Source: Fidelibacterota bacterium (GTDB lineage: Bacteria; Fidelibacterota; Marinisomatia; Marinisomatales; TCS55). Taken from it: a stretch of DNA of 64,000 nucleotides. The DNA lies in NCBI GenBank assembly GCA_016845785.1, contig JAERSH010000044.1, positions 62,001 to 126,000 of the forward strand, in the 5' to 3' direction. The position numbers were made by a program, and so were the translations under genes. The notes beneath the pieces were generated by a model. It was given only the letters and a program-made list of their open reading frames with translations, searched no databases and was not told the origin of the DNA. Positions 1-64,000 of this stretch are shown one piece after another. Position 1 is the stretch's first letter. Each line of letters starts with the position of its first letter.

Positions 1-1
1 C

Positions 2-1129
2 TATTATCAGGTAGATGCATTTGGTCGTGAAGCCGGCAATGTAGAAGGGCATGGAAACATTTTACCCAACCCTGGCAATGATATTCATACCACATTAGAT
101 GTATCCCTTCAGGCGTTACTTGAATCTGAGTTCAAAAATAAAAAGGGGACCGCAATCGTTTCTAATCCGAGGACTGGCGGAATTTTGGCTTATGTCAGCG
201 CCCCTGATTACAAACCGGATTTATTTACGGGTTTGATCTCAAACCAAGATTGGAAAACCGTTATTGCTGATACGAATCGCCCACTCTTAAACCGTGTAAC
301 GAACGGGACATATCCACCTGGATCTATATATAAAATGGTGGTGGGTGTTGAATTATTGGAGAAGCGATTGGTCACCACAGATTGGTCAGTTTTTTGTACC
401 GGTGCATATGAATTTTACGATCGCACCTTTCGCTGTTGGGATGAAAATGGCCACGGTAAAATTAACCTGGAGCAGGCCATTGTGCAGTCTTGTGATGTGT
501 ATTTTTATCAAGCCATCCAAAATGTCGATATTAATGATTTGGCCGTCCGGTCTAAACAGTTTCTGCATGGTGCACAAACCTATATTGATTTGCCCACAGA
601 AATGAAAGGTCGCGTTCCTGATCGACAATTCATGAATAAACTACATGGCCGTTATGGATGGTCTAAAGGGGCCATGTTAAATCTATCCATTGGTCAGGGA
701 GAAATATTGGTGACGCCGTTACAAATGGCTGCCTACACGAATCTGTTGGCCACTAGAGGAAAAACATATCCGCTTCACCTGGTTCAAAAGCAGGATATAA
801 TGATAAATGCCCCATCCATTCAGATTAGGACTTGGGCATTAATTCAAGATTATATGGAACTGACCATCACTCAATCAAATGGGACGGGACGCCGATCGAA
901 TCCAAAAATTCCCGGTTTAAGGATTGGTGGCAAAACAGGTACAGCTGAAAATCCCCACGGCGAACCCCATGCTTGGTTCATTGCTTACGGCGAAAAAGAT
1001 GATGACATGATTTCTATTACCATTATGATTGAAAATGGCGGAAGTGGCGGAGAAGTAGCTGCGCCCATGGCAAGAAAAGTATTTCAGCATTATTATGGTC
1101 CTAAATCAACAAAACTGGTTTCAAAATAA
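2..1129 (+). CDS. mrdA: Penicillin-binding protein 2 (C-terminal part, 5' end outside window)
   Basis: This is the transpeptidase domain of PBP2, which cross-links peptidoglycan during cell elongation at the inner membrane, facing the periplasm. The frame is open from base 2, so the true start lies upstream of the window. The translated piece has all three penicilloyl-serine-transferase motifs: SIYK (active serine codon at 323), an SCD triad in the SxN position, and KTGT (Lys codon at 932) in the context GGKTGTAEN. The upstream 180 bases read in the same frame as the typical PBP2 stretch with HTTLDVSLQ and VSNPRTGGILA, so nothing suggests a start at the TTG at 185. It ends in a taATG junction with rodA, the usual mrdA-rodA pair. 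Identification is firm. Confidence 0.95.
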   Translation, partial: YYQVDAFGREAGNVEGHGNILPNPGNDIHTTLDVSLQALLESEFKNKKGTAIVSNPRTGGILAYVSAPDYKPDLFTGLISNQDWKTVIADTNRPLLNRVTNGTYPPGSIYKMVVGVELLEKRLVTTDWSVFCTGAYEFYDRTFRCWDENGHGKINLEQAIVQSCDVYFYQAIQNVDINDLAVRSKQFLHGAQTYIDLPTEMKGRVPDRQFMNKLHGRYGWSKGAMLNLSIGQGEILVTPLQMAAYTNLLATRGKTYPLHLVQKQDIMINAPSIQIRTWALIQDYMELTITQSNGTGRRSNPKIPGLRIGGKTGTAENPHGEPHAWFIAYGEKDDDMISITIMIENGGSGGEVAAPMARKVFQHYYGPKSTKLVSK

Positions 1130-2355
1130 TGATTGCGGAATTTTGGTATAAGATTAAAACCTCTCCATTGAGTCTATTATTCGTAATTGGACTTTTATTG
1201 TCGTTGGGCTTAGGCACACTTTACAGCATTGCGCAGGTTCAACTCCAAGCGCCGCCCAATGCATTTTCTAAACAGGTCATCTTTTTAATTCCTGCCACCA
1301 TATTAATGATTTTTATGACCCTTGTTTCAAAGCGGTTGGTTCATAAGTATGTTTATTTGGGATATGGGTTTATTGTATTAGCCGTTTTTCTTCCATTCTT
1401 CGGTCAAAAAGTTGCGGGTACATATCGATGGATTAATTTGGGTCTCCCATTTGGATTGCAGCCATCTGAAATTGCAAAATGGGTTATCGTCATTACCCTA
1501 GCAAGGTATTTATCAGACCACAATCTTCAGATGAATAATTTTGCATCAAACCTGGTTCCATTTGCCATCGCACTAATACCTACTTTTATTGTATTGAATC
1601 AGCCGGACCTCGGTACAGCATTTGTCATGATGACACCGGTGATTCCCATGTTGTTTTGGGTGGGTGCACGTCCCTACCATTTATTTTTGATTGTGGCACC
1701 ATTATTCAGCATTTTGGCCGCATCAAATGTGTTGGCATTCTCAATTTGGGCTGCAATAATGGCGATTGTTCTTTATATGGCAAAACCACAGTTGTGGCAT
1801 GGGGTCGCTATTTATTTTGGGAATATATTTCTAGGATTGATTTTTCCACTCCTCTGGGATACGTTGCGCCCATTTCAACAAAAACGAGTATTAACCCTTA
1901 TTAACCCCGAATTAGATCCATTGGGTGCAGGCTATCAAATTATCCAAAGTAAAACCGCTTTAGGTTCCGGGGGATTATTCGGTAAGGGGTGGGGACAAGG
2001 CACCCAAACCCATTTAAAATTTTTACCGGTGCAGGAGTCCGACTTTATCGTAAGTGTGATTGGCGAAGAGTTCGGCTTTGCAATGTTATTTATCATGCTT
2101 GTTCTGTTTTCGTGGTTAATAGTAAAAATGATAAAACTGGGATTAAATGCATCCGATCGATTTTCCGGTCTTATTCTCATTGGAATATCCACCATATTTT
2201 TGGCCCATGTATTTGTGAATTGCGCCATGTCAGCAGGGATGATCCCTGTTAAAGGATTGCCATTGCCATTCGTTTCTTATGGTGGTTCGTTTTTACTGTC
2301 GAGCTTTATGATGATTGGATTGGTGCTGAACTTTGGCCGTGAAGAATTAGATTAA
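1129..2355 (+). CDS. rodA: Rod-shape-determining protein RodA (SEDS glycosyltransferase)
   Basis: A polytopic SEDS-family protein of 408 residues, the usual RodA length, predicted to polymerise lipid II into glycan strands with PBP2 during cell elongation. It has about ten hydrophobic segments. Visible family signatures are QPSEIAKW, QPDLGTAF, the catalytic-region stretch ESDFIVSVIGEEFGF, and the C-terminal GLPLPFVSYGGS. The ATG overlaps the last base of the mrdA stop codon, which implies translational coupling. RodA is preferred over FtsW because of its PBP2 neighbour; no cell-division genes are next to it. Confidence 0.95.
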   Translation: MIAEFWYKIKTSPLSLLFVIGLLLSLGLGTLYSIAQVQLQAPPNAFSKQVIFLIPATILMIFMTLVSKRLVHKYVYLGYGFIVLAVFLPFFGQKVAGTYRWINLGLPFGLQPSEIAKWVIVITLARYLSDHNLQMNNFASNLVPFAIALIPTFIVLNQPDLGTAFVMMTPVIPMLFWVGARPYHLFLIVAPLFSILAASNVLAFSIWAAIMAIVLYMAKPQLWHGVAIYFGNIFLGLIFPLLWDTLRPFQQKRVLTLINPELDPLGAGYQIIQSKTALGSGGLFGKGWGQGTQTHLKFLPVQESDFIVSVIGEEFGFAMLFIMLVLFSWLIVKMIKLGLNASDRFSGLILIGISTIFLAHVFVNCAMSAGMIPVKGLPLPFVSYGGSFLLSSFMMIGLVLNFGREELD

Positions 2356-2375
2356 TCCAACATGAAAAAGATAAT

Positions 2376-2409
2376 GCCGGGAAGGGAATAAAAGCGGTAA
2401 ATTCCCGGC
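2376..2409 (+). promoter_or_regulatory. Inverted repeat in the rodA-2444 spacer
   Basis: GCCGGGAA (2376-2383) and TTCCCGGC (2402-2409) form a perfect 8-bp inverted repeat around an 18-base loop. It lies between the rodA stop and the start at 2444. There is no T-run after it, so it is not a standard rho-independent terminator. It may be a leader structure or an operator. The right arm belongs to a 14-base string that also occurs just before bamD (22487-22500). Confidence 0.4.
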
Positions 2410-2443
2410 CACGATTTGATTATTTAATCCAAGGCTGAAATCC

Positions 2444-3265
2444 ATGATGAATCGATTGTTTAAATCCATAGCAACCATAATGATACTGGCTTCATTTTCA
2501 TTGGCCACTGCACAAGATGCTGCCACTAAGCGCGAAATGAAACGCCTGAATGCAAAAATTGACCGCCAAAATGTGCGCGTTGATTCTTTGGATACCCAAA
2601 TTCGGATGTTGCTTCCTGAACTCCAAAATGCGTTAAAAGCGAATTTGAAGGCCAAAGAACAAACTGATTCCGTTGCGATTCTCCTGATCAATAGAATCAA
2701 CACGATCCAAAATAAAATGCGTCTTATGGAAGATAAGGCTGCCTATATCGATAGTGTGAATTTTGAAATACTTGCTCAATTGGTCATGATAGAAAATAAA
2801 ATTGTGACGTTGACCAACAGTTTTACCGAAATGTATAACCTCAAAAACAATCGATTGAATGATAAGGTGAGCGCAAAGATTAGTCCTGCCGAATACAAAA
2901 AATCATATATCGATGCGTTATCCAATTATCAAAATGGTGAATTTGAAAAAGCAGTAACTGGTTTTGCGGGATTGGTTATGAGTGATCCCGGGAATGATCT
3001 GGCAGACAACAGTCAATACTGGTTAGCCGAATGCTATTATACCATGAAAAACTATAAGCGAGCCGTCATTGAGTTTGAAAAAGTATTTACCTTTCCCGGA
3101 ACGGACAAGGATGATGACGCTCAATTAAAATTAGGTCACTGTCACCGCAGTATGGGCAACATCGATAAAGCACGTGAAGAATATCAACGATTGATCGACT
3201 ATTTTCCTGGTTCTGAATTTTTTGAAAAAGCCAGGGAATCTCTTAAACAACTCAACGTACAGTAA
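2444..3265 (+). CDS. Periplasmic coiled-coil/TPR protein, YbgF (CpoB)-like
   Basis: This 273-residue protein begins with a signal peptide of about 24 residues (cleavage likely after ATAQ). A charged, heptad-like coiled coil covers residues 25-145, and the C-terminal 120 residues carry TPR-type repeats (YIDALSNYQNGEFEKAV, YWLAECYYTMKNYKRAV, LKLGHCHRSMGNIDKA). Signal peptide, coiled coil and C-terminal TPRs in this order match the YbgF/CpoB family, which coordinates envelope constriction with wall synthesis. No tol or pal gene is adjacent, so the name is by architecture only. Two start codons stand in tandem (2444 and 2447). Confidence 0.7.
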   Translation: MMNRLFKSIATIMILASFSLATAQDAATKREMKRLNAKIDRQNVRVDSLDTQIRMLLPELQNALKANLKAKEQTDSVAILLINRINTIQNKMRLMEDKAAYIDSVNFEILAQLVMIENKIVTLTNSFTEMYNLKNNRLNDKVSAKISPAEYKKSYIDALSNYQNGEFEKAVTGFAGLVMSDPGNDLADNSQYWLAECYYTMKNYKRAVIEFEKVFTFPGTDKDDDAQLKLGHCHRSMGNIDKAREEYQRLIDYFPGSEFFEKARESLKQLNVQ

Positions 3266-3276
3266 GAATACCAACT

Positions 3277-4104
3277 ATGTCTTTAAAACTTTTTTATCTC
3301 ACTACTGAGATTAAACCATTCGCGAATACATCCCATTTAGGTCAATATTCTGTGGATGTTCCTTTGGCGTTACAAACCATGGGGCACGATGTTCGTACCA
3401 TGATCCCAAAATATGGATTTGTAAGTGAACGAAAATATATTTTAAGAGAAGTCATTCGCCTCAGAGAAATTCCATTTGAATATGATGGTGAAGATGTAAT
3501 GACATCCGCTAAAAGTGCATTTATCCCCAAAACGAGGGTACAGGTTTATTTCTTAGAAAATGTGAAATGGTTCAAGGGTTTATCCAATTTGCTTTATAAA
3601 GCCAAAAATGGCCGCGTATTGCCGGATAACGATGAACGATATGCATATTTTTCAAAAGCGGCGATTGCCACGTTGCCCCACTTATTCTGGAAGCCGGATG
3701 TTTTGGTTTGTAACGATTGGCAAAGCGCATATGTGCCATTGATCTACCAGCAAATTTATGATTCAAAAGAATTTTACGGTGACATTAAAACGGTCTTAAC
3801 CGTTCATTCTGTAGATGAGTACAGCGAGTTCTCTCGCGGGGCTTACGAAAAGGTAGGTGTAACGCTTCCAGACAACTTAACTGGGGACAAAGTGAATTGT
3901 TATGAAGCGGCGGCACCTTATGCAGATTTAATTGTTGCAGTGGATTCGCCTGAGAATAATGTGACAGAAAAACTATTGGCATTGCCAGGCGTGAAAGCAC
4001 AAAAGAAAAAATTGGTATCCATCTCAATTGATGATGAAGAATCACCCAATTTTGAAGCAACAGCCAGTGCGCTAAATGAAGAATTAACGAAACATTTCGT
4101 TTAA
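3277..4104 (+). CDS. Short glycogen/starch-synthase-like protein (GT5 catalytic N-domain only)
   Basis: The 275 residues match the N-terminal Rossmann domain of GT5 glycogen synthases (LFYLTTEIKPF, VRTMIPKYG, VQVYFLENVKWF, DVLVCNDWQSAYVP, KTVLTVHS). The C-terminal nucleotide-binding domain is missing, although full-length enzymes have about 480 residues. The ADP-glucose-binding KxGGL motif near the N-terminus is replaced by a stretch reading ANTSHLGQY. The same short form (with EIRTFMPKYG-type motifs) occurs in Bacteroidota, where a DUF4270 lipoprotein usually follows, as seems to be the case here. Glycogen synthesis is therefore unlikely; a structural or regulatory role is my inference. It starts 11 bases after the previous stop. 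Confidence 0.8.
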   Translation: MSLKLFYLTTEIKPFANTSHLGQYSVDVPLALQTMGHDVRTMIPKYGFVSERKYILREVIRLREIPFEYDGEDVMTSAKSAFIPKTRVQVYFLENVKWFKGLSNLLYKAKNGRVLPDNDERYAYFSKAAIATLPHLFWKPDVLVCNDWQSAYVPLIYQQIYDSKEFYGDIKTVLTVHSVDEYSEFSRGAYEKVGVTLPDNLTGDKVNCYEAAAPYADLIVAVDSPENNVTEKLLALPGVKAQKKKLVSISIDDEESPNFEATASALNEELTKHFV

Positions 4105-4136
4105 GACTTCGTAAAAAATAGCTGCACAAATCTCCC

Positions 4137-5366
4137 ATGAATAAAACGATTTTTAAAACCGCTATAGGACTGTGTCTAATGGGCGCCCTGTTCTTCTCTG
4201 CTTGTGAAGAAGCAGCTGTACCAATTGAGGACAGTGGCACGCCTATGAAATTGGATACCATTTCATTTCCCGTGACCCAGACAGTGACCTATCAAGTTCC
4301 ACCAGAACTGGGTGGTACAGATTATCTTTATTTTGGTGAAAATGACGGATATAAATACCTATATAATCTGATTCGTTTCGACAGTTTAAATACAACCAAT
4401 CTGTTCACTTTTGACCGATATAATGATTCATTGATCGTTGCGGATAGTATTCGATTATCCATGCGGCTCTCAGTAGATAGTCTAGATGAAAATTCAGAAT
4501 TCCAACTACGGTATTTCCCTGACGGAGGCGATTCTGTATTTCATGAGAATTTGACCCATTATCTCAATTTTGATAGAAACACTGCCTCGCCAGTTATTGC
4601 TTCAGCTGAGATGGTCACAGATTCTATCGATACAGTCAAAACAAAAGTCATGTTAAACTTTTTGATGGATACAACCATCATTAATGTGATGAAAGATACA
4701 TCCCATATCAATTTTAATCATTCATTTTTGGTTGAATTAAAAACCGGTTCCTCGTCAGAATTTAAATTTCACAGTTCAGATAAAACAGGTGGTGAAGCAC
4801 CAAAGCTTACGGTTTTTTATCGAAAACTATTATCGGACTCAGTAGTAAGTGATACTTCTGAACATGATTTTATAGCGATTCAAGATATTTCCATAGTTGA
4901 ACCGCCGGCGATTACATTAGAAGATTCCAGCCATTTAGCCGTCAGTGTTGGAAAAGGGCTTCGATCCCTTGTCAAAGTTGATATGGGTGGATGGTCATTG
5001 CCAACAAAAGGGATTATCAGTTCTGCAGAATTGATTTATAATCGGTCTCAATCTGACACGCTGACCGGGTATTCAGTTTCGTCTTACCCAATTACTGGGG
5101 CTGGAGATTATTCTATTTTTAAAACTTATGAATCAGACCCATATTCAAATGATGTTGACTTTGGTGTTTCATCTTCAGTTGTACAAAACATTTTAAAAAT
5201 TAATTATAGAAAAATATCCACGGAATTTGGTCGAGGCAAAAAGGTTAACCATGGATTTAAAATATTACCCGGTCCGAATAATGATCCATTTAAAACGGTA
5301 TTGTTTCATAACCTGGATAGTGATGATGCCTATCCAGTCATGAGAGTGATTTATGTCCATCCGTAA
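4137..5366 (+). CDS. Secreted lipoprotein, DUF4270/DNRLRE-like
   Basis: A 409-residue protein with a signal peptide and lipobox (FFSAC, Cys about residue 22), so probably anchored in the outer membrane. The rest is beta-rich. It contains segments such as YLYNLIRFD, ADSIRLSMRL and APKLTVFYRK that resemble the jelly-roll pattern of DNRLRE and DUF4270 proteins. Position directly after the GT5-like gene matches the Bacteroidota arrangement. Function is unknown. Its last 14 bases overlap the next gene, so both are probably made from one mRNA. Confidence 0.6.
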   Translation: MNKTIFKTAIGLCLMGALFFSACEEAAVPIEDSGTPMKLDTISFPVTQTVTYQVPPELGGTDYLYFGENDGYKYLYNLIRFDSLNTTNLFTFDRYNDSLIVADSIRLSMRLSVDSLDENSEFQLRYFPDGGDSVFHENLTHYLNFDRNTASPVIASAEMVTDSIDTVKTKVMLNFLMDTTIINVMKDTSHINFNHSFLVELKTGSSSEFKFHSSDKTGGEAPKLTVFYRKLLSDSVVSDTSEHDFIAIQDISIVEPPAITLEDSSHLAVSVGKGLRSLVKVDMGGWSLPTKGIISSAELIYNRSQSDTLTGYSVSSYPITGAGDYSIFKTYESDPYSNDVDFGVSSSVVQNILKINYRKISTEFGRGKKVNHGFKILPGPNNDPFKTVLFHNLDSDDAYPVMRVIYVHP

Positions 5367-6612
5367 AAGTTTATTAATCATAATGACTGCATCGGGCATG
5401 ATGTTTAGTCAATCTGTATATAATGCATATGGATTGGGACTTTCCCGTACATCATTTCATACATCAGTGAATGGTGCCGGCAGCATCGGATTGGTGCCCA
5501 CATTCCACCCTGGCGTATCCATGGACAATCCAGCAACATGGCCTGGACTAAAATTCACATATATTAGCGGTTCATTCTCCAACCAAGCCCATGGGTTGAA
5601 AAGTGCAGGGATCACCAATCAAGTGGCAAGATTTAATAAATTACAATTTGTCATTCCTATAAAAGATCGGTTTGGTGTTGGACTTTCATTAAAACCCCTG
5701 AATAGTCACAATGCTTTTTTCAGCACGGACACTGTATCATTTGATTATGAAGGGAAGTCTATTCGTGCCAATAAGGAATTTCGATCCGGTGGTGGCATCA
5801 TGTCCGGTACATTTGGTGTTGCACTACCATTGAATGAACATATGGGAATCGGGTTATCTTTTAATCGCTTATTTGGTTCCTCCCGAGATGAACATTCTAT
5901 GGTATTAAATAATACTTACTATCGATTGTTTAATATTCGAACATACAGCGGTTCAACATTTTCTGTTGATTTTGCCGGCCGATTATTCAAGAATGACAAA
6001 GTGATGTTGCTTACTTTTGCACGAGTAAGTATGACGAATAAACCGGTTTCCGGTTCCTTATATCAGTTTGATTTATTTGAAGATACAAACAACAATTATT
6101 CATTTGATACCGGTGACTATCCTGGTGAAGTTGATGTGGATACCTCTGATGTAGCCAATATTTATGCACCGAACAGTTTTAGTTTTGGTGTCAATGCCAG
6201 TTTTATAAATGACCTGAATATTTTTGGTGAATTTGAATTATGGAATGATGAAGCCACCAATGCGAATTTTGCCAGTATTCACAAGGATCAAATTGGAAGT
6301 AAAACCCATATTGGTTCAGGGTTGGTTCGATTCGGCAGAATGGGTGCAAGAAACTGGCAAGATCGAATGACTTTTAGACTAGGGATGCATAGGGATACTT
6401 ATCAATTTATATACTCCGGAAAATCATTAATTGAGAATGGTATCTCAGTGGGATTTGGGTTTAAATTCGCCGCCACCGGAAATCAGATAGATTTTTCATT
6501 CCGAAATGGTACTCGAACATTTGATGAATCCCAAAAAGAAGTATTAAAAGAATTTACAGTAGGAGTTAGCCTGGGAGACATATGGTTTCTCAGAAGAAGA
6601 GGTAAACAATGA
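5353..6612 (+). CDS. Outer-membrane beta-barrel protein (FadL/PorV-like fold)
   Basis: The protein has 419 residues and a signal peptide ending near MMFSQS. It continues with a glycine- and aromatic-rich pattern of alternating strands typical of barrels (FGVGLSLKPLN, MGIGLSFNRLFG, FSFGVNASF, ISVGFGFKFAA) and a C-terminal strand. The N-terminal stretch with MDNPATWPGL resembles the 'NPA' segment of FadL/PorV-type barrels. Substrate is unknown. It overlaps the lipoprotein gene upstream by 14 bases and the TPR lipoprotein gene downstream by 4 (ATGA), so the three probably form one envelope unit. Confidence 0.65.
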   Translation: MSIRKSLLIIMTASGMMFSQSVYNAYGLGLSRTSFHTSVNGAGSIGLVPTFHPGVSMDNPATWPGLKFTYISGSFSNQAHGLKSAGITNQVARFNKLQFVIPIKDRFGVGLSLKPLNSHNAFFSTDTVSFDYEGKSIRANKEFRSGGGIMSGTFGVALPLNEHMGIGLSFNRLFGSSRDEHSMVLNNTYYRLFNIRTYSGSTFSVDFAGRLFKNDKVMLLTFARVSMTNKPVSGSLYQFDLFEDTNNNYSFDTGDYPGEVDVDTSDVANIYAPNSFSFGVNASFINDLNIFGEFELWNDEATNANFASIHKDQIGSKTHIGSGLVRFGRMGARNWQDRMTFRLGMHRDTYQFIYSGKSLIENGISVGFGFKFAATGNQIDFSFRNGTRTFDESQKEVLKEFTVGVSLGDIWFLRRRGKQ

Positions 6613-7874
6613 GACAAAACAAATTTATTCAAAAGCTGTTGCTATTGGGTGTTGCATCCATCTTTATGACCATGTGTACACCACCTGAACAGTCAGACGC
6701 TGATGCAGATGCAGCCGAACAAGCCCGCGCAGATTCAATTAGAAAAGTAAGATGCCCAAGAGTATTTAGCAGTGCCGCTGAATTCTATAAAAATAGAGAT
6801 TGGGAAGCAACGGTTCGCGCTTATGATGAACTTACTGACTTGGGTTGCGATAGAGAAGATCCTCAAGAAGTATATCTCTATTATGCAATTGCCTATGAAT
6901 ACATGGGAAAATATGATAGTTCTGCAACTGTGCTCTTGAAAGGACTGACACTTCTCCCTGACAATGTGGATTTAAGAAAGCGTCTTGCATTTGCTTATGA
7001 AAAGCAAGGTAAAACAAATCTCCATATGGATGAATTGGATCGTCTTTCATTCCTCGCACCTGAAGATGTAGAAATTAAAAACAAGTTAGCCAAATTGTAT
7101 GGTGAGCAAGACAGATATGACGATCAAATCGCTGTATTGAAGGACCTTTTAGAAATTCAACCCAACAATGAAGGCGCCCAAAGTGATTTGGCTCAAGCTT
7201 ACGAAAAAAGCGGCCGTGACCCATTGGATGTATACAAAAATCGGTTTGATAATAATCCCGATAATGTAAGCTATGGATTAGATTATGCCGATAAACTGAT
7301 TGCTGCTGATCGCCCTGATGATGCCACCGACGTGTTACAGCAGGTTGTAGATGTTGATCCAACCAGCAAAGTGGCATACCGAAAATTAGCTCAAGCATAT
7401 GATTCTGCAGACCGTTTGGGTGATGCAGCGCGGACCTACGAACGATTATTTAAATTAGATCCGCGTGATTTTCGTGTGGCTATAAAAATCTCAGAAGTCT
7501 ATGTAGAAGACCAAGACTATGCCTCCGCGTTTGATTGGGCAGATAAAGCCGCCACACTCTCTGGAGAGGGAGAAGCTTTTGGCGCAAAAGGGAATGTATA
7601 TTACAAGGCATTTCAATCCTGCCGTTCCGGCGAAATATCTGTGGATGACAGAGTCGTCGCAACTCTCGCGTATAAATATTATGATGAAGCAGAGCAAAAA
7701 GGATTTTCGCGTTATAACCGTTCAAAAGAATGGTTGAAAGAAAATGAAGTTCTTTTCGGAAGAGCCCAATGGTTTATGATGGATGCAGAAGTGAAAAATA
7801 AAGGTTATGTAAAAGCATCTAGTGCCTGTTATAGATGGGTAAATGAAAAATTAAATAAAGGTAAAGGCTGGTAG
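6609..7874 (+). CDS. TPR-repeat lipoprotein
   Basis: This 421-residue protein has a signal peptide with a lipobox-like end (MTMC, Cys about residue 23), then an Ala/Asp-rich linker, then TPR repeats through most of its length. Repeats include VYLYYAIAYEYMGKYD, LAKLYGEQDRYDDQI, LAQAYEKSG, LAQAYDSADRLGDAA and a C-terminal YKYYDEAEQKGFSRYN. TPR proteins of this kind are scaffolds in envelope complexes; the partner cannot be told from sequence. The start overlaps the barrel gene upstream by ATGA, which suggests the barrel may be a partner. Confidence 0.75.
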   Translation: MRQNKFIQKLLLLGVASIFMTMCTPPEQSDADADAAEQARADSIRKVRCPRVFSSAAEFYKNRDWEATVRAYDELTDLGCDREDPQEVYLYYAIAYEYMGKYDSSATVLLKGLTLLPDNVDLRKRLAFAYEKQGKTNLHMDELDRLSFLAPEDVEIKNKLAKLYGEQDRYDDQIAVLKDLLEIQPNNEGAQSDLAQAYEKSGRDPLDVYKNRFDNNPDNVSYGLDYADKLIAADRPDDATDVLQQVVDVDPTSKVAYRKLAQAYDSADRLGDAARTYERLFKLDPRDFRVAIKISEVYVEDQDYASAFDWADKAATLSGEGEAFGAKGNVYYKAFQSCRSGEISVDDRVVATLAYKYYDEAEQKGFSRYNRSKEWLKENEVLFGRAQWFMMDAEVKNKGYVKASSACYRWVNEKLNKGKGW

Positions 7875-7877
7875 TCT

Positions 7878-9197
7878 GTGACTCAAACCAAAGATGTATT
7901 TTCATTTATTCAAAATGCAGACTCTGAAATATATGACATTCTAATGCGAGAAATCTCAAGGGAAGATCAAACCCTTGAGTTAATCGCATCTGAAAACTTC
8001 GTCAGCTATCCTGTATTGGAAATGGCCGGTGGTGTCATGACCAACAAATATGCAGAAGGTTACCCTGGCGCACGATACTATGGTGGTTGTGAACATGTTG
8101 ATGAAGCTGAAAATCTCGCCCGAGATCGCGCTAAGGCATTATTCAATTGCGAATATGCCAATGTTCAACCCCACTCAGGATCTCAGGCCAATATGGCTGC
8201 TCTCATGACTTTTTTAAATACAGGTGATACGATCATGGGATTGGATTTAGCGCACGGTGGACATTTAACCCATGGCAGCCCTGTAAACTTTTCTGGACAA
8301 TTGTATAATGTTGTCTCATATCAAGTGGATCGGGAGACAGGTCGGGTGGATTTTGATTCAGTCCGTGAAATGGCAAAAACACATAAGCCCAAACTAATCA
8401 TCTGTGGGGGAAGTGCTTACCCAAGGTATATTGAATTTGAACAGTTTCGAGCGATCGCTGATGAAATTGATGCATTCCTTATGGCTGACATCGCTCACCC
8501 TGCTGGATTAGTTGCTACCGGATTACATCCTTCGCCCATGCCATATTGTGATGTGGTGACCACCACCACACATAAAACCCTTCGGGGTCCTCGTGGCGGT
8601 ATGATAATGATGGGCAGAAATGTTGAAAATCCATGGGGAAAGGTGGCGCCAAAGTCTGGACGAACTAAAATGATATCCGAGTTGCTGGATTCGACCGTTA
8701 TGCCAGGAATTCAGGGTGGGCCACTCATGCATATTATCGCTGCAAAAGCCATCGCATTTGGTGAAGCATTAAAACCTGAATTCAAATCTTATACCCAAGA
8801 AATTATAGATAATGCCCAAGCCATGGCTGAAGCATTACTTGAGAAAGATTATCATCTAGTCTCCGGCGGAACTGACACACATGTCATCCTAATTGATTTA
8901 TCAAATAAAGGGGTAACGGGCAAAGCATCCGAAAAAGCGTTGGAACGTGCTGGGATTACCGTGAATAAGAATATGGTTCCATTTGATGAAAGAAGTCCAT
9001 TTATCACTAGTGGAATGCGAGTTGGAACACCGGCAATTACCACACGTGGTATGGGTACAGATGAAATGCTAGCTATTGTGGAACTCATTGACCGAGTCGT
9101 GAGCGACATCGAAAATGAGGCAACCATTGAACAGGTTAAATCCGAGGTTCAATCTCTTTGTAATTCTTTTCCACTTTATCGTGAATTACACGATTAA
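7878..9197 (+). CDS. glyA: Serine hydroxymethyltransferase
   Basis: This cytoplasmic PLP enzyme converts serine and tetrahydrofolate to glycine and 5,10-methylene-THF. The 439 residues cover the whole family length. Landmarks are [11 protein letters not shown] near the N-terminus, [30 protein letters not shown], and [14 protein letters not shown] with the PLP-binding lysine at residue 233. The start is GTG, three bases after the preceding stop. The next gene (tatT) begins inside its 3' end, so glyA appears to be co-transcribed with the TRAP transporter. Confidence 0.97.
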
Positions 9198-10068
9198 GTT
9201 CCGTTTCACCGCGTTTCGCCCTTTCTTTTTTCCACTCATTAGTATAATCATACTTGCTGGACTGGCATGCAGTCCAGCGGCGGTTATGCTTGCCCATAAC
9301 CCTGACATGGCAAAGACATCGTTCAAATATTTTACAGAACGGGCTGAAAAGAAAATTGCTAAATCTCCAAATGATCCTAAAAAATTGATCGCAGGATGTA
9401 AATCTTTAACTCAGCTCGGTTTTGGATTCACCATGGAAGAAGCAGATCGATTGGTTATGGAGGATTACAAAGGAGGTAAAGCACTATATGTATCAGCTAA
9501 TGAAACATTTTCGAAAGCAGTTTCATATGGTGATCGCGCATTAGAAATTAAATATCCTGGATATTTGGCCTGGGTGAAGGGTGAGTCAAACAAATCCCCA
9601 AAATTTGTTGAAGAGGATATTCACTATTTATTTTGGACGGCGGGTGCTTATGGAGGCGCCATTAAATCCAGTCGTGGAAATCCTAAATGGGTGATCTTAT
9701 TGCCAAGAGTGGGGAAGTTGTTAGAATCTGCTTTGGCCCTAAACCCAGATTGGAATAAAGGGGCGCTGTATAGTGGTATGATATCCTATACAATGACTCG
9801 ACATGATGCACCGCCGAATAAGATTGAAATAGCCGCATCCTACTTTGAAAAAGCAGTAGATGCATCCAATGGTTTAGACTTGGGACCCTATATTGCGATG
9901 GCTGAAAGTGTATGCATTCCGACCCAAAATAAGAATGAATTCACCAATTTATTATATAAAGCATTAAATATTGATATAAACAGTGACCCTGATTTACGTT
10001 TGACGAATCAAATTAACCTAAATAGAACCCAATGGTTGTTAGACAACATAGATGAGTTCTTTTATTAG
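9181..10068 (+). CDS. tatT: TatT-like periplasmic TRAP-transporter-associated protein
   Basis: This 295-residue protein matches the TAtT family (T-component of TPAT transporters): helical, TPR-like hairpins and the motifs [17 protein letters not shown] and [23 protein letters not shown]. An N-terminal hydrophobic segment ends in LAGLACSP. This may be an atypical lipobox, in line with lipoprotein homologues such as Treponema Tp0956. I chose GTG at 9181, which overlaps glyA by 17 bases and gives a normal signal peptide; the longest frame begins at 9115. The receptor (tatP) and membrane subunit (QM) follow directly, so the set is complete. TatT trimers are known to bind the receptor and may pass on hydrophobic ligands. 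Confidence 0.85.
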
Positions 10069-11064
10069 ATGATGAAAAAATATCTCAAATCCATAATTAT
10101 AGTATGTGCTTTTACTCAATTGCTTTGGGCTAAAAAGATTGTAATTAAAATGGCAACCCTCGCCCCTGAAGGAACTGATTGGCACGGCATTTTGGTTGAA
10201 ATGGGCCAAGCTTGGACCGATGCGACCGATGGTGAAGTTAGATTGCGCATTTATCCCGGCGGTGTGGTGGGCGATGAAAGAGATATGATTCGTAAAATGC
10301 GGATTGGTCAGATTCAAGGGGCTGCCATATCCACTGAAGGGATGACTGAAATCAATCCCTATTTCACTACATTCTTTATGCCCTTAATGTATCAATCTTA
10401 CGATGATGTTGATTTCGTCCGTGAAAAATTGAGCAATGAATTATCCTCTGAAACAGAAAAGAATGGTTTTAAAATATTGACCATGGTGGATGTGGGGTGG
10501 GTCTACTGGTTTTCGACTGAGCCGATTTATACTCCGGAAGATTTGAAAAAGACTAAGTTGTTTATTTGGGCAGGCGATTATAAATCCGCTCAATTATATG
10601 AGAAAAACGGATACCATCCTGTACCACTCGCTATGACCGATGTCCTTTCTGCTCTTCAAACGGGGTTAGTCACTTCGATTGGTTTTAACCCCATGTATGT
10701 ATTGGCGCAACAGCTATTCGGGATAGCGGAAAATATGCTGGATATGAAATGGGGTAATCTAACTGCAGCAGTGATTATTGATATGAAAACATGGCGCAGG
10801 ATTAAACCCAAACACCAAGAGGCCATGTTGGTCGCGTCCAAAAAAATTGGCAATCGATTTCAAAGTAAAAATCGTCATGAATCTGATAAGGCAGTGGATG
10901 TCATGAAAGAGTACGGATTAACGGTGAATACACCGACGGCCGAACAAGTGAAGGCTTGGGAGGCATTAATTGAAGGCATGGCTCCTGATTTTCGCGGTAC
11001 GGTTATCGATGAAAAAGCTTTTGATCGTCTAATGGAGATTAAAAAAGAAATGGACTCTCGCTAA
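10069..11064 (+). CDS. tatP: TRAP transporter periplasmic substrate-binding protein (TatP/DctP family)
   Basis: The receptor of a TRAP transporter captures a ligand in the periplasm and passes it to the QM membrane unit. It has 331 residues with a signal peptide ending near LLWA. DctP family features are the start KMATLAPEGTDWH, RIYPGGVVGDERDMIRKMRIGQIQGA, and PLAMTDVLSALQTG. In most DctP proteins an arginine in a K-I-R-V-type segment binds the substrate carboxylate. Here the equivalent stretch reads KLFIWAG, with Phe165 in the arginine position. A non-carboxylate, perhaps hydrophobic, ligand is therefore likely. The ATG follows the tatT stop without a gap. Confidence 0.9.
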   Translation: MMKKYLKSIIIVCAFTQLLWAKKIVIKMATLAPEGTDWHGILVEMGQAWTDATDGEVRLRIYPGGVVGDERDMIRKMRIGQIQGAAISTEGMTEINPYFTTFFMPLMYQSYDDVDFVREKLSNELSSETEKNGFKILTMVDVGWVYWFSTEPIYTPEDLKKTKLFIWAGDYKSAQLYEKNGYHPVPLAMTDVLSALQTGLVTSIGFNPMYVLAQQLFGIAENMLDMKWGNLTAAVIIDMKTWRRIKPKHQEAMLVASKKIGNRFQSKNRHESDKAVDVMKEYGLTVNTPTAEQVKAWEALIEGMAPDFRGTVIDEKAFDRLMEIKKEMDSR

Positions 11065-11087
11065 AGAGTGAGTCCCTTTAATTTATA

Positions 11088-12872
11088 ATGAATATTAAAC
11101 CTATAGAAAGGGGTATTACCCTATTTGTATTTATTGCCCTCGTATTGCTCCCTGCTATTGAAGTATTAACCCGATTATTCGGCACCACAGGTGTAGTTGC
11201 ATCCCCGGTGTTGGTTCAACATCTTACGTTGTGGATTGGCTTTTTGGGCGCCATGGTTGCTGCACGGCGAAATCGATTATTATCCCTCACTTCAACACCG
11301 CTGTTCTCGTCAGAAGAAAAAATAGATTGGTTTAAATTTATGGCAAAAGTCACCACGATCTTTATTGTGATGGCTCTGGCTTATGGAGCATGGGAATTGG
11401 TCAAAGTAGAAAAAGAATTTCCGGTTGATATTGCACCATTTCTTTCCAGATGGGTCGCCCAACTAATCATGCCGACAGGGTTTTTTGTCGTTGCCATTCA
11501 TATGGTTATGAATAGCTATGAAACATGGAGAGATCGCGGTATGTTATTGTTCGGCGGCATATTGCTCACATTGACTGTATGGTATGTTACTCCACTCCAA
11601 GAATCTACATTTTTTATGTGGGTGGCGATTATTGCAATTCTATTTGCGTTGATTAAAGGCGCACCTATTTTTATTGGATTAGGTGGATTGGCAATCCTCT
11701 TTTTCTGGCGAGATTGGACGCCCCTTTCTGCAATATCCGCAGAAACTTACCGCATTGTTGTATCACCCACATTGCCGACCATTCCATTGTTCACACTGGC
11801 AGGATATATGCTGGCAGAAAGTCATGCGTCTGAGCGATTGGTAAAATTATTCCGAGCATTGTTTGGGTGGATCCCCGGAGGTACACCTGTTGTTTTGGTG
11901 CTTTTATGTGGATTTTTCACTGCATTAACAGGCGGTTCCGGCGTCACTATTTTGGCTCTTGGTGGATTGCTGATGCCGCTATTGATAAAAGAAGGCTATT
12001 CAAAATTATTTAGTTTGGGCCTCATTACGGTCGCAGGGTCCCTGGGCTTACTATTCCCACCTAGTTTGCCATTAATTATCTATGGTGTCACTGCAGGAGT
12101 ATCGGTTAAAGCTATTTTTCTGGCAGGAATCGTACCGGGGTTAATCCGGATATCCATGATTGGTGGATGGGCCGTATGGCAGGGGAAGGTCCAAGCGGTG
12201 AAAAGACATGCTTTAAATTGGGCGGAAATAAAATCATCCTTATGGGAAGCGAAATGGGAAGCGGTCATTCCATTTTTCATTCTCTTTGGTATTTTTGGCG
12301 GATTCACCACTTTGGTGGAAACCGCAGCCATGACCGCCGTTTATGTATTTATCATAGAAGTGGTTGTCCATAAGGATTTGGAATGGTCCAATTTGAAAAA
12401 TATCATTTTGGATTGTGCAACGCTCATTGGTGGTGTATTGATCATTTTGGGTGTGGCCATGGGGCTTACCAGTTACCTTGTAGATGCACAAGTACCATTA
12501 CACTTATTGGAATGGGTAAAGTCTAATATCGAATCCAAACTTCTATTTCTGCTCATGTTAAATATATTCCTCCTCGCTGTGGGCTGTATGATGGACATTT
12601 TTTCGGCCATTATTATCGTAGTCCCATTGATTACACCATTGGGGGCATATTTCGGAATTGATCCGGTCCATTTAGCCATCATATTTATTGCCAACCTTGA
12701 ACTTGGATTTTTGACGCCGCCCGTGGGAATGAACCTCTTTTTATCGGCCTATCGTTTTGAAGAGGATATGCCAACGATTTATAAATCCACATTACCCTTT
12801 TTTATGGTGATGTTGGTAAGTGTTTTGGCCATTACATATATCCCAATTTTATCAATTTGGCCTAATCATTAA
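11088..12872 (+). CDS. dctQM: Fused TRAP transporter membrane subunit DctQM
   Basis: The 594 residues combine a small DctQ-type module (about residues 1-165, four predicted membrane helices) with a DctM-type large permease (about 180-594). DctM hallmarks are the repeated scoop regions with PTIPLFTLAGYMLAES, LTGGSGVTILALGGLLMP, LLFPPSLPLIIYGV and the C-terminal LELGFLTPPVGMNLF. The permease uses a Na+ gradient to import the ligand delivered by TatP. Fused QM proteins are typical of TPAT systems. It is the last gene of the run that begins with glyA; a 174-base spacer with hairpins follows. Confidence 0.93.
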   Translation: MNIKPIERGITLFVFIALVLLPAIEVLTRLFGTTGVVASPVLVQHLTLWIGFLGAMVAARRNRLLSLTSTPLFSSEEKIDWFKFMAKVTTIFIVMALAYGAWELVKVEKEFPVDIAPFLSRWVAQLIMPTGFFVVAIHMVMNSYETWRDRGMLLFGGILLTLTVWYVTPLQESTFFMWVAIIAILFALIKGAPIFIGLGGLAILFFWRDWTPLSAISAETYRIVVSPTLPTIPLFTLAGYMLAESHASERLVKLFRALFGWIPGGTPVVLVLLCGFFTALTGGSGVTILALGGLLMPLLIKEGYSKLFSLGLITVAGSLGLLFPPSLPLIIYGVTAGVSVKAIFLAGIVPGLIRISMIGGWAVWQGKVQAVKRHALNWAEIKSSLWEAKWEAVIPFFILFGIFGGFTTLVETAAMTAVYVFIIEVVVHKDLEWSNLKNIILDCATLIGGVLIILGVAMGLTSYLVDAQVPLHLLEWVKSNIESKLLFLLMLNIFLLAVGCMMDIFSAIIIVVPLITPLGAYFGIDPVHLAIIFIANLELGFLTPPVGMNLFLSAYRFEEDMPTIYKSTLPFFMVMLVSVLAITYIPILSIWPNH

Positions 12873-12903
12873 TGAAGGCACAATACATTTATTAAACCAT
12901 TTA

Positions 12904-12947
12904 GATTGTATCAACTGTGTTGATGCATGAATTGACATAGTCAATTC
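12904..12947 (+). promoter_or_regulatory. Two adjacent hairpins between dctQM and the Ig/BNR lipoprotein gene
   Basis: ATCAAC-TGT-GTTGAT (12910-12924) is followed by TGAATTGAC-ATA-GTCAATTCA (12928-12948), a perfect 9-bp stem with a 3-base loop. No T-run follows, so they are weak candidates for intrinsic termination and could equally be operator sites. The rest of the 174-base spacer (12873-13046) is AT-rich and holds no gene that I can see. A further imperfect inverted pair (CAAACCAAAAC near 12947 and GTTTGGTTTG near 12994) surrounds the centre of the spacer. Confidence 0.4.
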
Positions 12948-13046
12948 AAACCAAAACCATTATTTGCACTAATCCTCTTCATAATATCTCATGTTGTTTG
13001 GTTTGGTGCCTATTGTGGATATACATGAAAATATGTAATTTTAACT

Positions 13047-14339
13047 ATGCGTCGTCTTTATCCAATTATTCTACTTTTATTCGTCTTTTCATGTGAAGAC
13101 AAAGTAAAGCCCGATATGACACCTCCAGTGTTGTCCATCATTTCACCCACCGCAGGTGAAACATTTCGTGATACAGTTTTTATCCAAGTTGATACAAAAG
13201 ATGAAAAAGGTATCGCATTTGTTGAATTTTTTATAAATGACTCGCTTCATTTCACTGACAGCACTCATATGTATAAATACGATTGGGATACAAAAAATAG
13301 CCCCAATGGTCAATATACTATTAAAGTTATCTCTGTTGATGAAGCAATGAATAAAATAGAAAAATCAGTCACAATCTCTATTTTGAATCTCCCTGGCGAC
13401 TATTATCCAAAATCTATTAAATGGTTTTCTCTCAAAGCATTTGAGGTAGAAAAACCATTTATTTATGCAGCCTTATATGATGAGGGTCTTTGGCGAAAAA
13501 ACTATATTGACGAAAATAGCAATTGGGAATATATGGGTTTTACGGATACAACCAGACGTGCAGGTGTGACTGATGTATCTATTAATGGAGACGATATAAT
13601 TATTGCGACTCTTCAGGAACATTTTTGGTTAAGTCAGGATAATGGAAAAACTTGGAAAAATAAATATTTATTCAATACTAAGAACGATAGTATCAATTCA
13701 TCTATTCGAACTATTCAGCGATCCTATGAGAATCCGAATATTATTTTTTCTATAGAAAATGGAACGTCTTTTTATAAATCAATTGATAGTGGTAAAACAT
13801 GGGATTTCTTTTATGATGGATTAAAGCATATGACTGCTGGATTTTATCATATTAAATGGCATCCGAAAACATCTGGTGAGTTATGGACTTTTGGAAATGG
13901 ACCCATGTCTTGGGGAGAATTAATTTGTTGGAATGATAATGGGGTGTCATTAAAAACATATATTTATTTTGATGAAATCAAAGAAAGAGTCTTTGATTTA
14001 GCTTTTGATTCAATTGATGAAAACAAAATGTATTTCTTAGGGGATTCTAAAATTTACCAATCAATTGATGGTGGCTTAAATTGGCGAGAAATATTTAACC
14101 ATTCTATTCTTTCGGATAGAGTTTGGTATATTATTGGCGACCCACGCTTAACCGGTGCCTTTTTCATTATAACTCTATTGGACGGTGTATATTACACAAG
14201 GGATGGGTTTGAAAATTATGAACAAACAACCAAAATAAGTGGTAGGGTACAAGATGTTATCATAAAGGACAATTTATTTTTTTATAATAATGGCAAAGAT
14301 ATAATTCATATGTCTTTAGAAGAGTTAAAGCCATTATAA
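13047..14339 (+). CDS. Lipoprotein with Ig-like domain and BNR (Asp-box) propeller
   Basis: A 430-residue protein with a signal peptide and lipobox (FVFSC, Cys about residue 16). Residues 25-115 form a bacterial Ig-like domain (PPVLSIISPTAGETF ... IKVISVDEAMNKIEKSV). The remainder contains Asp-box repeats of sialidase/sortilin type: SQDNGKTWKN, SIDSGKTWDF and SIDGGLNWRE. Such propellers bind glycans or proteins on the surface. No catalytic sialidase residues are apparent. The gene looks richer in A and T than its neighbours (many AAA/ATA/TTT codons), which could mean a recent arrival. It is flanked by long spacers and seems to be its own transcription unit. Confidence 0.75.
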   Translation: MRRLYPIILLLFVFSCEDKVKPDMTPPVLSIISPTAGETFRDTVFIQVDTKDEKGIAFVEFFINDSLHFTDSTHMYKYDWDTKNSPNGQYTIKVISVDEAMNKIEKSVTISILNLPGDYYPKSIKWFSLKAFEVEKPFIYAALYDEGLWRKNYIDENSNWEYMGFTDTTRRAGVTDVSINGDDIIIATLQEHFWLSQDNGKTWKNKYLFNTKNDSINSSIRTIQRSYENPNIIFSIENGTSFYKSIDSGKTWDFFYDGLKHMTAGFYHIKWHPKTSGELWTFGNGPMSWGELICWNDNGVSLKTYIYFDEIKERVFDLAFDSIDENKMYFLGDSKIYQSIDGGLNWREIFNHSILSDRVWYIIGDPRLTGAFFIITLLDGVYYTRDGFENYEQTTKISGRVQDVIIKDNLFFYNNGKDIIHMSLEELKPL

Positions 14340-14340
14340 A

Positions 14341-14354
14341 TATAATCGATTATA
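14341..14354. promoter_or_regulatory. 14-bp perfect palindrome after the Ig/BNR gene
   Basis: TATAATCGATTATA begins one base after the stop codon triplet region at 14339-14340 and is fully self-complementary. It could be a dimer-binding operator for the following transcription unit or chance in AT-rich DNA. No second copy was noticed in the window. Confidence 0.3.
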
Positions 14355-14388
14355 CACCGTATTTTTGCTAAAATAATTATGAAGCAAC

Positions 14389-14526
14389 CCCTTGCCTCGT
14401 TTGAGGAGAAAAGGGTAATTTCGGCTAAATGACACAGGAGTGCACATAAATAAACGCTAACGGTTGAATCGTTTCTCACATCAACAAGGGCAATAAGCCC
14501 TTACAACATTTTACCCCGAATCGGGG
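14389..14526 (+). promoter_or_regulatory. Structured 5' leader upstream of the porV-like gene
   Basis: The 199-base spacer 14340-14538 holds no gene but several hairpins. CCCTT (14389-14393)/AAGGG (14411-14415) encloses CCTC-GTTT-GAGG (14395-14406). AAGGGC-AATAA-GCCCTT lies at 14486-14502, and CCCCG-AAT-CGGGG at 14514-14526 directly before the AAAGGA ribosome-binding site (14527-14532). The 11-base string TTGCCTCGTTT (14392-14402) and the downstream pattern recur at 48401 before another envelope gene. Because a hairpin abuts the ribosome-binding site, control of translation is possible. Confidence 0.45.
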
Positions 14527-14538
14527 AAAGGACTATTT

Positions 14539-15900
14539 ATGAAACGGGTATATTCAATTGTGGCGGCGCTTCTGCTGGTTAGCAGTCCGTCCCTCAATGC
14601 ACAAAGTGAAGCAGGCGCAATATTCCTGCTCATATCTCCTGGCGCACGTGCAGGCGGCATGGGAGAGGCACAAGTGGCTGTTGCCAATGATGCCTACGCC
14701 AGTTATTGGAATCCGGCAGGTCTTGCCTTTCAGCAAGGAACCGAATTGGCCATCATGCACGTAAATTGGTTGCCCAACTTAGCCGATGATCTATACTATG
14801 AATTCATGGGGTTTCGGAAAGAATTTCCCAAATTGGGCACTTTGGGTGGTCACTTAATTTATCTGAATTTGGGTGAGCAAATTCGCATGGATGAATATGC
14901 CCAATTTCAAGGAAAATTCACCTCCTACATGATGGCAGCCGCCATTTCATACAGTACCAAATTATCCCCCACATCTTCATTCGGAATGAATGCAAAAATA
15001 TCTTACCAGCATTTGGTGGAATTAGGCACGGGTTCCGAAAAGGGAAAAGGCACATCCACAGACTTTGGTTTTGACCTTGGTTACATGAAAAAGGGATGGC
15101 TCACACCCAGAATGGATTTAGGCATTACCATGACCAATATTGGTCCAAAAGTATCATTTATCGATCCAGACCAGGCGGACCCACAACCGACCAATCTCAC
15201 ATTCGGTTTGGCATATGAAGTATTCAAGAATGAAGTAAATAGTTTCAAAGTGGTATATGATGTAGATAAGCTTTTGGTGGCTTCCTATCCTGATATGGAT
15301 TGGGATGGAGATGGTATGATTGGCGGTTATAATAAAGATGGAAATGAAAGTGCAAAAAATAATGATTATAACAAAAGTGGTGATTTAGAGATTGCCCATA
15401 AAGATCCCATTTATAAAGCCATTTTTACTTCTTGGGTAGATGATTGGCTTTTGGGAGGAGACATTGATCGTGCACCGTCCGGTGAGGATGCAGACCGTAA
15501 AATCGGCGGTTGGGAATGGGCCGGTGACGCAAATGGAAATGGTAAACGTGATCCTGAAGAAATGGTGGATACAGCCAAAGAGTATGGTGCAAAGTTTGGT
15601 GATGACAAATGGGGTATCTATAACCAGTGGGGTCAGAAAGAAGTAGGTTCCGCAGACGATCGTTCCATCCAGGATGAGTTAGATAAATTGGTTCACAACT
15701 TTGGAATGGAATATTGGTATTCATCCTATTTTGCATTACGTGGCGGATATTATTTTGACAAAACAGGAAAAATTTCTAATCCTACATTTGGTGTGGGATT
15801 GCGATTCTCTAATTACGGTTTCGATTTTGGTTATACTTCAGGAGAGCCCGGTCACCCATTGACCAATACCATGCGGTTCTCCATGAATGTTCAGTTCTAG
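14539..15900 (+). CDS. porV: PorV/PorQ-family outer-membrane protein with EF-hand-like insertion
   Basis: PorV is the outer-membrane component of type IX secretion that receives cargo from the translocon. The 453 residues begin with a signal peptide (cut after LNAQ) and the family segment SPGARAGGMGEAQVAVANDAYASYWNPAGLA. Barrel strands follow, up to the C-terminal MRFSMNVQF. Between about residues 250 and 385 lies an unusual acidic insertion with two EF-hand-like calcium loops, DWDGDGMIGG and DANGNGKRDPEE. The next gene encodes a protein with a type IX sorting domain, which supports the assignment. The start has a good ribosome-binding site, AAAGGA, 6 bases upstream. Confidence 0.8.
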   Translation: MKRVYSIVAALLLVSSPSLNAQSEAGAIFLLISPGARAGGMGEAQVAVANDAYASYWNPAGLAFQQGTELAIMHVNWLPNLADDLYYEFMGFRKEFPKLGTLGGHLIYLNLGEQIRMDEYAQFQGKFTSYMMAAAISYSTKLSPTSSFGMNAKISYQHLVELGTGSEKGKGTSTDFGFDLGYMKKGWLTPRMDLGITMTNIGPKVSFIDPDQADPQPTNLTFGLAYEVFKNEVNSFKVVYDVDKLLVASYPDMDWDGDGMIGGYNKDGNESAKNNDYNKSGDLEIAHKDPIYKAIFTSWVDDWLLGGDIDRAPSGEDADRKIGGWEWAGDANGNGKRDPEEMVDTAKEYGAKFGDDKWGIYNQWGQKEVGSADDRSIQDELDKLVHNFGMEYWYSSYFALRGGYYFDKTGKISNPTFGVGLRFSNYGFDFGYTSGEPGHPLTNTMRFSMNVQF

Positions 15901-15912
15901 TACTCGTTCTTT

Positions 15913-18732
15913 ATGAACCGTTTTTCACAACGCAGATGGGCCTTGGCCTTTCTGTTCTTCGCATGCTTACCTGTGGATGCCCAAGTGTTGGGCGATTTAA
16001 AAGTAGCATTTATCCGTGTATCTTTTCCAACAGGGGATTATCCAGGATTTACGGGGACGGGTCAATATGAGATGGTTCAAAATAATATTTGCGGTGATTA
16101 TACCATCGATCCTGCACCCCATGATAAAAACTATTTTCAGTCTCACATAGAAGCGATCGATAACTATTTCCGTTCCGTATCATACGGCAAGTTTGGGCTG
16201 GATGTAGCGAATTCAACAATTTTCCCTAGTGGAAATGAATCCAGTTATGTCATTCAAAAGCCAATGAATTATTATCATGAATTGGGGCAAGAAGATGACC
16301 ATGAAAAACGGATAACTGAATTATTGCGAGATGGAGTAAAGGCGGCTTATGAAACTGACCAAGTTGATTTAAGTGGATTTCATGTTGTCGCCATTATTCA
16401 TCCCGGGGTCGGTCAGGATTTTAAACTGCCATTTCTCGATCCCACCCCAGAAGATATTCCATCTACATTTGTGGATAAAAAAATGGTGGATACCCACTTG
16501 GGGGGTCCCATTCAAATTGGTAACGCGTTCATACCATCCGGAATAATTCTCCCTGAATCTCAAAACCATATTCTGATGGATTCTTCCATCCATGATGCGC
16601 TAACAAATCCGTGCAATGTACAATTTAGTATTACGGGCACGTGGGCATTAATGATTGGATTCGCCGTCGGATTGCCACCATTATGGGATTTGGAAACGGG
16701 TTTATCCGGCGTAGGTGTGTTTAGTCTGATGGATCAAGGATCTAATAATGGGAATGGTATCATCCCTGCACCACCCGATGCATGGACGAGAATTTATGCG
16801 GGGTGGGAGGTGGCAACGACGGTCAAATATCCCGGAAGGATTGCCATCCAAAGTGGGGTTGAACATGCCATCGTTAAAATTCCCATCAGTACAGATGAAT
16901 ATTTTTTGATCGAAAATAGAAATAATTGGTATCGAGATGGGGTGAGTATGGATTCGGCACGCTATGCAGTATGGGAAAAGACCAATGAGCACCCCTCCAT
17001 GATCAATGTCCTCATGGATTCAGTGGGTGTGAAAAAGAATGAATATGGCGTTATTACAGATATCCCTAATTACGATTTGGGGTTGCCCGCTTCCGGATTG
17101 TTGATTTGGCATATTGATGAAAAGAAGATCAATGAAGGTATTAATTCATTTTCTATTAATGCTGATCGTAATCATCGGGGGATCGACCTTGAAGAAGCAG
17201 ACGGTGCCCAGGATATTGGATACGTATCTAATTTGCTCACAGATCCATCTTCGGGATATTGGGGGGATATGTGGTTTGCAGAGAATAAAGAATATTTTCG
17301 CGCCAATGCTGAAGGGAATATGGATTTCACCGGTTACACTTATCCCAATACAAAATCCAATTCCGGCGCCAATTCGGGAATAGAATTTTTAAAAATCTCA
17401 AAAGCTGGTGAAATAATGAATATCAACTTTATTTCAAGCTATATGGCCACATATTTAACTGATGATAATAAATCCATTCTATTTCAATGGGATGTGGATG
17501 GCGACGGCGATTTGGATTTTGTGGGCGAAGGGGATTCCCTTTGGTGGGGGGATGACTTAAATGATATAAATGCGTTTCATGAAAATGAAGGAGAGGACCT
17601 TCAAGTTTGTGTGGTGCAAAACTCAAATCCTATGGCGTTGGCTTCAGTAAAACGCGTAGGGGACAATCACGTTGTTGAATGGTTTGAATTTAATGGAGAA
17701 ATAAAGTCGTTTTTAAAGAAGTGGGAGAAAAATATCACGACAACAAATTCATTAGAATTATTTAAGGCGATTAGTGAAGGGGAAATAACTATAGTTCAAG
17801 ATGGAGAATCCTTCTTCCAAGTTGAGAAAAGTGAAATTTCAGCCATATCAGCATCTTCGGAATTATTTCCAATTTCGACCTATAATGGCCAAATGACATT
17901 TTCATTCGCAAAATATTTTTCTTATGCCAATTATCCCATATTGAGCATAAATGGTATTAAGTCACATTATGATAAAGTGTCATTAATTGATTTGGAAAAT
18001 GATAGAATAGCTGAAATGATTATTGTTGATGTGGATGGGAATATTCATGCTTTATCCGAAGATTTAAATTATAAGAATGGATTTCCTGTTTATACAAATT
18101 CGTCTAGTTCTGTTTTGGGAATGGATCTTCTTAATGATAGTGAAAGAGAAATGGTTTATCAACATCAGGATGGAACTATTCGAATTTTAGATCATGAGGG
18201 AATTGAATTAGAGCAATATGCTTCATCGAAGTCCTTAAAAGGGCTAGTGAATTATAAAGATATCCATGCGGTAATGACTGAAAATAAACTTATTACATTC
18301 AAAAATAATTCGGATGCAAATGTGAATGAATGGCAATATGAAAATAGTTCTCCTGACCGATCTTCAGTATTACGTTTGGAAAAATATAATCCAACTCCAA
18401 CATTTCTAATGAATAAAGATCAGTCATATGCTTACCCAAACCCTTCTTATGGGGAAGAAGTGGTTTTTAGAATATCAGTAGGAGAAGCCAAAAAAATTGA
18501 AATACATATTTTCGATTTGGCCGGATATCCAGTCGAAGTTTTGAAAAAAGAAACAGGACCATTAAAACAACCAATCTTTGATAAGAATTCTAAGCCATAT
18601 ATTCTCCGAAATATCATTAAAATTCCTTGGGATATTTCAATTGTTGAATCTGGGGTTTATTTGGCCCGTGTGGTTGTTTCTAATCAAGGTAAATCAGAAG
18701 AAAAGATCATCAAAGTGGGTGTCATTAAATAA
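15913..18732 (+). CDS. Secreted M6-peptidase homologue (probably inactive) with type IX sorting domain
   Basis: A 939-residue secreted protein with a signal peptide ending near PVDAQ. Residues 24-350 follow the M6 (immune-inhibitor A) domain: VAFIRVSFPTGD, DNYFRSVSYGKF, GLPPLWD, GVGVFSLMDQG and later LLIWHIDE. The zinc motif HExGH that should precede GLPxLYD is absent; residues 246-250 read LMIGF. Asp-rich segments near DVDGDGDLDF resemble FG-GAP/calcium repeats. The C-terminus (about 845-939: YAYPNPSYGEEVVFRI ... SGVYLARVVVSNQGKSEEK) is a type IX sorting domain. It lies 12 bases after porV. The second half appears more AT-rich than the first. Confidence 0.75.
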   Translation: MNRFSQRRWALAFLFFACLPVDAQVLGDLKVAFIRVSFPTGDYPGFTGTGQYEMVQNNICGDYTIDPAPHDKNYFQSHIEAIDNYFRSVSYGKFGLDVANSTIFPSGNESSYVIQKPMNYYHELGQEDDHEKRITELLRDGVKAAYETDQVDLSGFHVVAIIHPGVGQDFKLPFLDPTPEDIPSTFVDKKMVDTHLGGPIQIGNAFIPSGIILPESQNHILMDSSIHDALTNPCNVQFSITGTWALMIGFAVGLPPLWDLETGLSGVGVFSLMDQGSNNGNGIIPAPPDAWTRIYAGWEVATTVKYPGRIAIQSGVEHAIVKIPISTDEYFLIENRNNWYRDGVSMDSARYAVWEKTNEHPSMINVLMDSVGVKKNEYGVITDIPNYDLGLPASGLLIWHIDEKKINEGINSFSINADRNHRGIDLEEADGAQDIGYVSNLLTDPSSGYWGDMWFAENKEYFRANAEGNMDFTGYTYPNTKSNSGANSGIEFLKISKAGEIMNINFISSYMATYLTDDNKSILFQWDVDGDGDLDFVGEGDSLWWGDDLNDINAFHENEGEDLQVCVVQNSNPMALASVKRVGDNHVVEWFEFNGEIKSFLKKWEKNITTTNSLELFKAISEGEITIVQDGESFFQVEKSEISAISASSELFPISTYNGQMTFSFAKYFSYANYPILSINGIKSHYDKVSLIDLENDRIAEMIIVDVDGNIHALSEDLNYKNGFPVYTNSSSSVLGMDLLNDSEREMVYQHQDGTIRILDHEGIELEQYASSKSLKGLVNYKDIHAVMTENKLITFKNNSDANVNEWQYENSSPDRSSVLRLEKYNPTPTFLMNKDQSYAYPNPSYGEEVVFRISVGEAKKIEIHIFDLAGYPVEVLKKETGPLKQPIFDKNSKPYILRNIIKIPWDISIVESGVYLARVVVSNQGKSEEKIIKVGVIK

Positions 18733-21662
18733 TGAAACTTCGTTTCATATTTTTAATGTCATTTGCCTTAGCACAAGTGAATTACAACCATCCTGAATTG
18801 GATTGGCAGTCTTTTGAAACTGATCATTTCCGAATCCATTATTATAGTGAAACAGAGCAGTCTGCACGAGAGGGTGCCTATGTTGCAGAGCGCATTTATC
18901 CATTCATTACTGAACTCTACCAGTATGAACCAATCGATAAAACGGACATTGTATTCACCGATGTGGATGATATCTCCAACGGTGCCGCCTATTTCTACGA
19001 TAATAAAATTATCATTTGGACCAGTCCACTCGAGTTTGAATTGCGGGGATCCCACCGTTGGCTTCAAAATGTAATTACACATGAATTTGCCCATATTGTG
19101 TCGATTCAAAGGGCGCAAAAGTTTGGGAAGTCCATTCCCGGCGGATATGTGCAATGGATCGGCTATGAAAAGGAAAAACGTCCTGATGTGCTGTATGGCT
19201 ACCCCAATACATTAGTGAGTTACCCATTGCCGGGAACGGCCGTACCACCATGGCTGGCAGAAGGTGCAGCCCAGTTTATGTATCCCGGCGCGGACTGGGA
19301 TAACTGGGATTCGATCCGTGATATGATTCTGCGTGATCGAATTTTGAATGACGATATGCTCTCTTGGCGGGAGATGAATACATTCGGGAAAAGTGGTATT
19401 GGCAATGAATCGGTGTACAATGCCGGATTTGCACTGTCCCGTTATTTGGCCGTGAAGTATGGTCCTGAATCTCTTGAAAAGATTATGACCTCACTAAGTA
19501 AGCCTATGAATTATTCCATCAATAGGGCAGTGAAGGATGCCACAGGCAAAGATGGTAGACAGGTTTATAAGGAATTTGTGGGGGTTTTGGATACCAGATA
19601 TGAAACGCTGACTGGATCGGTCATTGAGAATGAGGTAAAGGGCACGACCATTAACGATAAAGGGACAGCCAATCTCTTTCCGGTTTGGAATGAGGAAGGG
19701 ACAAAAATCGCCTATGTCTCAAATCAGGATCACGATTATTTGGGCAGTACGGATCTTTTTGTCTATGATATGAAATCTCAATCTTCTGAAAAGATTGTGG
19801 ATGGAGTCTATTCCAAACCCGCATGGAATGATGAAAAAGTATATTATACCAAGAAAGCCAAAATGCCCAATAAGGTGGGATCCAAGTTTTATGATCTTTA
19901 TGAGTACGATCTTCAATCAAAAAAAGAATTTCGAATCACGAAAGACGCCCGAGCATTTTCTCCTGTATATGTCCCTCGTGATAGTGCATTATTCTATTTG
20001 GCCACATTTGATGGGACGCAAAACATTTTCAAGATTGATCTCAAATCCAAATCCACAGAAAAAATTACCAATTTTAAAAACCGTGAAATCATTGGCGGGT
20101 TGAATTATGATGGAGAAAGTCATCGCCTTATTTATGATAAGACCACCCATCATTTTCGAAATATCCATTATTTGAGTTTATCAGATTCAATTTCAGGTGC
20201 TATTCTCAATAATGAATTGTGGGATGAGCGTCAAAGTGATCATTCAGAAATCGGGATGGTTTACAGTGACGACCGTTCCGGTATTTTTAATTTATACTTT
20301 ATCGATGGTGATAGGCAGGGATATTTGACTAACGTATCAGGCGGTGCTTTCATGGCAGACATCCATGAAAATGGAAAGGTGGTTTATTCCCTTTATGAAA
20401 ATTGTCAGTATCAATTGGCTATACTAGATTCGATCCAATTCGTTGATGATTTGCAAGTTGGATATACACCCACATATTTTCAACGGAATAAAAACTTAAG
20501 CCCGTCTATCACAGAATCAGTCAAAAATGAATTCAAAAATTACAAAGACCATTTTCCACCCATGTTCACTATGCCGCGAATGACTATGGATTATGGCACA
20601 TTTAAGCCGGGATTTTATTTTTACTCATCTGAAATATTAGATAAAGTGTCTGTTACAGGTGGCGCATCCATAAATAGATCCAAAGATTTGGATTTGTTTT
20701 TATTATTTGAGTATCGACATCTATTCCCAACACTATTTTTAGAAACCTTTTATCTGACGAGGAATACAGAAGAGCGTACCGCATACTCCGTGTATAAATT
20801 GGATAATAATCTCAAATTTCGTCTGATTGAATTTCGAGGCGGAATACAAATTCCATTTTATGGGACTCAATTCGAATTGTACGGAAAATGGGCTCAGTAT
20901 CGTGCATCTATTAAAGAACAAGTGGTGGGGAAACCGCAACTGCAATCGGGAATTGGATATGATTATTTTCGTGGTAAAGAAGCAGGCGTAAAATGGCAAT
21001 TGAGACAATTCAAACGGCGGATCGATCAAAATATCAATCCAGTCGGATATGAGATTCACTTTAATGTTGCGAAGGAATGGAATCAATTTATTGATGGTTT
21101 GGATTTGTCAGAATCGGGTACGTTGGTTTCGAAATTCAACAATCATGATTTAGTTAGAACCGAATTAAGCGGAAAATATTTATATGAAATCCCCAATACG
21201 AATCGTTGGACTATTTCCTTGGGTGGACAGGCAGGATGGATAACCAATACTAAAGCAGATTCATTTTTTCACTTTTTCGCTGGCGGTATGCCCGGATTAA
21301 AGGGATATCCATTCTATTCACTGGAAGGGACGAATATGGCTATAGGTGAAGTGGGCTTGCGCGTTCCTTTGTTTCGAGAAAAACATATTCCCCTAGGATG
21401 GTTCACTTTACAACATTCTACCATTGGTTTGATTGGGCAAATTGGAGACGCATGGAACCGCGACCAATCCAAATTTATTGCGAAACAATCCTCAGGTGTA
21501 GAATGGCGAATGTCCGGTGCATCATTTTATAATTATCCTACATCCATCGGTATCGAATATCATCGGGGATTAGATACATTTGAAATGGATATTGGAGATG
21601 GAACTCATATTAAATACGGCCATGAAAACAGATTCTATTTCACCGTTCTGTTTGGATTTTAA
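18732..21662 (+). CDS. HEFAH metalloprotease / TolB-like propeller / outer-membrane barrel fusion
   Basis: The 976-residue protein starts with a short signal peptide (to ALAQ). Residues 20-290 form a gluzincin-type peptidase domain with the zinc motif HEFAH (117-121) and the third ligand in WLAEG (Glu177). Residues about 305-600 contain WD40-like PD40/TolB repeats (NLFPVWNEEGTKIAYVSNQ). The last 330 residues look like an outer-membrane barrel of the bacterial-surface-antigen type, with GGMPGLKGYPFYSLEGTN and the terminal RFYFTVLFGF. The peptidase would face the periplasm or cell surface. The ATG overlaps the preceding stop by one base, so this apparently active enzyme is coupled to the inactive M6 homologue. 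Confidence 0.8.
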   Translation: MKLRFIFLMSFALAQVNYNHPELDWQSFETDHFRIHYYSETEQSAREGAYVAERIYPFITELYQYEPIDKTDIVFTDVDDISNGAAYFYDNKIIIWTSPLEFELRGSHRWLQNVITHEFAHIVSIQRAQKFGKSIPGGYVQWIGYEKEKRPDVLYGYPNTLVSYPLPGTAVPPWLAEGAAQFMYPGADWDNWDSIRDMILRDRILNDDMLSWREMNTFGKSGIGNESVYNAGFALSRYLAVKYGPESLEKIMTSLSKPMNYSINRAVKDATGKDGRQVYKEFVGVLDTRYETLTGSVIENEVKGTTINDKGTANLFPVWNEEGTKIAYVSNQDHDYLGSTDLFVYDMKSQSSEKIVDGVYSKPAWNDEKVYYTKKAKMPNKVGSKFYDLYEYDLQSKKEFRITKDARAFSPVYVPRDSALFYLATFDGTQNIFKIDLKSKSTEKITNFKNREIIGGLNYDGESHRLIYDKTTHHFRNIHYLSLSDSISGAILNNELWDERQSDHSEIGMVYSDDRSGIFNLYFIDGDRQGYLTNVSGGAFMADIHENGKVVYSLYENCQYQLAILDSIQFVDDLQVGYTPTYFQRNKNLSPSITESVKNEFKNYKDHFPPMFTMPRMTMDYGTFKPGFYFYSSEILDKVSVTGGASINRSKDLDLFLLFEYRHLFPTLFLETFYLTRNTEERTAYSVYKLDNNLKFRLIEFRGGIQIPFYGTQFELYGKWAQYRASIKEQVVGKPQLQSGIGYDYFRGKEAGVKWQLRQFKRRIDQNINPVGYEIHFNVAKEWNQFIDGLDLSESGTLVSKFNNHDLVRTELSGKYLYEIPNTNRWTISLGGQAGWITNTKADSFFHFFAGGMPGLKGYPFYSLEGTNMAIGEVGLRVPLFREKHIPLGWFTLQHSTIGLIGQIGDAWNRDQSKFIAKQSSGVEWRMSGASFYNYPTSIGIEYHRGLDTFEMDIGDGTHIKYGHENRFYFTVLFGF

Positions 21663-21663
21663 A

Positions 21664-22491
21664 ATGAGACGAATATTCGCATTATTCATTTTTATATCCA
21701 TTAGCGTTGCCCAATTCGATCCTTATGATTTGGCTAATTATCCGGTGGAAAGAGATTCAATCGGTTTGCCAATACCGGTGAAAGCCATGTTTAAATCCTT
21801 TGTATTGCCTGGATGGGGTCAAATGCAGAATCAAGATCATTGGCTAAAACCAGTTCTATTTGCAGGGATTGAAACTATCGGTATTATTTCATCCATTAAT
21901 TATGGGAATCGTGCAGAAGATATTCGGCATCAATTTGAGGCTTATGGTGATGCACATTGGACACTGGAAAGGTGGTATAACAATACCAAAATCATCTTCC
22001 CAGATCGATGGGAAGACATCATAATTGGCACCCATAAATTGGGATTGAAAATTGGAAGTAATTATTATTTTACAGATCAATTGTCCCAGTTGGTGCAGCA
22101 ATATGCTTGGTCCGAGATTTCTGTTATTCGAGATCGTGACTTTTATGAAAATATAGGCAAATATGACCAATTTGTCGGGGGATGGGATGATCCATATGAC
22201 GATCCATTTGATACGGAAGGGAATTGGTACACAGTCAAAAAAGGAAATGTTGAATCGATAATCCTTACCACACAAAAAGATAAATATCGAGATCAGCGCC
22301 ATGAGAGTAATTTACTGAAACATTATTCTCGCTATGCCGTATCGGTGGTAATGTTTAACCATCTTGTCAGCGGATTGGAAGCGGCTTGGACGGCTAATAA
22401 ACAACAAAAAAATATGCCAAAACTGGATTTGAATTACAATCCATTAAATAAGTGGGGAGTAGGGGGTGTACGAATCACTTATGCGTGGTAA
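21664..22491 (+). CDS. DUF5683-like membrane protein
   Basis: A 275-residue protein. ATG at 21664, one base after the preceding stop, gives the clear signal peptide RRIFALFIFISISVAQ; the longer reading from 21580 would run through the end of the preceding barrel. The stretch FKSFVLPGWGQMQNQDHW followed by a hydrophobic segment (FAGIETIGIISSI) is the DUF5683 hallmark seen in FCB-group bacteria. A second hydrophobic segment (YAVSVVMFNHLVSGLEAAW) closes the domain. Function is unknown; an outer-envelope role is likely from its place between the barrel protease and bamD. Confidence 0.7.
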   Translation: MRRIFALFIFISISVAQFDPYDLANYPVERDSIGLPIPVKAMFKSFVLPGWGQMQNQDHWLKPVLFAGIETIGIISSINYGNRAEDIRHQFEAYGDAHWTLERWYNNTKIIFPDRWEDIIIGTHKLGLKIGSNYYFTDQLSQLVQQYAWSEISVIRDRDFYENIGKYDQFVGGWDDPYDDPFDTEGNWYTVKKGNVESIILTTQKDKYRDQRHESNLLKHYSRYAVSVVMFNHLVSGLEAAWTANKQQKNMPKLDLNYNPLNKWGVGGVRITYAW

Positions 22492-22528
22492 ATTCCCGGC
22501 TCAAAATTTGATAGAAAGAACCATTTTA

Positions 22529-23296
22529 ATGCGAATCGCAGTCTCATTAATTTTTTGTATAACCATTGTCATGACCGGATGTGCGGGAAATAAAAACAAT
22601 CGGGATATTGATTATGAAGCGGAATTTGAAAAAGGAAAAACCGCTTTGGCCAAAAAGAAATACGTCCGAGCGCAGGACCACTTTAATCGTGTCGTCATCG
22701 CTGCATCACACACAGAATTGGGTGATGATGCTATGTACTATCTCGGAGAATCCTATTTCTTGAGTAAAAATGAATATTTACTCGCTATTGCGGAATACGA
22801 CCGTCTAATTCGGCGTATGCCTTTTAGTCCATTTGTCGAAAAAGCAAGGTATCGCATTTGTGAATCTTATGTGATTATGTCTCCAAAATATTTCCGGGAT
22901 CAAACCTATTCTGAAAAAGCAATTGAAAAGCTTCAGGAATTTATCGATGATTATCCTAATTCAGATAAACGAGGTAAAGCGCAAGAAGATATATTAATCC
23001 TCCGAGATAAATTGTCGAATAAAGCATATGAATCCGGCATTCTCTACATGAAAATGGAGGAATATAAAGCCGCCATGTTGGCGTTTAAGCAGGTTACTGA
23101 TTTATATTATGATACAGATTATATAGAATTGGCCCATATGAAAATGATCGCTTGTCATATTGAACGTGAGGAATTTGATGAAGCGAAAACATATTATGAA
23201 ACAAACCGAAGTCATATTGAAAACATTAAAATGGATGACCTTGTAGATGCATGGTTTGAACAGAAACGTGTATTCGACAGAATCGAATTAGAATGA
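22529..23296 (+). CDS. bamD: Outer-membrane assembly lipoprotein BamD
   Basis: BamD is the essential TPR lipoprotein of the BAM complex that inserts barrels into the outer membrane. ATG at 22529 was chosen over 22466 because it gives a signal peptide with lipobox-like MTGC (Cys about residue 19). The 255 residues are of normal length. They show the BamD pattern: YVRAQDHFNRVV, DDAMYYLGESYFLSKNEYLLAIAEYDRLIRRMP, VEKARYRICESY and IDDYPNSDKRGKAQEDI. It overlaps nadD by ATGA. The many barrels in this window are its expected clients. Confidence 0.88.
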   Translation: MRIAVSLIFCITIVMTGCAGNKNNRDIDYEAEFEKGKTALAKKKYVRAQDHFNRVVIAASHTELGDDAMYYLGESYFLSKNEYLLAIAEYDRLIRRMPFSPFVEKARYRICESYVIMSPKYFRDQTYSEKAIEKLQEFIDDYPNSDKRGKAQEDILILRDKLSNKAYESGILYMKMEEYKAAMLAFKQVTDLYYDTDYIELAHMKMIACHIEREEFDEAKTYYETNRSHIENIKMDDLVDAWFEQKRVFDRIELE

Positions 23297-23880
23297 AAAC
23301 CTGTCTATTTGGCGGTACATTCGACCCACCTCACTTTGGTCATCTCATCGTTGCCCAGACTATTTTCGAGGCGGAACATTTTGATCAAATTGTATTTGTC
23401 CCTGCCCACTTACCTCCCCATAAAAAGGATAGAAAAATATCCTCAGTGGAGAATCGATTGAATATGTTGGAAATTGCCACCAAGGATAATCCCAACTTCA
23501 TTATTTCTGATATAGAAATTCGGCGAGGTGGTATATCATATTCTCTAGAAACAATACGTGCGTATAAGGAAGCATCAGGTATTGAAACGAAAGATTTATT
23601 TTATTTAATTGGTAGTGATTCATTAAAACAGTTTCACACATGGCAAAACCCAAAAGAAATTTTAAATGAATGCCGATTGATTGTGGCGATTCGACCGGGT
23701 TTTCGTCCTAGTGACATACCCAATTGGATTTTAGCCAAGATACAATTTGCCAATATTCCACGAATTGAAATTTCATCCACGCAAATTCGTGAACGTTGGG
23801 TAGAAGATAAAACGATTCGGTATATGGTGACGCAGCCCGTTTGGGAATTTATTAATCAACATAATCTATATGCTGAATAG
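23293..23880 (+). CDS. nadD: Nicotinate-nucleotide adenylyltransferase
   Basis: This enzyme makes deamido-NAD from nicotinate mononucleotide and ATP. The N-terminus has the nucleotidyltransferase motif GGTFDPPHFGH (HxGH), and later residues include FVPAHLPPHK, LIGSDSLKQFHTW and ISSTQIRERW (the ISSTxIR phosphate-binding motif). Length 195 is normal. The start overlaps bamD by four bases and the end overlaps the exchanger gene by 11. It is distinguished from coaD, which lies at 32498, by PPHK and the longer C-terminus. Confidence 0.95.
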   Translation: MKTCLFGGTFDPPHFGHLIVAQTIFEAEHFDQIVFVPAHLPPHKKDRKISSVENRLNMLEIATKDNPNFIISDIEIRRGGISYSLETIRAYKEASGIETKDLFYLIGSDSLKQFHTWQNPKEILNECRLIVAIRPGFRPSDIPNWILAKIQFANIPRIEISSTQIRERWVEDKTIRYMVTQPVWEFINQHNLYAE

Positions 23881-24790
23881 TATCCTTTTTCTTGGGGTCG
23901 GTTCTGCCATGCTCTATTATGGCGCAGAATGGATTGTGAAGGGCGGTGGAAATATTGCCACCAGATTGGGCATCCCATCATTGGTCATAGGATTAACCGT
24001 AGTGGCTTTTGGTACCTCATTGCCGGAATTAATCGTCAGCGTGATTGCCGCATTAGAAGGCAGTTCTGCCATTGCAGTAGGGAATGTGGTCGGATCGAAC
24101 GTAGCCAATGTGGGGTTAGTGCTGGGATTGAGTGCATTGATTTTTCCCATCACGGTGAATTTCAATCATCTAAAAAGAGACTTCTTCATTTATTTAGCCG
24201 TTTGTGCCCTATTTATCTTTTTTGCATTTGATGGGCGATTAAGTCAATTTGAAGGACTGGTCTTTTTCATTAGTCTAATTTTTTACATTTTACTTTGCAT
24301 TAAATCTCCAAGCGGTGAAGAAACGGAAACAGAAGAATTGATTGAAGGTGGAATGGGGAAATTAGTCGCATTAATAATTGGCGGTATTATCCTCTTATCG
24401 ATCGGAGCAGATATATTTGTAGATGGCGCCATCTTTTTGGCCAGATATATGGGTGTATCAGAAGTGGTGATTGGCATGAGCGTTGTTGCATTTGGTACAT
24501 CTCTGCCTGAACTGGCAACATCGGCTATGGCGGCGTTCCGAAAGGAGAGTGCCATATCTGTGGGCAACATCGTTGGATCCAATATATTCAATATTTTATC
24601 GGTGTTGGGCATAGCATCAATAATTCATCCGTTGGATTCACCTAAAGAAATTATTGGCAAAGAAGTGGTGTTCATGATTGCTTATGGTATCGGCATGATT
24701 ATTATTTCAAAAATGCCGCAGCCTATTAATCGATTCACTTCAGGTGTATTATTGGCTGGTTATATATTTTTTATTTATCTACTGTTTTAA
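23870..24790 (+). CDS. Na+/Ca2+ (CaCA) exchanger, YrbG type
   Basis: An inner-membrane cation antiporter of 306 residues with ten hydrophobic segments in two inverted halves. The paired alpha-repeats are obvious: residues 48-81 (GTSLPELIVSVIAALEG ... GNVVGSNVANVG) and about 205-238 (GTSLPELATSAMAAF ... GNIVGSNIFNIL). The GTSLPE and GNxxGSN motifs carry the ion-binding acidic and polar residues of the CaCA superfamily. A hydrophilic, Glu-rich loop separates the halves (about residues 142-155). It overlaps nadD by 11 bases; the physiological ion is probably calcium. Confidence 0.92.
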   Translation: MLNSILFLGVGSAMLYYGAEWIVKGGGNIATRLGIPSLVIGLTVVAFGTSLPELIVSVIAALEGSSAIAVGNVVGSNVANVGLVLGLSALIFPITVNFNHLKRDFFIYLAVCALFIFFAFDGRLSQFEGLVFFISLIFYILLCIKSPSGEETETEELIEGGMGKLVALIIGGIILLSIGADIFVDGAIFLARYMGVSEVVIGMSVVAFGTSLPELATSAMAAFRKESAISVGNIVGSNIFNILSVLGIASIIHPLDSPKEIIGKEVVFMIAYGIGMIIISKMPQPINRFTSGVLLAGYIFFIYLLF

Positions 24791-24818
24791 CTCCAATAAA
24801 TCCAATTAGATTAATCCC

Positions 24819-25472
24819 ATGATTCGCCTTGATAACGTTTCCTATTCCTATGAGAAAGGGGGCGGTGTGTCGAATGTGAACCTATCATTGGGAGACGATG
24901 AGTATGCCTTTTTAATCGGCCCAACCGGTTCAGGAAAAACCACACTGCTTCGTTTAATCTATATGGATTTAATACCTCAAGTGGGCAAAGTTGAAATTGA
25001 TAAATTCAAATCGAATAATATTAAACCAAGAAGAATTCCCTTTTTGAGACGAAAAATAGGGATGGTATTTCAAGATTATAATTTATTGAATGATCGAAAT
25101 TTATTCGAAAATATCGCATTGCCACTTCACGTAATTGGTGTTGAGAAAGATGAAATTGTTGAACGGGTGAATGAATCAATTGAAGAGGTAGGATTAGAAG
25201 GAAAGGAAGATCATCTCCCAATGGAACTTTCCGGTGGAGAACAGCAACGTGCATGTGTGGCGCGGGCATTGGTGAAAGATCCTGATATTATTCTCGCAGA
25301 TGAACCCACGGGCAATTTGGATCCCGTCACATCCTTTGAACTTATTAAATTATTAGAAGAAGTAAATCGTGAAGGCACGGCCATTTTGATGGCATCCCAT
25401 AATTATAACTTAATTAAAGGAAGAGGTCATCGCATCATAGAAATCCAAAACGGAAGCGTGAGGCAATCCTGA
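24819..25472 (+). CDS. ftsE: Cell-division ABC transporter ATPase FtsE
   Basis: A 217-residue ABC ATPase with Walker A GPTGSGKTTLL (34-44), Q-loop region VFQDYNLL, signature LSGGEQQRA, and Walker B IILADEPTGNLDP. It is followed without gap by FtsX, which identifies the pair as FtsEX, the division-site complex that activates peptidoglycan hydrolases. The N-terminal MIRLDNVSYSY is typical of FtsE. A 28-base spacer separates it from the exchanger gene. Confidence 0.9.
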   Translation: MIRLDNVSYSYEKGGGVSNVNLSLGDDEYAFLIGPTGSGKTTLLRLIYMDLIPQVGKVEIDKFKSNNIKPRRIPFLRRKIGMVFQDYNLLNDRNLFENIALPLHVIGVEKDEIVERVNESIEEVGLEGKEDHLPMELSGGEQQRACVARALVKDPDIILADEPTGNLDPVTSFELIKLLEEVNREGTAILMASHNYNLIKGRGHRIIEIQNGSVRQS

Positions 25473-26344
25473 TGGATAAAATGATGTTCCTGTTTTCTGA
25501 GGGATTGAAAAACCTGTGGCGCCATAAACTCACTGCATTCTCTGCCATATTTTCAACATTTCTAACATTGGCAATTACCGGTTCTTTGATTATCGCCAGT
25601 GAAAATACACACAAGGTTATCGAATACTTACGAGATAAGTATAAAATAGAAGTATTCTTTAAACAGAATGTGTCTGACGGTAGGGTAAAGGAATTGGCCA
25701 ATGAATTCAAATCCATCAGAGGCATTCGATCAACCACAGTCATAACAAAATCCGATGCAGAAAAAATATTTAAATCACAATTTGGTGAAAATATTATGGA
25801 CATGGTTGGTTACAATCCCTTACCGGCCAGTTGTGTATTGAATATTGTAAAACATCAAACTGATCCCATTAAAATTCGACCGATTATTGATCGCCTTCGT
25901 TCCTTTCCAGAAGTGGATGAGGTGAATTATCAAGGTAGGCTTATCACGCGGATCGAATCATATTATCAAAAATTTGTGCAGGGGATGACCGGATTGTTAA
26001 TCCTGGTGATGCTCATATCGATTTTAATTATATCCAATACGGTACGGTTAACCATATATGCGAAAAAGGAATTAATTGGAGCACTGCAATTAATTGGTGC
26101 TACGCGCGCATTTGTGAAAGCACCTTTTGTGTTAGAAGGCATATTTCATGGGTTAATTGGTGCACTGTTGGCCTCCATTTTATTGATCGGCGGATTATCC
26201 TTAGGAGAGGGTATTGTGTATTCAGTAACGGGATTAAAATTACAATATGATGCCATGTTTCTCATTTCTGTTTTATGTGGTACTGGTATTCTCATTAGTT
26301 TATTGGGAAGTAGTCGGGCCATATCCCGATTTTTAAAAAAATAA
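25472..26344 (+). CDS. ftsX: Cell-division permease FtsX
   Basis: The 290-residue membrane partner of FtsE. It has one N-terminal membrane segment (LTAFSAIFSTFLTLAITGSLI), a periplasmic domain with KYKIEVFFKQNVSDGRVKEL and PEVDEVNYQGR, and three C-terminal membrane segments in a FtsX/MacB-type domain (LIGALQLIGATRAFVKAPFVLEGIFHGLIGALLAS). These features match bacterial FtsX. The ATG overlaps the ftsE stop (tgATG). The periplasmic loop is the presumed contact to an amidase activator, which is not encoded nearby. Confidence 0.9.
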   Translation: MDKMMFLFSEGLKNLWRHKLTAFSAIFSTFLTLAITGSLIIASENTHKVIEYLRDKYKIEVFFKQNVSDGRVKELANEFKSIRGIRSTTVITKSDAEKIFKSQFGENIMDMVGYNPLPASCVLNIVKHQTDPIKIRPIIDRLRSFPEVDEVNYQGRLITRIESYYQKFVQGMTGLLILVMLISILIISNTVRLTIYAKKELIGALQLIGATRAFVKAPFVLEGIFHGLIGALLASILLIGGLSLGEGIVYSVTGLKLQYDAMFLISVLCGTGILISLLGSSRAISRFLKK

Positions 26345-26360
26345 ATCTGTGATTCCCTCC

Positions 26361-26392
26361 TTGACTGATGAATTATAAACCGTCTAATTTTT
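26361..26392 (+). promoter_or_regulatory. Possible promoter before hrcA with CCGTCTAATTTTT box
   Basis: TTGACT (26361-26366) is separated by 18 bases, including the end of CCGTC, from TAATTT (26385-26390), a plausible sigma-70-like pair. The box CCGTCTAATTTTT (26380-26392) recurs before the zinc-ribbon gene and gltX. No CIRCE element (TTAGCACTC inverted repeat) was found in this spacer. Confidence 0.4.
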
Positions 26393-26398
26393 CCGGTT

Positions 26399-27430
26399 AT
26401 GTCTGGACATAAAAACTACAATTTGACTGATAGAGAAGCAGTGATTCTTACTGCTGTGATTGAAGGATATATTGAAAACGGCACGCCCGTATCATCTGGT
26501 TATATCAAAGAAAATTATAACCTCAATGTATCTCCGGCCACCATTAGAAATGAGATGGCTTCTCTTGAAGAAAAGGGATATCTTACCCATTTGCATACAT
26601 CGGGTGGACGCGTGCCAACGGATGTGGGATATCGGTTTTATGTCAATAGTATTCAATCCATCCATGCAATAGAGTTACCTGTGGGGCAGGATGTGGAGAA
26701 GGAACTCTTAACCATTTCAAATAATGTAGATGAATTATTAGGTGCGACAGCGACCATGTTGGCAAAAATTAGCCACATGTTTGGTGTGGTGACTATTTCC
26801 GGATATCAACAGAGTACATTGACCGATATTGAATTGGTGACCATTCAAGGTGATCGAGTCATGCTGGTATTGGCACTGGACACAGGATTGGTTAAATCAA
26901 TCGTATTAAATCTTGACGTTATCATAGATCAAAAGCGGATTCGAAATATTACACAATTGCTTAAGGATCGCCTCGTTGGATTAACCCTAAAAGATATTCA
27001 AACCACTATAAATCATCGATTGAATGATGCTGAAATGTATGCCCATGAATTGGTGCAAGTTCTGATTAACGAACGGTATTCATATTTTACGATCGATAAT
27101 AATAATACGATATATACTTCATCAACAAATGTGCTGCTTCAGCAGCCTGAATTCCAGGACTTATCTTCATATCAACGGGTCTTGCCGGTGCTCGAAAAAC
27201 CATTTATAAATAGTCATTTTAAAGAAAATTTTGATATGCATTCGGATAATACTTTAATCGGAACCGAAAATGGGGATGTGCGATTAGACGACTGTGCCAT
27301 CATCACTACTCAATTTGAGAGTAGAATGATGCAAGGACGTATCGGTGTCATCGGTCCAAAACGAATACCATATTTCTCAATGAAAGCTTTATTAGAAAAA
27401 TTTACGGAGATTGTGCAAAGTGCCATCTAA
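26399..27430 (+). CDS. hrcA: Heat-inducible transcription repressor HrcA
   Basis: HrcA represses chaperone genes by binding CIRCE operators until GroEL is titrated by unfolded protein. The 343 residues contain the N-terminal winged helix (LTDREAVILTAVIEGYIENG, VSPATIRNEMASLEEKGYL, HTSGGRVPTDVGYRFYV) and the C-terminal GAF-like dimer domain ending in GVIGPKRIPYFSMKALLEKF. The gene heads hrcA-grpE-dnaJ, the common order, but dnaK is not in the run. No CIRCE is visible upstream, so this operon is perhaps not autoregulated in the standard way. Confidence 0.95.
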   Translation: MSGHKNYNLTDREAVILTAVIEGYIENGTPVSSGYIKENYNLNVSPATIRNEMASLEEKGYLTHLHTSGGRVPTDVGYRFYVNSIQSIHAIELPVGQDVEKELLTISNNVDELLGATATMLAKISHMFGVVTISGYQQSTLTDIELVTIQGDRVMLVLALDTGLVKSIVLNLDVIIDQKRIRNITQLLKDRLVGLTLKDIQTTINHRLNDAEMYAHELVQVLINERYSYFTIDNNNTIYTSSTNVLLQQPEFQDLSSYQRVLPVLEKPFINSHFKENFDMHSDNTLIGTENGDVRLDDCAIITTQFESRMMQGRIGVIGPKRIPYFSMKALLEKFTEIVQSAI

Positions 27431-27959
27431 AGAAAAAACTACCAAAAGTGCGCCTAAGAAAAAAGCGACTAAAAAAACACCAACAGCGAAGTTGAAAGAT
27501 GAGATTAAATCCCTCAAATCTGAGGCGGAAAATCAATCAGATCGATATTTACGTCTGAAAGCAGAATTTGATAACTACCGCCGACGGAAACAGGAAGAAA
27601 CATCCAATTTATTGAAATATGATGGTGAAGCAGTTATTAAGCAATTTTTATCAGTTTTAGATGATTTGGATCGCCTTGAAACCGCATCGGCTGAAAATGG
27701 AGAGTCGAATAAAGAAACCCTCCATGAAGGCATTGAAATGATTGTCAATAAAATCAATAAACGATTTGATGAATTAGATGTAAAGCCATTTACGAAACCT
27801 GGCGATACGGTTGATCCAGAACTACATGATGCCCTCATGATGCGGAGTGAAGAAGGCAAAGCAGAAAATGAAATCATTGAAGTATTCGAAAAAGGATATC
27901 GATATAAAGATCGTGTTATTCGACATGCCAAAGTTGTGGTTAATCAAACACCATCATGA
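27420..27959 (+). CDS. grpE: Nucleotide-exchange factor GrpE
   Basis: GrpE releases ADP from DnaK. The 179 residues start with a Lys-rich disordered segment, continue with a long coiled coil (DEIKSLKSEAENQSDRYLR) and contain the family motif RLKAEFDNYRRRK. The C-terminal beta-domain has KPFTKPGDTVDPELHDALM and VIEVFEKGYRYKDRVIRHAKVVV. I chose GTG at 27420 because GGAGA (27406-27410) lies about 10 bases upstream; a TTG at 27411 would be too close to it. It overlaps hrcA by 11 bases and dnaJ by 4. Confidence 0.93.
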   Translation: MPSKEKTTKSAPKKKATKKTPTAKLKDEIKSLKSEAENQSDRYLRLKAEFDNYRRRKQEETSNLLKYDGEAVIKQFLSVLDDLDRLETASAENGESNKETLHEGIEMIVNKINKRFDELDVKPFTKPGDTVDPELHDALMMRSEEGKAENEIIEVFEKGYRYKDRVIRHAKVVVNQTPS

Positions 27960-29080
27960 GAGATTTATATGACATCCTTGGCGTTAATAAAGGGGCCTCT
28001 GGCAACGATATAAAAAAATCATATCGTAAAATTGCCATGAAATACCATCCGGATAAAAATCCCGGTGATACAGAAGCAGAACAACAATTTAAAGAAGCGG
28101 CTGAAGCGTATTCAGTCCTTTCCGATGATCAGAAAAGACGCCAATATGATCAATTTGGCCATGCCGGTGTGGGTATGGGTGATGCCCCCGGTGGTGGTGG
28201 CTTTCATGGCGGTATGTCTATGGAAGATATATTCAGCAGTTTTGGTGATATTTTTGGCGGAGATTTTGATCCATTTGGCGGGATATTTGGTGGCGGTGGA
28301 CGCAGACGTCGTGTAAAAAAAGCCAGAGATTTAAAAGTAAGTTTGGCGCTGGATTATACAGATATTGTCAAAGGAACGGATAAAACTATAAAAATAAAAC
28401 GGCATGAAACATGTGACACATGTAAAGGGAGCGGCGCACAAGCCGGTACAATGCCTACGTCATGCCGACAGTGTAGTGGCTCAGGCCAAATTCGACAAAT
28501 GTCCCAATCGTTTTTTGGTCAATCTGTAACGGTTAGAGAATGTCCTGTGTGTAATGGCTCTGGTGAAATGATTGAAAACCCATGTCGTGGTTGTGGCGGC
28601 AATGGTATCCAACGAAAGACAGTAGAAATCAAAGTGAAAGTGCCGGCAGGGGTTGCTGAAGGGAATTATATGACCTTGAATGGCCAAGGCAATAAAGGGC
28701 CGAAAGGGTATGAGTCCGGCGATTTAATTATCTTCTTCGAAGAAAAAGATCATCCTGTTTTTACTCGGAATGGAGAAGATGTAATCACAGAAGCCAAAAT
28801 CCAGATTTACCAAGCGGCATTGGGCATTTCTTTAGAAGTGCCAACCTTAGAAGGAAAGGCCAAACTGAAAATTCCTGCAGGTATACAGTCGGGACAAATT
28901 TTACGGATGCGCGGCAAAGGGTTTCCAAAAGTTCGGGGATCTTCACGCGGAGATCAATTGGTTCGCATTCAAGTGGTTACGCCCAAGTCATTATCAAAGC
29001 AGCAGAAGAAATTATTGGAAGAAATGGCTAAGGTGAACGGGCAAGCTGATCCCACATTTACACGGGTAGATTTGGATTGA
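27956..29080 (+). CDS. dnaJ: Chaperone DnaJ (type I Hsp40)
   Basis: The 374-residue co-chaperone stimulates the DnaK ATPase and binds unfolded clients. Its J-domain has the HPD tripeptide at 31-33. A Gly/Phe-rich linker covers about 75-115. The zinc region has four CxxCxGxG repeats (CDTCKGSG, CRQCSGSG, CPVCNGSG, CRGCGGNG) around residues 142-215, and the substrate-binding domains follow to the end. This is a complete type I DnaJ. It overlaps grpE by ATGA and the ComEA-like gene by TTGA. Confidence 0.97.
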   Translation: MRDLYDILGVNKGASGNDIKKSYRKIAMKYHPDKNPGDTEAEQQFKEAAEAYSVLSDDQKRRQYDQFGHAGVGMGDAPGGGGFHGGMSMEDIFSSFGDIFGGDFDPFGGIFGGGGRRRRVKKARDLKVSLALDYTDIVKGTDKTIKIKRHETCDTCKGSGAQAGTMPTSCRQCSGSGQIRQMSQSFFGQSVTVRECPVCNGSGEMIENPCRGCGGNGIQRKTVEIKVKVPAGVAEGNYMTLNGQGNKGPKGYESGDLIIFFEEKDHPVFTRNGEDVITEAKIQIYQAALGISLEVPTLEGKAKLKIPAGIQSGQILRMRGKGFPKVRGSSRGDQLVRIQVVTPKSLSKQQKKLLEEMAKVNGQADPTFTRVDLD

Positions 29081-29484
29081 ACCCATTTACACAACAGGAA
29101 AAAATGATTATCAATTTCCTGTTGGGTATCATTACAATCGGGTTACTCATCAAAGGATATCGATTGTGGTTTTCTGAGCCAGTTCCATCCATTGAAAATG
29201 AAGTATTGGCATTTAAAGCAGTGGCAGAGGAAGTGGAACGGGAAAAAGCTGAAAAATCGAATGAAAAGAAGCAGAATCCAATTGTAAAAAGTGTTAATAT
29301 CAATACTTCGAATAAAGCGGATTTGATGACAATCCCTGGTATAGGACCTGTTACTGCTGAACGTATTATGATTCACCGGGAAGATTTTGGCTTATTTCAA
29401 TCCGTTGAAGATCTTTTGGAGGTGAAGGGTATTGGCCCAAAAACATTTGAAAAACTTAAACCGTTTATTAAGACAGAGGATTGA
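29077..29484 (+). CDS. ComEA-like helix-hairpin-helix protein
   Basis: A 135-residue protein with one N-terminal membrane segment (IINFLLGIITIGLLIKGY), a charged coiled stretch and a C-terminal pair of helix-hairpin-helix motifs (VNINTSNKADLMTIPGIGP, DLLEVKGIGPKTFEKLKPF). This architecture is that of ComEA, the periplasmic DNA-binding protein of natural transformation. TTG at 29077 overlaps dnaJ by four bases and preserves the FTQQEK segment that family members place before the helix. ATG at 29104, with AGGA upstream, is the alternative. dprA at 35592 is another transformation gene in the window. Confidence 0.8.
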   Translation: MNPFTQQEKMIINFLLGIITIGLLIKGYRLWFSEPVPSIENEVLAFKAVAEEVEREKAEKSNEKKQNPIVKSVNINTSNKADLMTIPGIGPVTAERIMIHREDFGLFQSVEDLLEVKGIGPKTFEKLKPFIKTED

Positions 29485-29488
29485 CTAG

Positions 29489-30262
29489 ATGTCTGAAAAG
29501 AATCAATCAGAATTAAGTAAACAGCGGAAGATGCATTCCGACCTACTCGAATTGGCAATTGTTTTTGCCTTTCTATTCTTAATCATTAGCATTTATGTGC
29601 CGAGAGCCATTTGGGATGAAGAAGAAAAATTTGCTGATCAGAGCCAATTTCATATGGAAAATATGTTTGATGTGCAAAACTTCTACAAATCCGTAATGGG
29701 TGAATATAATCCGGATGGACTTTGGGCTACACAAGTGGTTAACTCAGTTCGGGATTCCCTTACGGGTGATTCTACTTATCTTGGTGAACAATCCATTACC
29801 CTTGGCAATAAAACTTTTACTGTAAATGTACCCAAAGGATATGATATAGAATTTGATACTACCTTTGGTTTCCCCATGACTCGCCGGGATACAGTTCTTG
29901 ATACAACAGCTACAATTGTCATGTTTTCAGAAGACTTGTCTCGGAATGATACCACATATGTCCAAAAGAAACGTCTCGCCAAATTTATGGCCGATACCAA
30001 TTTTGTATCATTATTGGAAGAAGTGGGAACAGAACGGGTAGAAGTGGTGAATTACTATGATTCGTATATGCCCGATTCATCCATGTACTTTTGTCCTGTA
30101 ACAGAAAAGCCTTACCTAATTTCAGTGAAAGATGAGGGCAATGCAATCCGAGTGGATAGTCCAATTGAAGAAACAGTTGTACGTAAACGGTATGTGATTT
30201 TTGCATTTAAAGCAGATAACCATGGTTTTATTAATGATGGTGCAAAAAGTTGGGATAGGTAA
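29489..30262 (+). CDS. Unknown single-pass membrane protein
   Basis: I do not recognise this 257-residue protein. It has a cytoplasmic tail of about 20 residues, one membrane segment (LLELAIVFAFLFLIISIYV) and a periplasmic domain that is rich in Asp and Thr. The topology resembles the small bitopic partners (PilN/PilO/GspM type) of pilus and secretion machines, but no sequence signature confirms that. It follows the ComEA-like gene by 4 bases and precedes the GspL/PilM-like gene by 10, so the three are likely one unit. Confidence 0.55.
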   Translation: MSEKNQSELSKQRKMHSDLLELAIVFAFLFLIISIYVPRAIWDEEEKFADQSQFHMENMFDVQNFYKSVMGEYNPDGLWATQVVNSVRDSLTGDSTYLGEQSITLGNKTFTVNVPKGYDIEFDTTFGFPMTRRDTVLDTTATIVMFSEDLSRNDTTYVQKKRLAKFMADTNFVSLLEEVGTERVEVVNYYDSYMPDSSMYFCPVTEKPYLISVKDEGNAIRVDSPIEETVVRKRYVIFAFKADNHGFINDGAKSWDR

Positions 30263-30272
30263 CAATCTGTAA

Positions 30273-31985
30273 GTGATCCATCTCGCAATATCGGATACCC
30301 ATCTTTTTTGTGCACAATGGACGGAAAATGATGGAAAACCGTTACTTTCTTCCGTATCATATAAAGCACTCCCCAGGCCTCTAAGCCTTTTGAATTCTGT
30401 TGAGAGTGAAACTGTTTCCATTCTCAATGCAGGCCTCCATTTAATTCGGGAAGGTATTCCCTTTGAAGGTGAACAGGTTTATGTAACCATTCCAGACCAA
30501 TTCACCCAATCTGTTTTGGTTCCCTTTGATCAGGATATGACTGAAAACGATGGGTGGGCTTTTGCCAAATGGACATTGGATCAGCGTTGGACTTCTGATC
30601 AAAATTATGAATATTTTGGCCGATCTTTTGAGGTACCAAATCGCCATGTCTATGCCGTTCGGGTGCCAACTATTTTTACTGAACCAATCAAAATGGCCAT
30701 CCAAGAATTGGGCGGAGAAGCCCATTGGATGGGAACTGAATCCAGTTCATTTTATGGGTTAAATCCTGAAAAAGGGGTCACCCTATTTCATATTGAAAAA
30801 ACGGGATATAGCTACCACCATTATTCCCAATCCGGTTTTCAAAATGGGACTGCAAGATTTCTAAAGGGTGAGTGGGTACTTCACCCAGCAAATGGAGGGA
30901 GTAATCCAAAGGATGTTTTCAAAGGCCAACTCATGGCTGCGGGAAAGTTGTCCGATCAGCGCAAAGCCCATTTTAAGGGGCGGCGAATAAAGCAACTGGT
31001 ATCGCTGGCAGGGATCAACGTAGAGGGGGATAATTTACCCAAATCATTGACCGAAGAAGATCTTTACACATTTACAGCCATCGCGCAAGGGACGGTTAAA
31101 GGAGTGGCTTTAAACTTTTTTGACCAACCGGGATTTCAACCATACAATTATGAACCTCCCGTGGTTAAGGAAGAGTCAAAACCGAAAAAATCGAAAAAGA
31201 AAACAGTCAAAAAGGTGGCAAAACCACTGGTAAAAAAGAAATCGGGAAATGGGCTGAAAACGATACTCTATATTTTCTTTTTTGGTGCAATCGGAATCAT
31301 GCTTACTTATGACCAAAAACCAGAATTATTTAAAGACATTATTCCAAAAATTAATTGGAATGAATCTGAACCACCCAAAGCAGTTGTGGATGTAATTGAG
31401 GTGAAACCCGAAATGGTATCACCAATTGGACAGGAGATTCCCCAATTTATAATTCAATCACAAAGTTTAATTGGATCTGCACTGAAAACGCTTAGTTTAA
31501 CGGATAGCCATCAAATATTATTATTATCCATTAGTGATGGGCGAATGGACTTAGAAATGCTTGGCAACAAAACCATGGATGCGCCGATTGATTCAATTGG
31601 TGATGTGTTAAACTATTCACTGCGGCAAGTGGCAGGTGACAACCGATTTGAACATGGTTATTTGGTTCAATATAATGTGGCGGACTCAATCAGTAGTAAT
31701 GAAGGACAATCCATTGAATCATTTGAAGCATATATCGGTGAAATTCAACAATCATTCTTTAAAGCATTAGCACCGATTGAAAAGAATGAGAAATCGCTGA
31801 CGCCAGTCATCGTTCGAGTCAGTGGAGATAATTATATTCAAACGCTTCTGAATCATTTATCATCTCATGGGCAAAATATTGCATTAGAAAAATTTGTGTA
31901 TAAAGGCGGCACAGATTTGATTCAACCATCTGCTGTATTTTATATATCAATCTATGGTCTAACTCAACCCGAACCCCAAGAGTAA
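30273..31985 (+). CDS. Bitopic protein with PilM/GspL-like cytoplasmic domain (unknown function)
   Basis: The 570 residues begin at a GTG. Residues 1-260 resemble the actin-like fold of PilM/GspL: IHLAISDTHLFCAQW at the start, VYVTIPDQFTQSVLVPFD, then HVYAVRVPTIFTEPIKMAIQELG. A Lys-rich linker (about 300-328) and one membrane helix (ILYIFFFGAIGIMLTY, about 331-346) follow, then a periplasmic domain of about 220 residues. Cytoplasmic actin-like domain, membrane helix and periplasmic domain is the layout of GspL in type II secretion. This is similarity by pattern, not a confirmed family match. No secretion ATPase or pseudopilin gene is in the window. Confidence 0.55.
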   Translation: MIHLAISDTHLFCAQWTENDGKPLLSSVSYKALPRPLSLLNSVESETVSILNAGLHLIREGIPFEGEQVYVTIPDQFTQSVLVPFDQDMTENDGWAFAKWTLDQRWTSDQNYEYFGRSFEVPNRHVYAVRVPTIFTEPIKMAIQELGGEAHWMGTESSSFYGLNPEKGVTLFHIEKTGYSYHHYSQSGFQNGTARFLKGEWVLHPANGGSNPKDVFKGQLMAAGKLSDQRKAHFKGRRIKQLVSLAGINVEGDNLPKSLTEEDLYTFTAIAQGTVKGVALNFFDQPGFQPYNYEPPVVKEESKPKKSKKKTVKKVAKPLVKKKSGNGLKTILYIFFFGAIGIMLTYDQKPELFKDIIPKINWNESEPPKAVVDVIEVKPEMVSPIGQEIPQFIIQSQSLIGSALKTLSLTDSHQILLLSISDGRMDLEMLGNKTMDAPIDSIGDVLNYSLRQVAGDNRFEHGYLVQYNVADSISSNEGQSIESFEAYIGEIQQSFFKALAPIEKNEKSLTPVIVRVSGDNYIQTLLNHLSSHGQNIALEKFVYKGGTDLIQPSAVFYISIYGLTQPEPQE

Positions 31986-31988
31986 GGG

Positions 31989-32501
31989 ATGCAAATTCAG
32001 GCAGGCCAATATAAGGGTCGCCGTGTTAAAACGGTAAAAAATGCACCGTACCGCCCCACTACATCATTGGTGCGAAAAAGTCTATTTGATATCTTAAGAG
32101 ATGTTTCCGGTAAATCCATTCTTGATTTATTTGCAGGATCCGGAATTGTGGGATTTGAAGCGGCAAGCAGAGGGGCAGCATCCGTGACGTTTGTTGAATC
32201 CAGTATGCGGGTGAATGCGTTGCTGAAAATGAATGGGGCATTATTTAAAAATACACCATTCCATTATTTCCGTCAGGATGTAATCAAATTTTTAGATTCA
32301 TCTGATTCTTATGATATTATTTTCGCTGATCCACCATATCGATTTCATGATACGGATGCATTCGTATCATTGGCCATGTCTCGGTTAAATCAAGATGGCA
32401 TTTTAATCCTTGAATCTTCACCAAGAGAATTCCCAATTTCTCCCTATCGAGTAAAGGAATATGGCGACACACAGCTATCCTTTTGGAGAAACGAAGAATG
32501 A
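31989..32501 (+). CDS. rsmD: 16S rRNA (guanine966-N2)-methyltransferase RsmD
   Basis: A 170-residue SAM-dependent enzyme that methylates G966 of 16S rRNA. The N-terminus QIQAGQYKGRRVKTV and PTTSLVRKSLFDIL are family hallmarks, followed by the SAM-binding loop LDLFAGSGIVGFEAASRGA and the catalytic motif DPPY. Length is normal. It starts 3 bases after the previous stop and overlaps coaD by ATGA; rsmD-coaD is a very common pair in bacteria. Confidence 0.94.
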   Translation: MQIQAGQYKGRRVKTVKNAPYRPTTSLVRKSLFDILRDVSGKSILDLFAGSGIVGFEAASRGAASVTFVESSMRVNALLKMNGALFKNTPFHYFRQDVIKFLDSSDSYDIIFADPPYRFHDTDAFVSLAMSRLNQDGILILESSPREFPISPYRVKEYGDTQLSFWRNEE

Positions 32502-32980
32502 GAATCGTAATTTATCCAGGAACATTTGACCCAATTCACAGCGGCCATTTAGATATTGCCGAGCGTGCAGCAACTCTTTTTGATAAGCTCATTTTTGCCG
32601 TCGCAGTGAATGCAGAGAAAAATCCATTGTTTAGTCCGAAAGAACGGATTGAAATGATCATGGATGCCACCAGACATATTCCTAACGTTGAAGCATTCTC
32701 CACAGATGGCTTGGTGGCTGATTTTGCTAGGAAACACAGAGCAGCTGCACTGATCAGAGGATTGCGACACGTATCTGATTTTGAATTCGAATTCCAAATG
32801 GCAACGATGAATCATCATTTAAATTCTGAGGTATCTACCTTGCTAATGGTTACATCGGAAAAATATATTCATTTAAATTCAACTGTAGTAAAAGATGTAG
32901 CTAGGTTAGGAGGCGATATCTCTAATTTTGTACCAATAAATGTAATGGTTCATCTAAAAGAAAAATATAATTTGAACTAA
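32498..32980 (+). CDS. coaD: Phosphopantetheine adenylyltransferase
   Basis: CoaD transfers AMP to 4'-phosphopantetheine in coenzyme A synthesis. The 160 residues contain YPGTFDPIHSGHLDI (HxGH motif), RKHRAAALIRGLRHVSDFE and NSTVVKDVARLGGDIS in the position of the ISSTxVRE motif. I chose ATG at 32498, which has GGAG 9 bases upstream (32485-32488), over a TTG at 32483 that would add five residues. The gene overlaps rsmD by four bases. Confidence 0.95.
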   Translation: MRIVIYPGTFDPIHSGHLDIAERAATLFDKLIFAVAVNAEKNPLFSPKERIEMIMDATRHIPNVEAFSTDGLVADFARKHRAAALIRGLRHVSDFEFEFQMATMNHHLNSEVSTLLMVTSEKYIHLNSTVVKDVARLGGDISNFVPINVMVHLKEKYNLN

Positions 32981-33000
32981 AATATTTTCTTTCCTCTCAC

Positions 33001-33051
33001 ATTTGCGAAAGCAAATCTTCTCTATTTTTATTAAATTCCCCGTCTATTTTT
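33001..33051 (+). promoter_or_regulatory. Hairpin and CCGTCTATTTTT box before the zinc-ribbon gene
   Basis: ATTTGC-GAAA-GCAAAT (33001-33016) is a perfect 6-bp stem with a GNRA loop followed by a pyrimidine/T-rich stretch, so it may be a weak terminator for coaD. CCGTCTATTTTT (33040-33051), 17 bases before the start at 33069, is a copy of the box also seen before hrcA and gltX. Confidence 0.35.
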
Positions 33052-33068
33052 CATAGAAAAACAACCGA

Positions 33069-33326
33069 ATGCCCACATACGATTACAAGTGTAAAGAATG
33101 CGATCATGCATTCGAATATTTCCAGGCCATGTCTGATGCACCTTTGGAATTATGTCCCGAATGTACGGGGAATGTGCGTCGTTTGGTCAGTGGGGGATCA
33201 GGTTTGATCTTTAAAGGAAGTGGATTTTATCTTACTGATTATGCAAAAAAAGATTCATTCAAAACAAAGACAGAAACAACATCCAAAAAAGAAACCAAAA
33301 AGAAACCGGTAATAGAAAGTAATTAA
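33069..33326 (+). CDS. FmdB-family zinc-ribbon protein
   Basis: An 85-residue cytoplasmic protein. The first 45 residues are the FmdB/CxxC-CxxC putative regulatory domain: [18 protein letters not shown] with CxxC, and [16 protein letters not shown] with the second CxxC. The remainder is a Lys/Thr-rich tail that is probably disordered. Members bind zinc and are linked to regulation, without a defined target. It stops two bases before icd starts, so the two are co-transcribed. Confidence 0.88.
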
Positions 33327-33328
33327 AT

Positions 33329-34561
33329 ATGAACAGCGTTATTCAGGGTGAAAAAATTATACTCGAAAATGGACAATTAAATGTACCCAACCATCCCGTT
33401 ATACCATTTATTGAAGGTGATGGTATTGGTCCGGATATTTGGCATGCATCTCAATTGGTTTTTGATGCATCCGTAGAAAAAGCTTATGGCGGCGATCGAT
33501 CCATTGTTTGGAAAGAAGTATTGGCCGGAGAAAAAGCAAATGAACAAACCAGCTCATGGTTGCCGGATGAAACGTTGGATACAATTCGAGAATATTTAAT
33601 TGCCATTAAAGGTCCATTAACTACACCGGTTGGCGGTGGGATTCGATCATTAAATGTGGCCCTTAGGCAATTATTGGATCTCTATGCATGTGTACGGCCA
33701 GTCCGCTGGTTTGAGGGTGTGCCCTCACCAGTGAAAAAACCGGAATTGGTTGATATGACCATCTTCCGTGAAAACACTGAAGACATCTATGCTGGAATTG
33801 AATGGATGCATGGGACGGACGAAGTAGAAAAAGTAAAATCATTTTTGAAAGATGAAATGGGTGTCACCAATATCCGATTCCCTGATACGGCATCCTTGGG
33901 TGTAAAACCGGTTTCTTTAGAAGGTACTGAACGGGTGGTGAAAGCAGCTTTGGATTATGCCATCGCTCACAATCGCGATTCGGTCACGCTTGTCCACAAA
34001 GGTAATATTATGAAATTCACTGAAGGACAGTTCAAAGCATGGGGATATGAATTGGCCAAGCGTGAATATGGGGCTACGGATTATGAAGGCGGCCCTTGGC
34101 AGGTGATTGATAATAATGGAAAATCACTTATTGTAAAAGATGTCATTGCAGATGCCTTTTTGCAGCAAATATTATTACGCCCAGCTGAATACGATGTGAT
34201 TGCCACATTAAACTTAAACGGAGATTATATCTCTGATGCATTGGCCGCCATTGTGGGCGGGATTGGTATTGCGCCAGGGGCCAATATCAATTATGATTCT
34301 GGTCATGCTATTTTTGAGGCGACCCATGGCACAGCGCCAAAGTATGCAGGTAAAGATATGGTGAATCCATCCTCGGTGATTTTATCCGGTGTCATGATGC
34401 TTGAGCATATGGGATGGCAAGAAGCGGCAGACCTTATCACAAAAGGTATCGAAGGTGCTATTGGCGATAAAACGGTTACCTATGACTTTCATCGATTGAT
34501 GGATGGCGCAACAAAGGTATCCTGCTCAGGATTTGGCGAGGCCATTATTGCCAATATGTAA
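33329..34561 (+). CDS. icd: NADP-dependent isocitrate dehydrogenase
   Basis: This TCA-cycle enzyme oxidises isocitrate to 2-oxoglutarate. The 410 residues match the E. coli-type homodimer: [32 protein letters not shown] with the isocitrate-binding serine/arginine cluster, [25 protein letters not shown], and [10 protein letters not shown]. The cofactor region near [13 protein letters not shown] is of the NADP type. A clear rho-independent terminator follows 23 bases after the stop, so the unit ends here. Confidence 0.96.
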
Positions 34562-34584
34562 ACAATTCACTAAGCATTATATGG

Positions 34585-34617
34585 AAAAAGGTGTGTAAGC
34601 TTTTGCACACCTTTTTT
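34585..34617 (+). terminator. Rho-independent terminator after icd
   Basis: AAAAAGGTGTG (34585-34595) pairs with CACACCTTTTT (34606-34616). The interior TAAGCTTTTG can close further, and the stem runs into TTTTTT. This is a strong bidirectional-looking intrinsic terminator that ends the zinc-ribbon/icd unit before obg. Confidence 0.85.
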
Positions 34618-34624
34618 ATTATGA

Positions 34625-36686
<2,062 letters not shown>

Positions 36687-36755
36687 AATGCTTTGTGTTC
36701 CCATGATGAAATCCATTAAATTTGACGCAGTTATTTAATAAATATATCCAAGATT

Positions 36756-36844
36756 GGAGGGGTGGCCGAGCGGCTTAAGGCGGCACCCTGCTAAGGTGTT
36801 TTAGGTGAAATATCCTAACGTGGGTTCGAATCCCACCCCCTCCG
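36756..36844 (+). tRNA. tRNA-Ser (GCT anticodon)
   Basis: An 89-base class II tRNA. The acceptor stem GGAGGGG (36756-36762) pairs with CCCCTCC (36837-36843), with discriminator G. The anticodon GCT lies at 36790-36792 in the loop CTGCTAA, followed by a long variable arm and a T-arm with GGTTCGAATCC. CCA is not encoded (CGC follows). It reads AGC/AGU codons. Confidence 0.95.
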
Positions 36845-36922
36845 CGCGATGCGCAAAGCGCAGTGCAAAGAGCGGACAAGCATTCTTACACCTAGTGTTT
36901 GTCCGAAACTATCGACAAATAG

Positions 36923-36950
36923 AAGGCCTCCATATCGGGGGCCTTTTATT
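36923..36950 (+). terminator. Rho-independent terminator after tRNA-Ser
   Basis: AAGGCCTCC (36923-36931) pairs with GGGGGCCTT (36937-36945, one G-T pair) around the loop ATATC and is followed by TTATTATTTAT. It ends the dprA/tRNA transcript. The rest of the 36845-37018 spacer shows only AT-rich sequence and the box before gltX. Confidence 0.8.
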
Positions 36951-37006
36951 ATTTATAACATGGTGGAATTCTCCTCTATTTTCATGGGTATGATTGCTTA
37001 ATTTCC

Positions 37007-37018
37007 CCGTCTAATTTT
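37007..37018 (+). promoter_or_regulatory. CCGTCTAATTTT box immediately before gltX
   Basis: The box abuts the gltX ATG at 37019. The same string stands 6 bases before hrcA (26380-26392) and, with one change, 17 bases before the zinc-ribbon gene (33040-33051). Its direct contact with the start codon makes a simple -10 role difficult for gltX, so it may act at translation initiation instead. Confidence 0.35.
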
Positions 37019-38428
37019 ATGTCACATTCATCCGTCAACGTTCGTTTTGCCCCAAGCCCCACAGGGGAGCTTCATTTAGGTGGTGCCCGCACCGCACTTT
37101 TTAATTGGCTCTACGCCAAAAATCAGGGCGGTCAAATCTTTCTGCGGATTGAAGATACAGATCGAACGCGATCCAAAGATGAATATACAGATCAAATTTT
37201 GGATGCATTGCAATGGTTAGGTCTCAATTGGGATGAACCCCTCGTCTATCAATCCAATCGATTTGATGATTATAAAGTCCATATCGCCAATCTGCTAAAT
37301 TCCGGTCAAGTTTATCGGTGCTTTTGTTCAAAAGATGAATTGCAATCCGCCAGAGATGAAGGGCATTATCAATATCCGGGAACATGCCGAAATCTTAAGG
37401 ATGAAGGGGTGAAAATGCGACTCAATCAGGGGATTGGATTCACCTATCGAATTCGCATTTCCGAGGGTGAGACCCATTATAATGACTTGATTTATGGTCC
37501 CATCACTGTTGACCATAATGAAGTAGATGATTTTATTGTGGTCCGATCTGATGGATCGCCCACGTATAACTTTACGGCAGTGATTGATGATCATGATATG
37601 AATATCACCCATGTGATCCGTGGAGAAGATCATATTTCTAACACACCGAAACAAATTTTACTATATGAAGCATTGGGGTTTGATGTACCTACATTTGCCC
37701 ATCTGCCCATGATTCTAGGCCACGATAAGAAAAGGTTGAGTAAACGGCATGGGGCACCAGGCGTCCAATCTTACCGGGATGAAGGATATCTTCCTGAAAG
37801 TCTGAATAATTATCTCGCCTTACTGGGATGGAATCCTGGGACTGAAGAAGAAATTTTATCCATGGATGAATTGGTTCAAAAATTTGATTTGTCTCAAGTG
37901 CAGAAAAAAGGTGCGGTATGGGATGAGAAAAAACTCCATTGGGTCAGTGGTCAGCACATGATGCAGACAAATACGGATTTTATTTTAGATTCAATTCGTA
38001 GCATTTCACCGAATTGGGGAAAGGGAAGCGACATATCCTATCTCATTTCCATTATTGAATTGTTGAAACAACGCGCCAAGTCCCTAACGGAATTTATTAC
38101 CCAATCTCACTACTTTTTTCAAGCACCGTCCGTCTATGATAGTGCCGGATTGAAAAGAGGATGGCCGGATGACCAAGTGAACGACCGCGTTGAAGGGATT
38201 AAATCTACACTGCAGGAAATAACCATCTGGCGAAAAGAAGATATTGAAACTGTGTTAAAAGATCATGCAACTGAACATGAATTAGGTATAGGTAAAATAA
38301 TTATGCCCATACGCTTGGCTATCAGTGGCGGATTGAGTGGGCCAAGCGTATTTGAAATCCTGGCTCATTTAGGGAAAGAAGAAACACTAAATCGCATTGA
38401 AACTGCATTAAAAGAATTACCACAATAA
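37019..38428 (+). CDS. gltX: Glutamyl-tRNA synthetase
   Basis: This enzyme charges tRNA-Glu with glutamate. The 469 residues contain the class I HIGH-equivalent [14 protein letters not shown] near the N-terminus, [24 protein letters not shown], and the KMSKS-equivalent KRLSKRHG. The C-terminal helical anticodon-binding region is complete. glnS follows with a taATG overlap, so the glutamate and glutamine enzymes are co-expressed. Confidence 0.96.
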
Positions 38429-40110
38429 TGGAATCAAAATCTAGACCTCGACATTTTATTCAACGCATTATTGATGAAGATAATGTGTCCGGAAAGTTTG
38501 ACAATCGTGTCCATACACGATTTCCCCCGGAACCCAATGGATACCTCCATATCGGTCATGCTAAAGCCATTTGTTTAAGTTTTGGCATTGCAGACGAATA
38601 TGATGGCCAATGCAACCTCCGTTTTGATGATACCAATCCCATTGCCGAAGAAGATGAATATGTCCGGTCTATTCAAGCTGATGTAAAATGGCTGGGATAT
38701 GAATGGGATAATCTTTGTTTCGCCTCAGATTATTTTCAGCAAATGTATGATTATGCGGTAGATCTTATTCACAAAGGCAGTGCTTATGTTTGTGATCTCA
38801 CTCCGGAAGAAATTCGTAATACCAGAGGATCGTTAACCAATCCCGGTAAAGACAGTCCTTTCAGAGATCGAAGTATTGAAGAAAATCTGGATTTATTTCA
38901 GCGAATGAAAAATGGTGAATTTGAAGATGGTTTTCGGACTCTCCGTGCGAAAATTGATATGGCCCATCCCAATATGAATATGCGGGATCCTATCATTTAC
39001 CGTATTTTGAAAGCCCATCACCACCGAACAAAAGATGATTGGTGTATTTATCCCATGTATGATTGGGCCCATGGGTTGGAAGATTCAATCGAAGGTATTA
39101 CCCATTCATTATGTTCATTGGAATTTGAAGACCATCGACCCATCTACGATTGGTATTTAGATGAGTTGGATGTTTATCATCCGCAGCAAATTGAATTTGC
39201 TCGATTAAACTTGAGCTACACCGTCATGTCCAAACGAAAGTTAAAACGATTGGTTGAAGATGGCCATGTGTCAGGATGGGATGATCCACGAATGCCCACC
39301 ATTTCTGGATATCAAAGACGGGGATATACCCCGGCGTCCATCCGAAACTTTATGGATGAAGTAGGCGTTGCCAAACGTGACAATGTGATGGAAGTCGCTA
39401 AATTGGAATCCACACTGCGAGAGGATTTGAACAAACGATGCGAACGGCGAATGGCAGTATTAAACCCTTTAAAAGTGGTCATTACCAATTATCCGGAAGG
39501 GGAATCTGAAACTTTAAGCGCAATCAATAATCCGGAAGATGAATCTGCCGGCCGTCGTGAAGTGCCATTTTCTAAAGCATTATATATCGAGCGGGATGAT
39601 TTCATGGAAGATCCGCCGAAAAAGTTTTTCCGTCTCGGTCCCGGTAGAGAAGTCCGACTACGGTATGCGTATTTTATTACATGCAATGATGTTCTTAAAG
39701 ATGCGGATGGGAACATTACTGAATTGCATTGCACATACGATCCGGAGACCAAGGGCGGCAATGCCCCCGATGGGCGTAAGGTGAAAGCCACGTTGCATTG
39801 GGTATCTGCAGATCATGCCATAGATGCAGAAGTGCGTCTCTATGATCGACTGTTTAAAGTCCCTTCTCCAGACAGTGAAGAACAGTTTGTCGATGCCCTG
39901 AATCCGGATTCTCTCACCGTTATGAATGATTGTAAATTAGAGCCGGCTTTAGATGATGCTGAAGTGGGTGAACCCGTCCAGTTTGAACGATTGGGATATT
40001 TTTGCAAAGATCCGGACTCCAATGATACACCCATCTTTAATCGAACCGTTCCCCTGCGAGATGCATGGGCAAAAATTGAAAAGCAAAATCAATCCGGGCA
40101 GAAAAAATAG
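38428..40110 (+). CDS. glnS: Glutaminyl-tRNA synthetase
   Basis: A 560-residue class I synthetase that charges tRNA-Gln directly. The N-terminus reads [18 protein letters not shown] (HIGH), followed by [25 protein letters not shown] and [11 protein letters not shown] (KMSKS region). The C-terminal beta-barrel anticodon domains ([26 protein letters not shown]) mark it as GlnRS and not a second GluRS. A tRNA-Gln gene lies 4.7 kb downstream. The enzyme implies that the amidotransferase route is not the only source of Gln-tRNA. Confidence 0.96.
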
Positions 40111-40150
40111 CATTGAGAATAGACAGAAAAATCTCATAACTTGAACCTTC

Positions 40151-41443
40151 ATGCGCACGAAAATTAAATCCATTTTTACCCTCATTTCGCTGTGGAGCAT
40201 AATCGCCGCTGCACCGCCAGTATTAAATGTATATGTCATTCCATTTGATAATATTAAAAATGATGTAGCCATTGGATGGCTTTCAGATGCTTTTGCCGAA
40301 ATGGTGAATAAAGAATTGAGCCAGCATGATCGAATCTATTTAAAAGATAAATCAGGCTTAGAAGAAGTCATGACCAATCGTTCACTATTATTAAAACAGC
40401 GCCCGGGCTCTAAAAATTTGCTCATGCTGGGAAAATTTGAACGATCTTTGGCCAAAATTACCATTTCACTTCAGCTGATTGATATTGCATCTTGGGATGA
40501 ATTGGATCGCAGAAAAATGCGTGGCGATTATAATGATGTAACCGGTATGAATCGACTCCTCACTGAATCCGTGAATATGATGCTAACGCCATATTTGCCA
40601 AAGCCCGTGCAAAGTCCCTATCCTACATTAACGGAAGGAAAGCGGATGCGTACGCCGCCCACCTACGCAGAAAAGGCCATCGATGTAAGTTCATCCATTG
40701 ACGAAGCCATTTTAGAACTGGAGAAAAAATTAGACTTAAATATTGGCGCGAGGGGAGAAGAAGATCTCAAAGCTTTACGCGAAGAAGATGGTGAGTGGGT
40801 ATTGGATATTTCTAAAGATAGTTATGAAGATTCTCGTCCGGAAAATCAATTCAATACCACCATGATGGTGGATGTGTTAGGGAATCTTATGTCTAATCCA
40901 TATCAGGTGAAATTGGAGCGGCCTCAGTTTAATTATGATCCGGATAATCGGAAGGAATTCCAAATTAGTTTACCGGTCGAATATAAACTAAAAGGCAGCA
41001 TCATTAAAGATATGCTCAAGTCATTACCCTACTCCGGATTGAAACAGGATGGTAATTTGACCGTGTTTTATTTTAATCGCGACAAATATAATTTTCCGAA
41101 AGATATTGCAGAAAAAATTCAATTGGGTACTTATCGATCAATTCCGGTCATTCAGCTTTTGGATCAATCAGGAAGACCTTTAGTCGTCTTAGTAGATTCT
41201 CCTGATCAAGGCATCCATGGGATGGACAGTGATCGCGTTCTGTTTAAACCATTTCGATTTTTCTCACCTCTCATTGATTTCGCTGTGGGCGGATGGTCCA
41301 TGCAAGTTTCACTTGAAACAGTGGATATTCCTGTAGAGTACACGTTTAATATGGATGTGAATTCAGCGGATGACATTAGCCGGGTGAGCCTCAAGTTTAT
41401 TCCTGAGAATGAACTTCATACATTTTTAAATAAAATTCTCTAA
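40151..41443 (+). CDS. Secreted CsgG/TolB-N-like protein
   Basis: A 430-residue protein with a signal peptide (to about residue 20). Residues 22-160 resemble the alpha/beta domain shared by CsgG, FlgO and TolB N-domains (NVYVIPFDNIKNDVAIGWLSDAFAEMVNKELS, LMLGKFERSLAKITISLQLIDI). The C-terminal 200 residues are beta-rich and unfamiliar. No lipobox is visible. It heads the run CsgG-like / TlpA-like / barrel / UGPC-protein, and so may belong to an envelope assembly or redox unit. Confidence 0.6.
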   Translation: MRTKIKSIFTLISLWSIIAAAPPVLNVYVIPFDNIKNDVAIGWLSDAFAEMVNKELSQHDRIYLKDKSGLEEVMTNRSLLLKQRPGSKNLLMLGKFERSLAKITISLQLIDIASWDELDRRKMRGDYNDVTGMNRLLTESVNMMLTPYLPKPVQSPYPTLTEGKRMRTPPTYAEKAIDVSSSIDEAILELEKKLDLNIGARGEEDLKALREEDGEWVLDISKDSYEDSRPENQFNTTMMVDVLGNLMSNPYQVKLERPQFNYDPDNRKEFQISLPVEYKLKGSIIKDMLKSLPYSGLKQDGNLTVFYFNRDKYNFPKDIAEKIQLGTYRSIPVIQLLDQSGRPLVVLVDSPDQGIHGMDSDRVLFKPFRFFSPLIDFAVGGWSMQVSLETVDIPVEYTFNMDVNSADDISRVSLKFIPENELHTFLNKIL

Positions 41444-41454
41444 AAATTTTCATC

Positions 41455-41943
41455 ATGCTTAAACGATTGTTTATAATCGTCATGTTTTTGATTGGAGTAT
41501 TGGTGGGTCAAAATCAAGTCCCTGATATTCAACTCAAAAAACTGGATGGCAAATCAGCCCAACTCCATTCCTATTTGAAGGACGGGCCTGTATTAATCAA
41601 TTTTTGGGCCACGTGGTGTGCCCCGTGCAAAAAAGAAATGGTCTATCTTGATGAATTTGAAAAGCGGTATAATAAAGATGGGTTTTCTATTTTGGCCATC
41701 AGTATCGATAGCCCCAAAAGTTTGTCAAATGTCCGCAGTTATATCCGCGCCAAAAAGTATTCATTTCGAATTTTTATCGATCCAAATCGGCAAACCTTTA
41801 AAAAACTTAATGGGAACCTAATGCCCACAAATATTTTGATTGGCCAAGACGGGAAAATTCTGTGGCGTCATTATGGCTATTTGCCAGGCAATGAAAAAAC
41901 CATGGAAGCTGAGATTCGCGCTGCTCTAAAATATAATTTTTAG
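41455..41943 (+). CDS. TlpA-like periplasmic thioredoxin
   Basis: A 162-residue thioredoxin-fold protein with a signal peptide (to about LVGQ, residue 20). The redox motif is WCAPC (in FWATWCAPCKKEM), and the TlpA/ResA insertion region (FSILAISIDSPKSLSNVRSYIRAKKYSF) and cis-proline (LMPTNILIG) are present. It should act as a thiol-disulfide reductase in the periplasm. It is separated by 11 bases from the CsgG-like gene and by 8 from the barrel gene. It is a candidate reductant for the UGPC protein encoded two genes downstream. Confidence 0.9.
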   Translation: MLKRLFIIVMFLIGVLVGQNQVPDIQLKKLDGKSAQLHSYLKDGPVLINFWATWCAPCKKEMVYLDEFEKRYNKDGFSILAISIDSPKSLSNVRSYIRAKKYSFRIFIDPNRQTFKKLNGNLMPTNILIGQDGKILWRHYGYLPGNEKTMEAEIRAALKYNF

Positions 41944-41951
41944 TTGATCCA

Positions 41952-43655
41952 ATGAATAAACTTCGTTGCTTTCTCATGCTAGGTGTTTTCTGTCAGATTT
42001 TACTGGCCCAATTCAATTTATCCGGGACTACATCCTTAGGGTATGGGGATAGCGAAAATGATTTCAATTTTTCGGAGCATCGTGTTGACTTGAATGGCAA
42101 TTGGAATCAATGGATAGGGTGGATGCAATTCGAATATGCAAAACCACCTCAGTTGGGTCGTGAAGATGCAGGACTTCGAAAATTTCGTCTTGAATATGTA
42201 AAAGATAATTTTACCATTAAGTTGGGTGATATATATGAATATTGGGGCCGCGGATTAATGCTCAACATGGAGGATGATCAATCCATAGATTTGGATACTG
42301 GGCTTCGAGGCGGACTTCTTCAATGGTCAAGCGATGTAGTTTCCGCTGAAGTGTTAGGGGGTACACAATCCATTTGGCGATTAACCAACCAAGTAACAGG
42401 ATTTAACGATCGTGTTCCCAATTATAAAGTTGAACATGGAATGGTGGGTGGACGAGTTTCTTTTAATGGGGATCGGTGGCAAGGCAGTATTCAATTTTTA
42501 AATAGTAAAGAAGATCATCCAAATCCCATTACAAATGAGAATGATAACATCAACCACAATATGATGGGAGGCACACTTCATTATTTTGCGGACAATATGG
42601 ATGCAACCATTGATTACGTCAAAAAGGACAAAAGCGGTTTTGGCTTTTATTCGAACGCAAATGTATTTCTAGGTTTATGGTCGATTGGATTGTCCTATAA
42701 AAATTATTCCTTCGCCACTTTACCACCATCTGATCGTTGGAATTTTGTAAACAACACCGGCGGCGCACTTACTATGCAGCAAATGCCCACTGGCTTTCGA
42801 ACCCATAATTCCAGTTTATTGGGTAAGATTACCCATTTGATCGATTTTAATGATGAAGTCGGTTACTATTTTACACTGTCTGGTCCTGTATTTAATGATG
42901 CATTATTTACATTGGAGTGGGCCAAATCCAGCCGACACAATGAATGGTATAACGATATCCAATGGAATTGGCAATCTCGGGATGCTGTATCTTTACCATC
43001 GTCAAATCCACTCATGAATCCGTTTCAAGAAATCTATGCTGAACTCAATGGGTATGCCATGGGCCAAAAATTCTACTATGTGATTGGTGTGGTAAAAACA
43101 GAAGATGTGTTAGATATATTTACAAACCAAGAAATCGATCAATATCAATCCTATAGTTACGAAAGTATAGAAGCGGTGACAATACCCACACACTTCACGT
43201 ATCGATTTGATAATCAATATAGTATCGATATTCTTTTCGAGTATCAGGACAAGAAAAAAGGATTTAACACATTTTCAAATTTTCCAAGTTTTGGACATGA
43301 TATATTTGGTTCTCTTTATTTAAAGGAAAAACAAATTAATCGATTTATCAGTGTAGGCATAGCGAAATCGCCACGTTGGTCTGCATCGTTGAGTGTGGAT
43401 TATGCGGATACAGAAGAGCGTGCAGTGGTCGAACAAGAACGAAAGAATAATGCCATCGAAAAAGCATTGGACTCAATTTGGGATACGTCCTTGACATGGG
43501 CCAACCTTGAAGTTGTCATCAATCTAAATCAGAATAATCGATTGGCCATTTCTTATGGATCCCTCCGTGGCGGTGTGTATTGCAGCAATGGTGTCTGTAG
43601 ATATATTCAGCCCTTTGAAAATGGGTTTAAATTTGGGCTGGTTTCTACCTTTTAG
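41952..43655 (+). CDS. Outer-membrane beta-barrel protein (DUF6029-like)
   Basis: A 567-residue protein with a signal peptide (to LLAQ) and many amphipathic strands (FKLGDIYEYWGRGLMLNMEDD, MVGGRVSFNGDRWQGSIQFL, GFKFGLVSTF at the C-terminus), consistent with a barrel. The segment around LGDIYEYWGRGL resembles DUF6029-type barrels of Bacteroidota. I recall such genes next to TlpA and Omp28-like genes in that phylum, but I cannot verify this here. It ends 32 bases before the UGPC protein gene. Confidence 0.6.
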   Translation: MNKLRCFLMLGVFCQILLAQFNLSGTTSLGYGDSENDFNFSEHRVDLNGNWNQWIGWMQFEYAKPPQLGREDAGLRKFRLEYVKDNFTIKLGDIYEYWGRGLMLNMEDDQSIDLDTGLRGGLLQWSSDVVSAEVLGGTQSIWRLTNQVTGFNDRVPNYKVEHGMVGGRVSFNGDRWQGSIQFLNSKEDHPNPITNENDNINHNMMGGTLHYFADNMDATIDYVKKDKSGFGFYSNANVFLGLWSIGLSYKNYSFATLPPSDRWNFVNNTGGALTMQQMPTGFRTHNSSLLGKITHLIDFNDEVGYYFTLSGPVFNDALFTLEWAKSSRHNEWYNDIQWNWQSRDAVSLPSSNPLMNPFQEIYAELNGYAMGQKFYYVIGVVKTEDVLDIFTNQEIDQYQSYSYESIEAVTIPTHFTYRFDNQYSIDILFEYQDKKKGFNTFSNFPSFGHDIFGSLYLKEKQINRFISVGIAKSPRWSASLSVDYADTEERAVVEQERKNNAIEKALDSIWDTSLTWANLEVVINLNQNNRLAISYGSLRGGVYCSNGVCRYIQPFENGFKFGLVSTF

Positions 43656-43687
43656 GTAAATTTAAACCTTAATATTTGAGAATAAAT

Positions 43688-44746
43688 TTGAAAAAACTAA
43701 TCACACTCCTTACTGCATTTGCATTTTTGACTTATGCTTGCGATGATAAGTCCGGAGAGGACGCACAAGTGCCCGAAACCATAGACATATCGCCGGGGAG
43801 CGGTCGTCTCATGCTGCAGCCTGGGCAAACCATTCAACTCAAATCACGGGTGATTGATCAAAAAAATCAAGAAATCTTAGATGCGAAAGTAGTCTGGTCT
43901 TCGGAAAATAATGCCGTAGCTACCGTCAGTGAAAATGGTGTGGTCACTGCAAAGGGAGTTGGTGTCACGACCATTATAGCAACCTTTGAAACATTGCAAG
44001 GGATGAGAGGGGTGACGGTCAGTACCATAAAAAGACGCGTACTGAGTGAAATGTTCACCTCTAGTACATGAGGACCATGTGCATCCGCGGAGCGGATATT
44101 CAATGGCACAAAAAAACCAGGCACTGCGAATTATGTCGGTGCAGATTTGGATACAATCTGGACAACCATTGCCTACCATGTGTGGTGGCCGGGGCAAGGC
44201 AACGATCCAATGTATCTCGCCAATCCAAATATGAATAGATCACGAAGTGGGTTTTATGGAAATAGCTTTACGCCCCAAATGTTTACCAATGGCAAGGACT
44301 CAGAACATATTGTAAACAATTGGATTAGCCACCCTAAACAGTATATTGGAGAAATTTCCCTATACGATATTTCGATCTCGGGGACACAAAGTGGAAATGA
44401 TATCAGTTTTACGGTAAGATCAACATCCTTGCAAAGTGTGGATTCCGGTGATGATATTCGATTGTTTATTGCCACAGTCATGGGGCAAGTCATGTATGAT
44501 GCATCACCCAATGGATTAAGAGACCATCATGATGCGGTGATTGAATTGGTCCCGGGAAACACAGGTAAAAAAATCGATTATATTGCTGGTGTGGAATATG
44601 AGGAAACGATTGAATGGTCCATGCCCGACAATTGGATCAATCATGCGGATATCACTTGGAAAAGTGAAGACTTAAAAGTGGTGGTTTGGATTCAAGACTA
44701 CAGTTCAAAAAAAGTCCTTCAAGTGATGGATTTTGATTTTGAATAA
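43688..44746 (+). CDS. Omp28-like thioredoxin-fold lipoprotein, predicted selenoprotein (UGPC motif; in-frame TGA at 44069-44071)
   Basis: Read through the in-frame TGA, this is one 352-residue protein. It has a signal peptide with lipobox LTYAC (Cys18), a Big2-type Ig-like domain (about 30-115, with WSSENNAVATVSENGVVTAKG), and a thioredoxin-like domain. The last starts EMFTSST-U128-GPC131, has AYHVWWPGQGNDPMY in the middle and a cis-Pro196 in SFTPQMFTNG. A C-terminal beta-domain closes it. Family relatives have CxxC where UGPC stands. The frame is open for 224 codons after the TGA and ends at TAA. A SECIS-like hairpin follows the TGA. The likely start is TTG at 43688 (or 43676). A nonsense mutation or sequencing error turning TGC/TGT into TGA is the alternative. 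No sel genes lie in the window. Confidence 0.8.
44072..44110 (+). other. Candidate bacterial SECIS element
   Basis: Directly after the TGA, ATCCGC (44083-44088) and GCGGAT (44092-44097) form a perfect 6-bp stem with the apical loop GGA (44089-44091). The stem can extend downward through G79-C101 and CCAT (44075-44078) with ATGG (44103-44106). The loop begins 17 bases after the TGA and starts with GG. Known bacterial SECIS elements have a short apical loop with an early G at about this distance. Confidence 0.65.
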
Positions 44747-44817
44747 ATTAATACTTTAATCCATTTGGTGAGATGAGTGAACTGATTAAATTCTCGACCC
44801 TTTTTAGGGATATTTAT

Positions 44818-44888
44818 TGGGGTGTCGTCTAACGGTAGGACATCAGGTTCTGGTTCTGAGGGTTGGGGTTCGATTCCCTGCACCCCAG
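44818..44888 (+). tRNA. tRNA-Gln (CTG anticodon)
   Basis: The acceptor stem TGGGGTG (44818-44824) pairs with CACCCCA (44881-44887), discriminator G at 44888. The D-arm is GTCTAACGGTAGGAC, the anticodon loop TTCTGGT carries CTG, and the T-loop contains TTCGATT. CCA is not encoded. The 44747-44817 spacer holds no other recognised element. It reads CAG codons. Confidence 0.93.
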
Positions 44889-44910
44889 CGACCCAATAAA
44901 AATATCTTAT

Positions 44911-44984
44911 GCGCCCGTAGCTCAATTGGATAGAGTGTCTGGCTACGGACCAGAAGGTTGGGGGTTCGAATCCTCCCGGGCGTA
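44911..44984 (+). tRNA. tRNA-Arg (ACG anticodon)
   Basis: A 74-base tRNA. GCGCCCG (44911-44917) pairs with CGGGCGT (44977-44983), with a G-T closing pair, and the discriminator is A. The anticodon ACG (44945-44947) lies in the loop CTACGGA. ACG is normally edited to ICG by TadA, whose gene lies at 58321. CCA is not encoded. It lies 22 bases after tRNA-Gln, so the two are co-transcribed. Confidence 0.95.
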
Positions 44985-44988
44985 CTTG

Positions 44989-45018
44989 AAGCCATCTTAG
45001 GAATAAGGTGGCTTTTTT
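44989..45018 (+). terminator. Rho-independent terminator after tRNA-Arg
   Basis: AAGCCATCTT (44989-44998) pairs with AAGGTGGCTT (45005-45014, one T-G pair) around AGGAAT, followed by TTTT. It ends the tRNA-Gln/tRNA-Arg transcript 57 bases before the next gene. Confidence 0.85.
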
Positions 45019-45075
45019 ATTTATTTCAGTTGGTCCGATATTTATATTCTGCCCTTAATAATGAAGGAGGATCGA

Positions 45076-48000
45076 ATGCGTTATTCACATCGCGTCGTAA
45101 TTTTTGTTTCTACATGCATGGCTGCACTTGCCCTAGCCCAGAAACCTAACACTAATATTTGGGCTGACCAAAATTTTGACGGATTAGAATTCAGAAGTAT
45201 TGGCCCGGCGCTCATGTCCGGTCGAATTGCAGATATTGCTATCCATCCGGAGGATGAGTCCATTTGGTATATTGCCGTCGGCTCAGGCGGTGTATGGAAG
45301 ACCGAAAATGCGGGTGTTACATGGACACCCATTTTTGATGATGAAGGTTCCTATTCCATTGGATGTGTTACGATTGATCCCTCGAATCCACATATCGTTT
45401 GGGTCGGGACTGGCGAAGATCAAGGCGGACGTCACTTTGGTTACGGTGATGGTGTGTATCGATCCGAAGATGGAGGTAACACCTGGAAAAACATGGGATT
45501 GAAAAATTCCGAACATGTTTCCAAAATTGTTATTAATCCAAACGATTCCAATACCATTTGGGTTGCTTCTCAAGGTCCACTCTGGAGTAAAGGCGGCGAC
45601 CGTGGTGTATATAAATCCACTGATGGTGGAACCAACTGGCAATTAATTCTCAGCGATAATGAATGGACAGGCGCCACAGAACTGGCATTAGATCCAAGAA
45701 ACCCGGATCGTGTATATGCTGTGTTGTGGCAACGCCATCGGACCATTGCCGCTTATATGGGTGGCGGTCCCGGTTCGGCCATTTACCGCAGTGAAGATGG
45801 AGGTGACAATTGGAAAAAATTAACCAACGGATTGCCAACATCAAATATGGGGAAAATTGGATTTGATTACTCAAAACAAAATCCCGATATACTTTATGCA
45901 GCCATTGAACTGGATCGCCGAACCGGTGGTGTTTATAAATCATTAGATCGAGGTGAAACATGGACGAAACAATCCAATGCTGTCTCCGGTGGAACGGGTC
46001 CCCATTATTATCAGGAACTCTACGCTTCGCCCCATCATTTTGATCGCCTCTATTTGACCGATGCCAATATGCAGATTTCCAATGATGGTGGTAAAACATT
46101 TTATCGCATGAATGAACGGAATAAACATGGTGACAATCATGCTATGGCTTTTAAAAAAAGTGATCCGGATTATTTATTGTTAGGCACGGATGGCGGTGTC
46201 TATGAAACATTTGACCATACAAAATCTTGGCGGTTTATGGCGAATCTTCCATTAACTCAATTCTATGATGTTGCCGTGGATGACGCTGAACCCTTTTACA
46301 ATATCTATGGCGGTACACAAGACAATAGCACAGAAGGTGGCCCGTCTCGCACCGACACCCACCAAGGCATCGAAAATGCCGATTGGAGGGTCGTGCTCAA
46401 TTGGGATGGCCATCAGCCCGCCACAGAGCCGGGGAATCCCGATATTATTTACGGGCAGCGTCAACAAGGTACACTGGCTCGAATTGATATGACAACAGGT
46501 GAAGTAACCGACGTTCAGCCTCAGGCAAAAGATGGAGAACCCATCGAACGATTTAATTGGGATGCGCCCATTTTGGTGAGTCCTCATAAACCAACGCGAC
46601 TTTATTTTGCCTCTCAACGGGTATGGAAGTCCGAAAATCGCGGCGATAGCTGGGAGCCTATTTCTGGTGATCTAACTCGAGACGAAAATCGATTTGAATT
46701 GCCCATCATGGGAGCCACTCAAAGTTGGGATAATGCTTGGGATGTGGGTGCCATGTCAAATTATAATACAGTTTCTGCATTGTCAGAATCCCCCGTTAAG
46801 GCAGGGCTTATTTACGCTGGTACGGATGATGGTTCCATAAACATCAGCGAAAATAATGGTAAATCATGGCGGAAAATTGCGGTTAAAAAATTACCGGGCG
46901 CACCGGCCATGGCCTATGTGAATGACCTCAAGGCAGATAACTTTGATGTGAATACAGTTTATGCCGTTTTAGACAATCACAAATATGGCGATTATCAACC
47001 ATATATTTACAAAAGTACGGATAAGGGAAAGTCGTGGAAATCCATCACATCCAACTTGCCAGATCGTACGCTCACTTGGCGTATTGTCCAAGATCACGTG
47101 GAAGAGGGATTGTTATTTGCCGCAACAGAATATGGCATTCATTTTACGGTGAATGGTGGCGAAACTTGGTCAAAATTAAATGGGGGAGTCCCAACAATAT
47201 CATTTAGAGATTTGGCCATTCAGAAGCGTGAAAATGATTTGGTGGGTGCTTCCTTCGGACGAGGGTTTTACGTCTTTGATGATATATCCGTATTTCGCGG
47301 TATTTCGAATAAACAGATGAAGTCTGCAGGTGCATTGTTTCCTGTTCGAAAAGCATGGTGGTATGTGAAACGGGCACGATTGAGTTTTAATGATCCATGG
47401 AATGGTCCGAAAGGGAGTCAAGGCGATGGGTATTTTATTGCACCTAATCCACCTTTTGGTGCTGTGTTTACTTATCATTTGGGCAAAGGATTTAAAACCA
47501 AGAAGGCCAAACGGCAGGCGACTGAAAAAGTGGCATTGGATAAAAAGAAGTCCGTTGGTTTTCCTGGATGGGGTACGGTAGAAGCAGAACGACGGGAAAA
47601 ATCACCTCAAATTATTTTCGAAGTGAAAAATGTTGCTGGTGATGTAGTTCGACGAATTAATGGCCCCACATCAAAAGGATTTCATCGGGTGGCTTGGGAT
47701 TTACGTTATCCTTCACCCAATGCGGTTTCCGAGAATAATCCTTCAAGCAACAATTCCGGATTTTTGGCACCACCGGGTTCATATACAGTCACCATGTATG
47801 TACAGCAAGATGGACAATTAAAACGGCTATCCACGTCTCAACAATTTGATGTAGTACCTTTGAGACAGGGTGCATTACCAACCAAATCCCACGGTGAAAT
47901 CGCAGATTTTTGGCGGGACTATGAAGATGCAGTCCGTCGTGGATCTCAATTGCAAATTTCTGTGTCCAATGCACTAAAGCGGATAAAGAATATGCAAATA

Positions 48001-48354
48001 GCATTAAATCGCTCCAATGCGGAAGTGGGTGATTTGGACAATCGTTTACATGAAATTCGTGCATCCATATTAGACATGAATACATCTTTAAACGGGAATC
48101 AATCCCGATCTGGACCGGGCGAAAAAACAATTCCAACCATTGGTAGCCGATTATTTGTGATTCAGCGGATTATTGAACATTCAACCTATGGTCCGACGGA
48201 AACGGGATTGGAAACACTTCATTTAATTAAACAAGACACGAACGCTATTCAAAGTCAGTTGATTACCAATCAGAAGGAATTAGATCAGCTGAGCCGGCGA
48301 TTAGCGAAGTCTGGTGCCCCATGGGTTGAGGGAGACCCAATCCTGAAAAAATAG
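45076..48354 (+). CDS. Secreted sortilin/VPS10-like BNR-propeller protein
   Basis: A 1092-residue protein with a signal peptide (to LALAQ). It contains many Asp-box repeats: YRSEDGGNTWKN, YKSTDGGTNWQL, YRSEDGGDNWKK, YKSLDRGETWTK, QISNDGGKTF, WKSENRGDSWEP, NISENNGKSWRK, YKSTDKGKSWKS, VNGGETWSK. This gives two seven-bladed-type propellers over residues 30-740. The C-terminal part includes a FN3/FlgD-like segment (GFHRVAWDLRYPSPNAVSEN). The family is annotated as glycosyl hydrolase or VPS10 domain, with no proven activity. Start at 45076 is set by the strong AAGGAGG (45064-45070); the ATG at 45061 lies before it. Confidence 0.85.
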   Translation: MRYSHRVVIFVSTCMAALALAQKPNTNIWADQNFDGLEFRSIGPALMSGRIADIAIHPEDESIWYIAVGSGGVWKTENAGVTWTPIFDDEGSYSIGCVTIDPSNPHIVWVGTGEDQGGRHFGYGDGVYRSEDGGNTWKNMGLKNSEHVSKIVINPNDSNTIWVASQGPLWSKGGDRGVYKSTDGGTNWQLILSDNEWTGATELALDPRNPDRVYAVLWQRHRTIAAYMGGGPGSAIYRSEDGGDNWKKLTNGLPTSNMGKIGFDYSKQNPDILYAAIELDRRTGGVYKSLDRGETWTKQSNAVSGGTGPHYYQELYASPHHFDRLYLTDANMQISNDGGKTFYRMNERNKHGDNHAMAFKKSDPDYLLLGTDGGVYETFDHTKSWRFMANLPLTQFYDVAVDDAEPFYNIYGGTQDNSTEGGPSRTDTHQGIENADWRVVLNWDGHQPATEPGNPDIIYGQRQQGTLARIDMTTGEVTDVQPQAKDGEPIERFNWDAPILVSPHKPTRLYFASQRVWKSENRGDSWEPISGDLTRDENRFELPIMGATQSWDNAWDVGAMSNYNTVSALSESPVKAGLIYAGTDDGSINISENNGKSWRKIAVKKLPGAPAMAYVNDLKADNFDVNTVYAVLDNHKYGDYQPYIYKSTDKGKSWKSITSNLPDRTLTWRIVQDHVEEGLLFAATEYGIHFTVNGGETWSKLNGGVPTISFRDLAIQKRENDLVGASFGRGFYVFDDISVFRGISNKQMKSAGALFPVRKAWWYVKRARLSFNDPWNGPKGSQGDGYFIAPNPPFGAVFTYHLGKGFKTKKAKRQATEKVALDKKKSVGFPGWGTVEAERREKSPQIIFEVKNVAGDVVRRINGPTSKGFHRVAWDLRYPSPNAVSENNPSSNNSGFLAPPGSYTVTMYVQQDGQLKRLSTSQQFDVVPLRQGALPTKSHGEIADFWRDYEDAVRRGSQLQISVSNALKRIKNMQIALNRSNAEVGDLDNRLHEIRASILDMNTSLNGNQSRSGPGEKTIPTIGSRLFVIQRIIEHSTYGPTETGLETLHLIKQDTNAIQSQLITNQKELDQLSRRLAKSGAPWVEGDPILKK

Positions 48355-48400
48355 GCAATTTGCATCCAAATTTGGGGTCAGAATAAAATAGACCTAATGA

Positions 48401-48436
48401 TTGCCTCGTTTATGACGAGAAAGTTAAATTTGAGGC
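48401..48436 (+). promoter_or_regulatory. Leader element similar to that before the porV-like gene
   Basis: TTGCCTCGTTT (48401-48411) repeats 14392-14402 exactly. GCCTC (48403-48407) can pair with GAGGC (48432-48436), or CTCGT (48405-48409) with ACGAG (48415-48419), giving two mutually exclusive structures. It lies 78 bases before the acidic-protein start. Confidence 0.4.
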
Positions 48437-48514
48437 GGACAACGTATTCATTCGAGGTAAGTATCTTGCCTAAAAGTGCGCCCCTCGGAGAAAACCATTA
48501 ATTTGGAACAGCTT

Positions 48515-49327
48515 ATGAAGCAAGGATCTCGCACCTTTCTACCCATACCATTACTACTGGGATTATTCCTGGTGCTAACCCCTTTTACTACCCTTTCTGC
48601 CCAAGATGAAGAAGACGATGCGGTAGAAGAAATTTTTTGGGGAGACGAAGAAGAGGATGATGTCGGTTTAGATGAAGAATTTGATTTTTCTGACGATGAA
48701 GCCGAAGATGATTTAGAAGGATTTGAATTTGAAGACGATGAATCCTTTGATGATGAATTCGCTGAAGATGATGAATTTGCTGAAGATGATGAATTTGCTG
48801 ACGATGAAGGTGGTGATGATTTTGCCGATGACTTCGCCGATGAACCGGAAGAAAGCATTCAGGAAGCGGCCAGTCGTCTCGGTTATACATTAAATATAAT
48901 TGGATCCTCTCCGGGCTTCGTCAATCACCAACTCCGGACATACAATTCAGGTGTGGACTTTCGTGCAGCTTTTGAATTCCCCATGTTATTGAGTTTAGGG
49001 CCCGTCCGTTTTCGACTCGGGGCAGAGGTGGGCACATTCAATTTCACCAACTATAAACCCATAGGTGGAACATACTCCGGCGTCCATGTAACTGGGATCT
49101 TATCATTCCCTGCAGGGCCGGGACAAGTTCGACTTGGCGGTGGTATGGTGGGCAAAGGTTTTGGCGTCATTGCAGAAAATTCTTACGGCTTCGCTGTGGG
49201 GGACGCATTGGATATCCGATTGGGGCTTCGATCTACCACAGCCTTTAATGTGACTGACGATAAAAAGAATAAACTCGGCACCGTGAGTTGGATGGATGGC
49301 ATCATTGTGCTTGGGGTGAGTTTATAA
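48515..49327 (+). CDS. Secreted protein with acidic repeat domain and barrel-like C-terminus
   Basis: A 270-residue protein with a signal peptide (PIPLLLGLFLVLTPFTTLSAQ). Residues about 30-118 are almost entirely Asp, Glu, Phe, Ala and Gly, with a tandem EFAEDD-type repeat. The last 150 residues have a glycine-rich strand pattern (RLGAEVGTFNF, GVHVTGILSFPAG, DIRLGLRSTTAF) that resembles a small outer-membrane barrel or OmpA-like fold. ATG at 48515 is used because it has GGA 7 bases upstream and gives a normal signal peptide; a GTG at 48476 is in frame. Function is unknown; calcium or cation binding by the acidic tract is an inference. Confidence 0.65.
   Translation: MKQGSRTFLPIPLLLGLFLVLTPFTTLSAQDEEDDAVEEIFWGDEEEDDVGLDEEFDFSDDEAEDDLEGFEFEDDESFDDEFAEDDEFAEDDEFADDEGGDDFADDFADEPEESIQEAASRLGYTLNIIGSSPGFVNHQLRTYNSGVDFRAAFEFPMLLSLGPVRFRLGAEVGTFNFTNYKPIGGTYSGVHVTGILSFPAGPGQVRLGGGMVGKGFGVIAENSYGFAVGDALDIRLGLRSTTAFNVTDDKKNKLGTVSWMDGIIVLGVSL
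48752..48805 (+). repeat. Three 18-base tandem repeats in the acidic-domain gene
   Basis: Units at 48752-48769, 48770-48787 and 48788-48805 start GATGAATT and differ by one or two bases; each encodes DEFAED or DEFADD. Tandem in-frame repeats of this kind can change length by slippage. Confidence 0.85.
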
Positions 49328-49353
49328 TTCTAACTTTTTCTGAATTTAAGATA

Positions 49354-52300
49354 ATGATAAAGCTGAACCGATTACTCGTTTTAATTGGGACTATGTGCAT
49401 AGTATTTTCCCAGACATCTAGTCATTATTTCCAATCGAGAGGTAGTAATCTAGGTGCCAATTATTTCAATGAGAATACAACGGCATTAAGACTTTATTTT
49501 ACTGCATCTGAAGCATTAACAAATCCACAAGTATTTGGAAAAATAACTACATCAAATCTGTCAAGCTGTGATGAAAACACCTTTGATGTTAATAGTCCAC
49601 TAGAGTTGGGGACGGGAAACGGTAGCACTTTATCTGGTAATATTTGGGGGACTTCAATATCCAATGGAGTTTCTGCCTATATAGATTTATATCCAAGTGA
49701 AATTTATTCTACCCTTGGAGCAAACAGTGATTGGAGCAATAAAGAAGGTGATCGACTTTACCTCGGAATCCGGTTTAATTCCAGTAATGCAAAATGGGAT
49801 TGCCCGACAGATTCGGACGGCGATGGTGACAATACAAATAATTCACAAGCTGATGGTAATGGGATTTATTATTTTTTAATTGATAGAACCGATCCTACAC
49901 TATCATCTATTTTAGAACATTCAGTTAATGAAACGATTTATGGGGATCCAGATTATATAAAAACACCAAGTTTGGCTATTACAATCGGAAGTGAAAATGT
50001 ATCTACTGGAGGGATTACGTGGACAGTCGTATCAGGAGGTGGGAGTACCGTTTCAGATTCTGATGCACTTGATGGTGCCAATGCAAGCAACACAGTAAAT
50101 ATGACTACTGACCCCGGTTTGGTAGATGGAACTGTTTACAATATTACATTTACTATCAATGATGCAGCCGGCAATTCTGCTACATATACCCGTTCGAATG
50201 TGTTGTATGATACAAGTGCACCAACTGTTTCGGGTGTTCATAGTGAAGAATCCAATGCAGCAATGCTTGCAGAAGGTGCTATAGCAGATTTTTATGTGGA
50301 ATTTTCTGAAAATGTAAATTTTACTGGCACACCCCAAATCACTTTAAAATCAAATTCATCAGCTACAGCCACAGTTAATTGTGCAACCTGTACAAATGGT
50401 ACGGATAAGGCATATTTTGATTGGACCGTTCCTGATGGTGCATACTCAGTCTATTTAGATTATGAAGCTACTAATTCATTATCCGGAACCATCAAAGATT
50501 TAGCTGGGAATAGTGCGACACTTACTCTGCCGGCACCCCCGTCATGGGGAAGTCAGGGAACAAATGCTTCTTTGAGTGGCGCATCTACAGGTGGATATTT
50601 CGGTGTAGATGGTGATGACCCAGCTTCATTTACAGCCGGGACAGTGGTGACCACAGGTGGGAATGTGACAGCCAATTACTGGAATGGATCCAATACAGGA
50701 GTAGATGTAACAATCCCCGTAGCAAATGATGGAAGCCTTGAAGATGGCACCGTACAATTACAATCTGAAGCAGATGGTACATATGAAAATATTGGTGGCG
50801 CATATACCATTACCAATAGTGACCTAAATGGCAATGTGACGCTCTCAGTGAATGGATCCGGTTCAGCCAATACTGATGTCACTGAACTGAGTGGATATTC
50901 ACAAAGCGATGAATTACAATGGCGAGCAGTTATTACAGATAAATCTGGGAATGCAACAACCGGAACGGCTAGTTCAACAACACTCACTGTCGATACAGTG
51001 GCGCCCACAGTAGGCAGCGTTACCAGTACTGACGGGTTTTATAAAGCAACTGAATCTGTAGATGTGGTTGTAAATTTTAGTGAAAATGTATCCATCAGCG
51101 GTACACCTCAATTAACTCTAAATACAGATAATTCTCCCGGTTCTGCAGATGCAGCTGTGGATAAATCCGGACTTTCCGGGTCAGCGGTAACCTTTGCATA
51201 TACTGTCGGGACTGAACATTATTCCAGTGACTTAGACTATGAGAGCACCTCAGCGCTTACTGCTGGTACTTATATCAGGGATACAGCAGGAAATGACGCT
51301 ACATTAACTTTGCCAGCAGTTGGAACATTTGCGGCTGCCCAAGCCGTTGTGGTGGATGGCGTATCTCCAGCGGCATTTACAACCGGAACTGTAATTACAG
51401 TTGGTGTACCGGTTGTGGCCAATTATTGGAATGAAGATAATACAAGTGTGAACGTGACCGTTCCCATCGCCAATGATGCTTCACTTGAAAATGGGAAATT
51501 ATACATACAGGCAAAAATTGGTGCAAATGCCTATGCCAATGTGTCTTCAGCATACACTATTCAATCTGGAGACTTAGGATCAAATAAAACAATTTCTGTA
51601 TCCGCATCAAATTTAGAAGGTATTACTGGATTCGCCGAAGGTGCTTCCGTTTCATTTACAGCCCTTTTAGAAGACTACGCAGATGGCGCAGGGGGAACAG
51701 GAAATCAAACAACAGGGACTGCATCTTCTACAACATTAACTGTTGATCAACGGGATCACGCTGCATTTACAACGGGTGCAGTCATAACACTTACGGAACC
51801 AGTTGTCGCTGGTTATTGGAATTTCCATAATACTGGCCTTACCGTAGCCGTACCCATTGAGAATGAAGCTTCTCATGAAAATGGTTGGGTTCAGATTATT
51901 GCTAAAACCGCTAGCGGTACATATGAAGACATTGGGGATTCTGTTCAAATTGCTAGTGGAGATTTAGGTAGCAATGTTACGGTTACTTTAACGGCAGCAC
52001 AATTTGAAGCGATTACTGGTTTTGCCGATGGTGAAACCATTACCATAAATTCTAGAATAGATGACGTGGCCGGAAATGCCACAACCGGTACGGCTAGTAG
52101 TACCACATTGGCTGTGGATCAAACTGCACCTACCGTAACTCATGTATCTTCAGACACTACAGATGCCAATCCATTTGGAATTGATGACAACATTCCACTG
52201 ACTGTCAAATTTGATGGAAGTGTTAATATAGTCACATCTGGGGGTACGCCATATTTATCTCTTGATACGGATGAATCTCCTGGAAATACCACTTCAACCG

Positions 52301-55300
52301 CATCCTATAACGCGGGTACCGGTTCTAGTGATATTATTCTCCGATATAAAGTGGCAGCGAATGAATACAGTGCCGATTTGAATTATATCAATACGTCCTC
52401 TTTGGTGACGAACGGAGGGTCTATTCGGGATGCGGCAGGGAATAATGCCACACTCACACTACCGGGAATTGCCGATAATAATGCATTAAAGCAAAAAAAA
52501 GATATTTGGATTGATGGTGTAGCTCCAGCCGCGGGTACAGTAGATTCTGTAAAGACCACGGGTGGTACCGTTATGGAAGGATTTTGGAATGCCACCAACA
52601 CAGGTGCATGGGTCAAAGTATTGTTAAGTGCATCCGATGTAAGCCTTGAGGGCGGGTCTGTGCAAATCACGGCTGAAGCGGATGGAACATTTGAAAATAT
52701 TGGCTCAGCAGGGACAATTCTTTCTGGGGATGTAACAGCAGGATATAAGAAAATTAGCCTTACTGCTGCACATATTGAAGGGTTAAGCGGCTATAGCGAC
52801 CAAACTCCAAATCCGGATGTGATATCATTTAAAGCAGTTGTCACAGATAAGGCCGGGAATGCTACTACCTATGATGCAAGCGCAACAACGTTGATAGTGG
52901 ATGAAACGGATCCATCTGCATTTACATTAGGGGGAATTGTAACGGTTTCGGATGAAGTAGTAGCCGGTTATTGGAATGAAGACAACACGGCCATCAATGT
53001 ATCCATTCCAATCGCTAATGATGCTACCCTCGAGAATGGTCGAATTATGATAGAAGCAGAGGCAGATGGTAGCTATGAATATATCGGCAGTGGATCTTTG
53101 TACAATTTTGCCGCATATGTACCAGCCGATCATGAAGATTATTATAAAGATTGGACAACCGTTGCAAATGGAGAATTGAATAGTACGAAAACGATTACCA
53201 TTAATGGAGCATCTACTTCATTAGCGATTCGGGAATTAGAAGAATTAACCAACTTCTCCGATGGGGATGAAATCACATTCAGAGCCATCATCATGGACGC
53301 AGCAGGGAATACCACCACTGGAACTGTATCTGCCACCACATTAATTGTTGACCAAACCGATCCAGTGACACCCACCATTGTGTTGAAAACAGATTCAGAT
53401 ACGGGAATCGGTAATTGGGACAAACTCACGAATGACGATACGCCCACATTCACTCTCACTAATTTGACCAATACAGATTCAGTTTTTCTGAAAGTGGCTA
53501 CGGATGCAGCCACATTGGCTCAGCGCACATCCATAGTGGTTCGTGAAAAAACTGCATCTACAACCAAAGATTTGACGCCAGCCAGCTATGCGAATGGTAC
53601 ATATTTGGTGACAGCAGTAGTAAAAGATGTGGCCGGTAACTGGGGATCTGATGCCACCAATACATTCGTTCGGATTGATACGATTCCGCCCGATGTACCC
53701 AATGCACCGGATATGCTGGAAGCTGATGATACAGGCTTTAAAAATAATGACAATATAACCAAAACCACCCAGCCCCATTTCATATTCACGGGCTTATCTG
53801 CAACGATTGATTCTCTCAGATTGGTGATTGATGCAGGCGCTTCTGTGGGACGTGATTCCATCATGTCTCAAGTGACGACGGATACATTTAAAGTGAGTAC
53901 CGCTTTGGCCAGTGGATATCATACAGCCGGTGTTATTGCCATCGATTCAGCTGGAAATGTGCAGGACACAAGTGCATTCTTAGGTTTTGTCGTAGATAAC
54001 GTAGCGCCACCCATTTTAACAGCGCCGGATATGACCGCAGCTACGGATTTGGGTATGAGAACCACAGACAATATAACGAAAGTCCAAAAGCCCAATTTTG
54101 ATATGACCAACTTAGAACTGGGTGCATTTATTAATTTGTATCATGTGGATGGAACACCCGATACCACCATGGCGAAATCCGATACAGTAGGGACAGGGGT
54201 AACCACCATTACATTGGCGCCGACAGTCAATATGGATGATGGTACTTATACCATGTACGCTACAGCCGAAGATACAGCAGGGAACACTTCTGAAAGTACA
54301 GACTTAGCCGGGGTAGTGATTGATGCGACTGCACCCACTATTACCACCCATTATTACAACAAAACCATTCATACGGCCTATGGTCTATTTGCCAATAAAT
54401 ATAATGCTGATTCGGTGAAATTTGGGAAAGGTGGCGATGAACTGGAATTGATTGCCAAATTGAGTGAACCAGCAGGGACAAGCCCCGAACCTACATTGGA
54501 TGTCACTTATGGCGGTGGCGCAACACCAACAGTAGATGATATGGCCAAAACCAGCAAAGCCAATAATGATTCTACATGGACATGGAAATTTAATTTACCG
54601 ACGGGTGCAGCAAATAACGGTACTGCCAAAGTAGAATTTACGGCATATGACATTGCAGGAAATCTGGCCACTTCCTTCACAGATACCCAGTCCTTTGTCG
54701 TAGATAATACGGCCCCCGCAGCATTTACCACCGGTTTGGCCACGGCCCATGGGGATACGAATGTATCCATGTTGGTGGATGCAAAGACAGGGTGGTTCAT
54801 TAATAAAGCCACAGATAGCCTTAAAATTCTTGTGAATATTGATGCGACAGACAATTCCCTTGTTGGGGGTGGTTATGTGGATATTCAAGCAAGCGTTCGG
54901 AATAAAATGGTGAATTCCTGGGCCAGTATTAAAACGAAGAATACAACCAATCCATTTGCAGATCAGGATTCTACAGAAGGGCTGGGGACGAATAAAGTTT
55001 TCTTAAGAAAGAAAACCGATCTGGTTTCTTCTCTAACCGGAAGTGGGCTAGTACAAGGGGATACGATTGATTTTCGTGCGGTTATTTATGATAAAGCATT
55101 AAACTTTACAGCCGGCACCCAAAGTGAATCATTTTTTGTCTTAGACACATTACCTCCAACAATTGGTACTCACATTGGAGATACGCTTTTTACTGCCTAT
55201 GATAAAAGCAATTTATTGTCCGTAAATCGTTATTTAAGCTGGACAAGTGACACAGTTGGCTTTGGTATAAAAAATTGGGTAGATCCCGTTAATATTAATG

Positions 55301-57660
55301 AAAAAGCATCCGGCATAGATCGATTTGAATATGCCCTTTACCAAGGCGCAGATAGTACGGCTGCTACCACTTATACAAAGTTTCGGGATTATAAAGTACA
55401 TCCAAATAAAACCGATTCTGTAGTTGTTGATACATTTGCACTCACCCATCTTAGGCGATACCGAATACATGTAAGGGCAGTAGACGTTGCCGGAAATACA
55501 TCTGATTCAAACAATGCAAATGCGATCTCTAGTTCGTTTGTGAGACATAATGCACGACCGGTTGTGGATACGGTGGCTGCACTCATCGCGCAAGAAGACG
55601 TTTTACTCGAACAATTATTAACCGTAAATGACAAAGATTTATTAACACTTCGTTCAGATGAGTTCACCTATGCACTCACCACTATGAAGTTGGATACGAC
55701 GGCCACACCCATCGATTCTGCAGTTGTAACGAATTTAACTGCGGCTGTTTCTACCAGTGGAAAAGTCAGTTTTACGGCAACAAAATTGGATACGGCCAAA
55801 TATGTATTTCGAGTAATTGTCACCGATAATTGGACATTGAAAGATACGGTGGATCTTAATATCAGAGCCCTACCGGTCAATGATCCGCCAGTGTTGGATT
55901 TATCATCTATCACAAAATTATCCTTCTTAGAAGGGGCGAATAGCGATTCTATTAACTTAACCCGTTATGTGTATGATGAGGATAATGATACATCATCCAT
56001 CAAATTCTCATTTCGGATTGCATCGAAGATTCCCGCCAACATTGGTTATCCCACAGCGAAAATGGGATTCTTGTCCGATTTCAGCAACGATTTTAAAAAG
56101 TCGTTTATCAGCAAACTAGTGGATGAATTTCCTTCGTCCACCATTATTCAAAAGAATAATGCTTTCGTGGTGTATCCGGCCAATGTGACGAAATTCAGAG
56201 ATCCCATTAAGGTGGATTCATTGCGCCAAAGTGATTCTCTCTATACGTGGATTATGCCCACGGATACGGCGTCCGCTGATACGAATTATTATACTGAATC
56301 GGATATGATGGTTGAATTTACCGCCACTGATCCTGATGGTCTTGAGGGGAAAGATACAGTCACATTTTTCATTAATCCCATTAACGATCCGCCAGTATGG
56401 GCCGGATTGCGAGATACAGTGGTAAAAGAGAATGACTCGCTTTATCTCGACTTTGCCAATTATTTAACCGATGTGGACGATTCCACATTGACTCTATCCA
56501 TTCTGCCATTAAGCCATGATGCCAATGTAACGGTGGAGCCATCCAAGACATTTGAGAAGAAAGCCACAGGATATGTTTATACGAGTAAGGCGACAAAAGA
56601 TACAGTCAAATTCAAACCGGATTCATTATGGTTTAAGAAAGATTATGGACCATGGAATCCGTCCGATACATTAAGTAATCAAATTAAATTTCAAATTACG
56701 GCCGCTGATGGCGACACAACTGCAATCGATACGTTTGTCGTCAAAGTCCAGCGTGTACCACGTCCTGAGATCCGCATGTACGTTGTCCAAAACAATGCGT
56801 TCACCAATTATTACGAGATCTTTCTCGTAGATTCGGTGGGTAAGACAAAGGACCTTACACTGAAAGTTCAGTCAAAAGCTGTGACACTGGACACAGCGGC
56901 CGCATATACTTACGTGGGACACTATAATTTTCAATCGAAGGGGAATTATACATTTGAAGTGGATGCAACTGGAATGGTTGGTGATACATCTATTACAGAA
57001 ACAGTAGGTCTCACCCTAGCCAAAATGTACGGCACGTGGTCCGGTCGAAGTGCAGATGGTCAATTCCAGGTGATTGGCCAAAATGGTGCTGTGGATTTTG
57101 ATCAATCCATCATGATTTTAGATTCAACACTATTTGAGCCATATTTTAACGATCGTGCATCCTATTTATTGGGGAATGAAGCATATCGATTTAAGAAATC
57201 TGTAGAAATTTCCATGCCCGGTGACGATGAAGAAATGGCCATTTACAGACGATCTACCGGTAGCGGTTGGATCGAATTGCCATCCATCACCATGGGGAAT
57301 CGAGTGAATGCATATTCGGAACAGATGGGCTATTTCCGGATGGGCCCAAAAACCTTAATCGTGCCCGGGCAGACATCTCTGCATCAGAATTATCCCAATC
57401 CATTTAATCCCACCACGACAATTGAATACGACCTTGGGTTTATCGATGGGCCATTCCAACGCGTCAATGTGACTGTTTATGATATTCTTGGCCGGAATGT
57501 GAAAACATTGGTGAGCGAAGAGCAAAGTATTGGAAGATATCGCGTTCGTTGGAACGGGAAAGATGCAAATGGCGTGCCAGTATCCTCCGGTGTTTATTTT
57601 GTCCATTTACTCACGGATATGGGTCGGAGCCAAACGAAGAAAATTATGTTAATGCGATGA
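49354..57660 (+). CDS. Giant modular surface protein (2768 aa) with type IX sorting domain
   Basis: ATG at 49354 gives a signal peptide (LLVLIGTMCIVFSQ); 49288 would add unrelated residues. The protein is a string of Ig-like modules. One type (A) begins around YWNxxNT and ends TTGTASSTTLTVD, with copies near residues 440, 689, 819, 1075 and 1204. A second type (B, APTVxxVxS ... FSENVxxxGTPQLTL) is interleaved. Three Ig-like modules of the DNITK type follow (about 1335-1600), then two cadherin-like modules starting NDPP (about 2176, 2345). The C-terminus has HQNYPNPFNPTTT and SSGVYFVHLLTD, a classic type IX sorting domain. Thrombospondin-like DSDGDGDNTNN lies near residue 155. A surface adhesin is likely. 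Confidence 0.85.
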   Translation: MIKLNRLLVLIGTMCIVFSQTSSHYFQSRGSNLGANYFNENTTALRLYFTASEALTNPQVFGKITTSNLSSCDENTFDVNSPLELGTGNGSTLSGNIWGTSISNGVSAYIDLYPSEIYSTLGANSDWSNKEGDRLYLGIRFNSSNAKWDCPTDSDGDGDNTNNSQADGNGIYYFLIDRTDPTLSSILEHSVNETIYGDPDYIKTPSLAITIGSENVSTGGITWTVVSGGGSTVSDSDALDGANASNTVNMTTDPGLVDGTVYNITFTINDAAGNSATYTRSNVLYDTSAPTVSGVHSEESNAAMLAEGAIADFYVEFSENVNFTGTPQITLKSNSSATATVNCATCTNGTDKAYFDWTVPDGAYSVYLDYEATNSLSGTIKDLAGNSATLTLPAPPSWGSQGTNASLSGASTGGYFGVDGDDPASFTAGTVVTTGGNVTANYWNGSNTGVDVTIPVANDGSLEDGTVQLQSEADGTYENIGGAYTITNSDLNGNVTLSVNGSGSANTDVTELSGYSQSDELQWRAVITDKSGNATTGTASSTTLTVDTVAPTVGSVTSTDGFYKATESVDVVVNFSENVSISGTPQLTLNTDNSPGSADAAVDKSGLSGSAVTFAYTVGTEHYSSDLDYESTSALTAGTYIRDTAGNDATLTLPAVGTFAAAQAVVVDGVSPAAFTTGTVITVGVPVVANYWNEDNTSVNVTVPIANDASLENGKLYIQAKIGANAYANVSSAYTIQSGDLGSNKTISVSASNLEGITGFAEGASVSFTALLEDYADGAGGTGNQTTGTASSTTLTVDQRDHAAFTTGAVITLTEPVVAGYWNFHNTGLTVAVPIENEASHENGWVQIIAKTASGTYEDIGDSVQIASGDLGSNVTVTLTAAQFEAITGFADGETITINSRIDDVAGNATTGTASSTTLAVDQTAPTVTHVSSDTTDANPFGIDDNIPLTVKFDGSVNIVTSGGTPYLSLDTDESPGNTTSTASYNAGTGSSDIILRYKVAANEYSADLNYINTSSLVTNGGSIRDAAGNNATLTLPGIADNNALKQKKDIWIDGVAPAAGTVDSVKTTGGTVMEGFWNATNTGAWVKVLLSASDVSLEGGSVQITAEADGTFENIGSAGTILSGDVTAGYKKISLTAAHIEGLSGYSDQTPNPDVISFKAVVTDKAGNATTYDASATTLIVDETDPSAFTLGGIVTVSDEVVAGYWNEDNTAINVSIPIANDATLENGRIMIEAEADGSYEYIGSGSLYNFAAYVPADHEDYYKDWTTVANGELNSTKTITINGASTSLAIRELEELTNFSDGDEITFRAIIMDAAGNTTTGTVSATTLIVDQTDPVTPTIVLKTDSDTGIGNWDKLTNDDTPTFTLTNLTNTDSVFLKVATDAATLAQRTSIVVREKTASTTKDLTPASYANGTYLVTAVVKDVAGNWGSDATNTFVRIDTIPPDVPNAPDMLEADDTGFKNNDNITKTTQPHFIFTGLSATIDSLRLVIDAGASVGRDSIMSQVTTDTFKVSTALASGYHTAGVIAIDSAGNVQDTSAFLGFVVDNVAPPILTAPDMTAATDLGMRTTDNITKVQKPNFDMTNLELGAFINLYHVDGTPDTTMAKSDTVGTGVTTITLAPTVNMDDGTYTMYATAEDTAGNTSESTDLAGVVIDATAPTITTHYYNKTIHTAYGLFANKYNADSVKFGKGGDELELIAKLSEPAGTSPEPTLDVTYGGGATPTVDDMAKTSKANNDSTWTWKFNLPTGAANNGTAKVEFTAYDIAGNLATSFTDTQSFVVDNTAPAAFTTGLATAHGDTNVSMLVDAKTGWFINKATDSLKILVNIDATDNSLVGGGYVDIQASVRNKMVNSWASIKTKNTTNPFADQDSTEGLGTNKVFLRKKTDLVSSLTGSGLVQGDTIDFRAVIYDKALNFTAGTQSESFFVLDTLPPTIGTHIGDTLFTAYDKSNLLSVNRYLSWTSDTVGFGIKNWVDPVNINEKASGIDRFEYALYQGADSTAATTYTKFRDYKVHPNKTDSVVVDTFALTHLRRYRIHVRAVDVAGNTSDSNNANAISSSFVRHNARPVVDTVAALIAQEDVLLEQLLTVNDKDLLTLRSDEFTYALTTMKLDTTATPIDSAVVTNLTAAVSTSGKVSFTATKLDTAKYVFRVIVTDNWTLKDTVDLNIRALPVNDPPVLDLSSITKLSFLEGANSDSINLTRYVYDEDNDTSSIKFSFRIASKIPANIGYPTAKMGFLSDFSNDFKKSFISKLVDEFPSSTIIQKNNAFVVYPANVTKFRDPIKVDSLRQSDSLYTWIMPTDTASADTNYYTESDMMVEFTATDPDGLEGKDTVTFFINPINDPPVWAGLRDTVVKENDSLYLDFANYLTDVDDSTLTLSILPLSHDANVTVEPSKTFEKKATGYVYTSKATKDTVKFKPDSLWFKKDYGPWNPSDTLSNQIKFQITAADGDTTAIDTFVVKVQRVPRPEIRMYVVQNNAFTNYYEIFLVDSVGKTKDLTLKVQSKAVTLDTAAAYTYVGHYNFQSKGNYTFEVDATGMVGDTSITETVGLTLAKMYGTWSGRSADGQFQVIGQNGAVDFDQSIMILDSTLFEPYFNDRASYLLGNEAYRFKKSVEISMPGDDEEMAIYRRSTGSGWIELPSITMGNRVNAYSEQMGYFRMGPKTLIVPGQTSLHQNYPNPFNPTTTIEYDLGFIDGPFQRVNVTVYDILGRNVKTLVSEEQSIGRYRVRWNGKDANGVPVSSGVYFVHLLTDMGRSQTKKIMLMR

Positions 57661-58313
57661 TGCGGCGAATTCAAAGACCGACCCTATTATTCTTGCTGAT
57701 TATCGGTGTTATCACTATTGATGCATGTCGTAAAAAATATTATGCCACCGCTGAGGATATGGCCGAATATGGGTGGGAACTTTATGAAGCGAAAGATTTT
57801 CTCAATAGTAATACATGGTTCAATGATGCCATTGTCAAAGACGATATGTGGAAAGATGGCTATAATGGATTGGGTTGGTCCTACGCGAAACTCATGGTTC
57901 TGGATAGCAGTATCGCCCATTTTAAAACCGGTCTTAACAAAGAACAGGATACGTGGAATCCTACGGATATTCAATCTGAAATATTAGCCGGTTTGTCTTT
58001 TGCTTACCACGCACAGGGGAATGATGCAAAATCCATTGAATACGGTCGGGCATTTTTGGATTCGACCGTAAAGCCATTAAAATCCGGATGGATATTTTCC
58101 CACGATTCCCTATTAAATTATTTGGATGTTCGTGTGACACTAGCCGCATCCTATTTTGCGACTGGTAAATTTGATTCCACCATTCTTCAAGTTACCGTCA
58201 TATTGGATTCCTTGAATTCAAGCGAAGTGGCCGTTACAGATACTACATTGGAGGGAAGAAGGCAAATGGCAAAGCAAATCAGCACCCTTCAAGACCTCTT
58301 GTTTACAAAGTAA
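57657..58313 (+). CDS. TPR-like lipoprotein
   Basis: A 218-residue protein. ATG at 57657 overlaps the giant gene by ATGA (57660 is a second ATG). The signal peptide ends with IDAC, a plausible lipobox (Cys about residue 23). TPR-like helices follow: AEYGWELYEAKDFLNSNTWFNDAIV, YNGLGWSYAKLMVLDSSIAHF and LAGLSFAYHAQGNDAKSIEYG. Because it is coupled to the adhesin gene, it may help to handle or anchor that protein; this is inference from position only. Confidence 0.7.
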   Translation: MMRRIQRPTLLFLLIIGVITIDACRKKYYATAEDMAEYGWELYEAKDFLNSNTWFNDAIVKDDMWKDGYNGLGWSYAKLMVLDSSIAHFKTGLNKEQDTWNPTDIQSEILAGLSFAYHAQGNDAKSIEYGRAFLDSTVKPLKSGWIFSHDSLLNYLDVRVTLAASYFATGKFDSTILQVTVILDSLNSSEVAVTDTTLEGRRQMAKQISTLQDLLFTK

Positions 58314-58320
58314 AATTCCA

Positions 58321-58785
58321 ATGAAACAGGATCATGCCTATTGGATGAAACAAGCACTCGTTCAAGCCGAAAAAGCATTTGAAGCAGAAGAAATTCCCGT
58401 AGGTGCCATTGTGGTCAAAGATGGGAAAGTGATTGGACGAGGGTATAATCAACGGGAACAGTTAAACGATCCAACTGCCCATGCAGAAGTGATTGCCATA
58501 ACTGCTGCGGCCAATACACTTGAGGATTGGCGATTAACAGATTGCACTCTGTATGTCACGAAAGAACCGTGCCCCATGTGTGCCGGCGCTATCGTAAATG
58601 CTCGGCTTAAAATGGTTGTATTTGGATGCTATGATGAAACGGCAGGGTGTTGCGGCTCATTATATCAGTTATGCGGTGATCCTCGATTTAAAACCAAAGT
58701 TGCTGTCAAAGGTGGGGTGATGGAAGTCCAGACGTTGAGCATTATTCAAGAATTTTTCGCGAAACAGCGAACAAGATCAAATTGA
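58321..58785 (+). CDS. tadA: tRNA-specific adenosine deaminase TadA
   Basis: TadA deaminates A34 to inosine in tRNA-Arg(ACG), the tRNA encoded at 44911. The 154 residues contain the zinc deaminase signature with HAEVIAI and PCPMCAGAIVNARL, plus ALVQAEKAFEAEEIPVGAIVV near the start. All three zinc ligands (His and two Cys) and the catalytic Glu are present. The gene starts 7 bases after the preceding stop. Confidence 0.95.
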   Translation: MKQDHAYWMKQALVQAEKAFEAEEIPVGAIVVKDGKVIGRGYNQREQLNDPTAHAEVIAITAAANTLEDWRLTDCTLYVTKEPCPMCAGAIVNARLKMVVFGCYDETAGCCGSLYQLCGDPRFKTKVAVKGGVMEVQTLSIIQEFFAKQRTRSN

Positions 58786-58841
58786 GAATTACCGTTATAT
58801 GAATCCGGAAAAAAATATTGTAATTTCGCGCTCAATTTTTA

Positions 58842-58929
58842 GGAGAGATGGCAGAGTCTGGCTGAATGCGCCGCACTCGAAATGCGGTATATCCTATGGG
58901 TATCGGGGGTTCAAATCCCTCTCTCTCCG
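58842..58929 (+). tRNA. tRNA-Ser (CGA anticodon)
   Basis: An 88-base class II tRNA. GGAGAGA (58842-58848) pairs with TCTCTCC (58922-58928), discriminator G. The anticodon CGA (58878-58880) lies in the loop CTCGAAA, and a long variable arm precedes a T-arm with GGTTCAAATCC. CCA is not encoded. It reads UCG codons. Confidence 0.95.
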
Positions 58930-58958
58930 CAGTATTTCAAATTAAATTAATCAAAATA

Positions 58959-59936
58959 ATGAAACACATATTTAAACTAAGCATTTTGCTTTCAATATTT
59001 ATTGGCTGTTCGAAGCCTGTATCCATTAATGACCTCGAAGGGAAAGATGGCTTGGCCATTGATCCAAAATCAGGAGACGCATATACAGGAGAAGCATTCC
59101 TCAATTTCTATGATGGCAGCATTCGTATGAATGGCCAATACGAATCTGGACTAAAAACCGGTGATTGGAAGTATTATTTAAAAGGGGATGAGACGCGATA
59201 CTATAATATCACATTTGAAGCTGGCAATATGGTGGCAGTCAATTATAATGATGCTGATAAACAATGGCATGGTACGCCGATAATGCATAAAGATTCGGTC
59301 ATTGCCAATGGGACCTATCTGGCCCAAACAGGAGATAGTCTTTATAATTTCAATTTATCGCCGGAAGTCTATGTGCAAATGATTAACAATGCATCCCATG
59401 GTGAATTGGTGCGATGGTGGCCCAATGGAGAAATTCATTCTATCGGCAATTATATGAATGGAAAAAAGCATGGAAAATTTGAATGGTGGTATGATTCCGG
59501 GGAATTAAAAGAAACTCGATTTTGGAATGACGATAAACCAGCCGGTATCACCACTCAATGGTATGAGAATGGCAATAAATATGCAGAAGCCACATATAAA
59601 AAAGGCGTCCTGTCCGGTAAATTAGTTTGGTGGTATGAAGATGGTCAAAAGAAAGAGGAAGTTAATTTTATCAATGGTGAACGAGATGGGTTTGCCTATT
59701 GGTGGTATTCAAATGGGAATAAAAAGGCAATTGCCGATGTATCAAGTGGTGCAGGTAAAATTACACTCTTTAATGAAGATGGGGCTTACTCTAAACGGTA
59801 CGATGTGAAAAATGATCAAATATTCTGCAGTTCAGGCGAGATGTTTTATTCCATTAAAAAAGTTTCAACAGAAGCAACACTTCTCATTGGAGATGGTACT
59901 TGTGATTGTGCAGACTGTTCTGATGAACCGCAATAA
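58959..59936 (+). CDS. MORN-repeat lipoprotein (YwqK-like)
   Basis: A 325-residue protein. ATG at 58959 gives a signal peptide with lipobox (IFIGC, Cys about residue 17), while the longer frame from 58866 runs through the tRNA. From about residue 145 there are MORN-type repeats: NGEIHSIGNYMNGKKHGKFEWWY, SGELKETRFWNDDKPAG, NGNKYAEATYKKGVLSGKLVWWY, DGQKKEEVNFINGERDGFAYWWY. Repeats of this kind occur in many FCB lipoproteins without assigned function. The C-terminus is Cys-rich (DGTCDCADCSDE), an unusual possible metal or disulfide site. Confidence 0.75.
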   Translation: MKHIFKLSILLSIFIGCSKPVSINDLEGKDGLAIDPKSGDAYTGEAFLNFYDGSIRMNGQYESGLKTGDWKYYLKGDETRYYNITFEAGNMVAVNYNDADKQWHGTPIMHKDSVIANGTYLAQTGDSLYNFNLSPEVYVQMINNASHGELVRWWPNGEIHSIGNYMNGKKHGKFEWWYDSGELKETRFWNDDKPAGITTQWYENGNKYAEATYKKGVLSGKLVWWYEDGQKKEEVNFINGERDGFAYWWYSNGNKKAIADVSSGAGKITLFNEDGAYSKRYDVKNDQIFCSSGEMFYSIKKVSTEATLLIGDGTCDCADCSDEPQ

Positions 59937-59996
59937 AAATTCAATTCAATATAATTTATAATCATATGATATAGTCGGTTGTGAATCCCGTCGCTA

Positions 59997-60021
59997 AAGG
60001 GTTATTTTTACGGTTACCCTT
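59997..60021 (+). promoter_or_regulatory. Hairpin overlapping the ribosome-binding region of the gene at 60022
   Basis: AAGGGT (59997-60002) pairs with ACCCTT (60016-60021), which touches the start codon at 60022. The AAGGG is the only Shine-Dalgarno-like sequence near the start, so the hairpin could hide it. The stem is short and may be chance. Confidence 0.3.
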
Positions 60022-61218
60022 ATGCGCAAAATCTTTATAACGCTCCTCCTTTTATCTGCATACCTACCTGCGGATGACCATACTATTGCTGTCCTGGATT
60101 TTTCCGGGGAAGGTATCCATACTGAAGAACTAAAATCTCTAAGCGCTCAATTTAGAATTGAACTCCTCAAAATGGATACCCTACGTGTTTTAGATTATGG
60201 TGAAATGAAAACCACGCTTTCTCGTGCTGGATATGAAAACCCCACTTGTACTACCCTAAGCTGCGGCGTCATTGTATCAATGCTGTTAGAACAGGAGTGG
60301 ATGGCATCTGCCCATGTCGCCAAGGTAGGAGATGCATATATGGTGGAGGCTCACCTATTTGATTCTGAGTCAGGGCGTGTGATCAATGTGGTTACGTATG
60401 ACAAGGAAATATCCTTGGAAGGACTACAAACACGAGGGATGCACAATGTTGCTGAAATGCTTTTATCAACGAGAATGCCCTTAGAGGTTCATCAACGACA
60501 GAATTTAGTGTATATCAAAACCAAACCAACTGGTGCCATGGTTCGCGTTGGAAAGGATACTTTAAGTGGCGCAACGCCCATGGCATTGAATCGAGTGTTG
60601 GTTGAAAGCCGCCCAATTATCATCTTAAAAGAGGGGTATGAACCTTTTCGTGTTAATCAGTTGCCACAGGATGAATCCGATATTCTATATATCGAACTTC
60701 AGCATCGCGTACCGCAAATTGGACATTTGGCTTTTACGAATCCAGTGCCTGAAGGGATTGTAATTGTTTCTGCTGATGGTGAAGATCGATTTCTTATGGC
60801 TCCCCAATCCATCGAATTCAACGATTTGGCTGCAGGGTCTTATCATTTGGAGGGCGCAAACCACATCATTCTGAATGGAGAATTCAGGATTCGACATCGA
60901 AGAACGACCCAGATTAATCCAGACATATATTTGATTACGGACATTGAAAAAGAGCGAGACCGATATAAGTTGAAGCGAAATATTATGCTTGGCCTCATGG
61001 GTGCCAGTCTCGGTTACCGTGCGTTTTTATCTGTAGAGTCAGAAAAGATTTATAAGCAATATGGCAGTGAAATTCCAAAAGGAGATAGTCGCCACACCCA
61101 AATTGAATCTTATGATAAACAAAAGCCCATTTTTGATGTGGTTTCAGGCGGTTTGGTTTTTCCCATTATATATTATCATGTAAAGTATATGCAGATGAAA
61201 CGGTGGTTATTACAATGA
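60022..61218 (+). CDS. Secreted CsgG-like protein with PEGA domain
   Basis: A 398-residue protein with a signal peptide (to about residue 18). Residues 20-150 match the CsgG/FlgO-type domain (IAVLDFSGEGIHTEELKSL ... LLEQEWMASAHVAKVGDAYMVEAHLFD). Residues about 165-250 hold a PEGA domain (VYIKTKPTGAMVRVGKDTLSGATPMAL, LKEGYEPFRV). Hydrophobic segments near the C-terminus (LGLMGASLGY, VVSGGLVFPIIYYHV) may be membrane anchors. It overlaps the next gene by ATGA. Confidence 0.7.
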   Translation: MRKIFITLLLLSAYLPADDHTIAVLDFSGEGIHTEELKSLSAQFRIELLKMDTLRVLDYGEMKTTLSRAGYENPTCTTLSCGVIVSMLLEQEWMASAHVAKVGDAYMVEAHLFDSESGRVINVVTYDKEISLEGLQTRGMHNVAEMLLSTRMPLEVHQRQNLVYIKTKPTGAMVRVGKDTLSGATPMALNRVLVESRPIIILKEGYEPFRVNQLPQDESDILYIELQHRVPQIGHLAFTNPVPEGIVIVSADGEDRFLMAPQSIEFNDLAAGSYHLEGANHIILNGEFRIRHRRTTQINPDIYLITDIEKERDRYKLKRNIMLGLMGASLGYRAFLSVESEKIYKQYGSEIPKGDSRHTQIESYDKQKPIFDVVSGGLVFPIIYYHVKYMQMKRWLLQ

Positions 61219-63116
61219 TCCGCTTCTGTTTCATTTTACTATTTATAATCATCGCCTGCGAAGATGTAAATCGCATTTGGGATAATCCATACGACCCTAG
61301 AAGTGATCGTTCATTATGGACGCCAGACAGTTTAAAAGCAGATCCCGGCACTGAAGGTGAAATCACATTAAACTGGCAGCGGAAAGGAAGAGACTTTGAT
61401 GGATTCCGGATTGATCGAAAAATAGGAGATAGTGTCTGGGTGGATACAGTGGCAACCCTTTGGGACTCCACCTTTACTTGGACAGATCGATTGGATATGA
61501 ATTCAGTGGTTTCTTTGAAGCCTTCGTACCAATACAGACTTTATGCATATGCGGACACCAATCGATCGAATATGGTCCTTATTTCAGTGAATCCATTGGT
61601 GCCGTCACCACCTGGGCCTGTAGAAATTCAATCCATTCTTTATGACGACTTACCGCCAAAAACATTGACCGTTTCTTGGACAAAGTCAGGCGAAAACGCT
61701 TTTAAGCAATATAATCTTTACCATGCGGAAAAATCATCAAATACCTTCAATCTTTATAAACAGATTTTTGATGTTGGGACTATTTCAATGGACACAACTA
61801 ATTTTACCGTACTGAAAGAGAATTGGTTCAAAATTGGTGTTGTAGATACGACAGGTCAAGAAACGATGGGCGAAAGTGTGGGTATTGATGTCGATCCGCC
61901 ACCGCCGGCAGTGACGTTGGATTCAGTTACCTTCGCCAATAATCAATTTCATTTTTCATGGTCTCAGACGGCTATCACCGATTTTGAACATTATATAGTT
62001 GAACAAATTTCACTTCCTGATTCTACTGTACTTAGTCGGGATACAACAAAGACCATTGGTACACTTGCCACATCCATTACTGTGCCCGAAGATAGTGAGC
62101 ATTATTATCGTTTATCCTTGAATGATGATTGGGGAAATAAGACGAAAAGCAGGGTGTGGGGTGCATCGTCCTATCAACGGGTAATAAAAGTGGATTATTT
62201 CCGCCCTATTGGCGATGATATCACCATCCAAAATTTGGGTCCCTCCTTACCATTTACCCAATTACTGTCCAATGTGAATGCTCAGTTTCCTGTATGGATT
62301 CAAAATGGAAATAAAGTCTTTGCACTCATGGATGGAGGAATGGGGCTCATTGTGAATGAAGATGGATCTGGATTGAGAACAATTTCAGGAGAAGTCCCAC
62401 AAGATGTAGGATTTAATCCGGATCAAACGTTGGCAGTTTATGCCGGTGCAGATCACAATATTTATATTGCATATTTAGAGAAGGACCAAGCACCAATTCG
62501 AATCACCAATTCCACAAATAACGAATGGTATTCAGATCCTGAATTCATCGATGGTGGTAATAAAATTTTATATAGTCAGCGAAAGCATCAAGCAAACAAC
62601 AATGTGGGTGTAAAGGATATTTACACCATGGATTTGGATGGGCTTAATGTGGTGCAAATTACCAATGCGCCAAATGTAGATAAATTTATCATGCCTCGGT
62701 TAAATCCTGCCGGAAATAAAATGCTCTATGTTAAAGAAGAAGATGGGCTTCACATATTGAATTATCCGGGAGATAATATCGGTTCTCCTGTCACGAAGTC
62801 GGGATCGGTGAAAGTGGTTCCTGAGGCGAGTGAACATTTTCGAAATATCCGATGGTCGCCAGACGGAAATAAAGCGGTCATGTGGTCTAAAGAAAATGGT
62901 ACGTATTTTCTTTATATATACGATGGAAATACTACGCCGCCCTTAAGGTTACTCCAATCCGGTGGCCGATATGGTGATTGGGTCAATAATGACACGGTAT
63001 TGTTTCGATATGAATCCACGGATGCCATGTATACAAAAGTAATTACTGATGACTCAGGGGAAGAACCTGTGTTATTTTACGACGCCCCATGGGCACAACT
63101 TCAACCAAGGCAATAA
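61215..63116 (+). CDS. Lipoprotein with FN3 domains and TolB-like propeller
   Basis: A 633-residue protein. ATG at 61215 overlaps the previous stop (ATGA). A signal peptide with FIIIAC follows (Cys about residue 15). Residues 30-330 have three fibronectin-III-like modules (GEITLNWQRKGRDFDGFRIDRKI, PKTLTVSWTKSGENAFKQYNLYHAEK, NQFHFSWSQTAITDFEHYIVEQI). Residues about 370-630 contain PD40/TolB repeats (FNPDQTLAVYAGADHNIYIAY, DPEFIDGGNKILYSQ, IRWSPDGNKAVMWSKENG). Such proteins are peripheral outer-membrane or surface components. No sorting domain is present. Confidence 0.75.
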   Translation: MIRFCFILLFIIIACEDVNRIWDNPYDPRSDRSLWTPDSLKADPGTEGEITLNWQRKGRDFDGFRIDRKIGDSVWVDTVATLWDSTFTWTDRLDMNSVVSLKPSYQYRLYAYADTNRSNMVLISVNPLVPSPPGPVEIQSILYDDLPPKTLTVSWTKSGENAFKQYNLYHAEKSSNTFNLYKQIFDVGTISMDTTNFTVLKENWFKIGVVDTTGQETMGESVGIDVDPPPPAVTLDSVTFANNQFHFSWSQTAITDFEHYIVEQISLPDSTVLSRDTTKTIGTLATSITVPEDSEHYYRLSLNDDWGNKTKSRVWGASSYQRVIKVDYFRPIGDDITIQNLGPSLPFTQLLSNVNAQFPVWIQNGNKVFALMDGGMGLIVNEDGSGLRTISGEVPQDVGFNPDQTLAVYAGADHNIYIAYLEKDQAPIRITNSTNNEWYSDPEFIDGGNKILYSQRKHQANNNVGVKDIYTMDLDGLNVVQITNAPNVDKFIMPRLNPAGNKMLYVKEEDGLHILNYPGDNIGSPVTKSGSVKVVPEASEHFRNIRWSPDGNKAVMWSKENGTYFLYIYDGNTTPPLRLLQSGGRYGDWVNNDTVLFRYESTDAMYTKVITDDSGEEPVLFYDAPWAQLQPRQ

Positions 63117-63119
63117 ACT

Positions 63120-63548
63120 ATGAAAATGCGATCTTTAAGACGAGAAGATTTCGAATTTATTATCGAAATGGAACCACGATGGCGAGATATGGACGGGTTG
63201 CGTCATATAAACCATGCAACCTATCTGTCCTTCTTAGAAACAGTCCGAATACGATATATGGAACAATTGGGGATTGACGTTAATGAATGGGAAGGTGAGA
63301 ATAGTTCAATTTTGGCCGGGATGAAAATCGATTATCATCAACAATCTACCTATCCAAACCAATATGATATTGGTGCACGCGTGGTAAGAATCGGTCATAA
63401 GAGCTTTGATATTTTAAATGCACTGTTTGAAGAAAATAATCCAATCCCTGTGGTGACGGGTGTATTTACTGTGATTGGGTTTAATTATGCCCTTCAAGAA
63501 ACCGTACCGGTATCGGATATAATAAAAAAGGAATGCCGCCCCCTTTAA
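63120..63548 (+). CDS. Hot-dog acyl-CoA thioesterase (4HBT, FadM/YbgC-like)
   Basis: A 142-residue cytoplasmic protein of the 4HBT family. The signature RWRDMDGLRHINHATYLSFLE includes the catalytic-type Asp and the HINHATY segment. MKIDYHQQSTYPNQYDIGARV is the central strand region. Members cleave acyl-CoA thioesters; the acyl group here is unknown. ATG at 63120 is 3 bases after the preceding stop. The TAA overlaps the next ATG by one base. Confidence 0.85.
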   Translation: MKMRSLRREDFEFIIEMEPRWRDMDGLRHINHATYLSFLETVRIRYMEQLGIDVNEWEGENSSILAGMKIDYHQQSTYPNQYDIGARVVRIGHKSFDILNALFEENNPIPVVTGVFTVIGFNYALQETVPVSDIIKKECRPL

Positions 63549-64000
63549 TGGATATTCCCGCCGGCATATCATCGAATCGGTGGTCAACGCGCCTCATAGA
63601 TCGTTTGGCCTATGCCCACGATGCCAGCATGTACAGGTTGGTACCTCAGGCCGTAGTTCGCCCTGAATCAGAACAGGATGTTCAATCATTACTCCTTTAT
63701 GCAAATGATACCAAAACGCCTGTAACATTTCGAACTGGCGGCACATCCCTCTCAGGACAATCGATTACTGACGGTATCATTGCTGAAGTGGTGCGAGGGT
63801 GGCAGGATAATGAGGTTTTAGACCAAGGGAAAGCCATTCGGTTATCACCGGGAGTGATCGGCGCCAGAGCCAATTTATATTTATCTCCTTTTCAAAAACG
63901 GATTGGTCCTGATCCTGCTTCAATTAACGCGGCTCGCATTGGCGGTATCATTTCTAATAATTCATCAGGCATGGTTTGTGGTGTAAAGTATAATGCATAC
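63548..64000 (+). CDS. FAD-linked oxidase, GlcD/Dld-like (3' end outside window)
   Basis: The frame is open to the window end (151 codons). It encodes the FAD-binding PCMH domain of glycolate/D-lactate oxidases: YRLVPQAVVRPESEQDVQSLL, then TFRTGGTSLSGQS, IRLSPGVIGARANLYL, and GPDPASINAARIGGIISNNSSG. These are the flavin-binding motifs of the GlcD/Dld-II group. ATG at 63548 overlaps the thioesterase stop (taATG); ATG at 63533 is also in frame. Substrate cannot be told without the C-terminal part. Confidence 0.85.
   Translation, partial: MDIPAGISSNRWSTRLIDRLAYAHDASMYRLVPQAVVRPESEQDVQSLLLYANDTKTPVTFRTGGTSLSGQSITDGIIAEVVRGWQDNEVLDQGKAIRLSPGVIGARANLYLSPFQKRIGPDPASINAARIGGIISNNSSGMVCGVKYNAY

Follow-up and report, generated by a model that had tools for sequence, protein, structure and literature searches.

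We conclude that the TGA codon in the middle of the gene described here almost certainly encodes selenocysteine (Sec), giving one full-length selenium-containing envelope redox protein. The gene lies on the forward strand (43688..44746) of the 64,000-nucleotide stretch of Fidelibacterota DNA that was analysed (the window), part of a 2.16-Mb metagenome-assembled genome (MAG) of 93 contigs that is 93% complete. Read from a TTG start at 43688 (another TTG in the same frame, at 43676, could also serve), the product has 352 residues with selenocysteine at position 128, and homologues align with it over its full length. Translation of this frame yields a single internal stop, the TGA at 44069..44071, which occupies the first position of the UGPC motif in FTSST-U-GPC, and a terminal TAA; an earlier, sequence-only reading of this DNA had described the same arrangement. 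It had also anticipated that automatic annotation would break the gene, and gene finding with translation table 11 calls two ORFs, 43676-44071 and 44147-44746. The sequence comparisons set out below make a case for selenocysteine decoding that is close to the strongest comparative genomics can provide.

Two ORFs are also what would be called if the TGA were a true stop, whether in a pseudogene, through a sequencing error or between two separate genes. The distribution of the codon makes this extremely improbable. The identical TGA recurs, in independent assemblies, in 9 of 9 GTDB homologues that share 43-58% protein identity with the window protein, and in each the frame continues past it; the protein is conserved on both sides of the codon, with no other stop. 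The closest homologues come from MAGs of Candidatus Marinimicrobia / Neomarinimicrobiota (Fidelibacterota). In 101 related genomes the close homologues, where random stops or frameshifts would have counted against a selenoprotein, each have exactly one stop, always TGA; more distant homologues mostly have no stop or one TGA. The pattern holds in a scan of 245 genomes of the phylum, where nearly every full homologue contains no stop or exactly one TGA. Codon 128 is TGA, TGT or TGC in every inspected homologue with a readable motif, a placement that is therefore far beyond chance. The Cys or Sec sought at residue 128 of the joined protein is thus found in 50 distinct homologues across the phylum, encoded by TGA in 34 and by TGT or TGC in 16, and a tree of these 50 domains requires at least six Sec/Cys switches. 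Relatives without sel genes have Cys at that codon, and the reduced genomes of family f15, in which no selA passes the cut-off, carry the Cys form of the protein. Sister proteins from one genus, UPGC with TGA (L127) and CSGC with Cys (L126), represent a recent switch of this kind.

Genome-wide reassignment of TGA, for example to Trp or Gly, would equally leave the frame open, and we consider it even less credible than a true stop. Of 37 long frames in the window, 6 end in TGA; the frame at 35600, whose TGA the sequence-only reading had correctly cited as a normal stop, is among those that do. Only at 44069-44071 in these 64 kb is a TGA preceded by more than 100 and followed by more than 80 open codons in frame. 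Six such terminations and a single interrupted long frame indicate the standard genetic code; furthermore, where homologues have a sense codon at this position it specifies Cys and in no case Trp or Gly.

Selenocysteine decoding is further supported by an RNA element immediately downstream. The SECIS apical stem-loop (44083..44097, forward strand) consists of a 6-bp stem, ATCCGC/GCGGAT, with arms at 44083-44088 and 44092-44097, and a GGA loop at 44089-44091. A stem with a GGA loop had been noted from the sequence, and it exists, although it is the loop rather than the stem that starts 17 nt past the TGA. With 6 bp, a GGA loop, a 17-nt spacing and a computed fold energy of -12.8, the element lies within the limits of the published bacterial SECIS model. 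Covariation was assessed in 22 distinct Sec sequences, comprising the window subfamily, the paralogue from the same genome and the long forms. The same six column pairs are found in the same register throughout this set despite changes in sequence, as between CCGC-GGA-GCGG and CGCA-GGA-UGCG. Pairing is intact in 96.2% of cells, and two-sided changes occur in all six pairs. The covariation score is 0.944, compared with 0.190 in shuffles, none of 500 shuffles reaches 0.944, and the signal is lost when the register is slid by 1-3 columns. The GGA loop is invariant. In six Cys homologues, which do not have the element, only 0-2 of the six positions pair.

Codon usage within the stem-loop is similarly constrained. 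All nine genes of the window subfamily share the codons TCC GCG GAG CGG, which elsewhere in the same genes account for 11-22% of the synonymous codons available to them. A naive estimate that treats the genes as independent puts this at 10^-30, an overstated figure since the nine genes share ancestry. Among 42 codons whose amino acid is invariant, six are invariant at the nucleotide level, and four of these are the TCC GCG GAG CGG run. The Rfam model SECIS_1 (RF00031) had no match in this genome; none was found in control genomes either, which makes the result uninformative. An Rfam scan around the selenoprotein gene returned only two tRNAs above threshold.

Several other members of the family have features of their own. 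The genome that contains the window also encodes a second Sec paralogue (positions 6060-7085 of locus L057; G000:C6:7059-8087), which is 41% identical, has the motif USNC and possesses its own compensated SECIS stem, GGCGC-GGA-GCGUC. Distant homologues from family f30 (L129, L130, L131, L139, L140 and L143) have one TGA at the same position, several of them in open frames of 830-910 codons; some contain a possible CCCC-GCA-GGGG hairpin, a candidate SECIS only. One reduced genome of family f15 contains a broken homologue, in fragments with TAA and TGA (G128:C1:31699-32368).

The genome was also searched for the selA, selB, selC and selD genes, as had been proposed. It encodes a tRNA-Sec (66.3 bits in Rfam, over the cut-off) with anticodon TCA according to ARAGORN, and two SelD proteins over the cut-off (L120 and L121, on G000:C18 and C5), each with a single TGA of its own in HGSGUACK. 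Contig C25 ends within a SelB fragment, the C-terminal 206 codons, which is 58-76% identical to SelB of four genomes of the same genus. SelA was not found in this 93%-complete MAG, whose own selB is cut by the contig end. This absence might suggest that UGA is read through with insertion of cysteine or another residue, a possibility that we regard as very unlikely. In the four genomes of the same genus selA directly adjoins selB, and it passes the cut-off in 75 of 101 related genomes; with the contig breaking inside selB, an assembly gap is the simplest explanation. Cysteine insertion would also sit poorly with the retention of tRNA-Sec and of two selD genes, both of which contain a TGA themselves.

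Taken as a whole, the evidence is very probably best explained by a full-length secreted selenoprotein in which UGA 128 is decoded through SelB and the SECIS element. We propose that SelB carrying Sec-tRNA(UCA) would bind the stem-loop that closely follows UGA 128, with selenocysteine being inserted at this codon in place of termination. The product would be a secreted lipoprotein in which a Big_2 Ig-like spacer is followed by a thioredoxin-like domain with a UGPC active site and by an Omp28-type beta domain. In the cell envelope, the Sec128 selenol would then probably reduce disulfides or peroxides, Cys131 acting as the resolving partner. Its re-reduction would probably fall to the TlpA/ResA-like thioredoxin, whose gene lies two genes upstream. 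The adjacent gene encodes the DUF6029 outer-membrane protein, which the selenoprotein probably serves or close to which it is probably anchored. Both electron donor and substrate are less certain than the redox reaction.

The predicted architecture is consistent with this mechanism. A signal peptide (43688..43741, forward strand, as are the features that follow) ends in a lipoprotein-type cysteine, Cys18, which is invariant in the eight-row alignment A2 and is followed by acidic residues; this leader would make the window protein an envelope lipoprotein, in agreement with the sequence-only reading. Residues 32-102 (43781..43993) match the bacterial Ig-like domain Big_2 (PF02368, 42.4 bits against a cut-off of 22.8). 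The UxxC motif and Pro196 fall within a thioredoxin-like region at residues about 118-223. Alignment A1, of 15 Sec/Cys homologues, shows residue 128, the partner (resolving) cysteine of UGPC at codon 131 (44078..44080), Pro196 and W316 to be invariant. Pro196 (44273..44275) corresponds by analogy to the cis-Pro position of thioredoxins, and both it and the AYHVWWPG segment are as had been described; the C/UxxC pair and the proline stand where a thioredoxin fold would be expected to have them. The remaining part, residues 226-350 (44363..44737), is predicted to be an Omp28-type beta domain, its model aligning with the Porphyromonas gingivalis Omp28 domain (PDB 2r2c) at a TM score of 0.69-0.76 by target length. 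Foldseek also placed KATP channels and S-layer proteins among its top matches, which we ignored as Ig-like or long, low-TM alignments.

A redox reaction at Sec128 is likely, with the term oxidoreductase reflecting motif, conservation and gene neighbourhood. Thus the selenocysteine in the originally proposed Sec-dependent oxidoreductase is supported, whereas the enzymatic half of that description is a deduction from these three features. The selenoprotein could instead be non-catalytic, with Sec128 binding a metal, or could act mainly as a structural or adhesive surface lipoprotein whose thioredoxin-like domain does not perform catalysis. Big_2 domains are common in surface proteins, and little is known of how Omp28 works biochemically; in addition, the thioredoxin-like part is modelled at pLDDT <50 in both structure models, so that its fold is assigned from motif and homology. 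A non-catalytic role is nevertheless unlikely, given that costly selenocysteine has been kept across many genera and exchanged for Cys alone, and that the UxxC pair and the cis-Pro position are invariant.

The redox selenoprotein that we favour is related to a group already on record. NCBIfam model NF045500, 'Omp28-related selenoprotein', corresponds to GOS_C in a 2026 review (table 1 of PMC13188914), a hypothetical protein with a Trx-like fold and a UxxC motif found in ocean metagenomes in 2008 (Zhang and Gladyshev 2008, PLoS Genet, PMC2398784; PMC13188914). NF045500 and the window protein are homologous (hhalign 99.4%, E 4.7e-21), with the Sec of UxxC at the same position, a hairpin downstream, DUF6029 often adjacent and occurrence in related Marinimicrobia in common. 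The window protein differs in its SECIS register, in its motif (UGPC, where NF045500 has UPYC), in the Big_2 domain that precedes the shared part and in the absence of a long C-terminal extension. It scores 12 bits against a curated NF045500 cut-off of 200 and, given this score and the different architecture, belongs to a sister subfamily of NF045500 and is not a member. The sequence-only reading proposed a new selenoprotein; the alignment of the TGA with Sec and Cys codons bears out the selenoprotein, while the Omp28-related group as a whole proves to be partly known (NF045500/GOS_C, the latter with 74 sequences in 2008). Judged against the NF045500 model, the window protein is a new subfamily within a known selenoprotein group. 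Literature searches retrieved no paper on selenoproteins together with Omp28 and no description of the window gene in work on selenoproteins in Marinimicrobia or SAR406.

The suggested relation to Omp28 is sustained both by the fold that the modelled C-terminal domain shares with 2r2c, from an outer-membrane lipoprotein family, and by matches of the Omp28 family PF11551 to 8 of the 15 members of A1 (best 4e-9). For the window protein itself, PF11551 was not reported at E 1 in a Pfam search, and it reaches 14.2 of the 150 bits set for the Omp28 model NF033782, besides carrying Sec. Pfam alone gives Big_2 and a sub-threshold DUF1223 hit for this protein. DUF1223 (PF06764; PDB 2axo) matches weakly over the region of the redox motif, at 20.3 bits (2axo, E 0.089), but the match is below the gathering score and the architecture differs. 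To our knowledge, DUF1223 is not a selenoprotein family. The TlpA/ResA thiol-disulfide oxidoreductases follow the same CxxC/UxxC envelope thioredoxin logic; they are nonetheless a different family, and the one encoded two genes upstream has Cys (WCAPC) where the window protein has Sec.

Much of what can be said about partners comes from the gene neighbourhood. The gene string (forward strand) starts with a conserved envelope gene, syntenic in relatives (40151..41443; no match in Pfam or NCBIfam), and continues with the TlpA/ResA-like thioredoxin (41455..41943; PF08534, 95 bits; 90 bits to the ResA model, below its 170-bit cut-off) and a DUF6029 gene (41952..43655; PF19494, 49.1 bits) for a probable outer-membrane beta-barrel. 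A 2022 study found DUF6029 similarity among Wzi-type beta-barrels (PMC9603273). Most close relatives with long enough flanks share the order glnS, envelope gene, TlpA/ResA-like thioredoxin, DUF6029, selenoprotein. In most examined loci of the family, DUF6029 is the immediate neighbour of the selenoprotein or of the corresponding Cys form. It also stands beside many NF045500-type genes (such as L073, L074, L075, L077 and L078) and beside a third thioredoxin-like family with a TGA (L091, L092, L094 and L095). Members of this third family are ~500 aa long, with UGPC or UPSC motifs (FATW-U / FTSW-U) and a stem-loop with a GGC loop. The partnership is statistical only, as one Sec form (L019/L030) and the second paralogue, L057, do not have DUF6029 alongside; L057 is also without an adjacent TlpA gene. 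A PADLOC search found nothing. Further along the selenoprotein's strand, at 49288-57660, lies a 2790-aa ORF in which Ig-like repeats were recognised by eye, as was a secretion-type sorting domain at the C-terminus.

From this neighbourhood of DUF6029 and thioredoxin genes we infer an envelope redox unit. We tentatively suggest, as a possibility somewhat short of even odds, that it is a selenium-dependent unit found across the phylum Marinimicrobia, in which DUF6029 and a dedicated thioredoxin-like selenoprotein would act on secreted or surface proteins. With the same reservation, the selenoprotein of such a unit would come from one of several branches: the Big_2-Omp28 type, the long Omp28 type, the NF045500 type or the separate UGPC/UPSC thioredoxin type.

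Overall, the protein described here represents a clear new subfamily of selenoproteins, from abundant ocean bacteria that have not been cultured. Standard annotation breaks such a protein into two, and the curated model of its nearest relative fails to detect it. With a SECIS only in the tested Sec forms, the many natural Sec/Cys pairs are well suited to testing selenoprotein prediction and to asking why ocean bacteria keep selenocysteine. Finally, the recurrent pairing of DUF6029 with these selenoprotein branches is unexplored, and it provides a handle on an uncharacterised outer-membrane family.
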